From: Eutreptiella sp. 'Long Island Sound 2002'
Taxonomy: Eukaryota > Euglenozoa > Euglenophyceae > Eutreptiales > Eutreptiaceae
DNA length: 64,000 nt
Direction: 5' to 3'
NCBI GenBank assembly: GCA_964036045.1
Contig: OZ038390.1
Coordinates: forward strand, 873,001-937,000
Positions 1 to 64,000 of the stretch are shown in pieces; position 1 is the first letter of the stretch, and the number at the start of each line of letters is the position of its first letter. Position numbers and translations under genes: made by a program. Under the pieces are notes generated by a model, which worked only from the letters and a program-made list of their open reading frames with translations, made no database searches and was not told where the DNA came from.

Positions 1-2
1 CC

Positions 3-986
3 GTGGAGGACCTCCAGTGGCTGCCCCCAACAGTCACCACCTTGCACAAACGGATTGCGGCGGGAGCCGCATCCTCGGGCTCTCAGCCCTATCTGTCCCC
101 AGCGGGCTTGGTCCAGCTGGTCGAAAAGGCCAGAGGCTCCAGACACGGAGCGGTGTTCAGCGCATTGGCCATCATCAGCTGGGTATGCTACCTGCGGGTC
201 GGCGAAGCAGCAGGCATCAGGGTTACTGACCTGGCTATGCCAGGCTTTGTCCAGTTTTGGAACTCCAAGACAGGGGAGGAGGGGTACACCACCCGCCCCC
301 TGTACAGGTATGCGGACGGCGTCCGGGCGTGGCTTCATGGCCACATGGTTTCGCTGGGCCGGTCCTCAGACATGCTCGTCTGGCAGTCAGGGGAAGCGGG
401 GCTGGAGGCAGGCATGGCCGAAACCCTGGCGAGCACCGCCCGCTTCCGAGCCAGGTGGCACGCCCTGCGCAGGGGAGGCGCCGCAGCGACTTGGGCCCGT
501 AAACCAGACCTCGCCTACTACAAATGGTGGGGCAGATGGCAGAGCACGGCCGTGGCGATGCAATACGGCACCAAATGGTCAGACCCGGGAGTCGTTGCCC
601 CTACGGTGCTGCCCGCATGGTCCCGTGACCAGGGGCCTTTGCCGACTCCGGAACGCGTGGGCGTCCTGGCCCTGTGGGGATCCCCGATGTTCCCCAGTAT
701 CGCGAGCGCCCTCAACACCCCGACCAAGCGCAAGCCGAGACTTCCGCGAGGTAAGGAGCTGGAATCCACTGCGAGCGGCACGCTTGGGGGAGGAGGCGAC
801 GGAGACCAAACCGCGACGGAGCTGGGGGAATCCCCAGGGGACGGCTCTGCTGAGATGGGCCTGGGGCCTGACACAGCTCCTACCCTCCCTCCACTTCCTC
901 CTTTGGCCTCTGCCATTGAGCGCGGCGCCGTGTCTCGGGAAGATGCGGGTCAGCTGTGCACGGTGGCGGGGCCTTTGGTTGCCGTG
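3..986 (+). CDS. Tyrosine recombinase of a DIRS-like retroelement (5' end beyond the window)
   Basis: The reading frame is open from the window edge. Counting from position 3, it shows the tyrosine-recombinase set: Arg65 with Glu68 in LRVGE, His153 and Arg156 in HALRRGG, and Tyr188 (codon 564-566) after GRWQSTAVAMQ. The HxLRxGGA and GRWxS...Y blocks resemble DIRS/Ngaro retroelement recombinases, which integrate a circular DNA intermediate by site-specific strand exchange instead of a DDE integrase. The folded domain seems to end near 640; after that the frame is low-complexity Ser/Gly/Pro. Reverse transcriptase and RNase H follow on the same strand, so I read these as one element. A G run at 987-997 marks where the likely coding frame shifts. 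A cellular phage-integrase-like gene is less likely given the context. Confidence 0.75.
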
Positions 987-997
987 GGGGGGGGGGG

Positions 998-1510
998 GCG
1001 TGCGGGCCGGGGACGGCAGCCGGGCCCATCAATGTCGATTCCGACGTGGACACCGACGACAACAGCGAGGATTCCGGAAGCGAGCCCTCTGGCGAATTCG
1101 CAGTCGGCAGCGCCAGGGGCTCCCCCGGGCGTCGACAGGCCGGAGTTGCCAGGTTCGTTGGACGGGAGCGTAAGCCGTGGTCCTCCAGGGCAGCCGTTGG
1201 CCCTGTCAGAGGAGGGCCCGCAGCGGGCTCGAAAGCTGGAATGGTGGGCCGTGTCCACCGCACATACACGGGGCCGCGTCGCGCTAAGGTGGTCCTGGGT
1301 GGTACGCAGGCCGTGCGATCCCGAGCCCCCGCACGCCGTCAAGCTGGGAGACCTCGTTTGGCCCAGCAGGTCGGAACGCCGCAGCCCAAGCGCATCAAGC
1401 TCGGGCAGGGCGGGCATGTCCGGACGCCGGAGGCGCAAGGCCCGGTGGAGGGTGCCTTCGTGGCTGCAGCTGAGCGTCTCAAGGCCAAGGCTTGGGGGCG
1501 GGCGGGCCCA
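998..1510 (+). pseudogene. Gag-like low-complexity region of the same retroelement
   Basis: Between two homopolymer runs (G at 987-997, C at 1511-1520) one frame encodes an acidic Asp/Ser/Glu stretch followed by a very basic Arg/Ala/Gly stretch with a possible nuclear-localisation motif (PKRIKLG). No nucleic-acid-binding CCHC knuckle is visible. By position between recombinase and reverse transcriptase it could be the Gag-like ORF, but the assignment rests on composition and location only. Confidence 0.35.
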
Positions 1511-1521
1511 GTGGCGTCGCC

Positions 1522-2077
1522 CCCCCCCCCCTCTGTAAGGGTCCCGACAGGGGTGGGAGGGTGCAGGAACAGCCCCCCCTCTTCCTGGAGTTCATGCAGG
1601 CACTCACCCCCCATTTTCACTGGATAGCCGAGCGGGAACGTTGTGGCTTGTGGATGGTTGCGAAGAGGGTGGATTTGTGGTTGAATAGAGTATTCGATAC
1701 AGCCGAGGATTTCCGCTTGCAAGGGGCTTTACCTGCTCTCCTGGGCGCCTTGCGCAAGCTCCACCCGGACGCCTGGGAGGCATGTCTCCATATCAACACC
1801 TCCCCCATCCCGCGGTTCATGGGGGGGGTCGAGGATGCCATTTTGGACCGGGGATTGGGGCCGATAGGCTCCCACCAGCTCCCTGACGATCTGTGGGACG
1901 CTGTCGTACCGCCCTTCTACCGCGGAGGGCTCCAGGATTTTGACGTCGAGCGGGAGTGGCAGGACGGGGATAGGGTGGTGCGAGGGGCAACCAGATGGGT
2001 GTCGCAGCAGGTCCAGAGGATAGTGCAGGCGTTGAGGGGGGCGGGGGTCTACGAGGAGACGGCTGACCCCCCCCCCC
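1522..2077 (+). pseudogene. Region leading into the reverse transcriptase, shifted in frame
   Basis: This stretch encodes an alpha-helical, Trp-rich segment (FLEFMQALTPHFHWIAERER and onwards) and ends with a segment that normally precedes the RT fingers (RWVSQQVQRIVQALRGAGV). The frame is lost at a C run (2069-2078), immediately before the RT continues in another frame with FVIPKSSEKVSLI. I infer that it was once continuous with the RT. It could be the Gag C-terminus or an RT N-terminal extension. Confidence 0.45.
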
Positions 2078-2905
2078 ACGTGTTACCCCTTCGTCATCCC
2101 CAAATCCTCCGAGAAGGTATCCTTGATCTTGAGTTGCGTCAAGATCAACAAGAGTGACGGGGGCAAGCCCCCCACTTTTAGGTTGGATTCCTGGGAGGAT
2201 TTGGCTAGGTCCTTGTCGGCATTCCCGCCTGATGTGGACCTCTACGGCCTCCACATTGACCTCAAAAATGCGTTCTGGAGCTTTTGCTTGCCCCAGGGTG
2301 CGCGCCGGGTTTTTCGCTTCCGGCCCGCCCCCGGGGCTCCGCCTGTGGCGCTGTCGCGCCTACCGTTTGGCTGGAAATACAGCCCCTATCTGTGCCAAAC
2401 GAGTTTGGCTCGCATTCTCCAGGGGGTACTGCCCCCCGAGATACTCCTTGTGCACTACCTCGATGACTTTTTGCTCGTCTTCACTGATAGGGAGGTGCTC
2501 AGGGAGGCGGGGCGAGTGGCAGTGCGTGCCCTGATCGAGGCTGGGTTCCTCATAAGTCCTAAGAGTGTCCTGGACCCGGTGCCTGTGGCGTCATTCCTGG
2601 GGAAGGTGCTCGACTTGCAGACTAGGCAAATCAGGAGCCATGAACAAGCACTGCTCCAGTTGTGGGCGGGATGGCTGAGGCTGGCGGTTGGCGCAGGCAA
2701 CGACCGGCACCTCCAAAGCTTCCTGGGTTTGCTGAATTGGCATGTGCGTCCGAGGGGATTGGGTTGCCCTTTCGCGGCGGGCGCCTACTGCTGGTTGCGC
2801 TGGGGTAGGACGGTGGGGGGGGTCAAACAGCCGGCCCAGGGCTTCCCCCTGAAAATGCTGGGCAGCCTCGCAACATTGGTGGCGGTGGCGGCCGAGCCCT
2901 GGTAG
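2078..2905 (+). pseudogene. Reverse transcriptase domain of the DIRS-like element
   Basis: Clear RT: fingers motif FVIPKSSEK, palm motif A HIDLKNAFWSF with the first catalytic Asp, a LPFGWKYSPY block, and the catalytic YLDDF box at 2456-2470. An RNase H domain follows in the same frame, but a TAG at 2903-2905 interrupts it and the domain is separated from its N-terminal part by the C run at 2069-2078. Catalytic residues are intact, so the decay is either recent, or represents suppressed stops/frameshifts, or sequencing error at homopolymers. Confidence 0.8.
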
Positions 2906-3484
2906 GCGCCGGGCGGGGAGGCCTGGCGGCAATTGAGGACCCTCCAGTTTGGGACTGAGGATAGGCTTTCACGATCCTCTCTGTGGTGCGGGGGCGTCGT
3001 CATCTGTGTCGATGGAGCGCGCGATGCGGGGTGCTGGAGGGTGGGGGCGCTCGTGCCGGGAGTGGGTGTGCGTACGCATGTGCCACCTCCTGCCCGCTTC
3101 GCCAGCCAGCAAACCACGGAACTGAGGGGAGTGGCGTGGGCTGTCAGGTTTGCAGTCAGGACGGGACACCGATCTGTTACGGTCTGTAGCGACAGTGAGG
3201 CGGCCATTGCTCAGGTCCTCAGACTGCGCGCGACTAGCCACCTGACCCACCACCAAACGGTCCTTCGGTCGTTGGCTAGGGTCCTGTGGGTATCAGGGAT
3301 CGTGCTCCGCCTCGTGTGGGTGCCCTCGGCGCTTCAGCCGGGAGACCCTATGTCCAGGGTGACGTCAGTGTTCGGAGGCTCACAGGCCAGAGCGGAAGTC
3401 GAGGCTTGGTGCACGTGGGATGCATTGCTGGAAAATCTGGGCGAGGCTCGGGTGAGGGGGGTGGTGTGTCTCCGGAGATGCTAG
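2906..3484 (+). pseudogene. RNase H domain of the DIRS-like element
   Basis: Same frame as the upstream RT after the single TAG. The four acidic positions of retroelement RNase H are visible: Asp in ICVDGARDAG, Glu in QQTTELRGVAWA, Asp in VCSDSEAAI, and a final Asp in LQPGDPMSR. It degrades the RNA strand of the RNA/DNA hybrid during reverse transcription. The frame closes at 3482-3484, directly before a C run at 3485-3500. No DIRS-type methyltransferase domain follows. Confidence 0.75.
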
Positions 3485-3548
3485 CCCCCCCCCCCCCCCC
3501 AGCAGACCAGCGGCGGCAGTGTATGCGCCCTCCATGTAGCAACCTTTT

Positions 3549-4073
3549 TTGCTATCCGCACCTATGACCAAGCGCCGGGGCTCGCGTGGGGCCCACAAGC
3601 GACGGGGTTCCCGTGGAGCCCACCGAAAGGGTCGCCATGGCGGACAGCGGCACCAGCGTTCCGCAGACGCCCAGCAGCGCCGGGCGGCGAAGTGGAGCAG
3701 CGTGCTCCGCACCCGCCTTCGCGGCAGGTTGGCGCGCCCGCCCATCCGCCGGGTGCTGCTGGGCAACGGGGTGCGCCTGTGCCCCCAGTGCCCCCTCCCT
3801 GACGACAGGGAGGGGTTTTTGGAACGGGCGGTCCGGGACGTGGCCGCGCGCGTGGGAGGCACGCCGCACCGCCGCACGGCCCCCGACGGCCGCAGCGTCA
3901 AACCCCCAGGGCGGCATGCCTGCTGCCAGGTCTGGGAGGTACGGGTGCCGGAGGGAGTCGCGGTGGTCTCCCTAACGGACTGGAACCAGGGACGCAGGGT
4001 TGCTATACCCTATATATGGATCCAAGCCCGGTATGGGCTGGTGTTGCAATTTGCCCGCCTCTTCAACCCGTGA
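3549..4073 (+). CDS. Uncharacterised basic ORF at the 3' end of the retroelement
   Basis: A 174-residue frame lies 65 bp after the RNase H ORF on the same strand. It opens with Arg/Gly/His-rich sequence and then becomes more ordered, with a CPQC pair, a CC pair and an aromatic C-terminus (IPYIWIQARYGLVLQFARLF). I do not recognise it. Its position suggests an accessory ORF or the start of the next element. An ATG sits near the start (codon 6), but no start context is diagnostic. Confidence 0.3.
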   Translation: MLSAPMTKRRGSRGAHKRRGSRGAHRKGRHGGQRHQRSADAQQRRAAKWSSVLRTRLRGRLARPPIRRVLLGNGVRLCPQCPLPDDREGFLERAVRDVAARVGGTPHRRTAPDGRSVKPPGRHACCQVWEVRVPEGVAVVSLTDWNQGRRVAIPYIWIQARYGLVLQFARLFNP

Positions 4074-4197
4074 GGTCTGACGACTGTCGGCACTGTCGTC
4101 GTCGTCTGTGCCTGTCCACTGCAGTGGGTGTCCCTGACGGCTTGGCCGCTGGGTGCTGCCAAGTCCTGTGCAGTTTTCTTGTGCTCTGCTTGTGCAA

Positions 4198-4240
4198 ACC
4201 CCATAATTCCCCATAATTCCCCATAATTCCCATAATTCCA
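4198..4240. repeat. 10-bp tandem repeat (CCCCATAATT, about four copies)
   Basis: Four near-identical CCCATAATTC units sit just after the retroelement ORFs, followed by two copies of GTCGTCTGGCG. They may mark the element's non-coding 3' end. From 4241 to 4900 I see no gene, only C runs at 4434 and 4741. Confidence 0.7.
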
Positions 4241-4910
4241 GTCGTCTGGCGGGGAGCCGTCGTCTGGCGCTGGCGGGCGCATACCCCTGCAAAGGGTACA
4301 ATATGCCACCATTGTCCTGACCGGGGCCAACAGCCAACTCGGGTATCCAACCTCAAGTACCTGCCCACCAAAGCTAGGCCTGGTCACACGCATAGCCAAG
4401 TGAGGCCAAGACCTGCTGCTACAGGATCCCTGCCCCCCCCCCCCCCACGTCAGTCTCTGACAGGACAATATTTTCATCTAGCTGAGTCAAAACCTTTGCC
4501 GTTGCCCTAAAACATGACTCGCACCTACAACCTACTTATGTACGAAGGCATTTCAGCCTGGCAGTGGGAACACACACTGAACATATGGTTTGTTGCGGCT
4601 GTAGCATACATTCGGAGCTAGGAGTTGGAGCTCACAGTTTGTGCAAGAGTTGAATTGTCATCATGGTCCACATTGGAACAAGGCTGCAGGACATATGCAT
4701 ACCCCACGGGGGGGGCCGTCTCCTCGGTTCGGATACGCAACCCCCCCCCCCCCTCCCTACCCTCCGGGCCCACTTAGTTACCAAGGGTCAATAGCTACCG
4801 GCCATACATATGGTGGCGTCGAAGGCGCCCGAAATTTTTTTTTATATTCCCCTTGCCCACGTAGCATCCCTCCCCGCCCAGGCAGTGGAGCACCCCAACG
4901 CTATACTTGA

Positions 4911-5002
4911 ACCCAACCTTTACTCTAACGCCCACCCCAACCCTCAGCCTGCTCCTAACCCTACACTTAACCCTACCCATGACTCTAACCCTAACCCTAA
5001 TC
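4911..5002. repeat. Degenerate telomere-like CCCTAA array
   Basis: About 90 bp of irregular CCCTAA-related units (CTAACCCTAACCCTAA near 4983-5000). A second short array (CCCTAGCCCTAACCCTAG) lies at 7172-7195. Both abut the ends of the 1.1 kb tandem duplication. This is interstitial telomere-type sequence, not a chromosome end, because unrelated genes and transposons flank it on both sides. Confidence 0.6.
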
Positions 5003-6138
5003 AAGACTCGATATTGGGCCCGAGCTGGTGGGGGAGGGAACATTAGCTATGACTGGTGAGGGACATCAAGAATGATTCACACATTGATGGCTCTTGACAA
5101 AGTGAAATCAGCTTGCAAGTGAACCCCATCACCACAAGGCCCACTTTCAAGGCTTTTTGGACTTCTGAGGGGCCAAAATGCCCCAAAATGGGCTCAAAAT
5201 GGGCTCATTTCACCCGTTTGTGCACCCCAAATGGTCTAGGATGAGATTTGGAAAAATGCGTTTTTGACCCATTTTTGACCCATTTTTGGTCCCAAAACAG
5301 CCCATTTTCAAGGCATTTTGGGATTTTGGGGGGCCAAAATGGGCCACCACAAGCTCAAAAGGGTCCAAAAACACTTGTTTTAGCGTCGCACATGGTCTAG
5401 GATCATTTTTGTAAAAAGTCATCTTTTTGCCCCTACTGGATCCTGTTGACCCATTTGGGCACCCACCTGTTTGGGCTTGAGCTTGCAGCTTGCCACAGCC
5501 TAGTGGGCCTAGGTATTGGGGTCTAGGCGTCCATTTGGGCAATTATGAGGGGTGGAAACCACAAAAAGTGGGGGGTTGCGGGTGGAGTAGGTGCCCTCGG
5601 AATCGCATTTTGAGCCATGTAGCCAAAGATATGGCCTATTCTTGGTTTGTGGCTGTCGGCATTTGGAGCTTCTGGGTGCCTTTTTGGGCCGTTTCCGGGA
5701 CATATGGTGGAGTTAGAGGGCCGCAAAGAGCTCGTTGACATGGGGAAGTCAAGCCGCACATAGAGTGTACCCACCGTTTCCCTTCGTTTGGCCGTTTTGA
5801 ATGTGTTCCAGGGCTTTTTTAGGCCCAAAAATGGCTGTTTTTGGCCCCAAACTGCAGTTTTTGAAACTGAGGTCCGCCACTTGCAAATCCCGTTCCCGGC
5901 CGCCACCGTTGAGTTTCTTGCTCAAACTTTGTGTGATTGTACTTCACACCCATAGGTATCATCCACGAAAATTTCACCCGAATCCAAAGCACCACGACGG
6001 AGTTCTGATTTTTCCCCATTTCGCGCGTGCTGCTTGCTTGCTTGCTGCTTGCTGCTGCTGCTAAACCTGGTAGGTCCACCCTAGACACTAAAAAGGGTTA
6101 TAACACCAAGACTGGTTCCACCAGCTCGGTGACCCTAA
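5001..6138. repeat. First copy of a 1.1 kb tandem duplication
   Basis: Sequence beginning TCAAGACTCGATATTGGGCC recurs at 6139. This copy is 1138 bp. Both copies contain the same small ORFs, rich in poly-pyrimidine and CAAAATGGG words, a CTTGCTTGCTGC microsatellite and a CCACCCTAGACACTAAAAAG end. Identity by eye is well above 95 percent. The matching ORFs show no domain and are probably non-coding. Confidence 0.85.
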
Positions 6139-7178
6139 TCAAGACTCGATATTGGGCCCGAGCTGGTGGGGGAGGGAACATCAGCTATGATTGGTGAGGG
6201 ACATCAAGAATGATTCACACATTGATGGCTCTTGACAAAGTGAAATCAGCTTGCAAGTGAACCCCATCACCACAAGGCCCACTTTCAAGGCTTTTTGGAC
6301 TTCTGAGGGGCCAAAATGCCCCAAAATGGGCTCAAAATGGGCTCATTTCACCCGTTTGTGCATCGGACCAAAATGGGCCACTACAAGCTCAAAAGGGTCC
6401 AAAAACACTTGTTTTAGCGTCGCACATGGTCTAGGATCATTTTTGTAAAAAGTCATCTTTTTGCCCCTACTGGATCCTGTTGACCCATTTGGGCACCCAC
6501 CTGTTTGGGCTTGAGCTTGCAGCTTGCCGCAGCCTAGTGGGCCTAGGTATTGGGGTCTAGGCGTCCATTTGGGCAATTATGAGGGGTGGAAACCACAAAA
6601 AGTGGGGGGTTGCGGGTGGAGTAGGTGCCCTCGGAATCGCATTTTGAGCCATGTAGCCAAAGATATGGCCTATTCTTGGTTTGTGGCTGTCGGCATTTGG
6701 AGCTTCTGGGTGCCTTTTTGGGCCGTTTCCGGGACATATGGTGGAGTTAGAGGGCCGCAAAGAGCTCGTTGACACGGGGAAGTCAAGCCGCACATAGAGT
6801 GTACCCACCGTTTCCCTTCGTTTGGCCGTTTTGAATGTGTTCCAGGGCTTTTTTAGGCCCAAAAATGGCTGTTTTTGGCCCCAAACTGCAGTTTTTGAAA
6901 CTGAGGTCCGCCACTTGCAAATCCCGTTCCCGGCCGCCACCGTTGAGTTTCTTGCTCAAACTTTGTGTGATTGTACTTCACACCCATAGGTATCATCCAC
7001 GAAAATTTCACCCAAATCCAAAGCACCACGGAGTTCTGATTTTTACCCATTTCGCGCGTGCTGCTGCTTGCTTGCTGCTTGCTGCTTACTGCTTGCTGCT
7101 GCTAAACCCGGTAGGTCCACCCTAGACACTAAAAAGGGTTATAAAACCAAGACTGGTTCCACCAGCTCGGTGACCCTA
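6139..7178. repeat. Second copy of the 1.1 kb tandem duplication
   Basis: Same order as the copy starting at 5001 but lacking roughly 100 bp (present at about 5232-5335 in copy 1, replaced near 6361 by a short joint). The remaining differences are scattered substitutions, which suggests a recent duplication. The copy ends at telomere-like CCCTAA repeats. Confidence 0.85.
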
Positions 7179-7577
7179 GCCCTAACCCTAGCCCTAGCTC
7201 TCACCCCAGGGGGAGGGCAAGGGGAGGTAATGGGAGCCTGTGCCCCCCCCCCACCACCCCAAATCGCCCCATCTGGAACCCCCCCCCCGACCCTCCCGAC
7301 CCCCCCCCTCTCCCTTTGGCCCATTTCTACGGCATTTCTACTGGGGGGGGGGGGGGGTCGCGTACAAAAGCGAGGAGACGGCCCACCCGTGGCATACCCT
7401 ATCTTTCTCTCTCCCTGCCTCCCTCCCTCCCTCCCTCTCTCTCTCTCTTCCACTTTTTCCCCTTCTTCTGCGATTGGAAAAATTGTTTTGTACACTGTTG
7501 AGCCCAATCTGGTGTACCGCTGGAAGCAACAGAAATATTCTTGTGGCTCTCTTGTGGTTTCAGATTCTCCCAAGGCC
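7179..7577. other. Low-complexity 5' flank of the phytochrome gene
   Basis: Contains telomere-like units, C runs (7243, 7280), a G run (7345-7357) and a CTCC/CT microsatellite (7410-7455), then about 120 bp of ordinary sequence. The phytochrome frame stays open back to 7068, but translation there is low complexity and overlaps the duplicated repeat, so I treat it as promoter/5' leader. No TATA box is convincing. Confidence 0.5.
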
Positions 7578-10500
7578 ATGGTACCAGCCCACGAGGATGC
7601 AGTTCGGTGGGCAGACTCTGTTTTGCTGCCCAGGCAGTACGAATCAATTTCGACTGCCAAAAGAGAAGCCTATCGACGGAATTCTTTGTCACTAGAAGAT
7701 CAAAAGCACGCTTGCGCTCAAGAAAATATCCACAAGCCAAGCGCTGTGCAAGGCCATGGCTATCTTTTGGTGATGGAAAGGGCCACGCTTTCGGTTACCC
7801 AAGTTAGTGCAAACGTCGTTGACCTGGGCTATGCAATCAACTCGCTCCTTGGCACGTCTTTGATTGATGTGATTGGAGCAACAGCCTTCGACGACATCCA
7901 GACGACAGTCGACATTCACGAGTCCAAGCCAACGAGCAGTTTCCCTTTGGAATTCGGTGTCGGAAGACACAGAAAAACGTTTGCAAGCTCCTTCCATGTG
8001 CGTGGCACAAGTGCGTTTCTTGAGTTGGAGCCTTACGTACCAGTCACTTCAAGATGTGTTGATGCTGGAAATGTGCAAGTCCGGTGCATGAGTCAGAAGC
8101 TGTTAACGGTCGAAGGCAGCGTCGAAGGTTGCCAGCTCTTGACACAAAGGGTTCAGAGCACAACAGGGTTTGACCGGGTATTGGTATACATGTTTCACCC
8201 TGATCAACATGGTGAAGTCCTTGCAGAGACTCTTCGACCTGATTCTGGGGTGGAGAGCCTCAAGGGGCTACACTTCCCGGCACAGGATGTTCCAGAGCAG
8301 GCCCGGGCTGGCTTCGTCCGCAACGTTCACTCACACATCCCCCATGTGAAGCACGATGAAGTTCCGCTTGTTCCGGTCGATGGTTCCCACTGCATGGAGC
8401 ATCCGGACATGACGCTGGTGAGCCTCCAATCCGCAGCCCCCGAGTGCACCCAATACTACCTCAACCTGGGTATTCAAGCATCCTTCGTGGTGTCTCTGGT
8501 GGTTGATGGCCACTTGTGGGGCTTGCTGATCTGCCATCATATGTCGCCAAAGTTCGTCCCATTCTATGAAAGGGTTGCAGCCGCAATGGTCTGTGAAGTC
8601 CTGTCCCTGTTCATCAGCGTACAGCAGCGGTTGGAACGTGCGCGGCAGCAGGAAAGCGCCGGGCGGGCACAGCGAAGAATGGTTCGCTGCTTGAAGGAAA
8701 CGCACGACCCGCAGGCAGCATTCGCTGGCGAAACTGGGAATGTTTCTGATCTATTACAATGCACAGGGGCCTGCTGTGTGATAGATGGTGTGGTGCATCG
8801 ATTTGGCGTCACCCCTACTGAAGAGGAGATTCTTGAGTTAGTGGGGTTTGCCTTGGAGCACTCTGGTGGGGTGCTGTGTTCCGCAGATCTCCCGGATGTC
8901 TACCCCAACGCAGAGAAGTTTGGCGAGCATGCAAGGGGTTGCTTGCTGCAAAGCACGTCCACCGCGACGAACGACCTCAAGGAAGGCAGCTTAGTTTGCA
9001 TCTGGTTCCGGGGATCCATTACCCAAAATGTATGTTGGGCAGGTGACCCCAGCAGCTTCACCCCCGGGGGCATGGTCCCCTGCTCATCGTTCAGGCCGTT
9101 CAGTCAAACAGAAACGCTATCTGCCGTGCCATGGACAGAGAGCGACGAGCATATAGTCAGCGACTTCGTGCGTGACATCAGCCTGCAACTGGCCGAAATC
9201 AAGTGCCAGCAGGCGGAGCACCGCCTGAGTCAAATGCGGATAAAGGATCAATTCATTGCCAACATCTCCCATGAGATTCGCACCCCCCTTTATGCCATCA
9301 ACGGCATGGCCGAGGAATGCCTAGAGGCGCCGCACCTTCCCAGTGACCTTCAGGAGCCTGTGGAGTTGATCCATGCCAGTGGCACGTCGCTGCTCAGTCT
9401 TCTGAACGACATCATTGATGTAAAGAAGTTAGAAGACGGGAAGCTGCAGTTGGTGCCCCAGGATGTCAACGTTGTGCAATTGGCGCGTTTCTGCCTGAAG
9501 ATGTTCAGCAAGCAATTGAAGGCCAAGGGTCTGCTTGGGCAGCTGATCTACACCCCCTCTCTGGAGCATACAACCCTCAGTATGGACAAGACGCGGCTGC
9601 AGCAGCTGTACGTCAACCTCATCTCCAATGCGCTCAAGTTTACAAACACAGGTTCCATTACTGTGCGGCTAACGCACAGCCAAAGCCCATCCGAGCTGAC
9701 AGTATCTGTTGAAGACACCGGCATTGGCATCCAGGACAGCGACCTCCCCAAGCTCTTCGACAAGTTCGAACAGGTTGACACCTCCGATCAGCGGGTGTTC
9801 CATGGGGCAGGCCTGGGGCTGTACATCGTGAAACAGATCCTGGACCTCATGGATGGCAAGCTGGGGGTCCAATCGGAGTGGCAGAAGGGCTGTCAGTTCT
9901 GGTTCAAGGTCTCTGCCCCCTGCTGCTGTGAAAACAAGACCGCTTGGGCATCCCAAGAGCCATGCGAGGAAACCATCATCAAGCCATTGGCATCCCAAGA
10001 CATGGAAGCATCCAGGACCTCAACAAGCACTGCCTTGGTGTCTCGATCAAGCACATGGCCAACGGCTGGCGGGGCGTCTACCTCGACATCTAGCTCGGAA
10101 CCCTCCTCGCCTGCTCAACGAAGTGCTGACCCTCCATCGCGGCTGGCTCTCAAGCCGCTCCCTCTCACGAAGGTCCCGAGTAGGACCGGGCCGAGTCCCA
10201 AATCTGCACTCAAGAGGATGTTCCGAGCGGTGTTCCCGGCGCGCAAATCTGATCCCTGTTCGACGCCCTCTTCGCCTTCCGAGACGCCCGTGCCCCGAGC
10301 TTGGACACAAGTCTCTCGCTCACCCCCTTCCAACATGGGCATGCGGAAGAAGGCCATGCAGAGGGCGGCACAGGAATCGCCGGGGGCGCCGAATCCCTTC
10401 CAAGTACGTTCAAGGGGAGGCATGCGCAGAAGAATCCTCGTGGCAGAAGACACCCCTGTGTTGCAGAAGGTCACCTTATCGAAGCTATCGCCCGTCGCAG

Positions 10501-10832
10501 ACTGCGTCATCGTCCCGGATGGCGAAGCCGTGCTGGAGAAGTTGGGCGAGTCCACGGCGTATGCATTGATCTTGATGGATCTGCAGATGCCTCGTCTGGA
10601 TGGTGTCGAGACCACGAAAGCCGTGCGAGCCGTTCCTAAGTATGACCACATCCCCATCGTTGGCTTCACTGCCAGTTCCATCCAGAGCGAGTTGGATGCA
10701 TGCAAAGCGGCAGGAATGATTGAGGTGCTGTCCAAAGGCCTCCCCAGGGCACAGTTGCAATCATTCGTCTCCAGGTACACACAGCCGGCACCGCAATCAG
10801 ATGCTGTGTCGGAGCCCTGTGCTGCCCATTAA
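7578..10832 (+). CDS. Phytochrome hybrid histidine kinase (PAS-GAF-PHY-HisKA-HATPase-REC), 1084 aa
   Basis: Red/far-red type bilin photoreceptor. Start chosen at the ATG at 7578 (G at -3 and +4); upstream codons are repeat-derived. PAS about 40-145, with Cys46 in CAQENIHKPSAVQGHG, the biliverdin-attachment position of bacterial and fungal phytochromes. GAF about 180-340: FPAQDVP with Asp237, GLLICHH with His320. PHY about 350-535 with a WAGDP...PCSSF tongue. HisKA about 555-620 with His565 in NISHEIRTP. HATPase about 665-790 with N, DTGIGI and GAGLGL boxes. A Ser/Pro-rich linker (790-950) leads to a receiver with phosphoacceptor Asp1001. Odd features: Cys290 replaces the usual pocket His, Glu289 sits at the plant/Cph1 cysteine position, Cys502 replaces the tongue Arg. 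No intron or break. Probably a soluble light-regulated phosphorelay protein. Confidence 0.93.
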   Translation: MVPAHEDAVRWADSVLLPRQYESISTAKREAYRRNSLSLEDQKHACAQENIHKPSAVQGHGYLLVMERATLSVTQVSANVVDLGYAINSLLGTSLIDVIGATAFDDIQTTVDIHESKPTSSFPLEFGVGRHRKTFASSFHVRGTSAFLELEPYVPVTSRCVDAGNVQVRCMSQKLLTVEGSVEGCQLLTQRVQSTTGFDRVLVYMFHPDQHGEVLAETLRPDSGVESLKGLHFPAQDVPEQARAGFVRNVHSHIPHVKHDEVPLVPVDGSHCMEHPDMTLVSLQSAAPECTQYYLNLGIQASFVVSLVVDGHLWGLLICHHMSPKFVPFYERVAAAMVCEVLSLFISVQQRLERARQQESAGRAQRRMVRCLKETHDPQAAFAGETGNVSDLLQCTGACCVIDGVVHRFGVTPTEEEILELVGFALEHSGGVLCSADLPDVYPNAEKFGEHARGCLLQSTSTATNDLKEGSLVCIWFRGSITQNVCWAGDPSSFTPGGMVPCSSFRPFSQTETLSAVPWTESDEHIVSDFVRDISLQLAEIKCQQAEHRLSQMRIKDQFIANISHEIRTPLYAINGMAEECLEAPHLPSDLQEPVELIHASGTSLLSLLNDIIDVKKLEDGKLQLVPQDVNVVQLARFCLKMFSKQLKAKGLLGQLIYTPSLEHTTLSMDKTRLQQLYVNLISNALKFTNTGSITVRLTHSQSPSELTVSVEDTGIGIQDSDLPKLFDKFEQVDTSDQRVFHGAGLGLYIVKQILDLMDGKLGVQSEWQKGCQFWFKVSAPCCCENKTAWASQEPCEETIIKPLASQDMEASRTSTSTALVSRSSTWPTAGGASTSTSSSEPSSPAQRSADPPSRLALKPLPLTKVPSRTGPSPKSALKRMFRAVFPARKSDPCSTPSSPSETPVPRAWTQVSRSPPSNMGMRKKAMQRAAQESPGAPNPFQVRSRGGMRRRILVAEDTPVLQKVTLSKLSPVADCVIVPDGEAVLEKLGESTAYALILMDLQMPRLDGVETTKAVRAVPKYDHIPIVGFTASSIQSELDACKAAGMIEVLSKGLPRAQLQSFVSRYTQPAPQSDAVSEPCAAH

Positions 10833-11904
10833 AGACAGGAGAACCAAATCCCCCCTCCCCCAATTTTGGCCCTAATCTGCACCTCCACCACATCAAAAGT
10901 CAAAAAGGCTAAACCCAACCCCTTAGATGAACTCCACCACACGCCACTGGTGCCCAAGGCACTTGATGTTCTTTTTTTACCATTTTGTCCCCCAGCCGGC
11001 AATAGTGCCGCATGACAGCTTATGAATACACACTCGTTATAACTAATCCCCCCCCCCCCCAGTCAGATGGCCCTGGACTGGGGGCCTCCACCACCCGGGA
11101 CCGCCACACCCCCCTGGGGAAGGTGCTATCTGGATGTGGGCCAGACCAAGTGGAAGAAAAAGTGGTTGCCAGCCACGGTCTCCAGTAGAGCCGCTACCCT
11201 CACGGAGGACTGACCTGACTGGGTGAGTCCCCCCCTTCAAATGCACCTGGGGCAAGCCCTATTCCTTCCACTTGGGGCCAAAATGTTTAGGGGGTGTCGA
11301 CAATCGCCCGCACCAGGCGCCCTCCATGTTCTTTCATGTGTTGTTTGTTTTTTTTGCACCCTCCTTCACAGCCCCATTTCCTCCCCAGATAAAGACACCC
11401 TGATGGGAATGTACATAAACCATTTGCGAGAAAGAAGTGGTGTTTGAACTGCCGCGGAATCAAAAGAGTGACGCAACCGGAAAACAAATTCCACTGCTGC
11501 TGTCCTCATTCTCATGAGGTGTCGGACCCGCTACCACAGTCATTTCTGGCCTCTCGAGTATCAAATCCCATTGATTCGCCAGTCAGCCACAGTGGTCATG
11601 TCTGTCATGTTGCAGCACAACACCCTTCATCTCAGCCCCACGCTCCGAGGGACCCTGAATCTTTTACAGCCACAAGAGTGGTCTAACTAAGCTAACGACA
11701 CGCCCTGCGAGTTTAGGGAGGGAAGTAGAGGGCCAAGTGCCAAAAGGACAGCGTGCGAGCAAGATACAGGGACAGTCCTGCAAGCATGCTGCTCAAAGAC
11801 CAGAAACAATCGGAAACCGGAGGTCTGTACACGCGACACAATTTGTTGTTTTCAGGTTGCGACTACAGTTCGGTCGCACTGAAATTCTATTGCCTTCGGC
11901 AGTG
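10833..11904. other. Downstream flank of the phytochrome gene, no gene seen
   Basis: 3' flank with a C run (11050-11060) and a segment at 11061-11118 (AGTCAGATGG...CCTCCACC...GGACCGCCAC) that recurs near 58582-58635, so it is a dispersed repeat. A longer T run lies near 11350. Small ORFs have no coding character. From about 11883 the conserved leader of the inverted-repeat element begins. Confidence 0.5.
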
Positions 11905-12034
11905 CACCTCGAAGAGAGGTTGACAGTCAGCCATTCAGTCCCTGCGCCAGGCCAGCAGGCAGTCAGACAGAAACAGAAACAGAAAGGTTTTTTTGTCAGT
12001 GGGAGATGCGTCCCTAAGCAGTCGCTGCAGGTCA

Positions 12035-12107
12035 AGCAGTGGCCGAATGGTAAGGCAGCCGGCCAGAGTCTGTATGATCGGCGGTTCGAACCCCGGTCGG
12101 CTGTTTG
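12035..12107 (+). other. tRNA-like segment with Pol III A- and B-box matches
   Basis: TGGCCGAATGGTAAGGC matches an A box and GCGGTTCGAACCC a B box, spaced as in a tRNA. The T stem does not pair cleanly and no anticodon arm forms, so it is not a functional tRNA. It looks like the tRNA-derived head of a SINE-like element. Confidence 0.45.
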
Positions 12108-12129
12108 TGACGCCACCGCCGCCGCTAAA

Positions 12130-12202
12130 AGTCACCAGACCAGGATTCGAACCACCGACCGAAAATCTTGCGTCAGCTGCGTTGCCGTTCGACCGGCGGT
12201 GA
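12130..12202 (-). other. Second tRNA-like segment, opposite orientation
   Basis: On the minus strand GGTCGAACGGCAACGC is A-box-like and GGTGGTTCGAATCCTGG is a good B box. It faces the forward segment at 12035-12107 with about 20 bp between them, giving two convergent internal-promoter-like units inside one inverted-repeat element. Confidence 0.45.
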
Positions 12203-12494
12203 AGTGAAAGCGCTGAGCTTCCCCACTGCTTGAAGCCTGTTTAGCGAAAACTTTTGACCCCCCCCCACCCCACCCCCCCACCCCCCCCCCAAAAAGTGAT
12301 ATCCAGTTTTAGGGGGTAGAGGCCTCAGAATCAAAAAATCCATTGGGGGATGCTCTTATTGGGCAAAATAATGATTTTACAAGGGGTTGGACATCCAATA
12401 TCATGCCTTGGGGTATGCTACGCGAATGACCCCAAAAAAGGGGGGTATACGCCGCTCGCGCCTGCGCTTGATCTAACAACCTCTCTTCGAGGTG

Positions 12495-14644
12495 ATTTCA
12501 GTGTTCCTCTCGCAAGGGACGGGGGTCAAGAAGACAAAAAAGATTTTCCAACAGTCTAATCCCCCCCCCCCCCCACACACCACATTTGCACACTGTATTA
12601 CATCCGCTGTAGTCTTTCTGATAGCCTGACTGTAAGTTACTGTCTGACTAGACGCAGCCAGACATGATATTCCTGTCTTTCTGTCTTCGACATCGTTTGT
12701 GTCATGAGGTTCAACCAGATTTGGCATAAAGAATAAAGATGCACTTCTGCCTTGCTGCAGAGTGCATTACCTCAATTTGCATTTTGCTGCACCTATAATT
12801 TCGAGCCATATCAGGTTCTTCAATACAAATCGTGGTAGCCGCGGCTACATGAATGTGACAGTCTACACCCAAGTCTTGTCCCCTGTGGTGTCCTTCTTGG
12901 GGACACACTTCCCCCGTGTGAAACTACAGGTCCCAAGATGGAGGCTGTACATGGTTCTGGACCCAATGTCCATGCGTGCTCGTGGCTGTGGACCCTCGGA
13001 CACTTGGTGGAACAATCGTTTCGGGTTTTTAAAAAAAAAGGGGGCTCTGGACCCTTTGAGGGGCTGCTGCACATGCCTAGCGCCGGAACACAAAAAAAAA
13101 GAGCCACATTAGCCTCAAAACATCCTGTCCACCCCGTCCAAGGTGCTGAGCAGGAATACACGCTCAGCAGTGCTGAGCAGGAATCCACGCTCAGCGGTGC
13201 CAACAATTCTGCTATTTCCTCGAGCACCGCCTCCTGAGTCAAGTCGCCAGACACCAGGGTATTGAATCAGGGACAGGGGCCCTCTTTCATCACAGGTGCA
13301 ACGACCCAACAGGCCCTGAGGGCTTGATTAAGCCGGGCCAGAGTGCTGTCAGCAATAATGTCGCAAACGCTTTACCAATCCAGTGCTTCTGTACGTTGAG
13401 TCCTGTGAGACAATGGCAAGCCAAAGTCCCGGACAGGCCAAGGGAAGACACTTAGGACTATGAGCAGATGTCTAGGGAGATCTCCCGGGCATGCGCACAA
13501 CTCTTAAAACACATTATAATTTCGTGCCAGCGCCCTGGAGCATATGCGGTAAGTGCATTCGCATTTTCCCGCGCTTTTGCGTCGCACGTTCATCAAACAT
13601 GCAGACATGCTGAACAGCGCCGGTCGTGCACACGCATCTGTATCCCATAGCGGGTACGGCCCGAAAAAAATATCGCGGCACCAAATCTCAACAAGCCACA
13701 CAACATTGAGAAAACATTTTGATTTTCCTCTTTTTCCCTCCCCAACACCATGCAACCATTTTTTTTACCACGGAATCGGGTTTTTCATGGTTCTGGTGGA
13801 TGCAGGACAGCTATTCAGGTGTGCAGGACAACAGTTCATTTGTGTTGTATGGTTTGCAGTATTTGGAAGCTCACATTTGCTTTTGTACCACCTCTTCCAT
13901 TCCTTCTTATGTACCATAGATGTTCCCATGTACACTGCCGGTGAGTTCATGCACGCCAATTCCTGCATTTTCTATGCATTTTTGGCAAGTGGGTGACGGA
14001 AAAGGATTTGATTCTGCGAATGCCATCTACATCACTTGCATCCCACATCTAAGCCCGATGGCACTGGTTGTGCTTTATCCGCCCATCGACATATGATTTA
14101 TGTCCATGAATTCATAGAAAAGGGGAAGGACGCCACAGGAGGGCCAACCTCCCGTGACCCTGCTTGTGTTCTCCCTTCCATCTTAGTCCTCTCTCGTGTG
14201 TGACCGACCACTCCACAGCAGTGTGCTCTACCCCCAAGTGAATGCAACCCCCCCCCCCCCCGAGCATTTCATACACTATCAGAGTGGGAGGGGGATGACA
14301 TTCAGGCACGATTGGTCATTCAGGCACAATTGGTCACCATTCGCAACCTGCCTCCCGAGTCGGCAAACCTGGCGGCCAACGAGTCCGCGAGCGAGTCGGT
14401 GACATGTTTTACCCGACTTGGAGAGTAGGATCAAAATTTTGGAGGTTGGCACAAAATAAGGCCTATTATGCAGTGTTAGGTGTGCAGGTATCATTCCATC
14501 AACCCCCCCCCCCCAAATCGGCGGCCGAACTCGGCCGACTTCGCCGATTTGTTCTGCCAATTTGTTGGGTTTCTGGATTTCGCCCATTTGTTCTCCTGAT
14601 TTGCGGGGTTTCTGTGAATTTGCCGATTAGTTTTGCCGACACGG
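12495..14644. other. Gene-poor stretch, simple repeats only
   Basis: I see no supported gene. It holds C runs (12559, 14250, 14505), A runs (13030, 13093), and two tandem 29-bp units at 13144-13199, each with GCTGAGC and GCTCAGC arms (small hairpins). The short ORFs here are not conserved-looking. Confidence 0.5.
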
Positions 14645-14786
14645 AGTCAGTGGAAGCCTGTGTGCATTCATCTTCTTCCGGCAAGCTTTGTTTGTGCATT
14701 GAAACCATTTGTCTCCTCAGGACAAGTGACAAAAGTGCAAAAAACAATGGGTCCTGGAATTGAACCGATTTGTGGGATTTCTGTGA
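14645..14786. repeat. Outer direct repeat A (left) around the hAT-like remnant
   Basis: About 140 bp (GGAAGCCTGTGTGCATTCATC to GGGATTTCTGTGA) repeats in the same orientation at 16411-16561. A minus-strand B-box-like word (GGTTCAATTCC) lies inside each copy. Confidence 0.75.
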
Positions 14787-15005
14787 GCCTCTGGGATTCT
14801 AGGTCACCTGACTGGAGGGGTGACTCCAAGATGTGTTCATTTACTTTGGAACACTGGATAATACCTTTTCTTTCTATATTGGTTATTCAGATTGGCACCA
14901 TGAAGTGTTTTTATTGCCCACAAAAAGACGCGTCTGTGGTCCTCTGGGATTCATTGTCCCCCGATGATCAAATTTTTCTGCGGGACAAGTACCCTGATGC
15001 TGGTC

Positions 15006-15088
15006 AGTGGGGCAGTTTGTGACTTGTATGTTCGCTCTGCACGCCCCAGTGCGTTCTTCAGCTGCCATTCTTCAAGCACCTCATCAAG
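15006..15088. repeat. Inner direct repeat B (left) around the hAT-like remnant
   Basis: About 80 bp (GGCAGTTTGTGACTTGT through TTCAAGCACCTCATC) repeats in the same orientation at 16085-16165. With the outer repeats this gives the order A-B-pseudogene-B-A. Confidence 0.75.
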
Positions 15089-15326
15089 CATGTGCAGCCG
15101 CAGCATGCCGCGGCACCCGTTTTTTGCAGCTGCACATGGGGGTTTTGAAGAATGCCGCAGCATGCCGCAGCATCCTTTTTTTTTTCAGTTCATGTGTCTG
15201 TCTGCCTTGTCTGCCTGCTCCTGCTCTGTTTGCACGGGAGACATTCTGCCTGTCCCATGTCTCCCCAGTTTGTTTTTATTTGTCTTGTCATGAGTCAGTC
15301 AGGCTGAATTCCACAGGCTTGTCCAA

Positions 15327-16100
15327 TTGTTGTTTGCGCGGTCCCCATTTTGGCGCACCAAATGGTATCCTTATCAGAAGGCAGCTTTTAAAAAATGGAA
15401 GGACGTTCATGAGCAGTTGCCTGATGAACTGAAGCAACGACACGAAAAAGAGAGGCCATCCCCTGTTAAGAGTGTTGTGCGCCCAACGGACACCAGGTGG
15501 GCCTCCCAGTTTGATGCATATAAATATTGGCGGGGGCGCATTTCAGGTTTTAAAAAGTTTCTGAGTGATCCCCCACCAACTGCTCAGGCACTGCTTGCAT
15601 TATTGACTGATGCAGTCCGTTTAACAGCACTCAGAGTGTAGATTGCATTCACCTGTGAATCCATGCAGCCAATATATGACCTAATTCTGAGTTTTCAAAA
15701 GCAGACAGGTGGCCCAGCCGATCCTTTGGGTGCACTAAATGACATTAAGAGCGCACAGGCTGAGGTCATTCGTGGGAAGTTTCCCCCTGGCGTGCAGAAA
15801 TTGCTCAGTGCATGTCCAGCTCCACAGGCTGCTACTCAGAGCAAGGTTTTGCAACAGGCAGCCACAGTGATGTCCAGCAAGGTGGATAATCTGCATGCAA
15901 AGACTATCAAAGGGCGAGGCAAGACTCAGGCGGCAGTTAATTGTTTCAACCCAGAACTACTGCAGACCAAAGAAATGATGTCTTATTCTGAGTTGTGTAA
16001 ACACATACCCAATGTGCCACAATCTGAGTGGGTGCGGTATATTGCTCTGCCAGCCCCGAGCCCTCTGCCGGATTCAGGGGACTCAGGGGGCAGTTTGTGA
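15327..16100 (+). pseudogene. hAT-like transposase remnant with an in-frame stop
   Basis: One frame runs through 15327-16100, broken only by a TAG at 15639-15641. It contains PTDTRWASQFDAYKYW, which resembles the conserved (T)RWxS block of hAT transposases, followed after the stop by MQPIYDLILSFQKQTGG, like the hAT segment preceding the dimerisation region. Catalytic Asp/Glu residues and the C-terminal hATC block are not visible, so this is an internal fragment. A related RNase H-like transposase cannot be excluded. Confidence 0.45.
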
Positions 16101-16165
16101 CTTGTGTGTTCGCTCTGCACGCCCCAGTGCGTTCTTCAGCCGCCATTCTTCAAGCACCTCATCGT
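16085..16165. repeat. Inner direct repeat B (right)
   Basis: Second copy of the repeat at 15006-15088, overlapping the end of the hAT-like frame. Confidence 0.75.
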
Positions 16166-16410
16166 CAGCCCCCCAATCAGTGGATTCTGGGCTGCAGGTG
16201 CCTTCGGCTCCTCTAGTTGTGTCTGGTGCGGCCACATCTTTGGCCACAGAGTCAGTGGAATCTGGGGTTGTGGAGCCTTCAGCGTCTGTTGCAGAGTCTT
16301 CTACTGCTGCCACGGGGCCTGCCACAAGGCCCCATCAGATTGACTACTGCAGGACAGCTCTGGTCGCAGATCAGAGCCACAGGGTCTGCTGCACACCCAC
16401 CCAGCACACA

Positions 16411-16561
16411 GTCAGATGGGAATGGGAAGCCTGTGTGCAGTCATCTTCTTCCGGCAAGCTTTGTTTGTGCAGTGAAAACCATTTCTCTCCTCAGGACAAG
16501 TGACAAAAAGTGCAAAAAACAATGGGTCCTGGAATTGAACCGATGTGTGGGATTTCTGTGA
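16411..16561. repeat. Outer direct repeat A (right)
   Basis: Second copy of the repeat at 14645-14786, differing by scattered substitutions and one-base indels in A runs. Confidence 0.75.
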
Positions 16562-16766
16562 TTTGGCCGTGGTGTATCACAGGAAGAAGGGTTTCACGTC
16601 TCAGCCAGTTGAACAGTAGATCATCCCATGCACGTTGGAAGGCACGCTACAGCCCAGTCAGCTGAGATTCACTCCTTTGGTGTTTATTTGTCAACGTGGT
16701 GAACTGTGGGAAAAGTGTGAGAACGTCAGGATATGGCGCAAGACTGAACGCACCACAGACTGGGGT

Positions 16767-17010
16767 AATCTTTTTTTTTAGATGCTCTAAAATTTAAGAA
16801 AAGTGCTAAAATTTAAGTCAAAACAGCTAAAAAATGAGCAAAAACAGCTAAAAAATGAGCAAAAACATCTAAAAAAAAAAAGATTTCGCATCTAAAAAAA
16901 AAAGATTCCCTACTAAAAAATAAGATTCCAACAAAGCCCAAAATCTAAAAAAAAAAGTCATTCGCATGTTTAAAAACGTCAAAAAAGCAGAATCTTTTTT
17001 TTAGATGGCC
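16767..17010. repeat. A/T-run repeat array (CTAAAAAAAAAAGATTTCGCAT type)
   Basis: Repeated words such as GATTTCGCATCTAAAAAAAA, AACAGCTAAAAAATGAGCAA and GTGCTAAAATTTAAG. The same vocabulary, mostly in reverse orientation, reappears at 20410-20577. The two arrays frame the Mutator-like ORFs. Confidence 0.7.
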
Positions 17011-17555
17011 AGGTAAAACGTGAGATTTTGGTAGAACTAAGAGAACACAAAGCCAGGGGTGGGGAGGAGAGGCAGAAATGCAGTTCCTAGGGGCACCCCA
17101 CTAGACGAATCATCCACATTCCTGAGGCAAACCCTGCAAAACAAAGCACAAAGCAAAGAACAGTAAAGAATGCCAACAAGACCGGAGCAGATGGCTGAGC
17201 ACTTGCAGAATGTGCTTTTGCAGTACACACTACATTACGTGAAGATGATGTAACCCACTTGATGGCGTCGGGACATGCCACTGTGCAAATGATGCACAAG
17301 ACGCCTTCCTTGTGGAGAAGGGCTAAAATGCCATGAATCTTTGGAAATGCCAAACAAATACAGAACCAGCATCCCTCCCTGTGTCCACCTTGGTCCGTCC
17401 ATGTTGACCGCCATCTGAAGTTATTTGAAACGAGCAAAACTTGACCATGAAATTATGGGCAAAATTGTGCACCCACTGAGTAGTGCTTGAAAACAACCTC
17501 TACGAGGCAATGCCACTGGGCTTTGCGCACCGAATAATGCCTCTAAACAGAGTTT

Positions 17556-17965
17556 GAGCAAGGAATCTGAACGTTGGGATTGACTGGGCAGACAGCAAAA
17601 GCTGCAAAAAATGAGCATATAATGCAAGAACGGATGTATTGAATGGAGGGTTCTCAGGAGTTGATCACTATGGCTGGCAGACACTGCAACACAGGCACGT
17701 GGGTGGCACAATGCACTGCAGAAGAAATGCGGAAAAAAAAATTTGTGAAAAAACCTCCCTGTGAACAAAATCTGAGCAAGGAATCTGGAACTTTGGACTG
17801 ACTGGAGACTGCCAAAGCTCCAGATAATGAGCATACAATGCAGGAACGGATGTGTTGGGATGCAAATGTCCCAGGAGTTGATGACGATGGCTGTCAGACA
17901 CTGCAGTAATGTACAGGAAGGTGGGTGGCACTTTGCATTGCAGAAGAAATGAGCAGAAAAAACCT
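17556..17965. repeat. Tandem duplication, period about 218 bp
   Basis: GAGCAAGGAATCTG...AATGCA(A/G)GAACGGATGT appears at 17556 and again at 17774, followed in both copies by GTGGGTGGCAC and GCAGAAGAAATG. Divergence is about 15 percent by eye. No ORF of interest. Confidence 0.65.
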
Positions 17966-18099
17966 GGCTGGATCACTTTGCAGGCGAAAAGCGGTCCCCA
18001 CTCAGCAACCACGACACACTGCTTGTGTGGACAGGCAAGCAGTGGGGATCACTGTCATTCTTCTTCCATGTACTGACCACACACCCGCAGAAAGACACG

Positions 18100-18477
18100 C
18101 TACTCTCTGGAAAACTTCTGGCCCGTCCATTTCTCAAAGGCCTCTGCGCGTGCCTGGTTCGCAGGTGAAAGGCGGATCTCAGCAGACTTGCGCCTGTCAT
18201 GTACAATGACCTTCCAGAAATCATCACATTTCTGTTGGTAGTGGCACAGGTTACCAGTGTACCCCACGGGCACCTCGAAACGTTTCTTGTTGATGTACAA
18301 GGCTTCACGACTTTGCGATGTCCTTGGCTGGGTATTCACCTGTGCAGCTGAGCGCAGGGACGTTTTTGGGCTTGTAGCTTGGTAGTCGGAGTCTGGATAC
18401 ACAGGGGCCTCTGATGCACTATCAGAACTTGGAATGCTATGAAAAGCAGCCCATGCAGCTGCCTCAGTAAGAAACAC
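18100..18477 (-). CDS. Uncharacterised ORF next to the Mutator-like transposase
   Basis: A 125-codon minus-strand frame immediately downstream of the transposase fragment. It has a Ser-rich first half and an ordered basic second half (REALYINKKRFEVPVGYTG, then FWKVIVHDRRKSAEIRL). I do not recognise it. It may be the C-terminal part of the element's protein after another frame break. Confidence 0.3.
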   Translation of the reverse strand: MFLTEAAAWAAFHSIPSSDSASEAPVYPDSDYQATSPKTSLRSAAQVNTQPRTSQSREALYINKKRFEVPVGYTGNLCHYQQKCDDFWKVIVHDRRKSAEIRLSPANQARAEAFEKWTGQKFSRE

Positions 18478-18479
18478 AT

Positions 18480-19633
18480 CTACAATGGAATGAGAACTGG
18501 GTTTCTTATCAGTCTGCTACTTGACTGTGCACTCTGAGCCCTCCACCGCGACACCTTACCCCAATGCAAATAACCCTTGTCCCCTGTACGCAAGTGGTGA
18601 GTGAACACTGCACACACTTTGTCGCCCTTTAGGGCTTTGCGATGCAAATCCTTAGGCACTGACTTGACTGATGGACCGTGCAACGGAGAGGATGATGTTG
18701 CTACGCAAACAGCGATGGGCAACAAATGGTGTGTGACGTCACATGTGCCCAGGACTTGCATGGTGAAGGCCTCTACCGTGATGGAGAACTGCCCGTCGAT
18801 GAACAAGAAATCCTCCCCACGGCCCCTGCGGGCGTTTCGAATCAGGTTCGGCGTTGACAAGCAAGTCAGGAGGGGGATCTATCATCTGCAATGGATTCCT
18901 TGAAGCAATACGGCAAATCGTCATCAATTCGCTCCTCTTCCAGCTCGTTGATCCATTTCTCAAGCTCTGCCTTGGTACTAGGGGGCGGGGGGTCCCACCG
19001 TGCATTCCAATTGGCGATCCACTTTGCCGACATTTTGCCTACCATAGGGTCACGAGGGAATGCTTCCCGCATCAAAGCTGGAGCCCGTTGTGGACTATTG
19101 CCTTGCAAAAGATCTTTGAGCTTCAGGGTCATGGGCAACGGCAAATGGAGAGACGTACCCTCCAAGTATGACGAATTCGTCCCATGCTCACAAAGGCCGA
19201 GTTGTTTGATGGTCCACCGCTCAGCCACCTGGTCATGTCGCACGTACCGCTTGGTGTCACAACCCTCACAAGAACATGCGTACACGTTTTGCCGACCAAG
19301 AATGGACACAAAACGCCCATCCACTGTGCCAGCGGCATCCTTGGCTAGCTTGCGAGTTGCGAAGACTTGTCGGTGCAAAGGTGCAAACTCTACATCTGGG
19401 TCTTCAACGGTGGCCTCGGTGTATTTGTTGTTTGCCGAACCGGCAGTGGAACCGTTGTCTAGCGAACCGGAAGGGGCTTGACCAGGGCCTTGACCAGTGG
19501 CAGGGCTGAGGGGGACAGTGGGGGGACGCGGTGGGTCTTCAGCTGATACACTAAGTGTCGGTTCTGCGGGCAGGGCACCTTTCAGGATGATGTGGAAACA
19601 TGTTGTGCAAATAGTTGGGCACCGCGGGTACAT
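18480..19633 (-). pseudogene. Mutator-like (MULE) transposase remnant with a frame break
   Basis: Two minus-strand frames form one degraded protein. The first (19633-18866) carries a zinc-finger-like segment, VYACSCEGC...AERWTIKQLGLCEHG, similar to the WRKY/GCM1-type or FLYWCH finger of MULE proteins. After a shift near 18860 the second frame (18860-18480) contains FLFIDGQFSITVEAFTMQVL...HHLLPIAVCV, matching the start of the MULE DDE domain (first catalytic Asp in IDGQF, then the LPIA strand). Later catalytic residues are missing. A/T-run arrays lie on both sides, but no long terminal inverted repeat was found. Confidence 0.45.
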
Positions 19634-19887
19634 TGCAACAGCAGCACGCTAGAGAGCGTCGCTCAGCTCGGCCACTGACACAGTTGCATCTGCCCGACAA
19701 ACACATTTGTTAGGCATGGGTTGTAAACACTGGAGTGAAAGGAGGGCAATCAGTGCAGCAAATTGTCAAGCATGGGTGTGAAAGGCAAGAAGGAAAGGGG
19801 GGCAGGGGGGTAGGAGTGAGACATTTGTTCCAGCTACCAGCATGTAGTCCCTTCCTCGATCTTGAGACGTCGGTTCCGCTGAGGATT

Positions 19888-20165
19888 GAAATTGTGCCCC
19901 TGGGCTCTGGCCAACATGGTTGGCTGCCCTACTTCACAAAATCCAGGCATTACCTATGATCCGTTCAAATGACCCCTCTGCATACGTCCCCCAGCGAAGG
20001 GAAACCCCTGTTCTCTGAGCAAGTGAAATTGTGCACATGGGCTCTGGCCACGGTGGCTGAGTACCCTACTTTACAACATTCAGACATTACCTGTGATCCT
20101 CTCCGATGAACTCTCTGCATAGGCCCCCCAGCTCCAAAGGGACACCCCTGTTGTGAAACACAAGT
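19888..20165. repeat. Tandem duplication, period about 137 bp
   Basis: GAAATTGTGC(C/A)C(C/A)TGGGCTCTGGCCA starts at 19888 and 20025. Both copies continue with a CCCTACTT...ACATTACCTRTGATCC block and AAAGGGA(A/C)ACCCCTG. No gene. Confidence 0.6.
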
Positions 20166-20409
20166 TCGGCGTAATGCACCCAAAACCTTCCACATTCATG
20201 ACATCCCTGCATAGGGTACCTCCTCACCGCATGTAGCAGGCAACAAGGAAAGAGGGCCACTGGGTGCATATTGGGTCAGTCCCGAAACCCAAGTTCCCCT
20301 ACTGTATGAAGTTGTGAACATGGGCAGGGGTTGGCTTGATGCAGTAGCACTCCTTGTAACCCCCCCCCCCCCGTGCAACTTTTTGAGACATAAATGATGA
20401 CCATGTAAA

Positions 20410-20577
20410 AATCTTTTTTTTAGCGCGCAATCTTTTTTTTGAGCACGGAATCTTTTTTTTTAGCGCGGAATCTTTTTTTTAGCGCGTAATCTTTTTTTTT
20501 AGCGCGAAGTCTTTTTTTTTATGCTAGAAAAAAAGTTAAGTGCTAAAAAATAAGATTTCGCATCTAAAAAAAAAGGC
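20410..20577. repeat. T-run repeat array (ATCTTTTTTTTAGCGCG units)
   Basis: Five to six units of AATCTTTTTTTTAGCGCG followed by AGTGCTAAAAAATAAGATTTCGCATCT. It is the counterpart of the array at 16767-17010, in mostly inverted orientation. Confidence 0.7.
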
Positions 20578-20643
20578 TTGGATCCCAAAGACTAGGTGAG
20601 ACTGCTCCCCGTCATTTCCTTGATGATGAACTCTCAGGACAGT

Positions 20644-21385
20644 TCAGCAACTGGCTACTCACCCCATGAACTATTCATGGGGCGCCCAGTGTGGTTCGTA
20701 CACGCTCCCTATCCTGAAGATTCCTACTCTACGTGAAGGAACAACAAGACAAGGTGGACAAGGCCAAGGCAATGCTCCAAAGAGTGAGGGAGCAACAGTG
20801 GACCAAGAAGAACAGACACCGAGTGGCTGCATCCTACCAAGAGGGTGACTCGGTGTTGGTGCACCAGAGTTGGCTACCTGCCTGGCCCCGTTCAACCAGT
20901 GATGATCCCTACTTTGGGCCCTACAAGATCCTGACTGTGGACGGTCAGCGCATCACTGTGCGGTGTTCTCCCCGACTAGGGGGGACCCTGGTGTGCGCAG
21001 CCCAGCAGCTGAAGCACTCCTACGACCCTGAGAACCTCTGTGGGGAAGAGTGGAAACCGAACGACGAAGAGATCGCCGCTAGCCCCATGGAAGTAGAGGG
21101 GAACTCCCCGACATGAACACTGAGGAGATGGCCAAGGAAGGCTTCTACATAGTGAAGTCTATCCTCCGACACCGCTACCGCCAAGGGTGGCGATTCCTCA
21201 CCCTCTGGGAAGGGTTTGGAGTGGAGGAAGCTACCTGGGAACCCTTTTCTGCCTTTGTGCTCCTTGAGGGACGCCTAAACTCCGTTCTGGTTGACTACTT
21301 GTCCCACAACAACCTAGGAGAGTTGTTGAGGCTCGCTGAGACACTTGCCTTGCAGAAGAAGCCTAGAGATACTCTTAGGTACTGA
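20644..21385 (+). pseudogene. Ty3/gypsy chromovirus 3' end: integrase C-terminus and chromodomain
   Basis: Three linked frames. 20644-20733 encodes the end of the integrase core (SATGYSPHELFMGRPVWF). A one-base shift at about 20733 leads to the integrase C-terminal domain (GDSVLVHQSWLP...PYFGPYKIL). A further ORF from 21113 holds a chromodomain (FYIVKSILRHRYRQG, then LWEGFGVEEATWEPFSAF). This order is diagnostic of chromoviruses, where the chromodomain guides insertion into marked chromatin. Everything upstream (RT, protease, gag) is absent, so it is a truncated copy. Confidence 0.8.
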
Positions 21386-24111
21386 ACCCTTCCTATACCT
21401 GCCTATGTATGTGTCAGTGTGCTGAGCCTGAGGACCTAAGAGTAAGCTGCAGAAGTGGTGTTTTAATTATACCCAAGTCTGCAGCTTTGCTGAACCCGGC
21501 GGATGTCTTTACACGGTGCGATGGGGTACGCCCCACGTCTCTCTGCCCCTAGGTGCCCAATTTTTGTGCTGGCACCAAACATCGTTGGGGGAATACCCAG
21601 CGCTAACACCAAGGTATTGGTTTTGTCTATCTACCTACCTACTACAGGGGAGGGGTGGCCACAAGCTACGAGGCATGAAAAAGCCTGTTTGCTAAGCGGC
21701 CAAAACCTGGACTGCCACTGCAATTGCCCACCAAAAACCCTGATAAAATTTCAGCAAACAGGCGGGACAGTGACACACTCACTACAGGTCCTACACACTC
21801 TGCTGTGGCACCAGCCCTCGGAGGATGAGCGAACCCTGCCGTGCTCTAGCCTTCACCGAGGACTGCCACACCTAAACCCACACGCTACTTGGCGGCGTTC
21901 ATGAAGAAGACTGAGGCCCTAGTGGCCCACCTCTGAAATTGCCAGAGAACACGGCGCTATTAAGCAGTTGTGGCCTAACAGGGGCGTCACTACACGTTTC
22001 TCTGCTAGGGCTTGGAGGGAAGGACTGCTCTGTTCGCGTGCACAGCGTGAGTACCTGTTGTCCATGAAGAAGACGTTATTTTTCCCACTGGTGATGGTGT
22101 GATCAGCGCCCCTGTTTAGAAGGGTTTTGCAGTGACACCAATTCACCCTGAACCTTTCCCACCTGAGAGAGTCACATGCAAAAAGGTTTGGCCCTGCAAC
22201 CTAACAGGCCTCGCCGTATTATACGGGTCTCCGACTTGAAAATAATTGACTATTGCCAAACCTTTCTATCAAGCAAGCAAGGTTATGGAACTCCACCCGT
22301 TCTCATAAAGAACGTAGGGCGGAGCCCCAGGGTAACCTAAGCAAGGGTTATACCGAGCGCACCACGCATGGCCTGCCCTTTAATGCGTCATATGCATGCA
22401 CAAGGTCGAGTGCCTGGTGCACTTCCGTGCACTTTTCCATTGATATATGTTTTTTGTGCACAGCCGTGCACTTGTCCTAAACACCTACATTTCTCAATCC
22501 CACCCCAATCTGTGTTCACGATCTCAGACTCTACCAGGGGGTGGCCCCTCCTCGGCTTACTCACCTTACCTACTGCTGAGGAGCGAGAGCAAAGGAGAGG
22601 AAAAACGAACACAACGAAACGAATCGAGTATGCACTCATGTGTATGTTCTAATCAGAGCTACAGAAAAAGGGAGGTTGTGGTGTAAGACCCGTTGTCACA
22701 GTTGCCCCGCTTTGCATCGCAAGGCAGGACCGGTAGCCCCCCCCCCCCCCGCTTTGCATCGCAAGGCGGGACCGGTAGCCCCCCCTGACAACCACTCCCT
22801 GGCCGAAGGCCATCTGTTTTGCCCTAATATAACCTCTGATCCCCTGTGATCTTCTAATCTATCCCTCTATCTTCCGTGTTTGCTACGACACGCGAATTTG
22901 TATGCCTAATCAGCGAAAACACGAGGAAGGCACTGTGCAAGCAATACCCGAAACCACGAAACACCTGTTGTTTTATTCTTTTTTATGAATTCTCAAATTT
23001 TTGATTCTTGAATATTCCTACAAGCAAGGGTGGAATCTCTACTTTTATAATTTCGTGTGTGTCTCTTCATTTCTTTATAACTACGTGACATACTGTTAAA
23101 ATCTTATTTTCTTTGGTTTTTCCGGTCGTGAATTAGGATGCGCCCCTGCGCGCCGCTTTTCTCGACGTATGAATCCAAGAATTTGAAAATTCCTGTGATG
23201 ACAAAAAAAGACATAAAAATGTGCATTTAATGCACATGGAGATTGTGGACAGGTATGTGCCCAAAGAAAAATTCTAGGCCGTCAACTGACGGATTGAGGT
23301 GTATCGGCGATCGTTGATCCGTAGCCAGGCCCTCATTCTGTTCAGATGTATGCCACCCCCCCCCCCCTTTAAGGACAGGACAGGTACATCCTGCAGTACG
23401 AGAGCGACCCAAAGCACAAGCCCTGACGGTGTCCTGCGTTGGGTTTTGCGTTTTGCCACTTGGAGGGAGGAATGCATGAGTACATGAAACGAATTGCGAC
23501 AGTGGTGGCCCCCACGGCACAAGGGAGGAGTAAGAAAAAGTGTATTTCCATGCCTAGGGTTAAGCTTTAGTTGTGATAGAGATGCCTAGAGGCATATTAC
23601 ATTTTTATCTTAGTATTGGCCCAACCAAAAGGGGGTGACAAAGCATTTTGACCTATAACTCCAAGCACTAAATCTAGGATGTTTTGTGGACCCCTGACCC
23701 CCCAACTATTTCGACATAAACACCATTTTCCTGAACAATTGAGGCGCTGCTCTGAGTTCACAGCTTTTACATTTTCCTATATTTTTTCATGAATGCTTAG
23801 CTATCCCACTGGTCTGCACCCTAGGGGGCTGGGTACCTCTTTTTGAGAGGTCGTGGGTTCAATACCCAGTCAGCCTAGCTAATTAGGAAGCTCCCATGTG
23901 ACATGGCAGTGACCTCGGTGCCACATGCCATGCCACCTCAGCACCTATAGGACTCAAAACAAAGAATGCACATCTCTAGATGGCACTACAAAGGAGAGAG
24001 TGCCCATGTGGGCAGATTTCCAATTATCTTTTCTAAATCTGTAGTCTTTGTGAGTTCCTTTGTGTAAATACACTGTCTATCTTTTCTCCATCGACTGCAG
24101 CCCTTCATGTT
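21386..24111. other. Chromovirus 3' flank, possible LTR remnant, no gene seen
   Basis: Downstream of the chromodomain stop the sequence is non-coding. A purine-poor, LTR-like segment contains a duplicated 34-bp unit (CCGCTTTGCATCGCAAGGC(A/G)GGACCGGTAGCC) at 22706-22740 and 22750-22786 around a C run. No clean TG...CA long terminal repeat pair could be defined, since only one side is present. From 22850 to 23700 the sequence is AT-richer with no features other than a C run at 23357. Confidence 0.4.
23796..23880 (+). other. tRNA-like structured segment
   Basis: GTGGGTTCAATACCCAG forms a T-arm-like hairpin with a B-box match, preceded by an ACCTCTTTTTGAGAGGT hairpin. The acceptor ends do not pair and no normal D-arm is found, so a real tRNA is unlikely. 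Most likely another tRNA-derived repeat. Confidence 0.35.
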
Positions 24112-26392
24112 GTGGATTTGATCCTGAATTTCATCCTTTGCATTGTGGGTACTTACGACCCTTTGGACTATCTTTTTATTTCACCAAAAACATTGGCAAG
24201 TGGAAAGCAAGGCATCACTAAGAAGCAACAGGAGCAAGCAAGAGCAGAATATAAAACAAACACATCAACAACATCATCAGTGAAAGCTATTCAAACTTTC
24301 TGTCATGCATGCGGCAAATGAGGGTATAACTACCAATGTACCCTTCAATTGTACACACCATATCCGTCCATTCTATGAATAACTGTAAGTCCTTAACTTT
24401 GCCAACGCCGGGCTCTCTGTAGAATTTTGGCCGTATCACAAGAAATGTACACCAAGGCAGGGTTTCAGGAAAGATTTGGGAAACGCAGCCGCTTGGGAAG
24501 ATACACACAAGGCAATGTGAATTACGGCATGATAGCAAGTGGAGTAATGCGGCGTACCCGGGGGGGAAGGGGATTGGACTAGGTTGTGGTGTAGTGGTTT
24601 CTGCTAGTGGTAGTTTTGCATGCTTAGCAGCATGGTACAGTGCGAGGACGATCCACCCTGGCTCCTTGAGCTTTAGAAAATGATACATCAATGTGTTTTC
24701 CGGATCACTCAACAATGATGCGTACTGCACTGCCGTGAAGGTATACCGGTGGCACACTTTTATGGCATGGTTCTTTCTATGCCATATACACCAAAAAAGA
24801 GGCAAGGGGTGCATCAGAGTCCGCATCGGCAGGTCACATTGGATTACATTTAGATGTTGTGTGCAGAGTGGGCGGTCAATCTGACAGCGACAACCATCGT
24901 CAATTGCTACCATTCACCAAGTGGCTAGCACCTTTCACCTTCTCTACACTTCTAGCTAACTTGTTGCCTGTATGCATTGGCGCATATGTGCGTAGGAGAA
25001 TTGGCTAGGTTTTGTTGTCGTATACTAGTGCACGCAATCGATCATTCAATGGATTGTTCATTTGATAGAAATGATCTACCATGAATGATTGTGGTAAAAT
25101 ACATGATTGGAGACATCACATCAATAAGATGCGAAAATCACTTTTGATCTGCTGTCTTGAAGGATCGAGACTCTGAACATTGCTGGCTTCAATGTCAATA
25201 CTTCACCGCCAAAGGTACTGCTCACCACTCTGTGTAAAGTCTTGCTCTTCTAGTGTAGCGGTTCATACCTTTGCTTTCCTTGCGCATCGGACAAAGAAAT
25301 GACCCAGAGTCCCATACAAGATTCAGCACATACAAAAAAGTATCCGAATTGTGATCTTGCTGCTTCGGCGCTACACACCTTGTTTTTTTTTTCAGCAACA
25401 TGGTGCGGGACTGTAGTTGGCTCTACCGTGGTTCCCGAACATAACAGCATGCACAGCACGTCATGCGGTACCTGCTCATAATCATTCTTGCTTTGAGAAA
25501 AAAAGCACACAATTCCTACGTCGGTCCACTCCTGCTAAGCTTAGATAGCCCTGACCACCAACTTTCGCATTGCTCCTCTACGAAAATAGCGCCCGCCAGT
25601 TCATCATGCGCCGCAATCCGGGCTTGCAGATGCGAAAACAACATCACTGTCCACTGCAGAACCAAACCCCCACATGCTGCAATGGAAAAACTTTGCAAAA
25701 CCATGGGCAACAACAAGCAAAACCAAGAGGAACAAAAGAAATACTACGAAAAAATGGGGCCAAGCTGAGGCAAGGCCAGTTTATTCGGGGCAAATGGGTG
25801 GGTAATAAAAAGGAACGCGGTGGCCCAAGGAAACAAACATGCTGCAAAAAAAGACCCTCCACACCACCTATACGGTGTAAAACAAAGACAGCAGCCCACA
25901 GCCGCTTCCACCCCTTTGAACGTTGAGTGGAAAGAGGTTGTATGTACAAAAAGCTTCAGAAAAAGATGAGATCAACGCGAGCACTCGCGGCCTTTGCAAA
26001 AAAAAAATGAGGAGAGAAACCCATGGAACAGGAGCGTGGACAAAACAGAATGTGGAGAGACAATGGAAAAGAAAAATGATGGAAAACGTGCGAGGTTGAA
26101 CAAGAATGTACAAATGTTTCTATGGTGCTTGTGTTGGTGGGACCATACTTGCACCTACTCTTGTCGCCCGTCTTCTTCAAAGATTCGGACAAACAAGATG
26201 CACATAACCACTTCATGGATCGATCAAGTAGTAAAAAAAAGACAAAAAAGAAAATGTAACCTGCCCAAAGGAGCTGGTAACAAGCGAAAATGTACCCTGG
26301 TTTCTCCTAGTTTCTCCAGTTTCTCTTCGGTTTTCCTACCCTCCCTTGCTCAAGCACGGTCGCAGTCCCAAAAATCAGGGTAAAACGGCTGT
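24112..26392. other. No supported gene; weak ORFs only
   Basis: A short plus frame (24112-24321) follows a good acceptor (TTTTCTCCATCGACTGCAG), and a 208-codon minus ORF (24287-24913) has mixed composition with no motif I recognise. Neither can be supported as a gene. The remainder is AT-rich non-coding DNA with A runs. Confidence 0.4.
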
Positions 26393-26668
26393 TCAGCGCC
26401 CTCGCTTGGACAAAGCCGTGCATGCGCGTGACACACGTGACAGCAAACGTTTGGGGGGGCCCTTAGATGGGGATGGCAATGGGCTGCGAATGGGGAAGAG
26501 CACTTCCTCAAAAGCGGCATTATGCTCAATCTCCTTCCCATTCCGCATGTCCTTCAAATGGATGTATTTGTCCCCATAACGAGAGGGACCAAAAATATTG
26601 GCAGACACATGTTCCCTAGTGCTTCGAATGTACGTGACAGCCATGCCGGGAATAACATTGTTAGTCAT
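26393..26668 (-). CDS. Small ORF, possible transposon-associated module
   Basis: A 91-codon frame whose first 60 residues look like a folded beta-rich module (PGMAVTYIRSTREHVSANIF, then GDKYIHLKDMRNGKEIEHN), followed by a Pro/Ser/Arg tail. A TTTTCAG acceptor-like site precedes its first ATG. I vaguely associate this kind of module with algal transposon proteins but cannot name it. The DNA coding the tail is partly duplicated about 470 bp away (26820-26895). Confidence 0.35.
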   Translation of the reverse strand: MTNNVIPGMAVTYIRSTREHVSANIFGPSRYGDKYIHLKDMRNGKEIEHNAAFEEVLFPIRSPLPSPSKGPPKRLLSRVSRACTALSKRGR

Positions 26669-29600
26669 TGCTGAAAATCACATCAGAACAAACAGCATGG
26701 GGTTGCAATGTGTGGTACAGTGTTGTTATGAACACAATGCACTATCACAAACACGACTGAGCCCCTCTTTCCCTGTACAAACACTCTACAAACACCCAAT
26801 CCTCCATTCTGGACCACAAAAACAACGGTCCCAAAATTTCCTCAAAACAGCGGTTCAACGCCCACCCTCTGCTTATTAGACAAGGCCGTGCATGCGCAAA
26901 GGGGGGGACCATGAGGCAACGGATACTGGGCTCGCATACGCCCCCGTGTCATAGGCGCATGGTCATCACCACACTCAGTTCAATGTTTTGCCTTGCTGCA
27001 CGCAAAAGGGGGGGGGGGTAGTTCTTCCTGGCTTTCACTGGTTGTCCCCTGGTTTTTCCATCAGTGTGTCGCCATGCACAAAACTTCATACTTTTGCTTT
27101 AGTCCGCCAACGGAAAAACCAAAGCATTTACTCTCCAGTGCCAAAGCAACGCCACCATGGATGCCTGTGCAGCGCAAAACAAGCATCCACCTGCAAAAAC
27201 GGAACTTCACGGATTTGTGACACCTCACAAACAAAAGCTGAACAAACCTGCACTTGGGGGGAAAAAGTTTAAAAACCTTGAGCACAAAACTGGAGCTGCA
27301 TGGTTTGCCTTGTTTTTGACTAGAGAACTGCCTGGCATTTTGAAACAGCCACAATCCACCTGGCGCACAATGGAGCTCCACCCAGAGGCATTTTTCAGGC
27401 TGGTGTGCATCTCCAAATACTTAACAACCATGCAAAACCAAACTCAACCCTCACTTCCACATGCAATATAATAAAAGACAGCAGACACCATCAATGTGTC
27501 CAGCACTTGGCAGCAGTCCCTTTCCAATTCCATTATGTGGGATAGTTATTTTGCAAATAGAGAACAACACAGCGAGGGCTGAAAAATGGGTTAGCAATTC
27601 CATCACAGAGCCCTCAGCAATATTGAAAAGTTGTTCTTTTTCAAGGTTCCAAATATGTGCTGTGTGTGCTATAGTGCGACACTAGCCTCTACAGCACTTC
27701 CTTCGCACAACCACACAGAAGATTCCATGCTGCTGGTTGCTTTACATCATATCATCTTGCTTTGTGCAGTCAATGCTCCTGACCATGCATGCAACATGGA
27801 ACAACAAAAAATCACAGTATATGAATGTTGCCAAACATGTTTAGCTTCCTAACAGTTGGCAACCACTTACACCCTAAGCAGACGGTACCAAATTAGCATC
27901 CAAGCACAGTTTGCAGACATGCCCTGACAAACCTTCCGACATGCTGAAATCAAAGCCGCCGCAGACTAGTAGAACATGCCATGCACTTATTGCAAATGCT
28001 GTACCTCTTCGGGGGGGCACAAAACCACAACCGTCTCTGCTCGTATTGGATGTGACAGAATCACATCGAAATTTTCTGTGTTTGCTGACAATCTTGCACC
28101 AGCAAACAAGAATACACTCTTTTGAACACTATCTGTTGCTGCTACGTTTGACAGCAGCCAACCAATTGAAACAGCCGGTTGGTCACATGTGGCACAGAGG
28201 GGCTGCAGCACCATGCAAGGGGCCAGGTGCCTGCTGGGAGGGGGCGGTCTGCTGATTTATCTGCCAACAAATGGGGCCAGCAAGACCCACCCATCTGTGC
28301 TTCATACATCAGGTAGAGGGACTATGTTGGAGAAAATCAAAACATTCACCAGCATCACTTGTAATATCAGTAACAGATTTGTTTAGGTGCATGTACTCCC
28401 GGTCCCCTATTGCAACACAATCATAGGACTACCAAACCACATAGAATGACCAGACATTATGTCATCGGATGTGGTGGACCGTGCAAGACAAACACGCAGA
28501 GGGGAGGTTTTTAGACACGCGACTCCTTAAGTGTACGGCATACATGTTAGTCGTTTTGAAAAGAATGCTTGATGGAGCTGGTGTTGGGTCAAATGGACCA
28601 TGAGCGTCAAAATTTGGGGACAAGGTGGTTTGTTTGGGAAACACTTGAAACACAATACACTGAAAAACAATATTTCTTGCCCCACACCAAGCCAAAAGGC
28701 AAGACTGTTCTGCGGAATTGAAGGTTCTTTAATTGCCACACCTCTGCAGATATTGGGGTATTGGCAAGGGATGAATTGGTCAGGAGCAGGATGAAGAAAA
28801 GGACAGGGATGGACAGAACGAGAACAGTGGGTTACCCAGGAATCATGCACCAAATGGTGAAAACGAGTAAATTATGTGTTCAACTTGTGTTTTGGACCTG
28901 TGTGCACACGCACCAATTGCCACGTGCTCTGCCGCAGGGTTGTTTTGCGTCACACTGAATATTCTCGTGTTTGTACCTGTGGCAGTCCTTCCTCGCCCAT
29001 GGCAGTTCTTGGGTCTGGGTCTGGGTTGTGCTTTCAGGTCCCTCCCCCACCCTCCTGGTGTCGCTTGTTTCCGCGCCACCGTCCGTCCCACGCTGCTGTG
29101 TTTATGTACGCTCCCCCTTGCCAGAACAGCAGTAGAAGCACTGAAAATTACGGCAACAACACCTCCTGTTGTTCTAACAAGGGCACCGTTTGCGCACACT
29201 GTGAAAAGACACAAGCAGCAAAGCAATGCATCATTGAGGCCTGGAGAGCCATGAAGGGAGGGGAAAAAGTGGCAGGACAGTGATCAGTATCCCTGAAATA
29301 CCATTCCCAGCCCCGAAAGATAAGAAAGACTGGATCTTCACGGACAACCAGAAAAAGGATTCGCCAACTTCCACGGTTCCAAAAATTGCAGCAACAGTTC
29401 CTGGTGTTCCTCTGGCAAGGGCGCTGTTCCCATAAGGGGGATGAGGGGGGGGGGGGAGGAACACCTGACCTCTGGCAATTCTGGCTCCCTATCTGGCAAC
29501 TCCGTAGGGCCACTCCTCTTCCTCCTCGGCCCTCTGACCCCTTGTCTGTGCTCTCCGCGCAGTCGGCCGTGGGCGCTTCTCTGTGCCTCTTGATTGTCTG

Positions 29601-31876
29601 TGTGTGGAAAGATGCGGGTGGATAGCTGTCCACGCAGGTTGCGCTGTCTTCTCTTTTTCGCCGCTGAGAATGAGGCACCGCATGCATGGGTGGTACCCTC
29701 CTTGTGAGTTCAGTTGATAGGGGGATGCAGTGGACAGACTGTGGCAGCAGAACTGCAGATCACACACGAGCCTGTGCCCTAAATGACACAGCAAACTTCT
29801 GCAACCAGAGGGAAATTGCCCTGCCACACCCATTCATCATTTGCAGTCGTTATCCCTCCTGCATTTCATCCTGTCAGAAAAATACCCCCTTGCCCAAACA
29901 ATGTCGGGCCGTCTCTAAATGGCTTGCAACTCTTATGTGAGCACACGTCTAGTTTCTCTTTACCTCTTTACCTCTTTACCTTTTTACCTCTTTACCTCTA
30001 TACACCTCTAGTTTCACGTTTCGTGGTACTGGAGCCTTCCTTTCTGCAGCGATAAACCACCTTGGAAACCAAACAATGTAATGCCGCCCAGCAATCCATG
30101 AAGCAATCACAGGCTATGGAAGACTGTAGCCCACGTTGAACTCCTGCATATGTACACTGGCAGGGCACATGAATCAATTGGGCCGAGCAGCTGCTACCAC
30201 GCCAGGTACAGGAATGCAGGGGCTGGTTCGGGCCAAAGGTGGTCAAACCCAAATCACTGCAAACCCCTGGTTTGCACCAGGTGCATTCGTCATCGCTGCT
30301 TAAAGCTGCGTACATTGGCAAGAGTACTAATAAGAAAAACTGTACAGCAACAAAAAAAAATTATCCTCGGCATCCCAGAGAGTTGTGCTCTGGGTGTGAG
30401 ATGAAATATGTCTGCTGGAAAGAGTACCGCCTTCGATCAGTGCATGCAATGCAGCCACACCAAACAAGGAAATGATCTGCATGATTTCACACGCCATGAA
30501 ATACATGCGTGTCCCAGCAAATGAAGAGGAAACCGTACGTTTGATCGTATCTGCACTTCTACGGTCTTCAATAATATAGGCTTACAGTCTAGTAAGGTTC
30601 CAGGGGCAAAAGCAGAATCTAGCAGGGGAAAGGGGAGGGCACAACCACATCTAATGAGATCTGTGGGATACCCTTCACTCCCAATAAAGGACAGGTGGAA
30701 GAGAGCAGAACTCGTCTGAAAGAAAGAAAATTACACAGGAACTGTGGAGCTGGATGTGTGCAGATGATAACAAAAGTAAAGAGTGGTGGTTGCAATGGGG
30801 CGTAATTGGCGATGTGCCACTGAACCTTGTGGAACAAACAATGGGAAGTCGTCACTGACAACTGAAGAAGCGAGAAAATTTGCTGGACAGACCACATAGG
30901 GTGCCCTAGGATGCACGTGTTGCAGCACTCAATCAGCTTCTCTGCCACAAACGTAAATCCAGTAATGAATGTCTCAGTGTGGTTTCCATTTGAAATTGAA
31001 TTTTACAACGTCTGATGTGGCTTTAAGAAACCGCACAGAAAATTTGGTTCTCACCGTAGCTGATGCGGCGCAGCAAACTCTGAAATAAGAGTGACTTTGC
31101 AGTGCCAAGGCCAGATCCATGGACTGCTTGGTCCAGAACATGCAATCTCAGGACACCCAACCCCCCTGCCCCCTTTGGTCTTTCTGTGTTCTCAGGTACA
31201 TCCTGGTCCACCCTTGATCTTGGGGCATAGCTCCATGTCGTCAAAACATCAAATGGGGTGCTTGTCCCTTTGCCATCCGATACCCCTTTCTACTGCGCCT
31301 TCATGGCATATCTGTCCTCCAACGCGTGTGCAGAGCAGAGCAAGGCCCAACGCGTTTTCTGATTGTGACCAATCAAGTTGTCAGCAGGACTTGGTTGCCT
31401 AGAAAAGAAGAGGGGGGGGGGGGGCTGGAATCCGGTCTGCACGGGCCTATTTACCCCGCCCTCCCTGCATGACGAATGAGTCTGGAGGCCCCCAGGGCGG
31501 GATCAATGGTCCATAAGACAGACTGAATGTCCCCACCACAGACAATTCCATTCATTAGTCCAGACAGTATCAATCTGTTCATGTGTCCCATTCTTGGTTT
31601 GGGGAGGGGGGGGGGGCTAGTGTGGTAGGTTACACCTCGCCACTTCCCCCATCCTTTGCCCGTCCTCAGCCCATGCCTCCATGGCTGTGCAACCCCGGCT
31701 GTTTCGGGGAGAAACGAAAGGGCTACCCAACCCCCTACCGTCATGAGGGAAACTGGAATGGCGACGTAACCATGCTGGATGGGGACCTCTAGAGTGGATA
31801 GGAACGAAACAAAGCAGATGAGCATGTGCATAATGGCTTCATCCAAAAATTATTCTGGTACGTTTGGCACCAACCT
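26669..31876. other. Long gene-poor stretch
   Basis: No gene that I can support. Simple features: G/C runs at 27007, 29445, 31412, 31604; an 80-bp relative of the 26350-26420 segment at 26820-26895; a 10-bp tandem repeat (TTTACCTCTT) at 29953-30003. Composition is mixed and the short frames have no motifs. Confidence 0.45.
29953..30003. repeat. 10-bp tandem repeat (TTTACCTCTT, five copies)
   Basis: Five consecutive CTCTTTACCT units with one C-to-T change, in otherwise non-coding sequence. Confidence 0.8.
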
Positions 31877-32171
31877 TCAAACAGGCTCCAGGCCCTGACC
31901 TAGGTGCACCACCTTGCACCTTAAGGGGCAGTGGAGAGGGGAGGGGTGGGAACGGTTGACAGAAACCGGAGTCCCCGGAGGCGGGCGGGGGGGGGGGGGG
32001 TCCCAGCAATTGCGGGCCGCACTTTCGTGGAAGTTCCTGGACCTCCGAAGAACTGTCAAGGGAAAGGGAGTGGGGAGTGCTTGGCAGGGCATACTCACCA
32101 CGGCTGCTAATTAACAACACCACCCCAGCCGTTTCTGTGGGCGCCTTCACCACTGTTGCAGCCGACGGTAC
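31877..32171 (-). CDS. Possible last exons of the split gene
   Basis: 32171-32099 lies between AACAAACAAACAG and a perfect donor CCGTG/GTGAGT. A pyrimidine-rich acceptor (CTCCCTTTCCCTTGACAG) then opens 32052-31877, which keeps phase and ends in TGA. Together they add 82 residues, Pro/Arg-rich at the end. Confidence 0.4.
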
Positions 32172-35100
32172 CTGTTTGTTTGTTGTGGCAGCAGGGTCGA
32201 GGGTCTGAACCTGGCATGACACACCATCTTTGCCACCTAGTGCACAACCAGCCACCAGTTCCGGGACGATCTTATGCCAATCGGCTGGAGAAATGGGTTG
32301 CCTGAGGCACAACATATTCGGATGGCAGGGATTCACACCACGTAACCCTTGAGGACCCTCGCTCTCAGACTGCCGCTTGCTCATGCTTGGGAAAGATCTC
32401 CATGCGCTGGTAGATATCCATCTGGTGGCTCCGGATGGACTCTAACACAGCTCTTTGGAAGTGATCGGTGTTAGGAGAGTACCCGACATCTTGCCGCTCT
32501 GGAGAAGGGCCTTTGCCATGCAGCATGGCCATGGATGGGATCTCAGAGTCTCCAGAAGATGGAGTCTCCTGACGGCGGGATGGTTCCTTGCCGCGGTTGC
32601 CTGCCGCTGCAAGGGCTGGGGCTGGAGCCAAGAACGCCATGCCTGAAAGACAAATGCACCGGAAAATGTTGGGCCCATCCCTCTGCTCAATGCAGAATAC
32701 CAAAACAAATGCCTATGCCATGTGTCGCTGTGTTGTGGCTGGCATGACAATGATTGCACCCTATCCCACACCCCTTTCAATGGTGAATACTGCACTATGG
32801 ATACTTTGGATTTTGGGGGGGCAGACGGTGTGGTTAAGCCTCCATGAACTCTGCATGAATATTGCTGCAGCCCAATGAGAGCTCAACTGAAGCAGCTCAT
32901 AAAAACAAACAATTTCCCAAGTGCAAACATGAGGAGTCTTGTTTTGTTACCGCAAAGTCATCGTGCATTGCAGGGTCGGGCCCAGACTAATCATGCCATG
33001 CGTTTGCTTGACCCCAGGGGCTGGGCAGGTGGAAACAATAGCAAACAGGCATCCACAGCCGTGATTTTGCACCGTGGATTCTAAAGCAAATAATTTGCAG
33101 AGGAGTTGTGATCCTCAAGAAATGTATTGAAAGGCTGCAAAACCCTGGAGGAAAACGTCCACCATTTGTCCACCATTTGCAAGAGACCAAGAGAGAGGCG
33201 CTGGAAGAACCAACCGCTGATAGCCTGAAAAGGGCCATGAACCTTCGTGGAGATTGCCAGTATCTGCAGAAAACTGCCCCCCGGGCACCATGCACTGGTT
33301 CAGCATCTCATCTGCAACAGCAGTGCTGGTACAAGGGGTGATGGGGGGTGTTCGAGGGGTGCAGTCGGGTGCTGGCACAATAGCACATGCACCAGCCAAC
33401 CCTGTAAGAGCAGCAGCCAGTTTTGCCTGCCAGCTGCTCAGCACCGTTGCCACAGAGAAGGCAACCAGGGACTACACACAGCAAAATTCCAAATCATCTT
33501 GTGTACATCCATCTTACATTCGTCGTTGGGTGGGCGTCACCCGCAGTCGGTGGGTAATGAACAGAAAATGGTTCATTGACTGCGGGTGGATGGTGGTCAG
33601 CTGCAGGCCCAGAGGTGTCCCTGAAGGGGCAGTCCGTAGTGAAAATTGAAAAAACTGGACTGCCCTGATGTGAAAGACTGCCTTGCATTCTTCTGCACTT
33701 CAGAGAACGCGTTTTGCGTGCCGCAGGGTTTGAGTTTCGCAGTTCCATTGCACAACAACTAAGTCAAATGAATCACAAATGATGTCCGCCGGCAAAGAAT
33801 TGATTAATGGCATGCATGTTATCTGGAGCATGATGTGAGAGAAGACATTTTTGAGGTTAGTGTCTGAGCGGGGTTTGGCTTTTGGCACGCCGCAGGTGCC
33901 GCAGGTGCCGCAGGAAAAGTGTTCTCTCATCCTTGGCTAACCGCATAAATATCCCCCCTCCCACCTCAGGTAAGCATGGACTTCGTTGTAATGATTCTTG
34001 AAAGCCACAACCTGATTGCCGAGGACTTGGGTGGTGACACAAGCCAACAGCAAAAAAAAATTACACGACTTACAACATGCACAGCTAAACCACAGGCCTG
34101 TATGGAAACAGCTGTATCAGACCCTACAGATTGACCTGTTAGGCTTAGGCCTGAGAAGGCCCAAGCACCCTCAGTTTTTCACACCGAGGGCCAGTAAACA
34201 TCGGCAAGACAAAGCACCCAAACTGCTTGCAGATTGTAAAACAGTGGCCAACCCATGTTTTCAAATGGATGCAAACCCATGTCTCAAAGGGTTGGGCAGC
34301 AGTGTAGTTTGTAGTCCCATAATAACTGCAGGTGGGGGGATATCCCGGGGGCATGGGGAGGGAGGTGAGTGTTTTGGGCCTGTTCTGATCATGCCAGCTG
34401 TATGTTTTGCATTGCATTTCACTTTTGCGTGACTGCTCAGTAGTGGTGTTTGAGCCGCATGCGGTCTTTGGTGCTTCTTCTACCTTCCGCTCGACAATGG
34501 TACCCCCCCCCCCTTGTCGTTCCCCACCCCAGGGAAGACGGTCCCCCACCACCCCCTGGGGGACGGTCACCAAGTGACAGTCCCCCACCCCCCCCTGGGG
34601 AACGACAAGGGGTGGGGAACGACAAGGGGGGGGGGGGGGTACTTGAGAGTGTGTCTGTATCTACTCGTTATGAGGTGGCTTATGTGGTTGTATCTCCAGC
34701 AATGATTTAGAAACAGCCATCGGCCGAAACATAGTGAGACCAGGAAGCGGAAGCACAGCATACACACGCCGACATGATTTGCCCCCTGCAGGTTTCAGAC
34801 CAAGGAACCATTCTTCAGAACTTCTGTAAACATGCTGATTGGGTATCCCTTGTCCTTGGAGTGGAGACTGATGAGGGGGACTCCCCAGTACAAATCCCAC
34901 TGTGGTGTTAATGCCAACATCTCCATGAATGCCATACCCCCCCCCCCCAAGCTTCCATACCCTGCCCCTCAAGGGTGCAGACAAGAACCATACCCACTGC
35001 TTGGCATACTACACCACAGCCGGTCCTTGCGCATTGTCCACCTCTGTCCGTTATGCACCCGCACGCAACTAGTAAGCCCCACATGGCGGGGTCTGCCATA

Positions 35101-38100
35101 CCTTCTCCAGAAAAGGCGTCTGTGGCGAACACCACATTCTCCTGGTGCCAATGTAATCTCCCACCACGTGGCCAATGAAACCCGGCAATCTCCAACCGAG
35201 TGAAACCACAACAGGCCACACGCGACATGAAACAGGCATCACAGTGGCTGTGTAATTGCAGGCTGCGCCGGAGTAAACACTTGGTATGGGAGTACACATC
35301 ACATGCACAAAACATTGATAGGGTGGGACAAGCAATTGCGCGTGGATTGAAAAAGATGACGCATGACAAGTTGTCAGAACTGGTCTGTCTTCATTTATCT
35401 AAGAATAACAGACGCAATGCAGTGGGCCCATGTGAAGGGGGGGGGGGGGGGTTGCTTGTATACTATCAGCTGATTTGCACTGCCTGTGGCAGTCCCAGCA
35501 CATGACAACGTGTTCGCACAGCTGGGAACCTTGTGGTGTCAGAAGCTAGTCCACATGCAATCACACACACACGCACACACATACACACACTACACCACAC
35601 ACACAATAGCGGTCCACAACATGCACACACTCCGAGCTCTCAGTGTCCATTCCTACCGGGGGGGGGGGGTATTCCGTGCGGGGGAAAATATGAATATACA
35701 AATTCTGGCGCGACAAAGTCTGTGCCATTTCTTACAACTGAGCGAACAAATTATGTCTGGTTCCCAAAAATTGCTAATGAGAAACAGTGGACACTTGCTG
35801 TTATTTCCCAGTGAAGTTTGTTTCTAGATAGTCCCTGGTATATCCGGGTGGTCTCTGGGTGGTTGCTGTCCTTTCCATAGTCCCTGGTATGTCCTGGTGG
35901 ACCACCGTTTCGTACTTCAGCACTTCTGCGACTTCCATGGGAAACCAATTATCATCAACCAAATCATCCGGCATGGGCGTCAGGTCACAAAGGCAATGCC
36001 TCAAGTATACCTGCACAAAGCCTTAAAAACGCCGACCAATGTGTGTACAAAAATTTTTCACAGAATTTGAAATGCAGAAATTCCAGCCTGCACAACCCCC
36101 CCCCCCCCCGGTAAGTCAAAACGGGTGCCTTCCAGGTGGCCCTGCCATCGGGTGCGGACCCCGGACACAAACGACCTCGAGCAGCCCCTTTGGAGCATGT
36201 GCCGCTTTTTGTCCGAGGGGGGCTCTGGGTGGGACAGTCCGAGGGCCAAACCCCAGGGCAACACACACCTGGACCGTCTGCCAACGGGGACTCCGCCGAC
36301 CCCACCGGCAACATCGTGGCCAGTGCCCCCCCCGACTGCATGGCGCCACTGGGGCCGGCAGTCTCCATGGGCTGCCTCTCCAGCCCCCCTTCCGGGGACG
36401 CACCGCTGGGGCCGGCCCTGGGATCATCTCGGAACGCCGACGCCGCGTCTCCCCCGGTCACAGTCTCGGAGTCGGGGGTCAGATTCGGGTGGACTGCAGG
36501 TTTGTCCTGCAGATCACTGCCGCTCACTGTGCCGGGCTCCGGGTTTGTGTGGCACACCGCCTCCAGCGAGGCCTGCTTGCAGTCATCGCTGGGGCGCTCC
36601 GAGGGGCTGCCTGTGGAGTAGGTCTGCGACGACCGCCCCGACAGGCCGTCTGAGAGGCCGGCGGCGGGGGGCGGGGCGGCGGAGCCGCCGGGCTTCGGGT
36701 CGCTGGGGGTCCGGGGGGTGGGCTTCGGTGTGGGCGGGGCCGGCCCGGCGCTCGTGCCCTCGGGGGTGCCCGGGGCCGAGGAGAACTGCCAGGCACTCAC
36801 CGGGTGGTGCTGCGGCAGGGGGTAGAGGAGGTTCTGGGGCAGGCCCCGCTGCTGCAGGTGCTGCAGGGAGAGGGAGGAGGAGAGCTCCCCCTGGAGGGAG
36901 GAGATGGAGGGCTGGAACGGGGACGGGTGCACGTCGCCCAGCGTGTGCGCGGCCGCCGGGGGCGCGGGGGGCTCGCCGCTCTGCAGCAGCGGCTGGCACT
37001 GCTGGGCCAGGACCGTCTGCTGCAGGAGCATGTCGAACGCGAGCTTCTGCACCGTCGCGTTCAGCGTGTGGCACTGCTCGGGGCTCAAGGGGAGGTCCGG
37101 GGGGAAGCCGGCGGGGTAGGCCTCCGCAGCGCTGGGCAGCAGCGGGGGCGGGCCGGCCCGCAGGCCCGCCGCCGGGGCGGCCGCGTCCGCGGGCCCCCCG
37201 CCGGCCTCCGCGGGGGTGGCCTGCGCGCCCGGGGACGGCTGCTGCGGGGCGGCCGCGTCGTGGGCCGGCGCGGGGGGCGACGCCTGGGGCCCGGGCTCGG
37301 GCTGAGCGGCGGGGCGTGCCGCGGGCGGCGCGGCGTGGGCGGCGGGGCTCGGCTGCGGCGGCGCGGCCGCCCGGGGGCCCGGGGCCGCCGCCGCGCCCCT
37401 GGGGGACTTGCCGCGGCGCCCCGCGGGCTTTCCCCCCTCGGGATGCTGCTGCGCGTGCAGCTGCGAGGACATGATGGACACGGGCGCGTCCTGCCGCTCC
37501 CCGCGCCCCCGGGCGCCGGCGCGCTGCGAGGGCCGGGGGTCCCCAGGACCATCCCGGCCCCGGCCGGGGGTGCCGGTCCGGGCATGACCGTCCCGCGGGC
37601 CCTTGGGCTGGACGCCCGCCGCGGCGGCGGCCGTGGGCCTCGCGCGGGCGCGCTCCGAGTGCGAGCGCCGCGGGGCGGGTTGGTACGCCGGGTGGCAGGG
37701 GACGCGGTGGCGGTTCTTTGGGGGTGGGGGGTTGATGGCTTCCGCTTGCCCGTGCCCGTTGGACACGACAACCGCCTCACGGGGGCGGCCGCGAGCACCC
37801 GGGGGGACTGGCTTGCCCTCGCGGAGGTGGGCCTTCCCGTAAGACTGGGCAAATTTGGTGCGCTCCTTTTTGAGAGTCGTCTGAAGCCGCTTCAGGGCCC
37901 CCATGACCTCAGGAACAATGGGTGAGTTCTCGTACCACGGCTGAGAACTCGCCCGGGCCCAATGGCTGGTAGAGCACTTGGTGAACTGGCGATGGCACTC
38001 GAGGTACGAGGTCTCCGCGACCCGGATCATGTCTTCAACCTGCATTCAGATGACAGGAGTTGGATGTGCATACAGGCAAAAGCACTGGTTTTGGCAAATT

Positions 38101-41100
38101 GGGCGATGAGAGGCAACGAGATGATATGAATGATCAGAGAGGGGGGGATTCGCTAGCATTTGATTTGGGGGTTCATGGGGAAACGCGTTGACAGGGGGTT
38201 GATGCGGAGGGCTGGTGCAGGGTTGACAGGGGCTGGGGCACAGGCTGCTGGGGACAAATTGGGTTCAGGTTGGTCGACATTGCATATTCATGATCTCGCG
38301 CAGCTGTGGCCAAACCTGGTCATTGATCGATTGGGGCCTTGCTCACCGCCAGTTCAACGCAGGGCATTGCACGTGGCATTTTGCACGGACACATGCTGCG
38401 CCACCTGCCTGGATCCTGAACCCATGGCATCTTCCTGTGTTCAAACACCAAGTGCATTGGCACCACTGTACCCTGCTGTTTCTTTTTTCTGCGATGGGCA
38501 TCTGCACCCGTGCTCAACCTTGGGTCAGTGTTGTGCATGGCATGAAGGTCTTTGTGATCCATACCGCAGTACTGTGCTGTCTGAGGACCAGGTGCAAGGA
38601 TCAGACCCTTTAGGGGCATCTCTTCCAAATGGAAAATATTGGCTCCATGATACATTTCCACTCCGTGCAGCATCCGTGGGGGGCGTTTACGCTCAGACCT
38701 GACGCCACCCCCCCCCCACCTTTTGGGCCCGGGGGGGGGGGGGGTCCGTGGGGGGCTTGGGGGGCCGCCGGGCTGGGGTCCCGGGTACCCCAACATACGT
38801 ACCTCAAAATAAACCCCGCGTTGCACTGATCATTTTGAACACACACACATGTGTGGGTGTTGAAAAACACATTGTACCCACTGGGGGGTCCGGTCCCAGC
38901 AGCCGGGCCTGGGGTGCTGGATGGGGGAGGTCAGGGGTCAGGAAAAGTTTTCATGTTTTGCATACATATTTGGATTCCCCACCAAATTCCGAGCATTTTA
39001 AGGATGCACAAATGGGGTAAACCCGAAAGTTTACCCTCACCGTATACAAAAAAAAAAGGAAGTTCGGGCGTACAGTTCCTTTGCAACAAAAAAATGGAAA
39101 GTGGATGTCAAAGAAAGGTCCTGTCGGCCAAAGAACCAGAATGCATTCAATGCATACAAGCCCTGAATCTCTGCAAAGACTACCACGGCACTCCCATGGA
39201 TCATCGATGGGACGCTGCGTTTGATTAACATCCATCTGCTGCAGCAGCGGCCTTGCTGCATGGCTCGGACAAGCCCCTGTTGCTGATGCGCTGTGGATGG
39301 CAACGCGCATGAGGGGCCCCTCGCCCCCCCCCCCCCGCCCCGCGAGGCAGCGATCCCACTACCGCCCACAAGCGTGCCGGGTACCGCCCGCATGAACCCG
39401 CCCTTCGTCCGTGTGACCCTCGCCGGGAGTCCGCCCCATGCCTACGTGGGAACATTGAACGTATACAGGTGGCTACTCCACCCGTGGAGTTGGAGAAAGG
39501 AGTCATTTATGGGGTGTGGGAGGGTGTCCCCACATGTGCCATATGCATGTGCTTTTCACTATGTTGTGAGGTGGTGTCAAGATTGCAATTTGGGGCCGTG
39601 GATGGGTGGTGCCGGGGTGAAACATGGGGTTGTGGGGGTGCAGTACTGTCTGTATAGGCCACAATATTGTTCAAGGATCGGTTTCAAGCATCAGGCAGTG
39701 AGCAGCGGCTTGGCGGTTGCAGGCTCCTGCAATATCCCTTCCTTCTGCACATAACCAAAGGATGCCTTTGAACGGAAACCTGGGGCCTGGTTGCCGCAGG
39801 AGTCCAGGCTGCCGGACGTGCCTGTGGGCTCCGTGGTGCTCCAAAGCCTAACCCCAATCCACACGCACCAACGGGAGGGTGCTCCCACCAAACCTGCAAC
39901 AGGGCTGTCCCCACATCTTTGTAGTAGAGCATGTCGGAGGAGTTGTACGGGATCCACTCGGGGGTGCCTGATCGGGCAAACCGGCGAGCAGGCACCGAAG
40001 ATGACCGATGCACGCTGGGCCTTGAGTGGACGCGCCCAGCCAGTTTTGCCTTGGAATCGACCCTGGCACCCGAACGGAGCACACCCTGCGTCCAGGGCTC
40101 GGCGCGGTGCTTTGCAAACAGATGCCGGATTTGATCAGACATCTCCGTCTCATCCAATGTGCCATCTGCGGGACGGTGCGCGGGGGACAGCAGAGGCGAA
40201 GAGCAACGCTTCACAAACCCTGGACCGGTGCCGAGTCCCGCTGGATCGGCGGCCCAGGCCCGCCACAACCCTCCCGCCTGAGCCCATCCTCGGATTCTGC
40301 ACTGCTTCTGTTGAGTGCTTGGCCCAAAGAACTGGGCTGTGTGCACAAATGAGGGAGACAACTTTGCCCTCCATCGGGTTCAGCGCACACAAGGATGGGG
40401 GGGCCAGGGATGCATTGGAAAGGTTGCCCCCCCCCGAAGGAACTCTGGGCTATGGTGCGTGAGCACAAGACGCGATCAGCACAAAGCGCAGAAAGAAATG
40501 TGGCTCGTCAGTGGCCTATAAGACCATAGGTACCTTTCTGTCAACAAGGACGCAAAGATGCCAGTGGACGGACCACTGAAAAAGCGAACTGCAGTGAGGA
40601 CGCGGCGGTACGTACAAGACCATCGCTATGCAGGCCTCACCGGATCAATCAGTCAACCTGTCACTGAGTTCACATACAACAGGAAACGCCAGAGACCCCT
40701 CCCCCCGGGGCCGAGGCCCCAAACGGATTGATGTCGACGGATCCAGCAATGGGGTAAGGTAAGAGAGGATGGGAAAATCATGGCACCAGTCGGCGCAAAA
40801 CTGGCTGCACGGCCCAGCATGTGGCATGTGCCACGAGGCATATGCCTGGTCAGACCAAACTGTCTGGCCCTGTAGCCATCTGTGTAGCCTGAAAAATAGG
40901 GTATCTCGTGTGCACGGTAAAATATACGTGGCATGGCAGCACCATTGGAGTGTGCTGTCAACGTCCCATGGTGTCCTGCTGATGACGCGTGGCACCGCCG
41001 AGTGCAGTGCGCGCAAAACAGTACTTCTGCTGTACCCTGATAGTATAGCCAGCTGCGACCAGGATGTGAGGCTCAGCAGGCAACCCAGCCAGGTGTGAAG

Positions 41101-44100
41101 GAAGGGATGCACATTCAAAACTGCACTAACAATGATACCAGAAATATGCTTATGGGCATGTGTTGTCGGTGTTTGCATGGTTACGGTGTATTTCAGGTGC
41201 CAGTCTGATGTCAGGCCCGCAGGCTGTGCATAAATAAGTGGTGGGTGTGTTCCTTTGAGGTGTGTGGTCATGCCCATGGCAGTTAAGCTCATGCTCATGC
41301 ATGTCCCCTTGCAACTCCTGTTGTTGACCGTCATGCAGTCACACAAGACAGGGAGGGTCCAGACCTCTGACAGGGTGTTGCATACCTGCTGCATTTCGCT
41401 TTTGGCTGTGGGCCCACGTGCACCCACTACCACATTATCTCGGAACTGTGCTAACGAAATGGTGTTTCCCCGTGGTGTCGACCACAACGGGTGTCCGCGG
41501 GGAGAGAAGGAAAGGTTCCCGAGTCTACGCATAAGGTCAACCCTGGTCTTGGCGCCCCATACTGAACGCAAATCGGCGCTTTGCGCGCTGAATGGTCCGC
41601 CCATCGGTATTGCACCCGTGCGTGACCATATTTGACCCGATGCTTGTGTGTATGTGTCTGTGAGGAGGGAGAAGAATACCAGATTCTCGAGGTCCCTGTG
41701 TGCGATGTAGTTGAAACGGCTCGACGTCCCTTTGCCCGCACGATCCAGTTTTTTGTTATCCCTGTGGATTGACCTAACCAGTTCCTGGGCGTTCCGGCGA
41801 CGCCTCGCTGCTAACCATTTAACTGATGCACCTAGATCGGACATGACGGAGGCTGGTGTGACATTGTTGAACTGCCCAGAGCAGTCACACTCTCCGATCA
41901 CTTCGCAGCCCCAGTCTGGCAAACCATGGAACCACGGGTGCAGATCTGATATTTTGAGGACTAAAAAGGAAGCGCAAATTTCTTCCCCCCCCCTCAAGGG
42001 CGCCCAGCCTATGCCCAGCCACTGTCTCCCTGGCAGCGAGTGCCAGGCTCAATGGCATTTCTAACCGACAGTAACCGCCCCCAAACCGCTTTGGCAACCT
42101 CCTCCAACCGCCTGCCGAATCGCTTCAGGGGCCGCCCCTGAGGTCCCTTCCATTCTAATGCATCCCTGGGGCAGGTTGGCAAGATGTCTGAATGGGCTGC
42201 TGTCTGAAGCTGGTGGCGCCTATTGGCCTCTCGCCACGTACCTTTGCCCTTTCTTTGGAACCTTCACCACCTTGTACCCTTCCGCCTCCGAGACCCCGGA
42301 GATGGTCACGCCTTCGGGGGGGGGGGGGGGGGGGCTGGCTCCTGCTCGGGGCCGGCAGGGCCGCGCGCCCCCGCGCCCGGCTTGCGTTTGGGGGTCGGGT
42401 GTGCCAGCGGCTTGCGCTGGGCCGGTGTTGTCGGCGCTGGTGCGGAGCCGGTGGGGGCCGGGTGGTCTGTTGTGGTGCCGGCACTCGGACTAGCACCGCC
42501 GCCGGTGCAGGAGCTTCGACTCGTACTAGTGCCCTGCTTCAGCGTGGGGCAGTGCTGCTTGTTGGCCGCTTACGAGCTCTGCCCGCAGGGCTCAGGGTCC
42601 AGGAGGTTCAGCTCGGAGAGCCTCTGCTTGTGAGCGCGCGGGCGGCGCGCCCGAGCTCCGAGTCCGCCGGGGGCGGCGCGGAGGCGGCGGCGAAGCTCCC
42701 GGATGCTGCCCCGCAGGGGGTCAGTGGCAGCACGCGCCGGCATCACTGCGGAGGGCCTGGCAGGTGGCCTTCAGCACGCTGGCCTGCTGCGCCTGTGCCA
42801 CGGAAGGTGCATCGAGGCTCGCGGCCATCGCAGAGACCAAGGCCTCCAGGGCCCCTACGACGCGACAGTCCGGCCCCGGGCGGACAGGACCATCGCGGGC
42901 ACGGGCGCCCCGCCCCTGTGCCGGCGCTGCCGCGACACGGCGGCGGAGGGCTGGCGGCCTGCCCCGCGTGCGAGGGCCAGGGGTCGCGGAAAGCCGGGTC
43001 CGGGCTCCGCATCGCCTGCCCGCAGTGCGGGCTCCGCGGGTACCGTGTGCATGTCCCGTGCGGCCACTGCATGGGCCAGGGCGTCGTCCGCGACCCGCGC
43101 TGCCCGGACTGCGCGCGGCTGGCAGACGGGGGGCCCTCCCCCAAGCCCCCGGCCGCCCCCCCACAAGCCGGTACATTTTCTCAGATTTGGGCGAAAATGT
43201 ACCGGCACGGAATTAACAATTCCCCCTGCCTAGCCTATCCTTACCTCCCTACACCCCCTTCCTTTCCCTTGGTAGGGTGTGCCAGCGGAGCCCCGGGAAT
43301 GTCCCTGTTGCACTGCTCTGTGTCGGGTCTAGACGGAGGAGGGCAGCGGCCCTCGCCATTGCCCAGGGGCATCCAGGTGGACACCCCAGCGGTGGGGAGG
43401 CGGTCTGAGCTATGCAACTCAGAAAACTTGCACAAGAAATTTGCGGACTGCAAACCGCCCTGGCCCCCCATGACAACGTACGGCGGGACACAGATGTGCA
43501 GAGCATAAGGCCGTTCACCTCTGATGCTGGCTACACTTCATAAAGAAGGGGAACCGGGGTATTTCCACTGCCCAAATCCGCACCAAACCAACGCCAGTAG
43601 ACCTTGGCTTCCGAGTGCCACATCAGCTTGTCACTCAGCACGTGCCTCCCGCATTTGTCATTGATGTTCTATCTATTCCTCATCTCTTCATATCCCTCGC
43701 CCCAGCCCTACACCCTGCCGTTGGAGGGTAGGCCTTGGCGAGAGCCTTGGGGCAACTCTTTGAGGACCCTTAGGGGAACATTCTGCAGATGATGACCGGT
43801 AGTTGCGCCCACATACCCTCCGTCGGAGATGGATCTTGGCTTGCCACTGTCCCTGAGCAAGTTTGCCATTGCTGCACCAAGAGCTCTTTGATGCGGCGAG
43901 ACAAATTCTGGCGCTCCTCTTCATCCGAGAGATCCCCAACTCCGTCCTCTGCACTTGAAGCCGGGGGCTGTGTATCAGCCCCAGCAATGTGGGTTTGGGT
44001 CATAGTTGTTGCGGCAGGTCTCGGTGGTGTCTGCACTGCAGCCTAATAGAAAAAAAATGTGGCAGGACGCTAGAAAAGCCTTCCCTTCTAACTTCTGCAT

Positions 44101-47100
44101 TGGGGCTGAAATTCAAGCGCTGGCACACCCAAACGTCGAAACATTTGTAGGCAGCACATTCATGTCTGTTTATTACGTTGTTCCTGAGGCACAGGAACTG
44201 AGCCAAACAGTGAGTTTTGGTTGGCACCAAAGCTGATGCGCATTACACATCAAACAAATTCTGCAGCAGGATTTCTGACACTGAAGGTTCAAGAATTGAA
44301 AGTGGAGGAGGGGGGTTAAAAGGGGTTTTGCGCTGCACAGTGGGGTTGTCGGCCCTATGGGTGACAGTATTCCCAACCCCTTTGTGCCCAGGTGCCCCAT
44401 TTGAAATCCAAACCCCCCCATTTACTCTCCACATCCAGCAGCACCCCCGCGCTTCAAGGTGCCTTGCTGAAGGCAATAGAATTTTCCGTTTGTGAGGTAC
44501 CAAAGTGAAGTCCAATGGCAGTTCTCCCAACTTGTTATGTGAAATTCACAATTACCATGTGCCCCAAAGTAGTGCTGAACCACTTATACAAGCACAGTAG
44601 GAAATAGCCACATTACTTGAAAACTGCCCTCATGTGAGAAATGTAAAAGGATTTTTTTTTTTGCAAAACAGCATCTAATTGGAAAACAGTGTCAAGTTTG
44701 AAGACCTGGAAGCACACGTTGGCCTATTCTAAATCTGCCAAATTTTGGATATGGTACCACCATTGCCATTTCTTTCTCCCTTGTGAGGTCGATGGATTCA
44801 GGTATGGGTTTTTGATTGGCTGTGGATGTAAAGGGATGGTCTGGATATCCAGAAGGTACATAATAATTAACGCCCCATTTAGTGCCAATACTGACCATAG
44901 TGGTGTGGGAGTCATCTTCTCCAATTTGGAGTACCCTGAGCTCTGCCGCTTGCTGTTCAACCAAGGTTTTCATTGAGTCTGGGCTCTCATCGGCTTGGCA
45001 CGCTTTAGTGACAAATATTTTTTGGCTGCTTTTCAAAGACCCCAACTTGACAATTCATTGTTGCCCGAGGAAAGGTGGCAAGCAGTGACCATCAACAGTC
45101 ATTTGCTTTTACCATGGAGTCAAGAACACAAATGATTCCATGGACAACCCCCCAAAATCTCCCCTGATCCCAACCACCAAACGCCACGACACATGTGGGT
45201 CCCAAACAAATGAGAATGCATCGGCTAGCTAGCTAGCTGGCAGCATATTGAGCAAACACCAAATGATCCTCCAATTGTGGTTTCCTTGTGTCTGCAGCCT
45301 TTTCATTTTCATGTGCCACATTGTGTACCATCGAGCCGGAAAAGAGAGAAACTGATGTCCCTCCAACACAGCACCATGCTCATCCCAAAAACCCGGTTTC
45401 ACCCTTCAGTCAAAGTTCATTCATAATGCTATGGTGTTGAATGTGGAGGCACGAGGGGGGAGGCCCTGGGGGATTGAAATTTTGCTAAACCCCACCATAG
45501 TCTTAGGGGCCGATGGGCACCACTGAGGCCCAACTACTGCTGCATGGCTCCACATGGGATAGTAGGTGCTTGTAGTTTCACCAAATGATAACCCAAGCCT
45601 GGTGCAAGCAAGCACAACCCAACAATTGTAAATTTTCTACCAACCTATGGTGACCCTAAAACGTGAAAAATGTAAGTTGTGTGCAAAAAAATCGTCTAGT
45701 GTAATTTTTTTTGCAGTAAATGCATGTAATTTTTTTTGCGGTAAGTCGTGTGAATTATTTAAAAAAATTGAATTTTTTTTTGCGGTAAGGGCGTGTAATT
45801 TTTTTTTCGGTAAGTCATGTAAATTGTTAAAAAAATTGAAAAAATTGAAGGAAATGCAACCTTTGCAATACGTGCGCAATATGTACGGCTGCCGGTTCCG
45901 TACGGCACACCATAGCAACCTTAACGATGGGACGCCGAGTCCACAAAGCACATAGTACTACTCTGCGTGGCCACCAATTAGTTGGGACTCGGCCAATATA
46001 ACATAGTTCCACATGGTGTCATTGGCACTAGACACAAAATGAGGCCCAAGAAAAGAGTCGTGACAGGGCCATGGCCAACATCCAGTGTGCCAGCACTGGG
46101 AACAAAATCAGGCTCAAGAAAAAGAGTCCTGACAGGGCCATGGCCAACATCCAGTGTGCCAGCACTGGAAACAAAATCGGGCTCAAGACAAAGAGTCCCG
46201 ACAAGGCCATGGCCAACGCTAGTGCCACCATTATAGGCCACCAAGGCATTGGTATGGGGCCAATATAATAGCAATCTTATACGCCCCACCATTGGTACAC
46301 CAAACGGGCGGAGGAAAATACAGCCCACAAAACATGCACCCGCTACAAGTAGTTGCAGAATGCACGCTTGTAGATCAAGTCCATTTTTGTGTCGCTGGAC
46401 TTGGGCTTTGCACTAGGATTGGGGTTAAGCTGACAAGCGGCGCGCAACTCTGCTACTAGCGGCTTGGGCAGGTCATCGACGAAAAGCTGGTCACGCTCCA
46501 GCTGGCCAGATGCATCTACTGGGTAGCCATCCGGCACCTTGCGCCACTCTCCACGGATGAGGACCTTGGGACGGATGTCTTCCTCCATGGGAGTGGCCAT
46601 GGAAGGTTGCAGCCTCGCCTCCGAGCTTTCCACGCTCTGCTCAAGGAAGGCCTCCTTGCCTTCAAGTGGGGTGGGGGTGGCCTCAACACTCTCCTCGATA
46701 GCCGAAAGTGCACCTTCAACTTGGGTGCGGGGGGGGGGGGACTCAAGAGGGCCAGGAAGCTCGGTCACGCCCTCCACATCATCACCGGGCGCTTGAACGG
46801 CCCGCACAGCACGATTAGCATTAACAATGCTGAGCACATAGTCCACAAACCCGGCACCCATTGGGACGAGGGGCACATCGGAAAAAGTACCCCGGTGCTC
46901 CACCACCAGCTTCGCCATGTTCAAGCTTTGAAAACCACAAGACGAACCGTCCGTTTGGAATCCCAAGGCGCGGTGCTTGGTGGTTGGCGAAAGCTTCCTC
47001 ATGGCCATCAAGTGCGTGGATTGCGAGTCCCTAACCCCAACTCAAGGGGCCACGCAACAAAGCGTGGATTGAGAGTCCCTAACCCCAACTCAAGGGGCCA

Positions 47101-50100
47101 CGCAACAAAGCGTGGATTGAGAGTCCCTAGCCCCAACTCAAGGGGCCACGCAACAAAGCGTGCATTGAGAGACCCTAACCCCAACTCAAGGGGCCACGCA
47201 ACAAAGTGTGGATTGCGAGTCCCTAACCCCAACTCAAGGGGCCACGCAACAAAGCATGGATTGAGAGTCCCTAACCCCAACTCAAGGGGCCACGCAACAA
47301 AGTGTGGATTGCGAGTCCCTAACCCCAACTCAAGGGGCCACGCAACAAAGCGTGGATTGAGAGTCCCTAACCCCAACTCAAGGGGCCACGCAACAAAGTG
47401 TGGATTGCGAGTCCCTAACCCCAACTCAAGGGGCCACGCAACAAAGCGTGGATTGAGAGTCCCTAACCCAACTCAAGGGGCCACGCAACAAAGCGTGCAT
47501 TGAGAGTCCCTAACCCCAACTCAAGGGGCCACGCTACAAAGTGTGGATTGCGAGTCCCTAACCCCAACGCAAGGGGCCACGCAACAAAGCGTGGATTGAG
47601 AGTCCCAAACCCCCACCACGCGTTCCACGCCCCAACGAGGAGGTCCCGGAGGCGCAGGACGCCAAGGCACAGCACTTCGAGGGGGGCAAGGACACAAGTG
47701 GTGCTGGCCCACCCTCGCCGATGGTGGGGGGCGGGGAACACCTGGGCAACCCGGCCGTACCACCACTGCAGCACGGCGAGGCCGTGGTGCCGCCGCCGGT
47801 GCCAGGGGAGTGGGAGCGGCGGGCCGTGGTGCCCGCGTCCTCGGCCTCGGCCTCGGCCTTTCTGCCGGCCGCGTTGGCCACGTGGTCCCCATCGAAGAGG
47901 GGAGAGGAACGACCATGATTGAGCTGCCGAGGCTATAAAACTACATAAGGAGGTTGTGCCCCAGCCCCTTGCTTAGGTGGCCCATTTGGGGGTGGCCCCC
48001 AAAACCCCACCGGCAAAATTCTGCCAGTGAAAAGTGAGTGATGGAAACCCATGTTTATGGGCAGTGCGTTTTTGGGACGCGACGGAACGCCCCCTCTGGA
48101 TGACTTTTTGGCACTTTGGGACCTAATTTTTGGTACTCAAAAACTAGGGGAAATAGAGGGTTTTGGGTGTTTTTGATGGGCAAAATGAATGGATCAGAGG
48201 ATTTGACAGGGGTTGCAGCAAGCGATCTATTGGTGTGGTCTGTGTCATATGGTTTGCAGCAGGTAGAAAATCGGGAGGTCACGCAACCGTGGCTCCGGGG
48301 TCAACTTTCAAGGCCTACCTAGGTGCGCCGTGTCGTGCCTCAAAATTCTGCCGGCTGTTTTTCTACAAACCCGTGCTTAGTGACGTAACCGCCACGGGTA
48401 AAAGTGGCCACAATTCAGGAGGCGCATTTGGTATCAAGCACGGAAGGCACGGCATGCTGCACAACGCAATTGTAGCAGGAAATATTGTGTGCAGGTTCTT
48501 CATGGTGCATGCTGTAGTGCGGACCATTGCACGCAGTTCCAGGGACCGCAGCACAGGCTACCACTGGCAGAATTCTGCCAGTAGACATGGCGCATACACA
48601 GGTGGCTGGCACCAACACACCACGGTGTCCAAAAAAGCTGCAGTGGGACACACACAACGCGGCAGGACGAGGTGTGCGACCCAGTTGGTACGCACAGATG
48701 GAAGGTGACGCTATAGCAATGCAAAAGGGAGGCTAGTGCGCCGCACACGCAGGCACAAAGCAACCCCATATACTATACGACACCACGTATGTACAATACA
48801 CGGCTCACCGCTATAAACCGGCGCCGACCCTGTCACACAATTCGTACTAATTCACATCACATTAGGCAATCAATCAAATGCGGGCGAACCACTATGTTGG
48901 GCCGCCATAGGCAACAAGCGGCCTGATATACCAGGTAATAGCAAGCCCTTCCCAAACATTAATTGTGCATGGTGCAATGGCGTATGGTGCTGCAGACCGG
49001 GGTGACACGAATGTAAGCCAGTGCATTGTGGCGCATGCAATACGTGGGAGTTAAGGTACATGTGTTTTTGCGCGCATCACTTCCAGCGTGTGTCCCATTG
49101 GCATGTGTGCATCACACTTGGTCTCGTCAAGCGATGCAACTGCACGATTGTGATTCGATTTGCAACATTGCATTGCTGTGTTTCTGCCTTGTTTATCTCG
49201 TAATCGGTGGTGCGAACAACCACACGGTCGCAAGCCAAGGTTTCTGAACCATGCATGTCGGTGTGTTGCCGGATATGATCAAGTGGTGCACATGCAAGGG
49301 TACGATGTTTCAGGACACTGCCGTTGCGACACTATTGCGTTGCTCGCTGGCAGAACTCTGCCAGAACCATTTAGTAGGAATTGTCCATCAGATCACATTG
49401 CATGCACAACACAGTAGTGGGGTGTAGGTTGCATACGCTTCCATACTGCACACACGCCGACATATCTATCATTGTATGATTGTTGGCAGAATTATGCCAA
49501 CACGGGGGGGGGGGGGGGGGGTTGCTCCTAATTGGTGGTTGTACCACGAGGTAACATCATTTCTCTCTGTAGGTACCTTCTGGAAGCCATGCCCTGCGGC
49601 ACATGCCATGTCACCGTCACGCCGCTGGCAGAATTCAACGTGCGCGAACGCGCATACTTATGGCTACTGCCTCCATGTGAGAGCACAGGATGATACCCAC
49701 CAGTACTTATTTGCTGCTGCGTACCGTGTGACACCATGAACCACAACCTGGAACCCTGGTACCATGGCCTTGTAATGCATGACACAGAGCAAGCACATCA
49801 ACGCACTCCGTACATCACCAACTTCCGGTTTGTTCCGTTGTAGTACTATGTAGCCATGTCCACATTTGCCTGTCCCTGCATACTGACCCTGCCAAAGGCG
49901 ACGTCACTGGCAGGAATTCTACCAGTGCCTGCCCCCACCACCTGCAGGACCCCATTGTCTGCGCCACCACAAATCCCGCTGGATCAAACATTGTGCCGGA
50001 AGAGGGGTTTTGCGCGCATGACAAAAAGGGGGCAAAAAGGGCTTTTTCAGGCACCCCCAAATGGGCCGCCTAAGCCTGGGGGAGACCCCCCCCCAACAGC

Positions 50101-53100
50101 CATATAGGGTGGAAAACACACAAAGAGGGGCTAAAGCATGCTTTACATCGGATATTTGATCATTGTGGATGGTCATAATATCAAAAAAATCAGTTTCGGA
50201 AATTTCCATTATTGGGCTGCCGAGGCTAGAGATTTTTTTGTACATACGCTTACAACAAAAAAAAAATACACGACATGACAATTTTTTTGTTACACGCATT
50301 ACCGCAAAAAAAAAAATACACGATGTGACGATTTTTTCCAACACGCGTTTACTGCAAAATTAAAAAAAATCTATTGCCTTCAGCAGTGCACCTCGAAGAG
50401 AGGTTAACAGTCAGCCAATCAGTCCCTGAGCCAGCAAGCAGGCAGGCAGTCAGACAGATACACACAGTTTGGGTTTTTTGTCAGTGGCAGATGCGGCCCC
50501 AAGCAGCGGGGAGGCTCTGCCCCTCAATGTAAGCAGTGGCCGAGTGGTAATGCAGCCGACCGGCGTTCCTTCGGTCGGCGGTTCGAACCGTGGCCCAGCG
50601 CATTTCGCGCCGCCGCCGGCGGCACCAAAAGTAAGCGGACCAGGATTCGAACCGCCGACCGCAAACCTTGCGTTGGCTGCGTTACCATTGGACCGCCGAC
50701 TGTTTGATGACGGCTGTGCTTCCCCACTGCTTGTAGCCTTTTGAGCAAAAACTTTTGACCCCCCCCCACCCCACCCCCCCACCCCCACCCCCCCCTCTCA
50801 AAAAAGTGATATCCAGTTTTAGGGGGTAGAGGCCTCAAAATCAAAAAATCCATTGGGGGATGGTCTTATTGGGCAAAATAATGATTTTACAAGGGGTTGG
50901 ACATCCAATATCATGCCTTGGGGTATGCTACGCGAATGACCCCAAAAAAGGGGGGTATACGACGCCCGTGCCTGTGCTTGATCTAACAACCTCTCTTCGA
51001 GGTGATTACACAGACTTACTGCAAAGAAACAATTACCAATTTTACTGAAAATGCATGCATGTAGGCGATGTGCCCACCTGTGGCCACATAGTGGCCGCGA
51101 GGCCTATGTAGCCCGTGCCATGGGCCCTCCGAAAGCCCCAAAATAGTTGTTGTGTACGCTATTTAGTGGCACCTGAAAAAAATTTCACATTTTGACTTTT
51201 TCCGAAACCCTTCTGTTGCCCCTAGGTTGGGTTTGGGTGATCATTTGGTGACAATACGGGTACTTGAGCGCCCATGGGGACCCACGTGATGGCCACTGGG
51301 CCCATCTAGCCTGAGCCATGGGCCCCCCAAAAGCTTCAAAATTGCTGTTTGTAGGTGGTTCAATGGCATTTGGTGTGTGCACAAACTGCTCAAGCACTTT
51401 TCCGGCCTCTACAGGTCAAAAATGGAAATTTTTGCAAAACTTTTTTTTGATATTGTGATCACTCACAATGATGAAATATGCTATGTAAAGCATGTTTTAG
51501 CCCCTCTTTGTGTGTTTTTCACCCTATTTGGGTGTGGGGGGGGGGGGGGCGAAAGGGGGCTGGGGCACAACCTGCTTATGTAGTTTTCAAGCCTCGGCAA
51601 CTCAAAAATGGAAATTTCCAACACTGATTGTTTTTATATTCTTACCATCCAAAATGATCAAATATCCTATGTAAAGCATGTTTTAGCCCCTCTTTATGTG
51701 TTTCTCATCCTATTTGGGTGGTTTGGGGTGAGGGGGGGCTCCCAAAGGGGCTGGGGCACAACCTGCTTATGCAGTTTTCGTCGAGTCGTGTAATTTTTTT
51801 TTCTGCGGTAATGCGTGTGACGGGCTTACACGACTTACCGCAAAAAAAAATTACACGACTGGACGATTTTTTTGTTACACACATTTACCGCAAAAAAAAA
51901 AATTACACAAATTACAACATACACCCGTAAAACAGCCAAGTCCTTAGCGGCGGTCCCTGATGGTAGCTTACCATACGTGTGCAGAGATAGGACTTGGCCC
52001 CCACCATTGGTCGTGGGTCCCATGTAGAAGAAAAACTTAAATGGCACCTGAATTTGGTGTTGGTAGGGTGGTCTGGTGCTTGCAATAGGCGAGCGAGGTT
52101 TTTGTCTGGGGCCCCAGCCCCTGACAAGCACCATCCTCATGTGTCGGTCCTCAATGGGCAGTAAACCCTGTTGCCCCCTTTACAATAGTGCAGGTGCTGA
52201 AACCCAGTGTTCTAAACTTGCTGCTCAGCACATGCACCGCCTCCCTAGTGTTCTGGTGGTGGCAGATGTGCAGCTGTGATAATCACAGCTGCTGCACAGT
52301 TGGGGTGGGGCCCAAAACACTCACGGTGGTGGGGTGTTAAGAGGATTCCTGCTCCCTGGGCCCCCTGAGGTGCAACCCCAAGGTTGGAAATGCACCCCAA
52401 CAAACCATTTCTGGCTGACTTCAAAACCCCCCGCCTAAACATACGGTACCCCCTCCCTAAACTTTAAGCACTCCCCACCTAAACTTTAAGTACCCCCTCA
52501 CCTGAACTGCAAGTACCCCCCTCCGTCCCACACTCGCACTGATAGAAAGCTGAATTCTAACTGCTGGCGAGGAAGCATCCCAGCCAATCGGACTGCGGAA
52601 ATGCCTCCCCCACCCGATGAGGGGTTGGAGGGTGAAATGGCATCGCCTCTGAATGTGTGCAGTCAAACACCCTGCACACAGCAAAACAGTCTCCTTCCAA
52701 CAACCCAGTGCATACTTCGATGGTCCCCTTTGGTGCTGGATCTCCTGATGAAGATTCCATCCCAGACAATACACTTGCACTCTCTTGGGGTGTGGGTGGC
52801 AACGTCGTTTCGGGAGGGGCCGATGAACTTGTTGCACTGTCACGTCCTGAAAGGCAGCAGAAAGGCAAGCCGTGTGACAGCAGCAATACTTGGCATCACT
52901 GGCCAAAGAATGAGCATGGCACTGAATGGGTGACGGAGGGGGGACTGGCATCAAGAGCGTCAGGAAAGCCAGCCAGGCCCCTGACAGTGCCTGCCCCATG
53001 GCCATGTTCACCCAGTGTACCCACTGTTCGTCTCAGCGTTACAGTGCCACCTATTGCCCTGAGTAGTCGCCTACACTTGCCCCAACCTGCAGTTCTGGAT

Positions 53101-56100
53101 GCTTGTTGCTCATGTCCCCGGGGGGGCGACTACCAACGGTCCTGATGCGACCCACCCCCCAACTATCTGTCAAAACTCGGGGGGGGGAGGGGGGGGGGGG
53201 GGCTGGGGGGGGGTCGCATACAAGGACCCGGCCCGGCTGCCCCCCCGGGCTCGTGTCTTGGTGTTGAGGCTTGTTCACTGGTCATTGGACCCACTGGCGC
53301 CTATCGGTCCAGACAGTCCAGAACTTGAGTGGGGGAGGAGGAGGAGGACCTGCGATGCAGCCCATGGCTAGCACGGCGTTCAAAATCGCCCCTGCTCGCT
53401 GGACCTGTCAGCTCCCCCTTGCTTGGGTACTATGGGACCGTTGTGGTCAAAGAGAACTCGGGCCAGGGGGCTGCTGGCGTGGCTTGCACTGGTGAGGCTT
53501 GCCAGAGGTCATGACACCCACGACAGCACGGCACTGGAGGGGTGGGGCGGGGGATGGGGATGGGGGCCCTTCAGCCCCTTTTCTGGGGTTTTAATTCAGG
53601 GAAATCCGGAAGGTCATGGGTGATGCCTTTTGTCCCAAAAAGAGTTTTGGGGGACATTATGCCCCCGTCAGAAACACAGAGTTTGGGTTCTTCAGTGGCG
53701 GACTCCCCTTCAAGCAAAGGGATCAAGTAGCACAGCAGATCAATCAGCGGTCGGACGGTGATGCGACCGGTCGACAGCGGAATGGTTGGCGATTCGCATC
53801 CCTCCTCCATCGATCCACAATCCCTGTTCTACTGGACCCTCGTTCAAATCCTTCTGAGCACAAACTTTTGAACCCCCCCCATCCCCACCCATCCACCCAC
53901 CCCCAAAAGTTATATCCAGTTTCAGGGGATAGAGGCCTCAAAATCCAAACACCCATTGGGGGATCGTTTTATTGGGCTAAATAATGATTTTACAAGGGGT
54001 TGGACATCCAACATCATGCCTGACGGTTTCGAGGTATTCTATGGCCAAGCTCCAACGGTCCCCAAGAAAAATTTGGTGTGCTGCGGCATGCTGCAGCATG
54101 CTTCAAGCCGTAGGTGGGGGGTAACTAAATTTTCCAAGAGTGGTAAACCCCCGAACCAAACACAAAAGACTGCATCTCCCGACAACCTGCAAAGATGAAC
54201 ACAGCAGTATCATTTCATGGGTGGTCATGTTGCTACTCCTCCTCCTCATATTTCCGCTTTTGTCCATTTTATTGACATCCATGCCATTTTGACCTTCACC
54301 CTGGGTGTCTGTACAGCATAGGTACTGTCCGATGCCTTCTCCAATTGCCCACTGCAAACGGTCTGCAGTACTCCTGGGTTGTCTCTTTGTTCCTCTTGGG
54401 TTGTGTTGCCCCCTCCTCAGTGGGTTCAGCAGTAGACATCAGACGACAAAGTGAAGAAAACAATGATCTGTCAAAGCACAGCACAGCACCGCAAAAAAAA
54501 AGAAAAAGAAGGAAAAAACAGGTTGATCTGTTTGCCCCTGGCCCTGCCTGAAGTGCTGTAGATTGCCAATCCCAGGAATGGATCCTGAGATCTGCCAATC
54601 ACAGATGCACTGTTTAATCACTAGAGTACTGGCCATCTCTGACACATGAGCTCAGGGATGGGATTGATTTTTTGGTCCGATATTTTTTCCCAAAAAGTCC
54701 CAACCCAATTTTCAGTGTGCTGTGGCATTCTGCGGCATGCTTCAATCTTTGGTGCCTGTGACTATGACCTGTGTGCCAGCATTGTGCCAAGTGGGTCCAT
54801 TGGGTCTGGTATGTGAGAATATTGCAGCAAAACAAATGTTGTGGACTGCGGAATTGGAAACTTCATAATTTGACACTTTTTGGAGCCCCCTCCCCCCCCC
54901 CTCTCCTCCCCATCATATGCCCAGCTCAGCACACCTGTACAGAAAGCCTCTGATGGCTTTGAAGCATGCTCTGCTGACGGTGAATCGGGTTCGATCACTT
55001 CAGACAAGCTGTGATGAAAAACCAAGGCAGCAGCACAACAGTCATTTAGGATGTTTTGGGGCCAAGGGCAAGGCCAGTGGGTATGTGATGCTGAATGTGC
55101 ACAGCTTGGAACTTGGAATGCAGGTCTTGGAAATACGTGAGAGGCGTGCCCCCGCCCCCACATGGGGCACTCTGCAAGCAACACCACGGGCAAGATCCTG
55201 GGACTGCAGCACACCAGTGATGTGCAACAATGGGTGGACCGAAACCCCCTGGCGCTGTGCCCCCCCTGCACTATTGACTGCAACAAGCCTGTACATACCA
55301 TGGAGTGCAAACCGGATGCACCAGATTTTGAGCAAATTCTATTACTGCCTTCGGCAAGGCACCTCGAAGAGGGGAGAGGGACGACCATTATTGAGCTGCC
55401 GAGGCTATAAAATAAAATTAAAATGCATAAGCAGGTTGTGCCCCAGCCCCCTTGGGACCCCCCCAACAACAACAACCAAATAGGGTGCACCTCTGTCCAG
55501 GTCCAGACCCCAGGGTGCTGGGCAGGCACACCCCATTTCCCCAGGGTCGGGCCTCAGGATGCGGGGCAGGCACACCTTCCTGGCGGCTCCGCTTCTGCGC
55601 CCTTGGAAAGCAGCCCAGAATTTCTCCGCTGCTCACAATCCATGGCCCCCTTTGGCGGTCCCACATCCGATGGCCTTCGCCTTTCTACTTCTGCGTGTGA
55701 CATCCTGCGCTTCTCCGCTTCGGCTTCAGACGACCGGCGCCTCTGCACATCTCCATTGGATGATCTCCGCATCTCCACTTCACTGGCCGGCGACCTGAGC
55801 GTTTCCGCGTCCCTCTCCTGTGACCTCCGCTTGCCTGCGTCCGTCTCTGGCGACCTCCGTGTTGGCACATCCGGTGACCTTCTGGTCGGCTCTCCCCTCT
55901 CCGATGACCGACGCTTCTGTGCTGCCCTTTCCGCTTCCAGGGCCAACAGCTCCAGTGACTCTCTACGACGGGCTGCCTCCGCAGCAGAGGCTGGTTGAAT
56001 GGACCCTCTCCTGGGGACTGGCACGAGCTCAGCCCCGATGCCACTGCGGGTTGCGCCGTCCGGGGCTGTGCCGGCCACATTGGGTGATGGCCCAGGAACA

Positions 56101-59100
56101 GGGTGAACAGGTGTTGGCCGAGAGATGCCTGAGGCCGCCTGCTGCGAGGGGGTTGGCAGCGAAGGGGAGCTGCAGTTGCTGCGGCTGGGCTTCAAGCTGC
56201 GGGTCCCTGAGGCGACATAGGATGAACGGAAATCAAGTGTTCGAGTTCAGCGTGCACACATGTGCCCAACCATCGATGTCCAAACACGAACATCCTCAAT
56301 GAATGTGTGCCATTTCTGAGTCTGCTCCTGTGTGCATGAACATCAAAGGCAGGGGGGGGGGGGTCCTCGGAAATCGGCTAACATGCTTAAAACCGCCTCC
56401 AGACGCAAATTCTATTGCCTTTGGCAAGGCACCTCAAAGAGAGGCGAAGAGCCCCAGGCTACATTGGCGCAGGGGCCACTACGTGGGTCCTCATAAGTGC
56501 GGAAAGATCTGTTTAGGCTATTTAGTGGGACTTGAAAATTTCAAAATCCGAGTTTTACCAATGCCCCTGGGATGAGTTGGGGTGATCATTTGGTGACAAT
56601 GCAGGTGGGTAATCAAGCACCCATGGGGACCCACGTAGTGGCCGCTAGGCCCATGTAGCCCGGGCCACGGGCACCCAAAAAGCCCCGGAATTGCCGTTGT
56701 TAAAGGCTATTGAGTGCGACATGCGTTTCTACGTACCCCCATTGTCACCAAATGATCACCCAGCAATGGTCCTAGGGTCCCCAGGGAAGCCAGAGGTCAC
56801 TCTCAGCCAACCCATACAGGCCTGAAAACGGCCGAATCCTCACCGGTGGGGCCCCATAGGGGGGCTGATCTTGGAAGCCTGGAATTAGCACCCGGGACCC
56901 CTGTCATTGGTTAGGGGGGTCCAAATAGAAGGAAAACGTGGAATGGGGGCTGGGTCCAAAGCGATGCACAGTGGCGGCTGCAGGCCAGCCAAGTTTTGAA
57001 ACCCACACCCTAAAAAGTGGTACCCAGGTCCACTACAGGGTAGAGGGTTCAAAATTGAAAAATTCATTGGGGGACAATTTCGTCTCCCAAAATGATGAGT
57101 TTACAAAGGGGTAGACATCCCACCTTATATATTGGGGTATGCTACACGAATAACCCCCAACAAGCAACAGGGGGGTTATATGGCATCCGCGCCTGCGCTT
57201 GATCTAACAACCCCTCTTCGAGGTGATTGTGTCACCACAGAGATTATTTGGAAAAAAAATGCCGTTACCCCCCCCCCCGCATCCCCGCCGCAGAGCAATT
57301 TCAAAGGGGGGGGGACCCCCCCATGATATCCGATTTCTCAGGAATCTCCCCACCTGTGATCAAAGGCACAGTTCCAGCAGTCACCATGTGGCCATGACCC
57401 AGCCTTGACTTCAATCTCATTGATGGTTCCTTCTCTATGATCAGATTTCGCCCCCCCCCCCCCCCCCGGACCGACCTGTCAGGGCGAACCACCCGCCACA
57501 CAATCCTCTTGTGCATCCATGGGCTCCAGGCCACTCAGGATACTCTGAGGATTAAACCCTGCTGGTCCACAAGACCCCTTGTGACAGTGAAGGCCATGGA
57601 CAATCCCGTTGGGCTGTCCCACTCATACATGGCCATAGTCAGTGAGCTGAGACACTAGGCTCCTGGCCACTCGTACCCAGGGGACACCGAACTGAGCGTG
57701 CATGAGAGCTCCACCCTGCCATGCAAAAGTCAGGCTCTCCGGGAGACGGCAACCCTGATTTCTTCCACTTGGTCTAGCAGTGGTGGGAGTGCCGCATCCA
57801 GATAGCACCTTCGCCACTGCCAACCAACGTGACTCCCAGCCTTGGATCAGAGGTCAGGCTCTTACCAAGCACAAGGCGACCAAGGGTACCTCCAAGAATG
57901 CTGGGGATATTGGTGCTGATGTGGGCAAAATAGGTGGAGAGCCCCCCCCATGCCCAACACAAGATATCTACTTAGTTCACCACGTTTCAAGACCCTATTA
58001 GTGCCTGGTTCGTGATATTATACAGCTGAAGGGGTCGATAGGTTTCATGCCAAAAGAATCTGATTTCCCAAATTTGCGGTAATACGGCGGGAAAGAGGGG
58101 GAAACGAGGGGGAAAAGGGGGGAAACAGGGGAAAATGGGGGGGTGCTGACCACCTGCACCAGATTGCCTCCTGCCCCAGAGTACAAACTGTTGAACTCTC
58201 GCCTTTGTGCCCCTCTGTTGAACCGGTGGCCAGTATTGTGCCTCTCGGGTGCATGATTGCCAACACCTTGTCGAGCACTTCGCTGATGGGGACGCCAAGT
58301 CAGCTGTCAAAAGGGGCTGCAAACAACTTCGACTGCTCATTTTGCAGACAATGCACATGGTTTGGGGGGATTTTGTTTGCGAAAGGATGCAGCTGCGCAT
58401 CTCGCTGCACAGTGCAGTACCGTGCCACTGCTCGTTGCAGTAAGGTTAGCATAACGCTGGATCTTGGTGTTCAAGGAAGGTGTTAGAACGCAGTGGTGGG
58501 AGGGGGCAGGGGCGTTGCTTGAATTTCCAGATCAGCAGGGATCCCCCCCTCCCCGGAATCCCCCCCCCTCCCCCCCTTTCCGAGTCAGATGGGCCTAGAC
58601 AGGAGGCCTCCACCGCCAGGGACCGCCACCCCGTGAACAAACATTTTGATGCTCCAAAAAAATCAGCCATTGCCTGCACAAAGTGACAAAAGATCAAGGA
58701 GCAGGCAACAACAACGAGACAGGGAAACAAGCATTGAAATTCCCCAGGTGTCCCCCGTTTTCCCCGTGTTCCCCCATTTTCCCCTGTTTTTCCATGCCAA
58801 TTACTTGCCTTTTCCCGTTTTCCTCCAGTTTCCCATGCCAATGCCAAAAAACACTTCGCTTGCCTTAGGTTTCCAAGGGGTTGGGACCCATCCACCCCTG
58901 GACCGTAACAATTTGGCACCAATGGTTGGGTGTGCAGAAGGGTTTCTGGAAGCACACCTGACAGACTCGGCAGTCCTGCAGTCTGCGACTCACCTGTCAC
59001 GGGTGTCGCAGAGGAGGAGGAAGATGTTGCAACCATGAACATGCTTGGGGAGGAGGGCCGAGCCCCAGAAGATGAGGTGGGCGGCACGTACTTGTCCTTG

Positions 59101-62100
59101 CGTGGGCCATGAGGCTGCCACCCAGTGCTGACTTGTACCTGGGGGACTTGCATGGGCACGGCATGGGTGGTATGGCCATGCTGATGCTGCCCCCAAGCTG
59201 CTTCCTCCTGCAAAGCAACAGGACGCAAAATGAGAGGAACAAAGGCGGCGACTGAGACCATTACTGTATTCCTTCCACAATTGCTTCCACAAAAAAGGGG
59301 GGGGGGCATGAATTCAGTTGTTGTTGAGCGTACATTTCCGGAGCTGTAATGCCCTGTTTGACATTCAACAATTGTCTCCAGACAACTCTGCTTGGGCATG
59401 TGGCCTCTTTTCACAGCTCAATGCCCTTACCCCTCATTGCCATCCCTCAGCTGCAACACTCTCAGCATGCATTGCCTAACACCCATTGTAGTGCTGCACT
59501 GGTCGAGTTTCAAGCTACAGCTTCTCCTTGGTAGAGATGCGGCACAACCATGCGCCAGGTGCCACATGGCATGTGCGTCCCTGTGATACTCGAGACATTG
59601 AGTCCAACCACCATTGTACCCTGATCCATGGGCGGTAGATGGGAGGCAACATACGTCCATTCGTCCACAACCTTCGGGCCATATCAGTGGTCAGTGGTCC
59701 GTGGTCAGCACAAAAACATGAAAACAGAGATCACAACACATGCAAAAAGACACATCCATGTGCAGATACAACAACTCTCATCACACACACACACAGACAC
59801 ACACACACACGTTGGGAACCGCGAGACAAGAACAAAGCAAGAAAAGCGGTGGAAAGAAAACTCCTCAGGAATAGCAGAGCTGTCCTAGACGTCTTTCGGT
59901 CTGGTGAAGACAACAGTGATGGAAGCATGTTCAGTGCCGGGCGAAGCAAATGAACCTCTCCCTTCCCCAGACCACAAAACCAGACCACCACAAAACCAGA
60001 CCACACACACACACCCACCCAAAAGATAAACGGTGTGCCCCATACTCTCCCCTTTCAGGTGTGAATGCACATAACACTGGCACTTTGATGCGCCCTATGC
60101 CCTAAAGGCAAGGTCCATGGTCCGATTCCCGACTGCCTCACGGTGAGCGCGCAAAAAGGTTTTCAAGAAGCAACTACTGTCCACAGGACTTTTATGGAAA
60201 GTGCCCCCCTTGGGATCGAAGGTTTGATTCATCTCCAGACGTGGTGCCTTTCACTCTTTGGAGACAAAAGCGTGCTGTAGCCTTGTCTGTTGCGAAGCAG
60301 GACCTTGTGTCCCTTATCCAATATGGTTTTGATACCGTTTTGGGAGAAAATAGAGGGAATTTGGGATGCGCAGCAAAGGCCACCGTACAAATGGACTGCT
60401 TCTTGCTTGTTGGAGTGTTCTTCCGGTTTCCAGCTGCTCATTGGACAATTTCAGGCACAGAATACAGGCACAAGCAGACCTGGCATTTGACACAATGTGG
60501 GTCCCAAATGAGCTCAAAAACAGGGGCTGGGTCGACTGATGGAGGCCGCTGAGAAGGTCGATTGGAAACCGCAGGAGACGAACCAGAGATGGAGAAATCT
60601 GTACTGGAACTGCATCGTTGTGATGGACTGGGGCCTGGTCCTGCAGGACTGGGTCCCGCACCCTCATGCAGCCATAAATGTGTGGCAGCAGCAAGTGTAG
60701 GGCTGTCCTGCACAAACCCTGCTTCGCGGGAACCCAGTGGGGATGGTGTAAAATGCGCCTGTGAGAGAAAGAACATTTGTAACAGAGCGCAACATGGGCT
60801 CAGGCAGGGCTAATGAGCTAAAATGAAAAAAAACTTATAGCTTATCCCCATCTCAATCTGGACTGAACCACGACTCTGGTTCTTGCAGGGGTTTGGGATT
60901 GGCAGAACTGGGTTAAACAGTTGAGGTCTGTATTATCTGTCACATTTCAGCCGAAGGCATCGCAGATTCAGGGTTACCTCAGTTGGTCGGCACTAGACTA
61001 CAAAAGGGTGCCTGCCAACCCCTGGACGCTAATATCATTGTGCATTCTCGGACCCTTCTCTGGATTTCTTGTGCTGCCAAAATGTCACGAATCATGGCAA
61101 GGGACATCATCCTTAAGCACCGTCCTTAGCAACACAAAACTCCTTAATGAGACCTCTGACAACCAGTTCAGAAAAGAGATCCTACCCCCTGACAACATTT
61201 TTGACGACTTTTACACCTCCACGGTATTTTTGGTGCCTTGACACCACATATCATCGTGACTGATCACTAGCCCTGTCAATTGAGCATCACCCATTACCCC
61301 ATCAGACACTGGTTCCAGATAAACATTGCGGGCTTCCTCTTCAGGAGCCCAAAACATTTGAATCCCTTGGGCTCAATGACATCATCTGTGAAAGTGTCCG
61401 CTGTAAGCCCTGAGCCATGGCTTCAATGCTCAGCCAGTAAATGCTACACTTGAGTGCTCAATTCCACAGGCACTGTGGAACCATCCGCGCAACCCGTGGT
61501 GCCAACCCATCCCACTCCTCTGGTTCATCCACTCATGCTCAACCAGCCTCTTTTCCTCAACACCAGCCAAGGCATTGCTCTCCCATGGCTGTTCACACAG
61601 GCTCACATCCCAATGGAGACGTAGTGGGAGGTAGAGGAATGTAGAGGGAAAATGTCCCAGGACACCTCATGCCCAACACTGCAACCCGCATTCCTGTCAT
61701 GGGGTGCCCCAACTGCGTCCCCCGATCCCCTTTCCCCATTTCCCACAAAATGGCTCGCTAAATGAGATAAACACAAAGGGAGACCTTTGCAGCCACACTG
61801 GCAGGTGCTTTGCCCTTCAGGCTGAACGGTTCTGAAGATGCACTGACTCGATTGACTGCATTCTGGAACATGGCATGCAAGCGTTGAACTTCAGCATTCA
61901 ATTCTGTATTGCATGTTGTCAATGGAGTTGACTCTGCTTTCTGAACAAAGAAAATGCCAGTCAGAGCAATGAGGACAGTGGGGGGCTGGGTTGCACAAGA
62001 TGACTTTTTTTTGGGCGCAAGCAGGTCTCAAAGCGCTCTACACATGCACGTCCTGGTATGCATATGCAGCAATGTTCGGCAGTTCCATGCGATCATTGGT

Positions 62101-63342
62101 ATGATACATATGTGCTCATACACATCACTGCACCTGATGGCCTTGTTTTGTCAACACAAGAGTGTTTATATGCTACAAGACAGAGAAAGGCACCCTAATG
62201 CTACTGTCTTTCACCCATGTCACCTTGCGTTTGCTGGCACTCCTTGGCCAAGTAACCTGGACTGGGATCGTATGCTTTAGGGGAAGAAAGTGGGGTCGGG
62301 GTGCCACGTCAGGCACCAGGACGGCCTACTCACCGCTAAATGGCTTGGTTGGTTGTGAGGGGGCCGGAGGCCCAGCCTCCATTGTTAAGAGATCAGACCA
62401 TGACATTGCATTCCTAAGAACTGAGAGCACTTGTGCAGGTTTTTGGGCCATGTACTGCAGCGGCTGTGCAGCCGGCTACTGCCCCGAAGACGGCAGTTTG
62501 AATCCCCCTTCGGCAAGCAAGCCGAAGAGGAATACGAGGAGGACATGTGGCTCCCGGCGGCCGGCGGTACCAGTGACGGAGGGCACTGCTGCAGGTGTGC
62601 TGTGCCCGGTGCCTTGCTTTTGTTTTGCGTGCGGATATACCTGTCACGACTGGACGCCAAGACATAAGAAAAACTACGAGGACGAGACACGCCACCCATC
62701 CACCGGCGGTACCGATGGTGGAGGGGGATGCTGAAGGGGGCAGTGGCGGGGACCTCGCCAACGGGCCCCTGGACGGACGGACGGACGAACCGGGGTTCGA
62801 ACCCCCGACGACGACGAGCGCCACCCATGGCGCATACCACTAGACCGTCCATGCCTCTTACACATATAGGCGCAAACGCGGTTCATACCTTGACAAGGCA
62901 ACGCCCTGAGGGGTGGGGTAGCACTCTCTAATCCGAATCCGTTACCGGTGTGTGGCAGCCAAAGGAAAAGGAAATCCTTGGGCTGTTCAGGTAGGACCGG
63001 GTGCTCGCATCCGTGCTGGGCGTGTTCAGCCTGCGACCTTGTCTTGGACGGACCAGGGTTTCCAATTCCACCAGTCCCAGGTTTTCCCATGTGTTCTGTG
63101 GGTCATCCATGATGTCATAGTCATGTAAGCTTGCAGTCGATGCAGTGTCAGAGGAGTTCGTGCTGAGAGTACTATTCGAATCACTGTGACTAAGGGTTAC
63201 GGTTGAGCCTCTGGTCGAGCTGCCACCCGAACCAACCTGCCCTACAGATGAAGGTGCGTCTGAATTCAGATTGACAGTACGGGATGATAACTGTTCCTCT
63301 GAGCTGGCCAGTGAGTTCCTGGACTCCAAAAAATTGAGTCTT
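31877..63342 (-). CDS. Very large split gene for a Ser/Pro-rich protein of unknown function (exon set listed separately)
   Basis: I joined fourteen minus-strand exons using GT-AG signals: 63342-62946, 61940-61785, 60758-60480, 59207-58994, 56206-55576, 55008-54935, 52846-52716, 45045-44896, 44030-43817, 40165-39894, 38039-36269, 33401-33243, 32642-32371, 32171-32099, plus a last part from 32052. Every junction preserves phase. They total 1573 codons up to 32371 and about 1655 to a stop at 31877. The product is Ser/Pro/Ala-rich, mostly disordered, with an Arg-Arg-x-Ser block and one ordered region around the junction at 39894/38039. I recognise no domain. The 5' end is probably outside the window. 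Introns contain transposon debris. Some exons could belong to separate genes; strongest support is for 60758-52716 and 40165-33243. Confidence 0.6.
32365..32642 (-). CDS. Split-gene exon 13, possibly terminal
   Basis: Acceptor GCATTTGTCTTTCAG is strong. Ninety codons end in a helix (RAVLESIRSHQMDIYQRME). The frame can stop at the TGA at 32365-32367, or splice at GCGGCA/GTCTGA (exon end 32371), a donor like those of exons 2 and 3, to continue into 32171. Confidence 0.55.
33243..33401 (-). CDS. Split-gene exon 12
   Basis: Acceptor GCTGCTGCTCTTACAG is good; donor CGAAG/GTTCAT is weak. Takes two bases to complete a Gly codon and leaves one base. Ala/Pro/Cys/Thr-rich (ACAIVPAPDCTPRTPPITP). Confidence 0.5.
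34500..34642. repeat. Foldback: long imperfect palindrome with C/G runs
   Basis: GTACCCCC...TTGTCGTTCCCCACCCC (34500-34530) pairs with GGGGTGGGGAACGACAAGGG...GTAC (34609-34642). The loop holds further inverted pieces (GTCCCCCACC...GGGGGAC). Located in an intron of the split gene. Confidence 0.75.
35556..35607. repeat. CA/CACAC microsatellite
   Basis: Imperfect (CA)n with interruptions. A similar tract lies at 59776-59811. Confidence 0.85.
36269..38039 (-). CDS. Split-gene exon 11 (1.77 kb, GC-rich)
   Basis: Acceptor CTCCTGTCATCTGAATGCAG, donor GTCCAG/GTGTGT. 590 codons plus one base without a stop. The first 95 residues are ordered and helical (VEDMIRVAETSYLECHRQF, then SPIVPEVMGALKRLQTTLKK); the rest is Pro/Ala/Gly/Arg-rich and disordered with a Gln/Leu-rich patch (QQTVLAQQCQPLLQS). 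GC content is far higher than in neighbouring introns. Opposite-strand ORFs over this exon are shadows. Confidence 0.7.
39894..40165 (-). CDS. Split-gene exon 10
   Basis: Begins after GTCCCGCAG and completes the codon from exon 9 to give an Asp; ends TTGCAG/GTTTGG in phase 0. The sequence looks folded (ETEMSDQIRHLFAKHRAEPW, then GTPEWIPYNSSDMLYYKDVG) and joins directly to the ordered start of exon 11. Confidence 0.6.
40645..41997 (-). pseudogene. Reverse-transcriptase-like ORF within an intron
   Basis: A 450-codon frame in the intron between exons 9 and 10, same orientation as the host gene. RT motifs: RFNYIAHRDLENLVFFSLL, GAIPMGGPFSAQSADL (the G-x-P-x-G/S motif B region), and QFRDNVVVG at the position of the catalytic (F/Y)xDD box, here FRDN. 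The C-terminal half (VLNVHPFLHTWLGCLLSL...ILSGYSRSTVLRAL) looks like a thumb region. No endonuclease or RNase H is seen. Probably a non-LTR or unclassified retroelement; the Asp-to-Asn change suggests an inactive copy or a variant family. Confidence 0.5.
42703..43180 (+). CDS. GC-rich ORF with DnaJ-like CxxCxGxG zinc region, antisense in an intron
   Basis: The plus strand encodes ACPACEGQGSRKAG, ACPQCGLRGY, PCGHCMGQG and RCPDC in one frame (about 42960-43125), the four-Cys-pair pattern of DnaJ/BSD2-type zinc domains that bind unfolded proteins. A preceding CRRC pair (about 42925) lies in another frame, one base out, so the copy is either frameshifted in a GGCGGCGGAGG stretch or misread there. 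No J domain is visible. Upstream is Gly/Ala/Arg-rich. It lies opposite the split gene's intron and its GC content is much higher than the flanks. Start and exon limits are unknown. Confidence 0.45.
43167..43206. other. Perfect hairpin, 14-bp arms
   Basis: GCCGGTACATTTTC (43167-43180) and GAAAATGTACCGGC (43193-43206) are exact inverted repeats around a 12-nt loop, at the end of the cysteine-rich ORF. Confidence 0.85.
43817..44030 (-). CDS. Split-gene exon 9
   Basis: 71 codons plus one base, between TTAGGCTGCAGTGCAG and GAGG/GTATGT (strong donor). Contains a charged helix (DEEERQNLSRRIKELLVQQW). Confidence 0.55.
44450..44486 (-). repeat. Two-hairpin motif (minus orientation)
   Basis: Reverse complement of the leader ATTCTATTGCCTTCAGCAAGG found at the left ends of the inverted-repeat elements. 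Other copies: 11883-11922, 50370-50408, 55333-55374, 56407-56443. Unit: GCCTT-CGGC-AAGGC hairpin followed by CCTC-GAAGA-GAGG hairpin. Confidence 0.65.
44896..45045 (-). CDS. Possible split-gene exon 8
   Basis: 50 codons, phase 0 to 0, with a coiled-coil-like centre (SMKTLVEQQAAELRVLQIGE). The acceptor (GAATTGTCAAG) is weak; the donor ATG/GTCAGT is fair. The gene model stays in frame with or without it. Confidence 0.4.
45685..45850. repeat. Poly-T/GCGGTAA repeat array
   Basis: Several units of GTGTAATTTTTTTTGCGGTAA. The same unit appears inverted at 50240-50360 and in both orientations at 51780-51925, with a lone unit near 34045. Confidence 0.7.
46035..46215. repeat. 69-bp tandem repeat, about 2.6 copies
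   Basis: GACAGGGCCATGGCCAACAT...AAGAGTCC(T/C) recurs every 69 bp (46062, 46131, 46200). The period is a multiple of three, so frames stay open on both strands. Confidence 0.85.
46343..47011 (-). pseudogene. Ulp1-like (C48) cysteine protease remnant
   Basis: A 222-codon frame begins near RALGFQTDGSSCGFQSLNMA, which matches the Gln...Asp-Gly-x-x-Cys-Gly active-site segment of Ulp1/SENP proteases (oxyanion Gln and nucleophile Cys). The His and Asp of the triad would lie upstream, where the sequence is replaced by a 48-bp tandem repeat, so the N-terminus is lost. The C-terminal 130 residues are acidic and unfamiliar (WRKVPDGYPVDASGQLERDQ). Ulp1-like proteases are often carried by plant and algal transposons. 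It sits in the large intron between exons 7 and 8. Confidence 0.5.
47013..47612. repeat. 48-bp minisatellite, about 12 copies
   Basis: Unit GTGGATTGAGAGTCCCTAAC + CCCAACTCAAGGGGCCACGC + AACAAAGC repeats about twelve times with few substitutions; one unit (near 47463) lacks a C. The 16-codon period keeps frames open on both strands (for example GLRVPNPNSRGHATKR on plus). It abuts the protease remnant and a GC-rich segment (47613-47900). Confidence 0.95.
47889..47975. repeat. Dispersed repeat R2 (GAGCTGCCGAGGCTATAAA type)
   Basis: CGAAGAGGGGAGAGG(A/G)ACGACCAT...TTGAGCTGCCGAGGCTATAAAA...AGGTTGTGCCCCAGCCCC recurs at 55362-55460. Inverted forms are at 51550-51600 and 51740-51785. Confidence 0.7.
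48010..49927. repeat. Cluster of seven palindromes (CTGGCAGAATTCTGCCAG and variants)
   Basis: Copies: 48010-48027, half-site about 48341-48354, perfect 20-mer ACTGGCAGAATTCTGCCAGT at 48563-48582, 49347-49364, 49483-49500 (TTGGCAGAATTATGCCAA), half-site at 49625, and 49905-49927. The intervening DNA has no gene; a G run lies at 49505-49521. All are inside the split gene's largest intron. Confidence 0.8.
50090..50360. repeat. Inverted counterpart of 51425-51925
   Basis: AAGAGGGGCTAAAGCATGCTTTACAT...GGAAATTTCCATTATTGGGCTGCCGAGG, then TACACGAC/poly-A/CCGCAAAA units. The reverse complements occur twice at 51425-51925 (187-bp period). The inverted-repeat element copy B lies between these arms. Confidence 0.6.
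50532..50600 (+). other. tRNA-like segment in copy B
   Basis: GTGGCCGAGTGGTAATGC (A box) and GGCGGTTCGAACCGTGG (B box) around an 8-bp hairpin GCCGACCG/CGGTCGGC. Not a canonical cloverleaf. Confidence 0.45.
50630..50702 (-). other. Opposed tRNA-like segment in copy B
   Basis: Minus strand: GGTCCAATGGTAACGC (A-box-like) and GGCGGTTCGAATCCTGG (B box), facing the forward unit at 50532-50600. Confidence 0.45.
51075..51375. repeat. Dispersed repeat R3 (GGTGATCATTTGGTGACAAT type)
   Basis: Two adjacent units of about 190 bp with GCTATTTAGTGGCACCTGAA, GGGTGATCATTTGGTGACAAT, CCCATGGGGACCCACGTGA and GTAGCCCGTGCCATGGGCCC. A single related unit is at 56500-56745. Non-coding. Confidence 0.65.
51425..51925. 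repeat. Tandem R2-type repeat plus TTACCGCAAAAA units
   Basis: Two copies (187-bp period) of TATGTAAAGCATGTTTTAGCC...GGGCTGGGGCACAACCTGCTTATG, then poly-A units TTACCGCAAAAAAAAATTAC. G run at 51536-51549. Confidence 0.65.
52716..52846 (-). CDS. Split-gene exon 7
   Basis: Acceptor TCTGCTGCCTTTCAG, donor ATCGAA/GTATGC. Completes a Gly codon from exon 6 and ends in phase 0. Ser/Pro/Glu-rich (SAPPETTLPPTPQESASVLS). Confidence 0.6.
53650..54030. mobile_element. Partial, diverged copy C of the inverted-repeat element
   Basis: Retains the tail words TATATCCAGTTTCAGGGG, GAGGCCTCAAAATC and ATGATTTTACAAGGGGTTGG, and a worn tRNA-like B box (TCGTTCAAATCC). Both terminal inverted repeats are missing. 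Confidence 0.5.
54935..55008 (-). CDS. Split-gene exon 6 (74 bp)
   Basis: Acceptor GGTTTTTCATCACAG, donor GTACAG/GTGTGC. The exon supplies the third base of the Ser codon left open by exon 5 and leaves one base for exon 7. Encodes LSEVIEPDSPSAEHASKPS and flanks. Confidence 0.6.
55576..56206 (-). CDS. Split-gene exon 5 with about twelve Arg-Arg-x-Ser motifs
   Basis: Acceptor CGCCTCAG, donor GGAAG/GTGTGC; it takes up the single base left by exon 4. The centre contains repeated basic-Ser motifs (RRGS, RRRES, KRRSS, TRRSP, TRRSP, KRRSQ, MRRSS, RRRSS, KRRMS, RRRPS, QRRNS) spaced 6-12 residues apart with acidic/Ala spacers. These match substrate sites of basophilic kinases (PKA/PKG/CaMK class); that they are phosphorylated is inference. 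An alternative is a charged helical repeat with structural function. Confidence 0.65.
56985..57240. mobile_element. Partial, diverged copy D of the inverted-repeat element
   Basis: Keeps TTCATTGGGGGACAATTTCG, ATTGGGGTATGCTACACGAA and the right end GATCTAACAACCCCTCTTCG-AGGTGATT, but lacks the left end and tRNA-like part. Confidence 0.55.
58994..59207 (-). CDS. Split-gene exon 4
   Basis: 71 codons plus one base. Acceptor CTGTTGCTTTGCAG; donor GACAG/GTGAGT is a perfect consensus. His/Gln-rich start, Ser-rich end (VATSSSSSATPVT). Confidence 0.65.
60480..60758 (-). CDS. Split-gene exon 3
   Basis: 93 codons, phase 0 to 0. Acceptor TTCTTTCTCTCACAG is strong; donor CCAG/GTCTGC. Pro/Ser-rich, ending WDPHCVKCQ (a CxxC pair). 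Confidence 0.6.
61785..61940 (-). CDS. Split-gene exon 2
   Basis: 52 codons between TTTCTTTGTTCAG and GCAAAG/GTCTCC, phase 0 at both ends. Helical centre (NAEVQRLHAMFQNAVNRV). Confidence 0.5.
62443..62515 (+). other. tRNA-like segment (forward) in intron 1
   Basis: TGGGCCATGTACTGC (A-box-like) and GGCAGTTTGAATCCC (B box) with a strong CAGCGGCTGTGCAGCCGG hairpin. With 62780-62851 it forms another convergent pair. Confidence 0.4.
62780..62851 (-). other. tRNA-like segment (reverse) in intron 1
   Basis: Minus strand: GGACGGTCTAGTGGTATGC (A-box-like), GCGCCATGGGTGGCGC hairpin, and CGGGGGTTCGAACCCCGG (excellent B box and T arm), with five of seven acceptor pairs. Of all the tRNA-like segments this is closest to a true tRNA, but no proper 7-nt anticodon loop forms. 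Confidence 0.45.
62946..63342 (-). CDS. Split-gene exon 1 (start uncertain)
   Basis: 132 codons, Ser/Thr/Asn-rich (DSNSTLSTNSSDTASTASLH) with an ordered patch MDDPQNTWENLGLVELETL. Donor CACCG/GTAACG in phase 0. The 5' limit may be an acceptor at 63343 (ATTTCCAG) or an initiator ATG at 63357-63359; an in-frame TGA lies just upstream. Confidence 0.5.
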
Positions 63343-64000
63343 CTGGAAATCCCTACCATCTCATGTCCCTGCGCTCATGTGCGATATTCCTGCATAGTGA
63401 GGGGGTGTCTCCTGAGGGGGTGATGACATCATGAAGTTCAAGGGACTTTTTTTTGGGGGGGGGGTGCCATAGAGGCGAGGTGGTGTTGGTTGTGCTGCAG
63501 AAGTTGATGGTGCTGATGGGCTTTGAGTATTGAGCACCTATCTGATGCCCGAATGCAGTGATGACTCTTCTAGGCTAGTCAGCTGTCCCCTCTCATCCCC
63601 TCTCAGGGAGAAATGCTGCCGAGATGCCCTTCTGTTGTCCGTAACAGGGGCGCACTCCACCGCACTGTGGTGCGAAACCCTGGCCGCAATCCTGGCTGCT
63701 TGGGAGGGCCTATGAGCCCCACCATTGCACAGGATCTCAATCCTGGAGGAGACACTGTCAAGGCATGGCGCATGCAGGCCAGATACATGATCCATGAGTC
63801 TTTTTTGTCAAGCAGGAGCCCATCCCCCTCCTGGTACTGTGTTGGCACTGAATGCAAGCCTGCCCAGTAATCCTGAATCAAGCTTGACGAGTTCCCCAGA
63901 CTTGTGTTCAAGGGGAGGGATTTACTAAAATAGTCAAGCAGGGTATTGCAGGGGGCAAAGGGGGAGGACCACGAAGACTACCAGTTAACACTCAAAAACG
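63343..64000. other. Upstream flank of exon 1, possible further exon
   Basis: A minus-strand frame is open over about 63960-63605 and reads like coding sequence (SSSLIQDYWAGLHSVPTQYQ, then DSWIMYLACMRHAL). A phase-2 donor for exon 1 could be AT/GTATCT near 63790, but alternatives exist, so I do not add it to the gene. A G run lies at 63447-63457. Confidence 0.35.

Follow-up and report, generated by a model that had tools for sequence, protein, structure and literature searches.

Phytochromes carry a near-invariant histidine, His260, whose contribution to protonation and to the first signaling step is a standing question. The gene described here lies in a 64,000-nucleotide stretch of DNA (the window) from the alga Eutreptiella sp., and its product has a cysteine at this site. 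This raises the question of whether the replacement is real, how it arose among the phytochromes of the alga, and what it may do to a light-sensing kinase. Canonical pocket positions are given throughout in the residue numbers of Cph1 and DrBphP.

Gene architecture and residues of the bilin pocket

The reading frame is open for 1,084 codons plus a stop, with no intron inside it. The PAS_2, GAF, PHY, HisKA, HATPase_c, and Response_reg domains each score above the Pfam cut-off in the 1,084-residue protein (Table 1). PAS, GAF, and PHY follow one another in the order of the phytochrome superfamily, with a fold match over 490 residues; the AF2 model was predicted without bilin from an alignment of 88 sequences. 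The H, N, G1, and G2 boxes and the receiver aspartate of a hybrid histidine kinase are all present. The gene is thus an intact PAS-GAF-PHY-HisKA-HATPase-RR hybrid kinase of the bacteriophytochrome type, and near copies elsewhere in the genome have open frames of similar length. Bacterial contamination was considered and rejected, given that the window comprises bases 873001 to 937000 of a 64-Mb contig. Shortly before the start, a TTTCAG that follows a pyrimidine tract was found in an alignment of nine copies whose upstream indels are not all multiples of three, and it may serve as a splice acceptor. A search for a spliced-leader piece returned no match, and neither did Rfam and tRNA scans of the 64,000-nucleotide window.

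TABLE 1 Features of the phytochrome gene, with positions counted from the first base of the window
Feature	Positions	Strand	Basis
Phytochrome hybrid histidine kinase gene	7578..10832	+	ORF, Pfam, near copies
TTTCAG, possible cis- or trans-splice acceptor	7558..7563	+	Kept in 9 copies; putative function
PAS_2 domain, residues 46-152	7713..8033	+	Pfam PF08446
GAF domain, residues 185-339	8130..8594	+	Pfam PF01590
PHY domain, residues 363-527	8664..9158	+	Pfam PF00360; also found by genome PHY search
HisKA domain; phospho-acceptor His565 codon 9270-9272	9243..9440	+	Pfam, motif check
HATPase_c domain; N, G1, G2 boxes intact	9585..9914	+	Pfam, motif check
Receiver domain; phospho-acceptor Asp1001 codon 10578-10580	10434..10763	+	Pfam, motif check
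Cys46 codon, bacteriophytochrome-type bilin attachment position	7713..7715	+	C in 20 aligned eukaryotic rows (of 28)
Asp237 codon (Asp207 of Cph1/DrBphP)	8286..8288	+	D in 121/121; in 26/28 genome copies
Ser252 codon (Arg222 position)	8331..8333	+	S, T, or G in 28/28 eukaryotic rows
Gln284 codon (Arg254 position)	8427..8429	+	Q only in 9-member window group and L113, 10/28
Glu289 codon (Cys259 position)	8442..8444	+	Alignments
Cys290 codon TGC (His260 position), central feature	8445..8447	+	Alignments, codon comparison, tree
Cys502 codon TGC (Arg472 of PRxSF)	9081..9083	+	Private to window copy; CGC in nine others compared

The first-pass annotation had proposed a rewritten bilin pocket with three cysteines, and the residues that it cited (Cys46, Asp237, Ser252, Gln284, Glu289, Cys290, Tyr293, His320, and Cys502) are all present. 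To place them, the window protein was aligned with its 120 best database matches. The column of Cys290 contains His in 113 of these 121 proteins, Cys in 7, and Asn in 1, while Cys is found at the preceding column, that of Glu289, in 34 of them. Because of these two distributions, the pair Glu289-Cys290 corresponds to C259-H260 of Cph1, as had been proposed. Five of the seven cysteines belong to the window protein and its kin and the other two to P0042 and P0060. Paralogues from the same genome align over the site without gaps, SPGHLTYL facing APGCTQYY. A sequencing error or a misalignment at Cys290 is ruled out by these gap-free His-bearing paralogues, by the 16 genome copies that have the cysteine, and by four database proteins that share it (P0002, P0003, P0004, and P0007, some of which could represent these same genes in a different assembly).

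The remainder of the pocket is partly canonical. Asp207, Tyr263, and His290 are present as Asp237, Tyr293, and His320, in columns that are Asp in 121, Tyr in 120, and His in 115 of the 121 proteins. Two other conserved positions, Arg222 (Arg in 112 of 121) and Arg254 (118 of 121), are occupied by Ser252 and Gln284, in agreement with the remodeling first suggested. Given the cysteine at the His260 site, we do not claim a canonical proton-relay pocket. Cys46 stands N-terminal to the PAS domain, in register with the attachment cysteine of bacteriophytochromes, as annotated, and the GAF cysteine at position 259 that characterizes dual-Cys phytochromes is replaced by Glu289.

The paralogue family and the history of residue 290

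The genome searched comprises 2,280,300,865 bases in 2205 contigs, in which the PHY profile gave at least 33 matches at at least 32 places, L119 being matched twice. Thirty-one of these places were fetched and tabulated together with the window. Residue 290 is covered by 28 copies (all except L109, L115, L117, and L118) and residue 502 by 28 (all except L111, L112, L114, and L117). L117 and L118 probably represent two exons of a single gene. It was observed that residue 290 is Cys in 16 copies (window, L095 to L106, L108, L110, and L119), His in eight (L089 to L093, L107, L111, and L112), Phe in two (L114 and L116), Ser in L094, and Asn in L113. Nine of the Cys copies (window, L100 to L104, L106, L110, and L119) are near-identical and count as one lineage. 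The cysteine is kept in all 12 members of the window subgroup, formed by this window group and L096 to L098, and also in both L099 and L108. The genome carries a large phytochrome paralogue family, one whole branch of which, the window gene included, has replaced His260 with Cys or another residue.

The first tree was built from 47 of 220 database proteins. The second contained 38 rows (the 28 loci and 10 bacterial proteins), from which columns 290 and 502 were removed. In this tree, the eukaryotic copies group together (100/100), and nested within them the 20 non-His copies make up a clade of their own (100/100); the program flags L107 and the bacterial pair as points where long branches join. 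Over the whole tree, the His/non-His label switches two times, one switch falling in the alga and the other in the bacterial pair. A third tree of 26 rows, computed without this pair and without L102 to L104, L106, L110 to L112, and L119, recovered the same split (100/100). Since both halves of the non-His clade have Cys members, Cys is the simplest ancestral state, and Ser, Asn, and Phe at residue 290 are most simply taken as later changes from it.

Other pocket residues show which changes accompany the loss of the histidine. None of the 28 eukaryotic rows has Arg in the Arg222 column, which holds Ser, Thr, or Gly instead; because the His-bearing copies show this replacement too, it is not tied to the loss of His. 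Other changes did accompany the loss of His, the bacterial letter being kept in the His-bearing copies; these include Leu264 to Tyr, Pro59 to Gly, and, to some extent, Met267 to Leu. The window protein and its nearer kin have Ala at the position of Ser257. Asp207 is absent only from L111 and L112, and Tyr263 is kept in 25 of 28 copies (Phe in L107, His in L111 and L112), both residues being present in all 20 non-His copies. For Cys46, the aligned stretch of L097, L111, L112, and L116 starts after this residue, which may therefore be lost there, and L106, L110, L114, and L119 are truncated rows that do not reach it.

The dN/dS ratios of the photosensory part, obtained for 19 chosen pairs, lie mostly between 0.2 and 0.5. 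For the window copy, values of 0.254 with L096, 0.261 with L098, and 0.21 to 0.38 with L100, L101, L102, and L104 were obtained, together with 0.27 with L099, a pair for which dS is high (1.7). L099 against L108 gave 0.287. Higher ratios were observed for L100 with L101 (0.415), L091 with L092 (0.437), and L096 with L098 (0.491). The youngest pairs, L100/L102 and L102/L104, gave 1.26 and 0.95 on 4 to 5 changes over the gene.

The kinase output was compared in the same copies. The H, N, G1, and G2 boxes are kept in nine Cys-bearing copies (window, L096 to L098, and L100 to L104, those of L103 lying after an internal TAG) and in five His-bearing ones (L089 to L092 and L107). The receiver aspartate is seen in all of these except L092. 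The H-box is lost in L094, L099, and L108. No kinase was seen in the PHY-bearing frame of L093, L095, L105, L113, and L114, where later exons may be missed, and Pfam also gives none for L095 and L113. Because the largest Cys subgroup has intact kinase motifs, the swap of His for Cys is not simply decay. Part of the family may nevertheless be decaying, considering the H-box losses, the absent kinases, and the stops.

These observations bear on the possibility that the branch has lost light sensing and consists of bilin-free or photoinactive sensors, in which the fold is kept for another signal. The contacts of His260, Arg222, Ser257, and in part Arg254 are gone, and some members have lost the H-box or show no kinase. 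Moreover, an aligned Cys46 is missing from L097 and L116 and also from the His-bearing L111 and L112, in which Asp207 is missing as well. The retention of Cys46, Asp207, and Tyr263 at the frequencies given above speaks against it, as do photosensory dN/dS ratios well below 1 in most pairs. We regard such a loss as unlikely; with the three residues kept in the window protein and in most copies, a bilin-free function is less likely.

The third cysteine has a different history. The assignment of Cys502 to Arg472 was correct (this column is Arg in 119 of the 121 proteins), and the window copy accordingly has no PRxSF arginine. However, residue 502 is Arg in 25 of the 28 covering copies, Cys in the window copy only, Trp in L107, and Ala in L116. 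The idea of Cys502 as a third pocket cysteine of the family was therefore rejected, which leaves Cys46 and Cys290 of the three originally put forward. The change from CGC to TGC is one CpG-type transition, and P0002, which is 97% identical, has Arg at this position. Cys502 would thus be either a recent single substitution in the window copy or a one-base error. In known phytochromes, Arg472 bridges to Asp207; Cys502, if real, would remove this bridge, and the window copy may be impaired. We consider it somewhat less likely than not that the window copy, a product of recent duplication, is impaired and turning into a pseudogene with its sisters still functional, which is compatible with the other readings. 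The private codon change fits this, and other copies do carry stops or truncations, but the reading frame is fully intact, the ratios with L100, L101, L102, and L104 are low, and Cys502 may come from an assembly or read error.

Chromophore supply and the possible role of Cys290

The genome contains six matches to heme oxygenase (best E value, 1.4e-60) and four to bilin reductase at two places. Three of the latter appear to be parts of a single gene on contig C4, as separate exons, and the fourth, on the small contig C1593, may be of foreign origin. These matches point to a capacity to make biliverdin and, perhaps, a reduced bilin as well.

On balance, we find it probable, by a modest degree, that the gene encodes a bilin-binding, light-gated phytochrome kinase whose chromophore pKa and dark-state spectrum have been changed by the replacement of His260 with Cys. 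The heme oxygenase of the alga would make biliverdin, which Cys46 would hold. The histidine normally in contact with the pyrrole water, on which chromophore protonation depends, has been replaced by cysteine in the branch of the window gene, along with the neighboring changes of Leu264 to Tyr and Ser257 to Ala, on top of the family-wide loss of Arg222. The pKa and the dark-state spectrum of the chromophore would be expected to be altered and the first relay from the D-ring to the helix to be rewired, with Asp237, Tyr293, and His320 still allowing photoisomerization. Light would then drive autophosphorylation of His565, followed by transfer to Asp1001. For this gene, we infer bilin binding, expression, the spectral effect, and light-gated kinase activity from sequence.

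Published work on His260 is informative here. Excerpts of two reports state that His260 shows strict conservation and, together with Tyr263, relays the D-ring change to Ser257 (PMC7164956), and that the protonation states of His260 and His290 make the Pr state of Cph1 heterogeneous (PMC10296107). An excerpt of a third states that some His260 changes lose the chromophore and that H260Q is nearly normal (PMC12420706). From these results, Cys at this site should alter the pKa and the spectrum and need not prevent assembly. The same excerpt provides a counterpoint to the explanation that we favor, in that His260 substitutions can abolish chromophore binding (PMC12420706). The missing Arg472 of the window copy, the signs of decay in some sister copies, and the higher dN/dS ratios of some pairs also count against this explanation.

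A more elaborate photocycle would involve two cysteines, where Cys46 holds ring A and the thiol or thiolate of Cys290 forms a reversible adduct at or near C10, so that a violet- or blue-absorbing state arises. The ancestry of the cysteine, kept throughout the window subgroup and in L099 and L108, is consistent with it, and since the place of His260 is at the pyrrole water, next to rings A to C, a thiol at this site would be close to the chromophore. On the other hand, Ser (L094), Asn (L113), and Phe (L114 and L116) cannot form such a bond, and we consider this photocycle doubtful. Two-Cys cyanobacteriochromes and tandem-Cys phytochromes resemble the window protein in having a second cysteine near the bilin, but theirs sits elsewhere, in other motifs (DXCF and insert-Cys), and the C10 adduct of the window protein is putative. 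C10 adducts are described as a common tuning mechanism in cyanobacteriochromes (PMC12420706). The residues found in the sister copies argue against a second bond as the cause of the change at this site and suggest that what counts may instead be the absence of His. It also seems improbable that a eukaryotic lineage of biliverdin phytochromes made the site of the pyrrole-water histidine a second reversible bilin ligand, which the members with Ser, Asn, or Phe would later have switched off. A covalent link between Cys290 and C10, if true, would represent a new kind of two-Cys phytochrome.

Comparison with known phytochromes

The closest known systems are the BphP of Deinococcus radiodurans and other PAS-GAF-PHY bacteriophytochrome kinases, from which the window protein differs by Cys at His260, Ser at Arg222, and Gln at Arg254. 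In contrast with the D. radiodurans gene, that of the window is eukaryotic, encodes a hybrid with a receiver, and is one of a large paralogue family. Compared with Cph1, it has Glu at the GAF Cys259, would use Cys46, and has lost His260.

Diatom and brown-algal phytochromes are eukaryotic bacteriophytochrome-like proteins. P0139, the only listed database row labeled as coming from a eukaryote collection, is presumably from Cyanophora, judging by its gene name. No row labeled as a diatom, brown-algal, or Chattonella phytochrome occurs among the database matches listed, many of which are unnamed; the Chattonella protein is described as a eukaryotic bacteriophytochrome-like phytochrome in an excerpt of its report (PMC6685483). 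A limited literature search found neither a characterized euglenophyte phytochrome nor a natural Cys at His260, and Euglena gracilis transcripts annotated "Phytochrome" are listed in an excerpt of one study (PMC13422297).

Three bacterial bacteriophytochromes, P0042, P0060, and L002, resemble the window protein in having Cys at the His260 site and the PAS cysteine, but differ from it in retaining both Arg222 and Arg254. In the first tree, P0042 and P0060 fall among bacterial proteins, which indicates a separate origin of the cysteine, and the two have HWE-type kinase domains. Among the 80 loci listed, found with scan patterns that favored Cys, L002 is the only bacterial one with Cys at this site, which looks rare in bacteria.

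Cys290 is a genuine natural substitution at a near-invariant phytochrome position and has been well conserved; in the window copy, it is accompanied by the private Cys502. His, Cys, Ser, Asn, and Phe all occur at the His260 site on the same scaffold within a single genome, which allows a direct test of the role of this residue and could lead to biliverdin photoreceptors with unusual spectra.

Light-harvesting genes were also encountered. Euglena has LHC polyproteins, and LHCII-like polyprotein reading frames of up to 6122 residues were found here (150 of 2607 LHC candidates scored), which fits a photosynthetic euglenophyte. A dinoflagellate origin, considered at first, was dropped in view of these polyproteins and of the missing spliced-leader match. 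The units of the polyproteins match LHCII, and among solved structures the multi-repeat LHCI chain of PDB 9vfj matches best.

Possibly captured and fused phytochrome sequences

At L106, L110 and L119, three paralogous loci in the same genome, a phytochrome piece (residues ~113-525) lies inside a repeat element and is 97% identical in DNA to the phytochrome gene of the window. The element occurs on three chromosomes with almost identical end points and contains a long tandem array with a period of ~41 bp, as estimated from alignment offsets. This pattern looks like the capture of a phytochrome gene by a mobile element.

At two other paralogues, L111 (1477-5661) and L112, a PAS-GAF-PHY region and leucine-rich repeats are found within a single 1395-residue ORF. 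The repeats were recognized by a Pfam match, run on L111 only. The Asp207 motif is gone from the PAS-GAF-PHY region, and His260 is retained (Cph1 numbering). This ORF is a predicted phytochrome-LRR fusion.

Divergent termini and kinase regions

The sister copy L097 and the similar predicted protein P0003 have a divergent N-terminus immediately before NIHKPSAVQ, and the aligned context of Cys46, the bacteriophytochrome-type attachment position, is absent from both. A cysteine is nevertheless present close by in P0003.

The kinase H-box is degenerate in L094, L099 and L108, whose open frames are otherwise long; these paralogues may be pseudokinase partners.

Other features of the window

Repeats and reverse transcriptase ORF in the window
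Feature	Position	Remark
Reverse transcriptase ORF	2123-2905	RVT_1 domain
Direct repeats (300, 231 and 113 bases)	4994-7178	A short way upstream of the phytochrome gene
48-bp tandem array	47014-47613	12.5 copies, 94% match

The reverse transcriptase ORF has 96 protein matches, all from one source collection and most on long contigs. The direct repeats are 88-99% identical and spaced ~1.03-1.14 kb apart. Part of the 48-bp array is read across by a + strand ORF.
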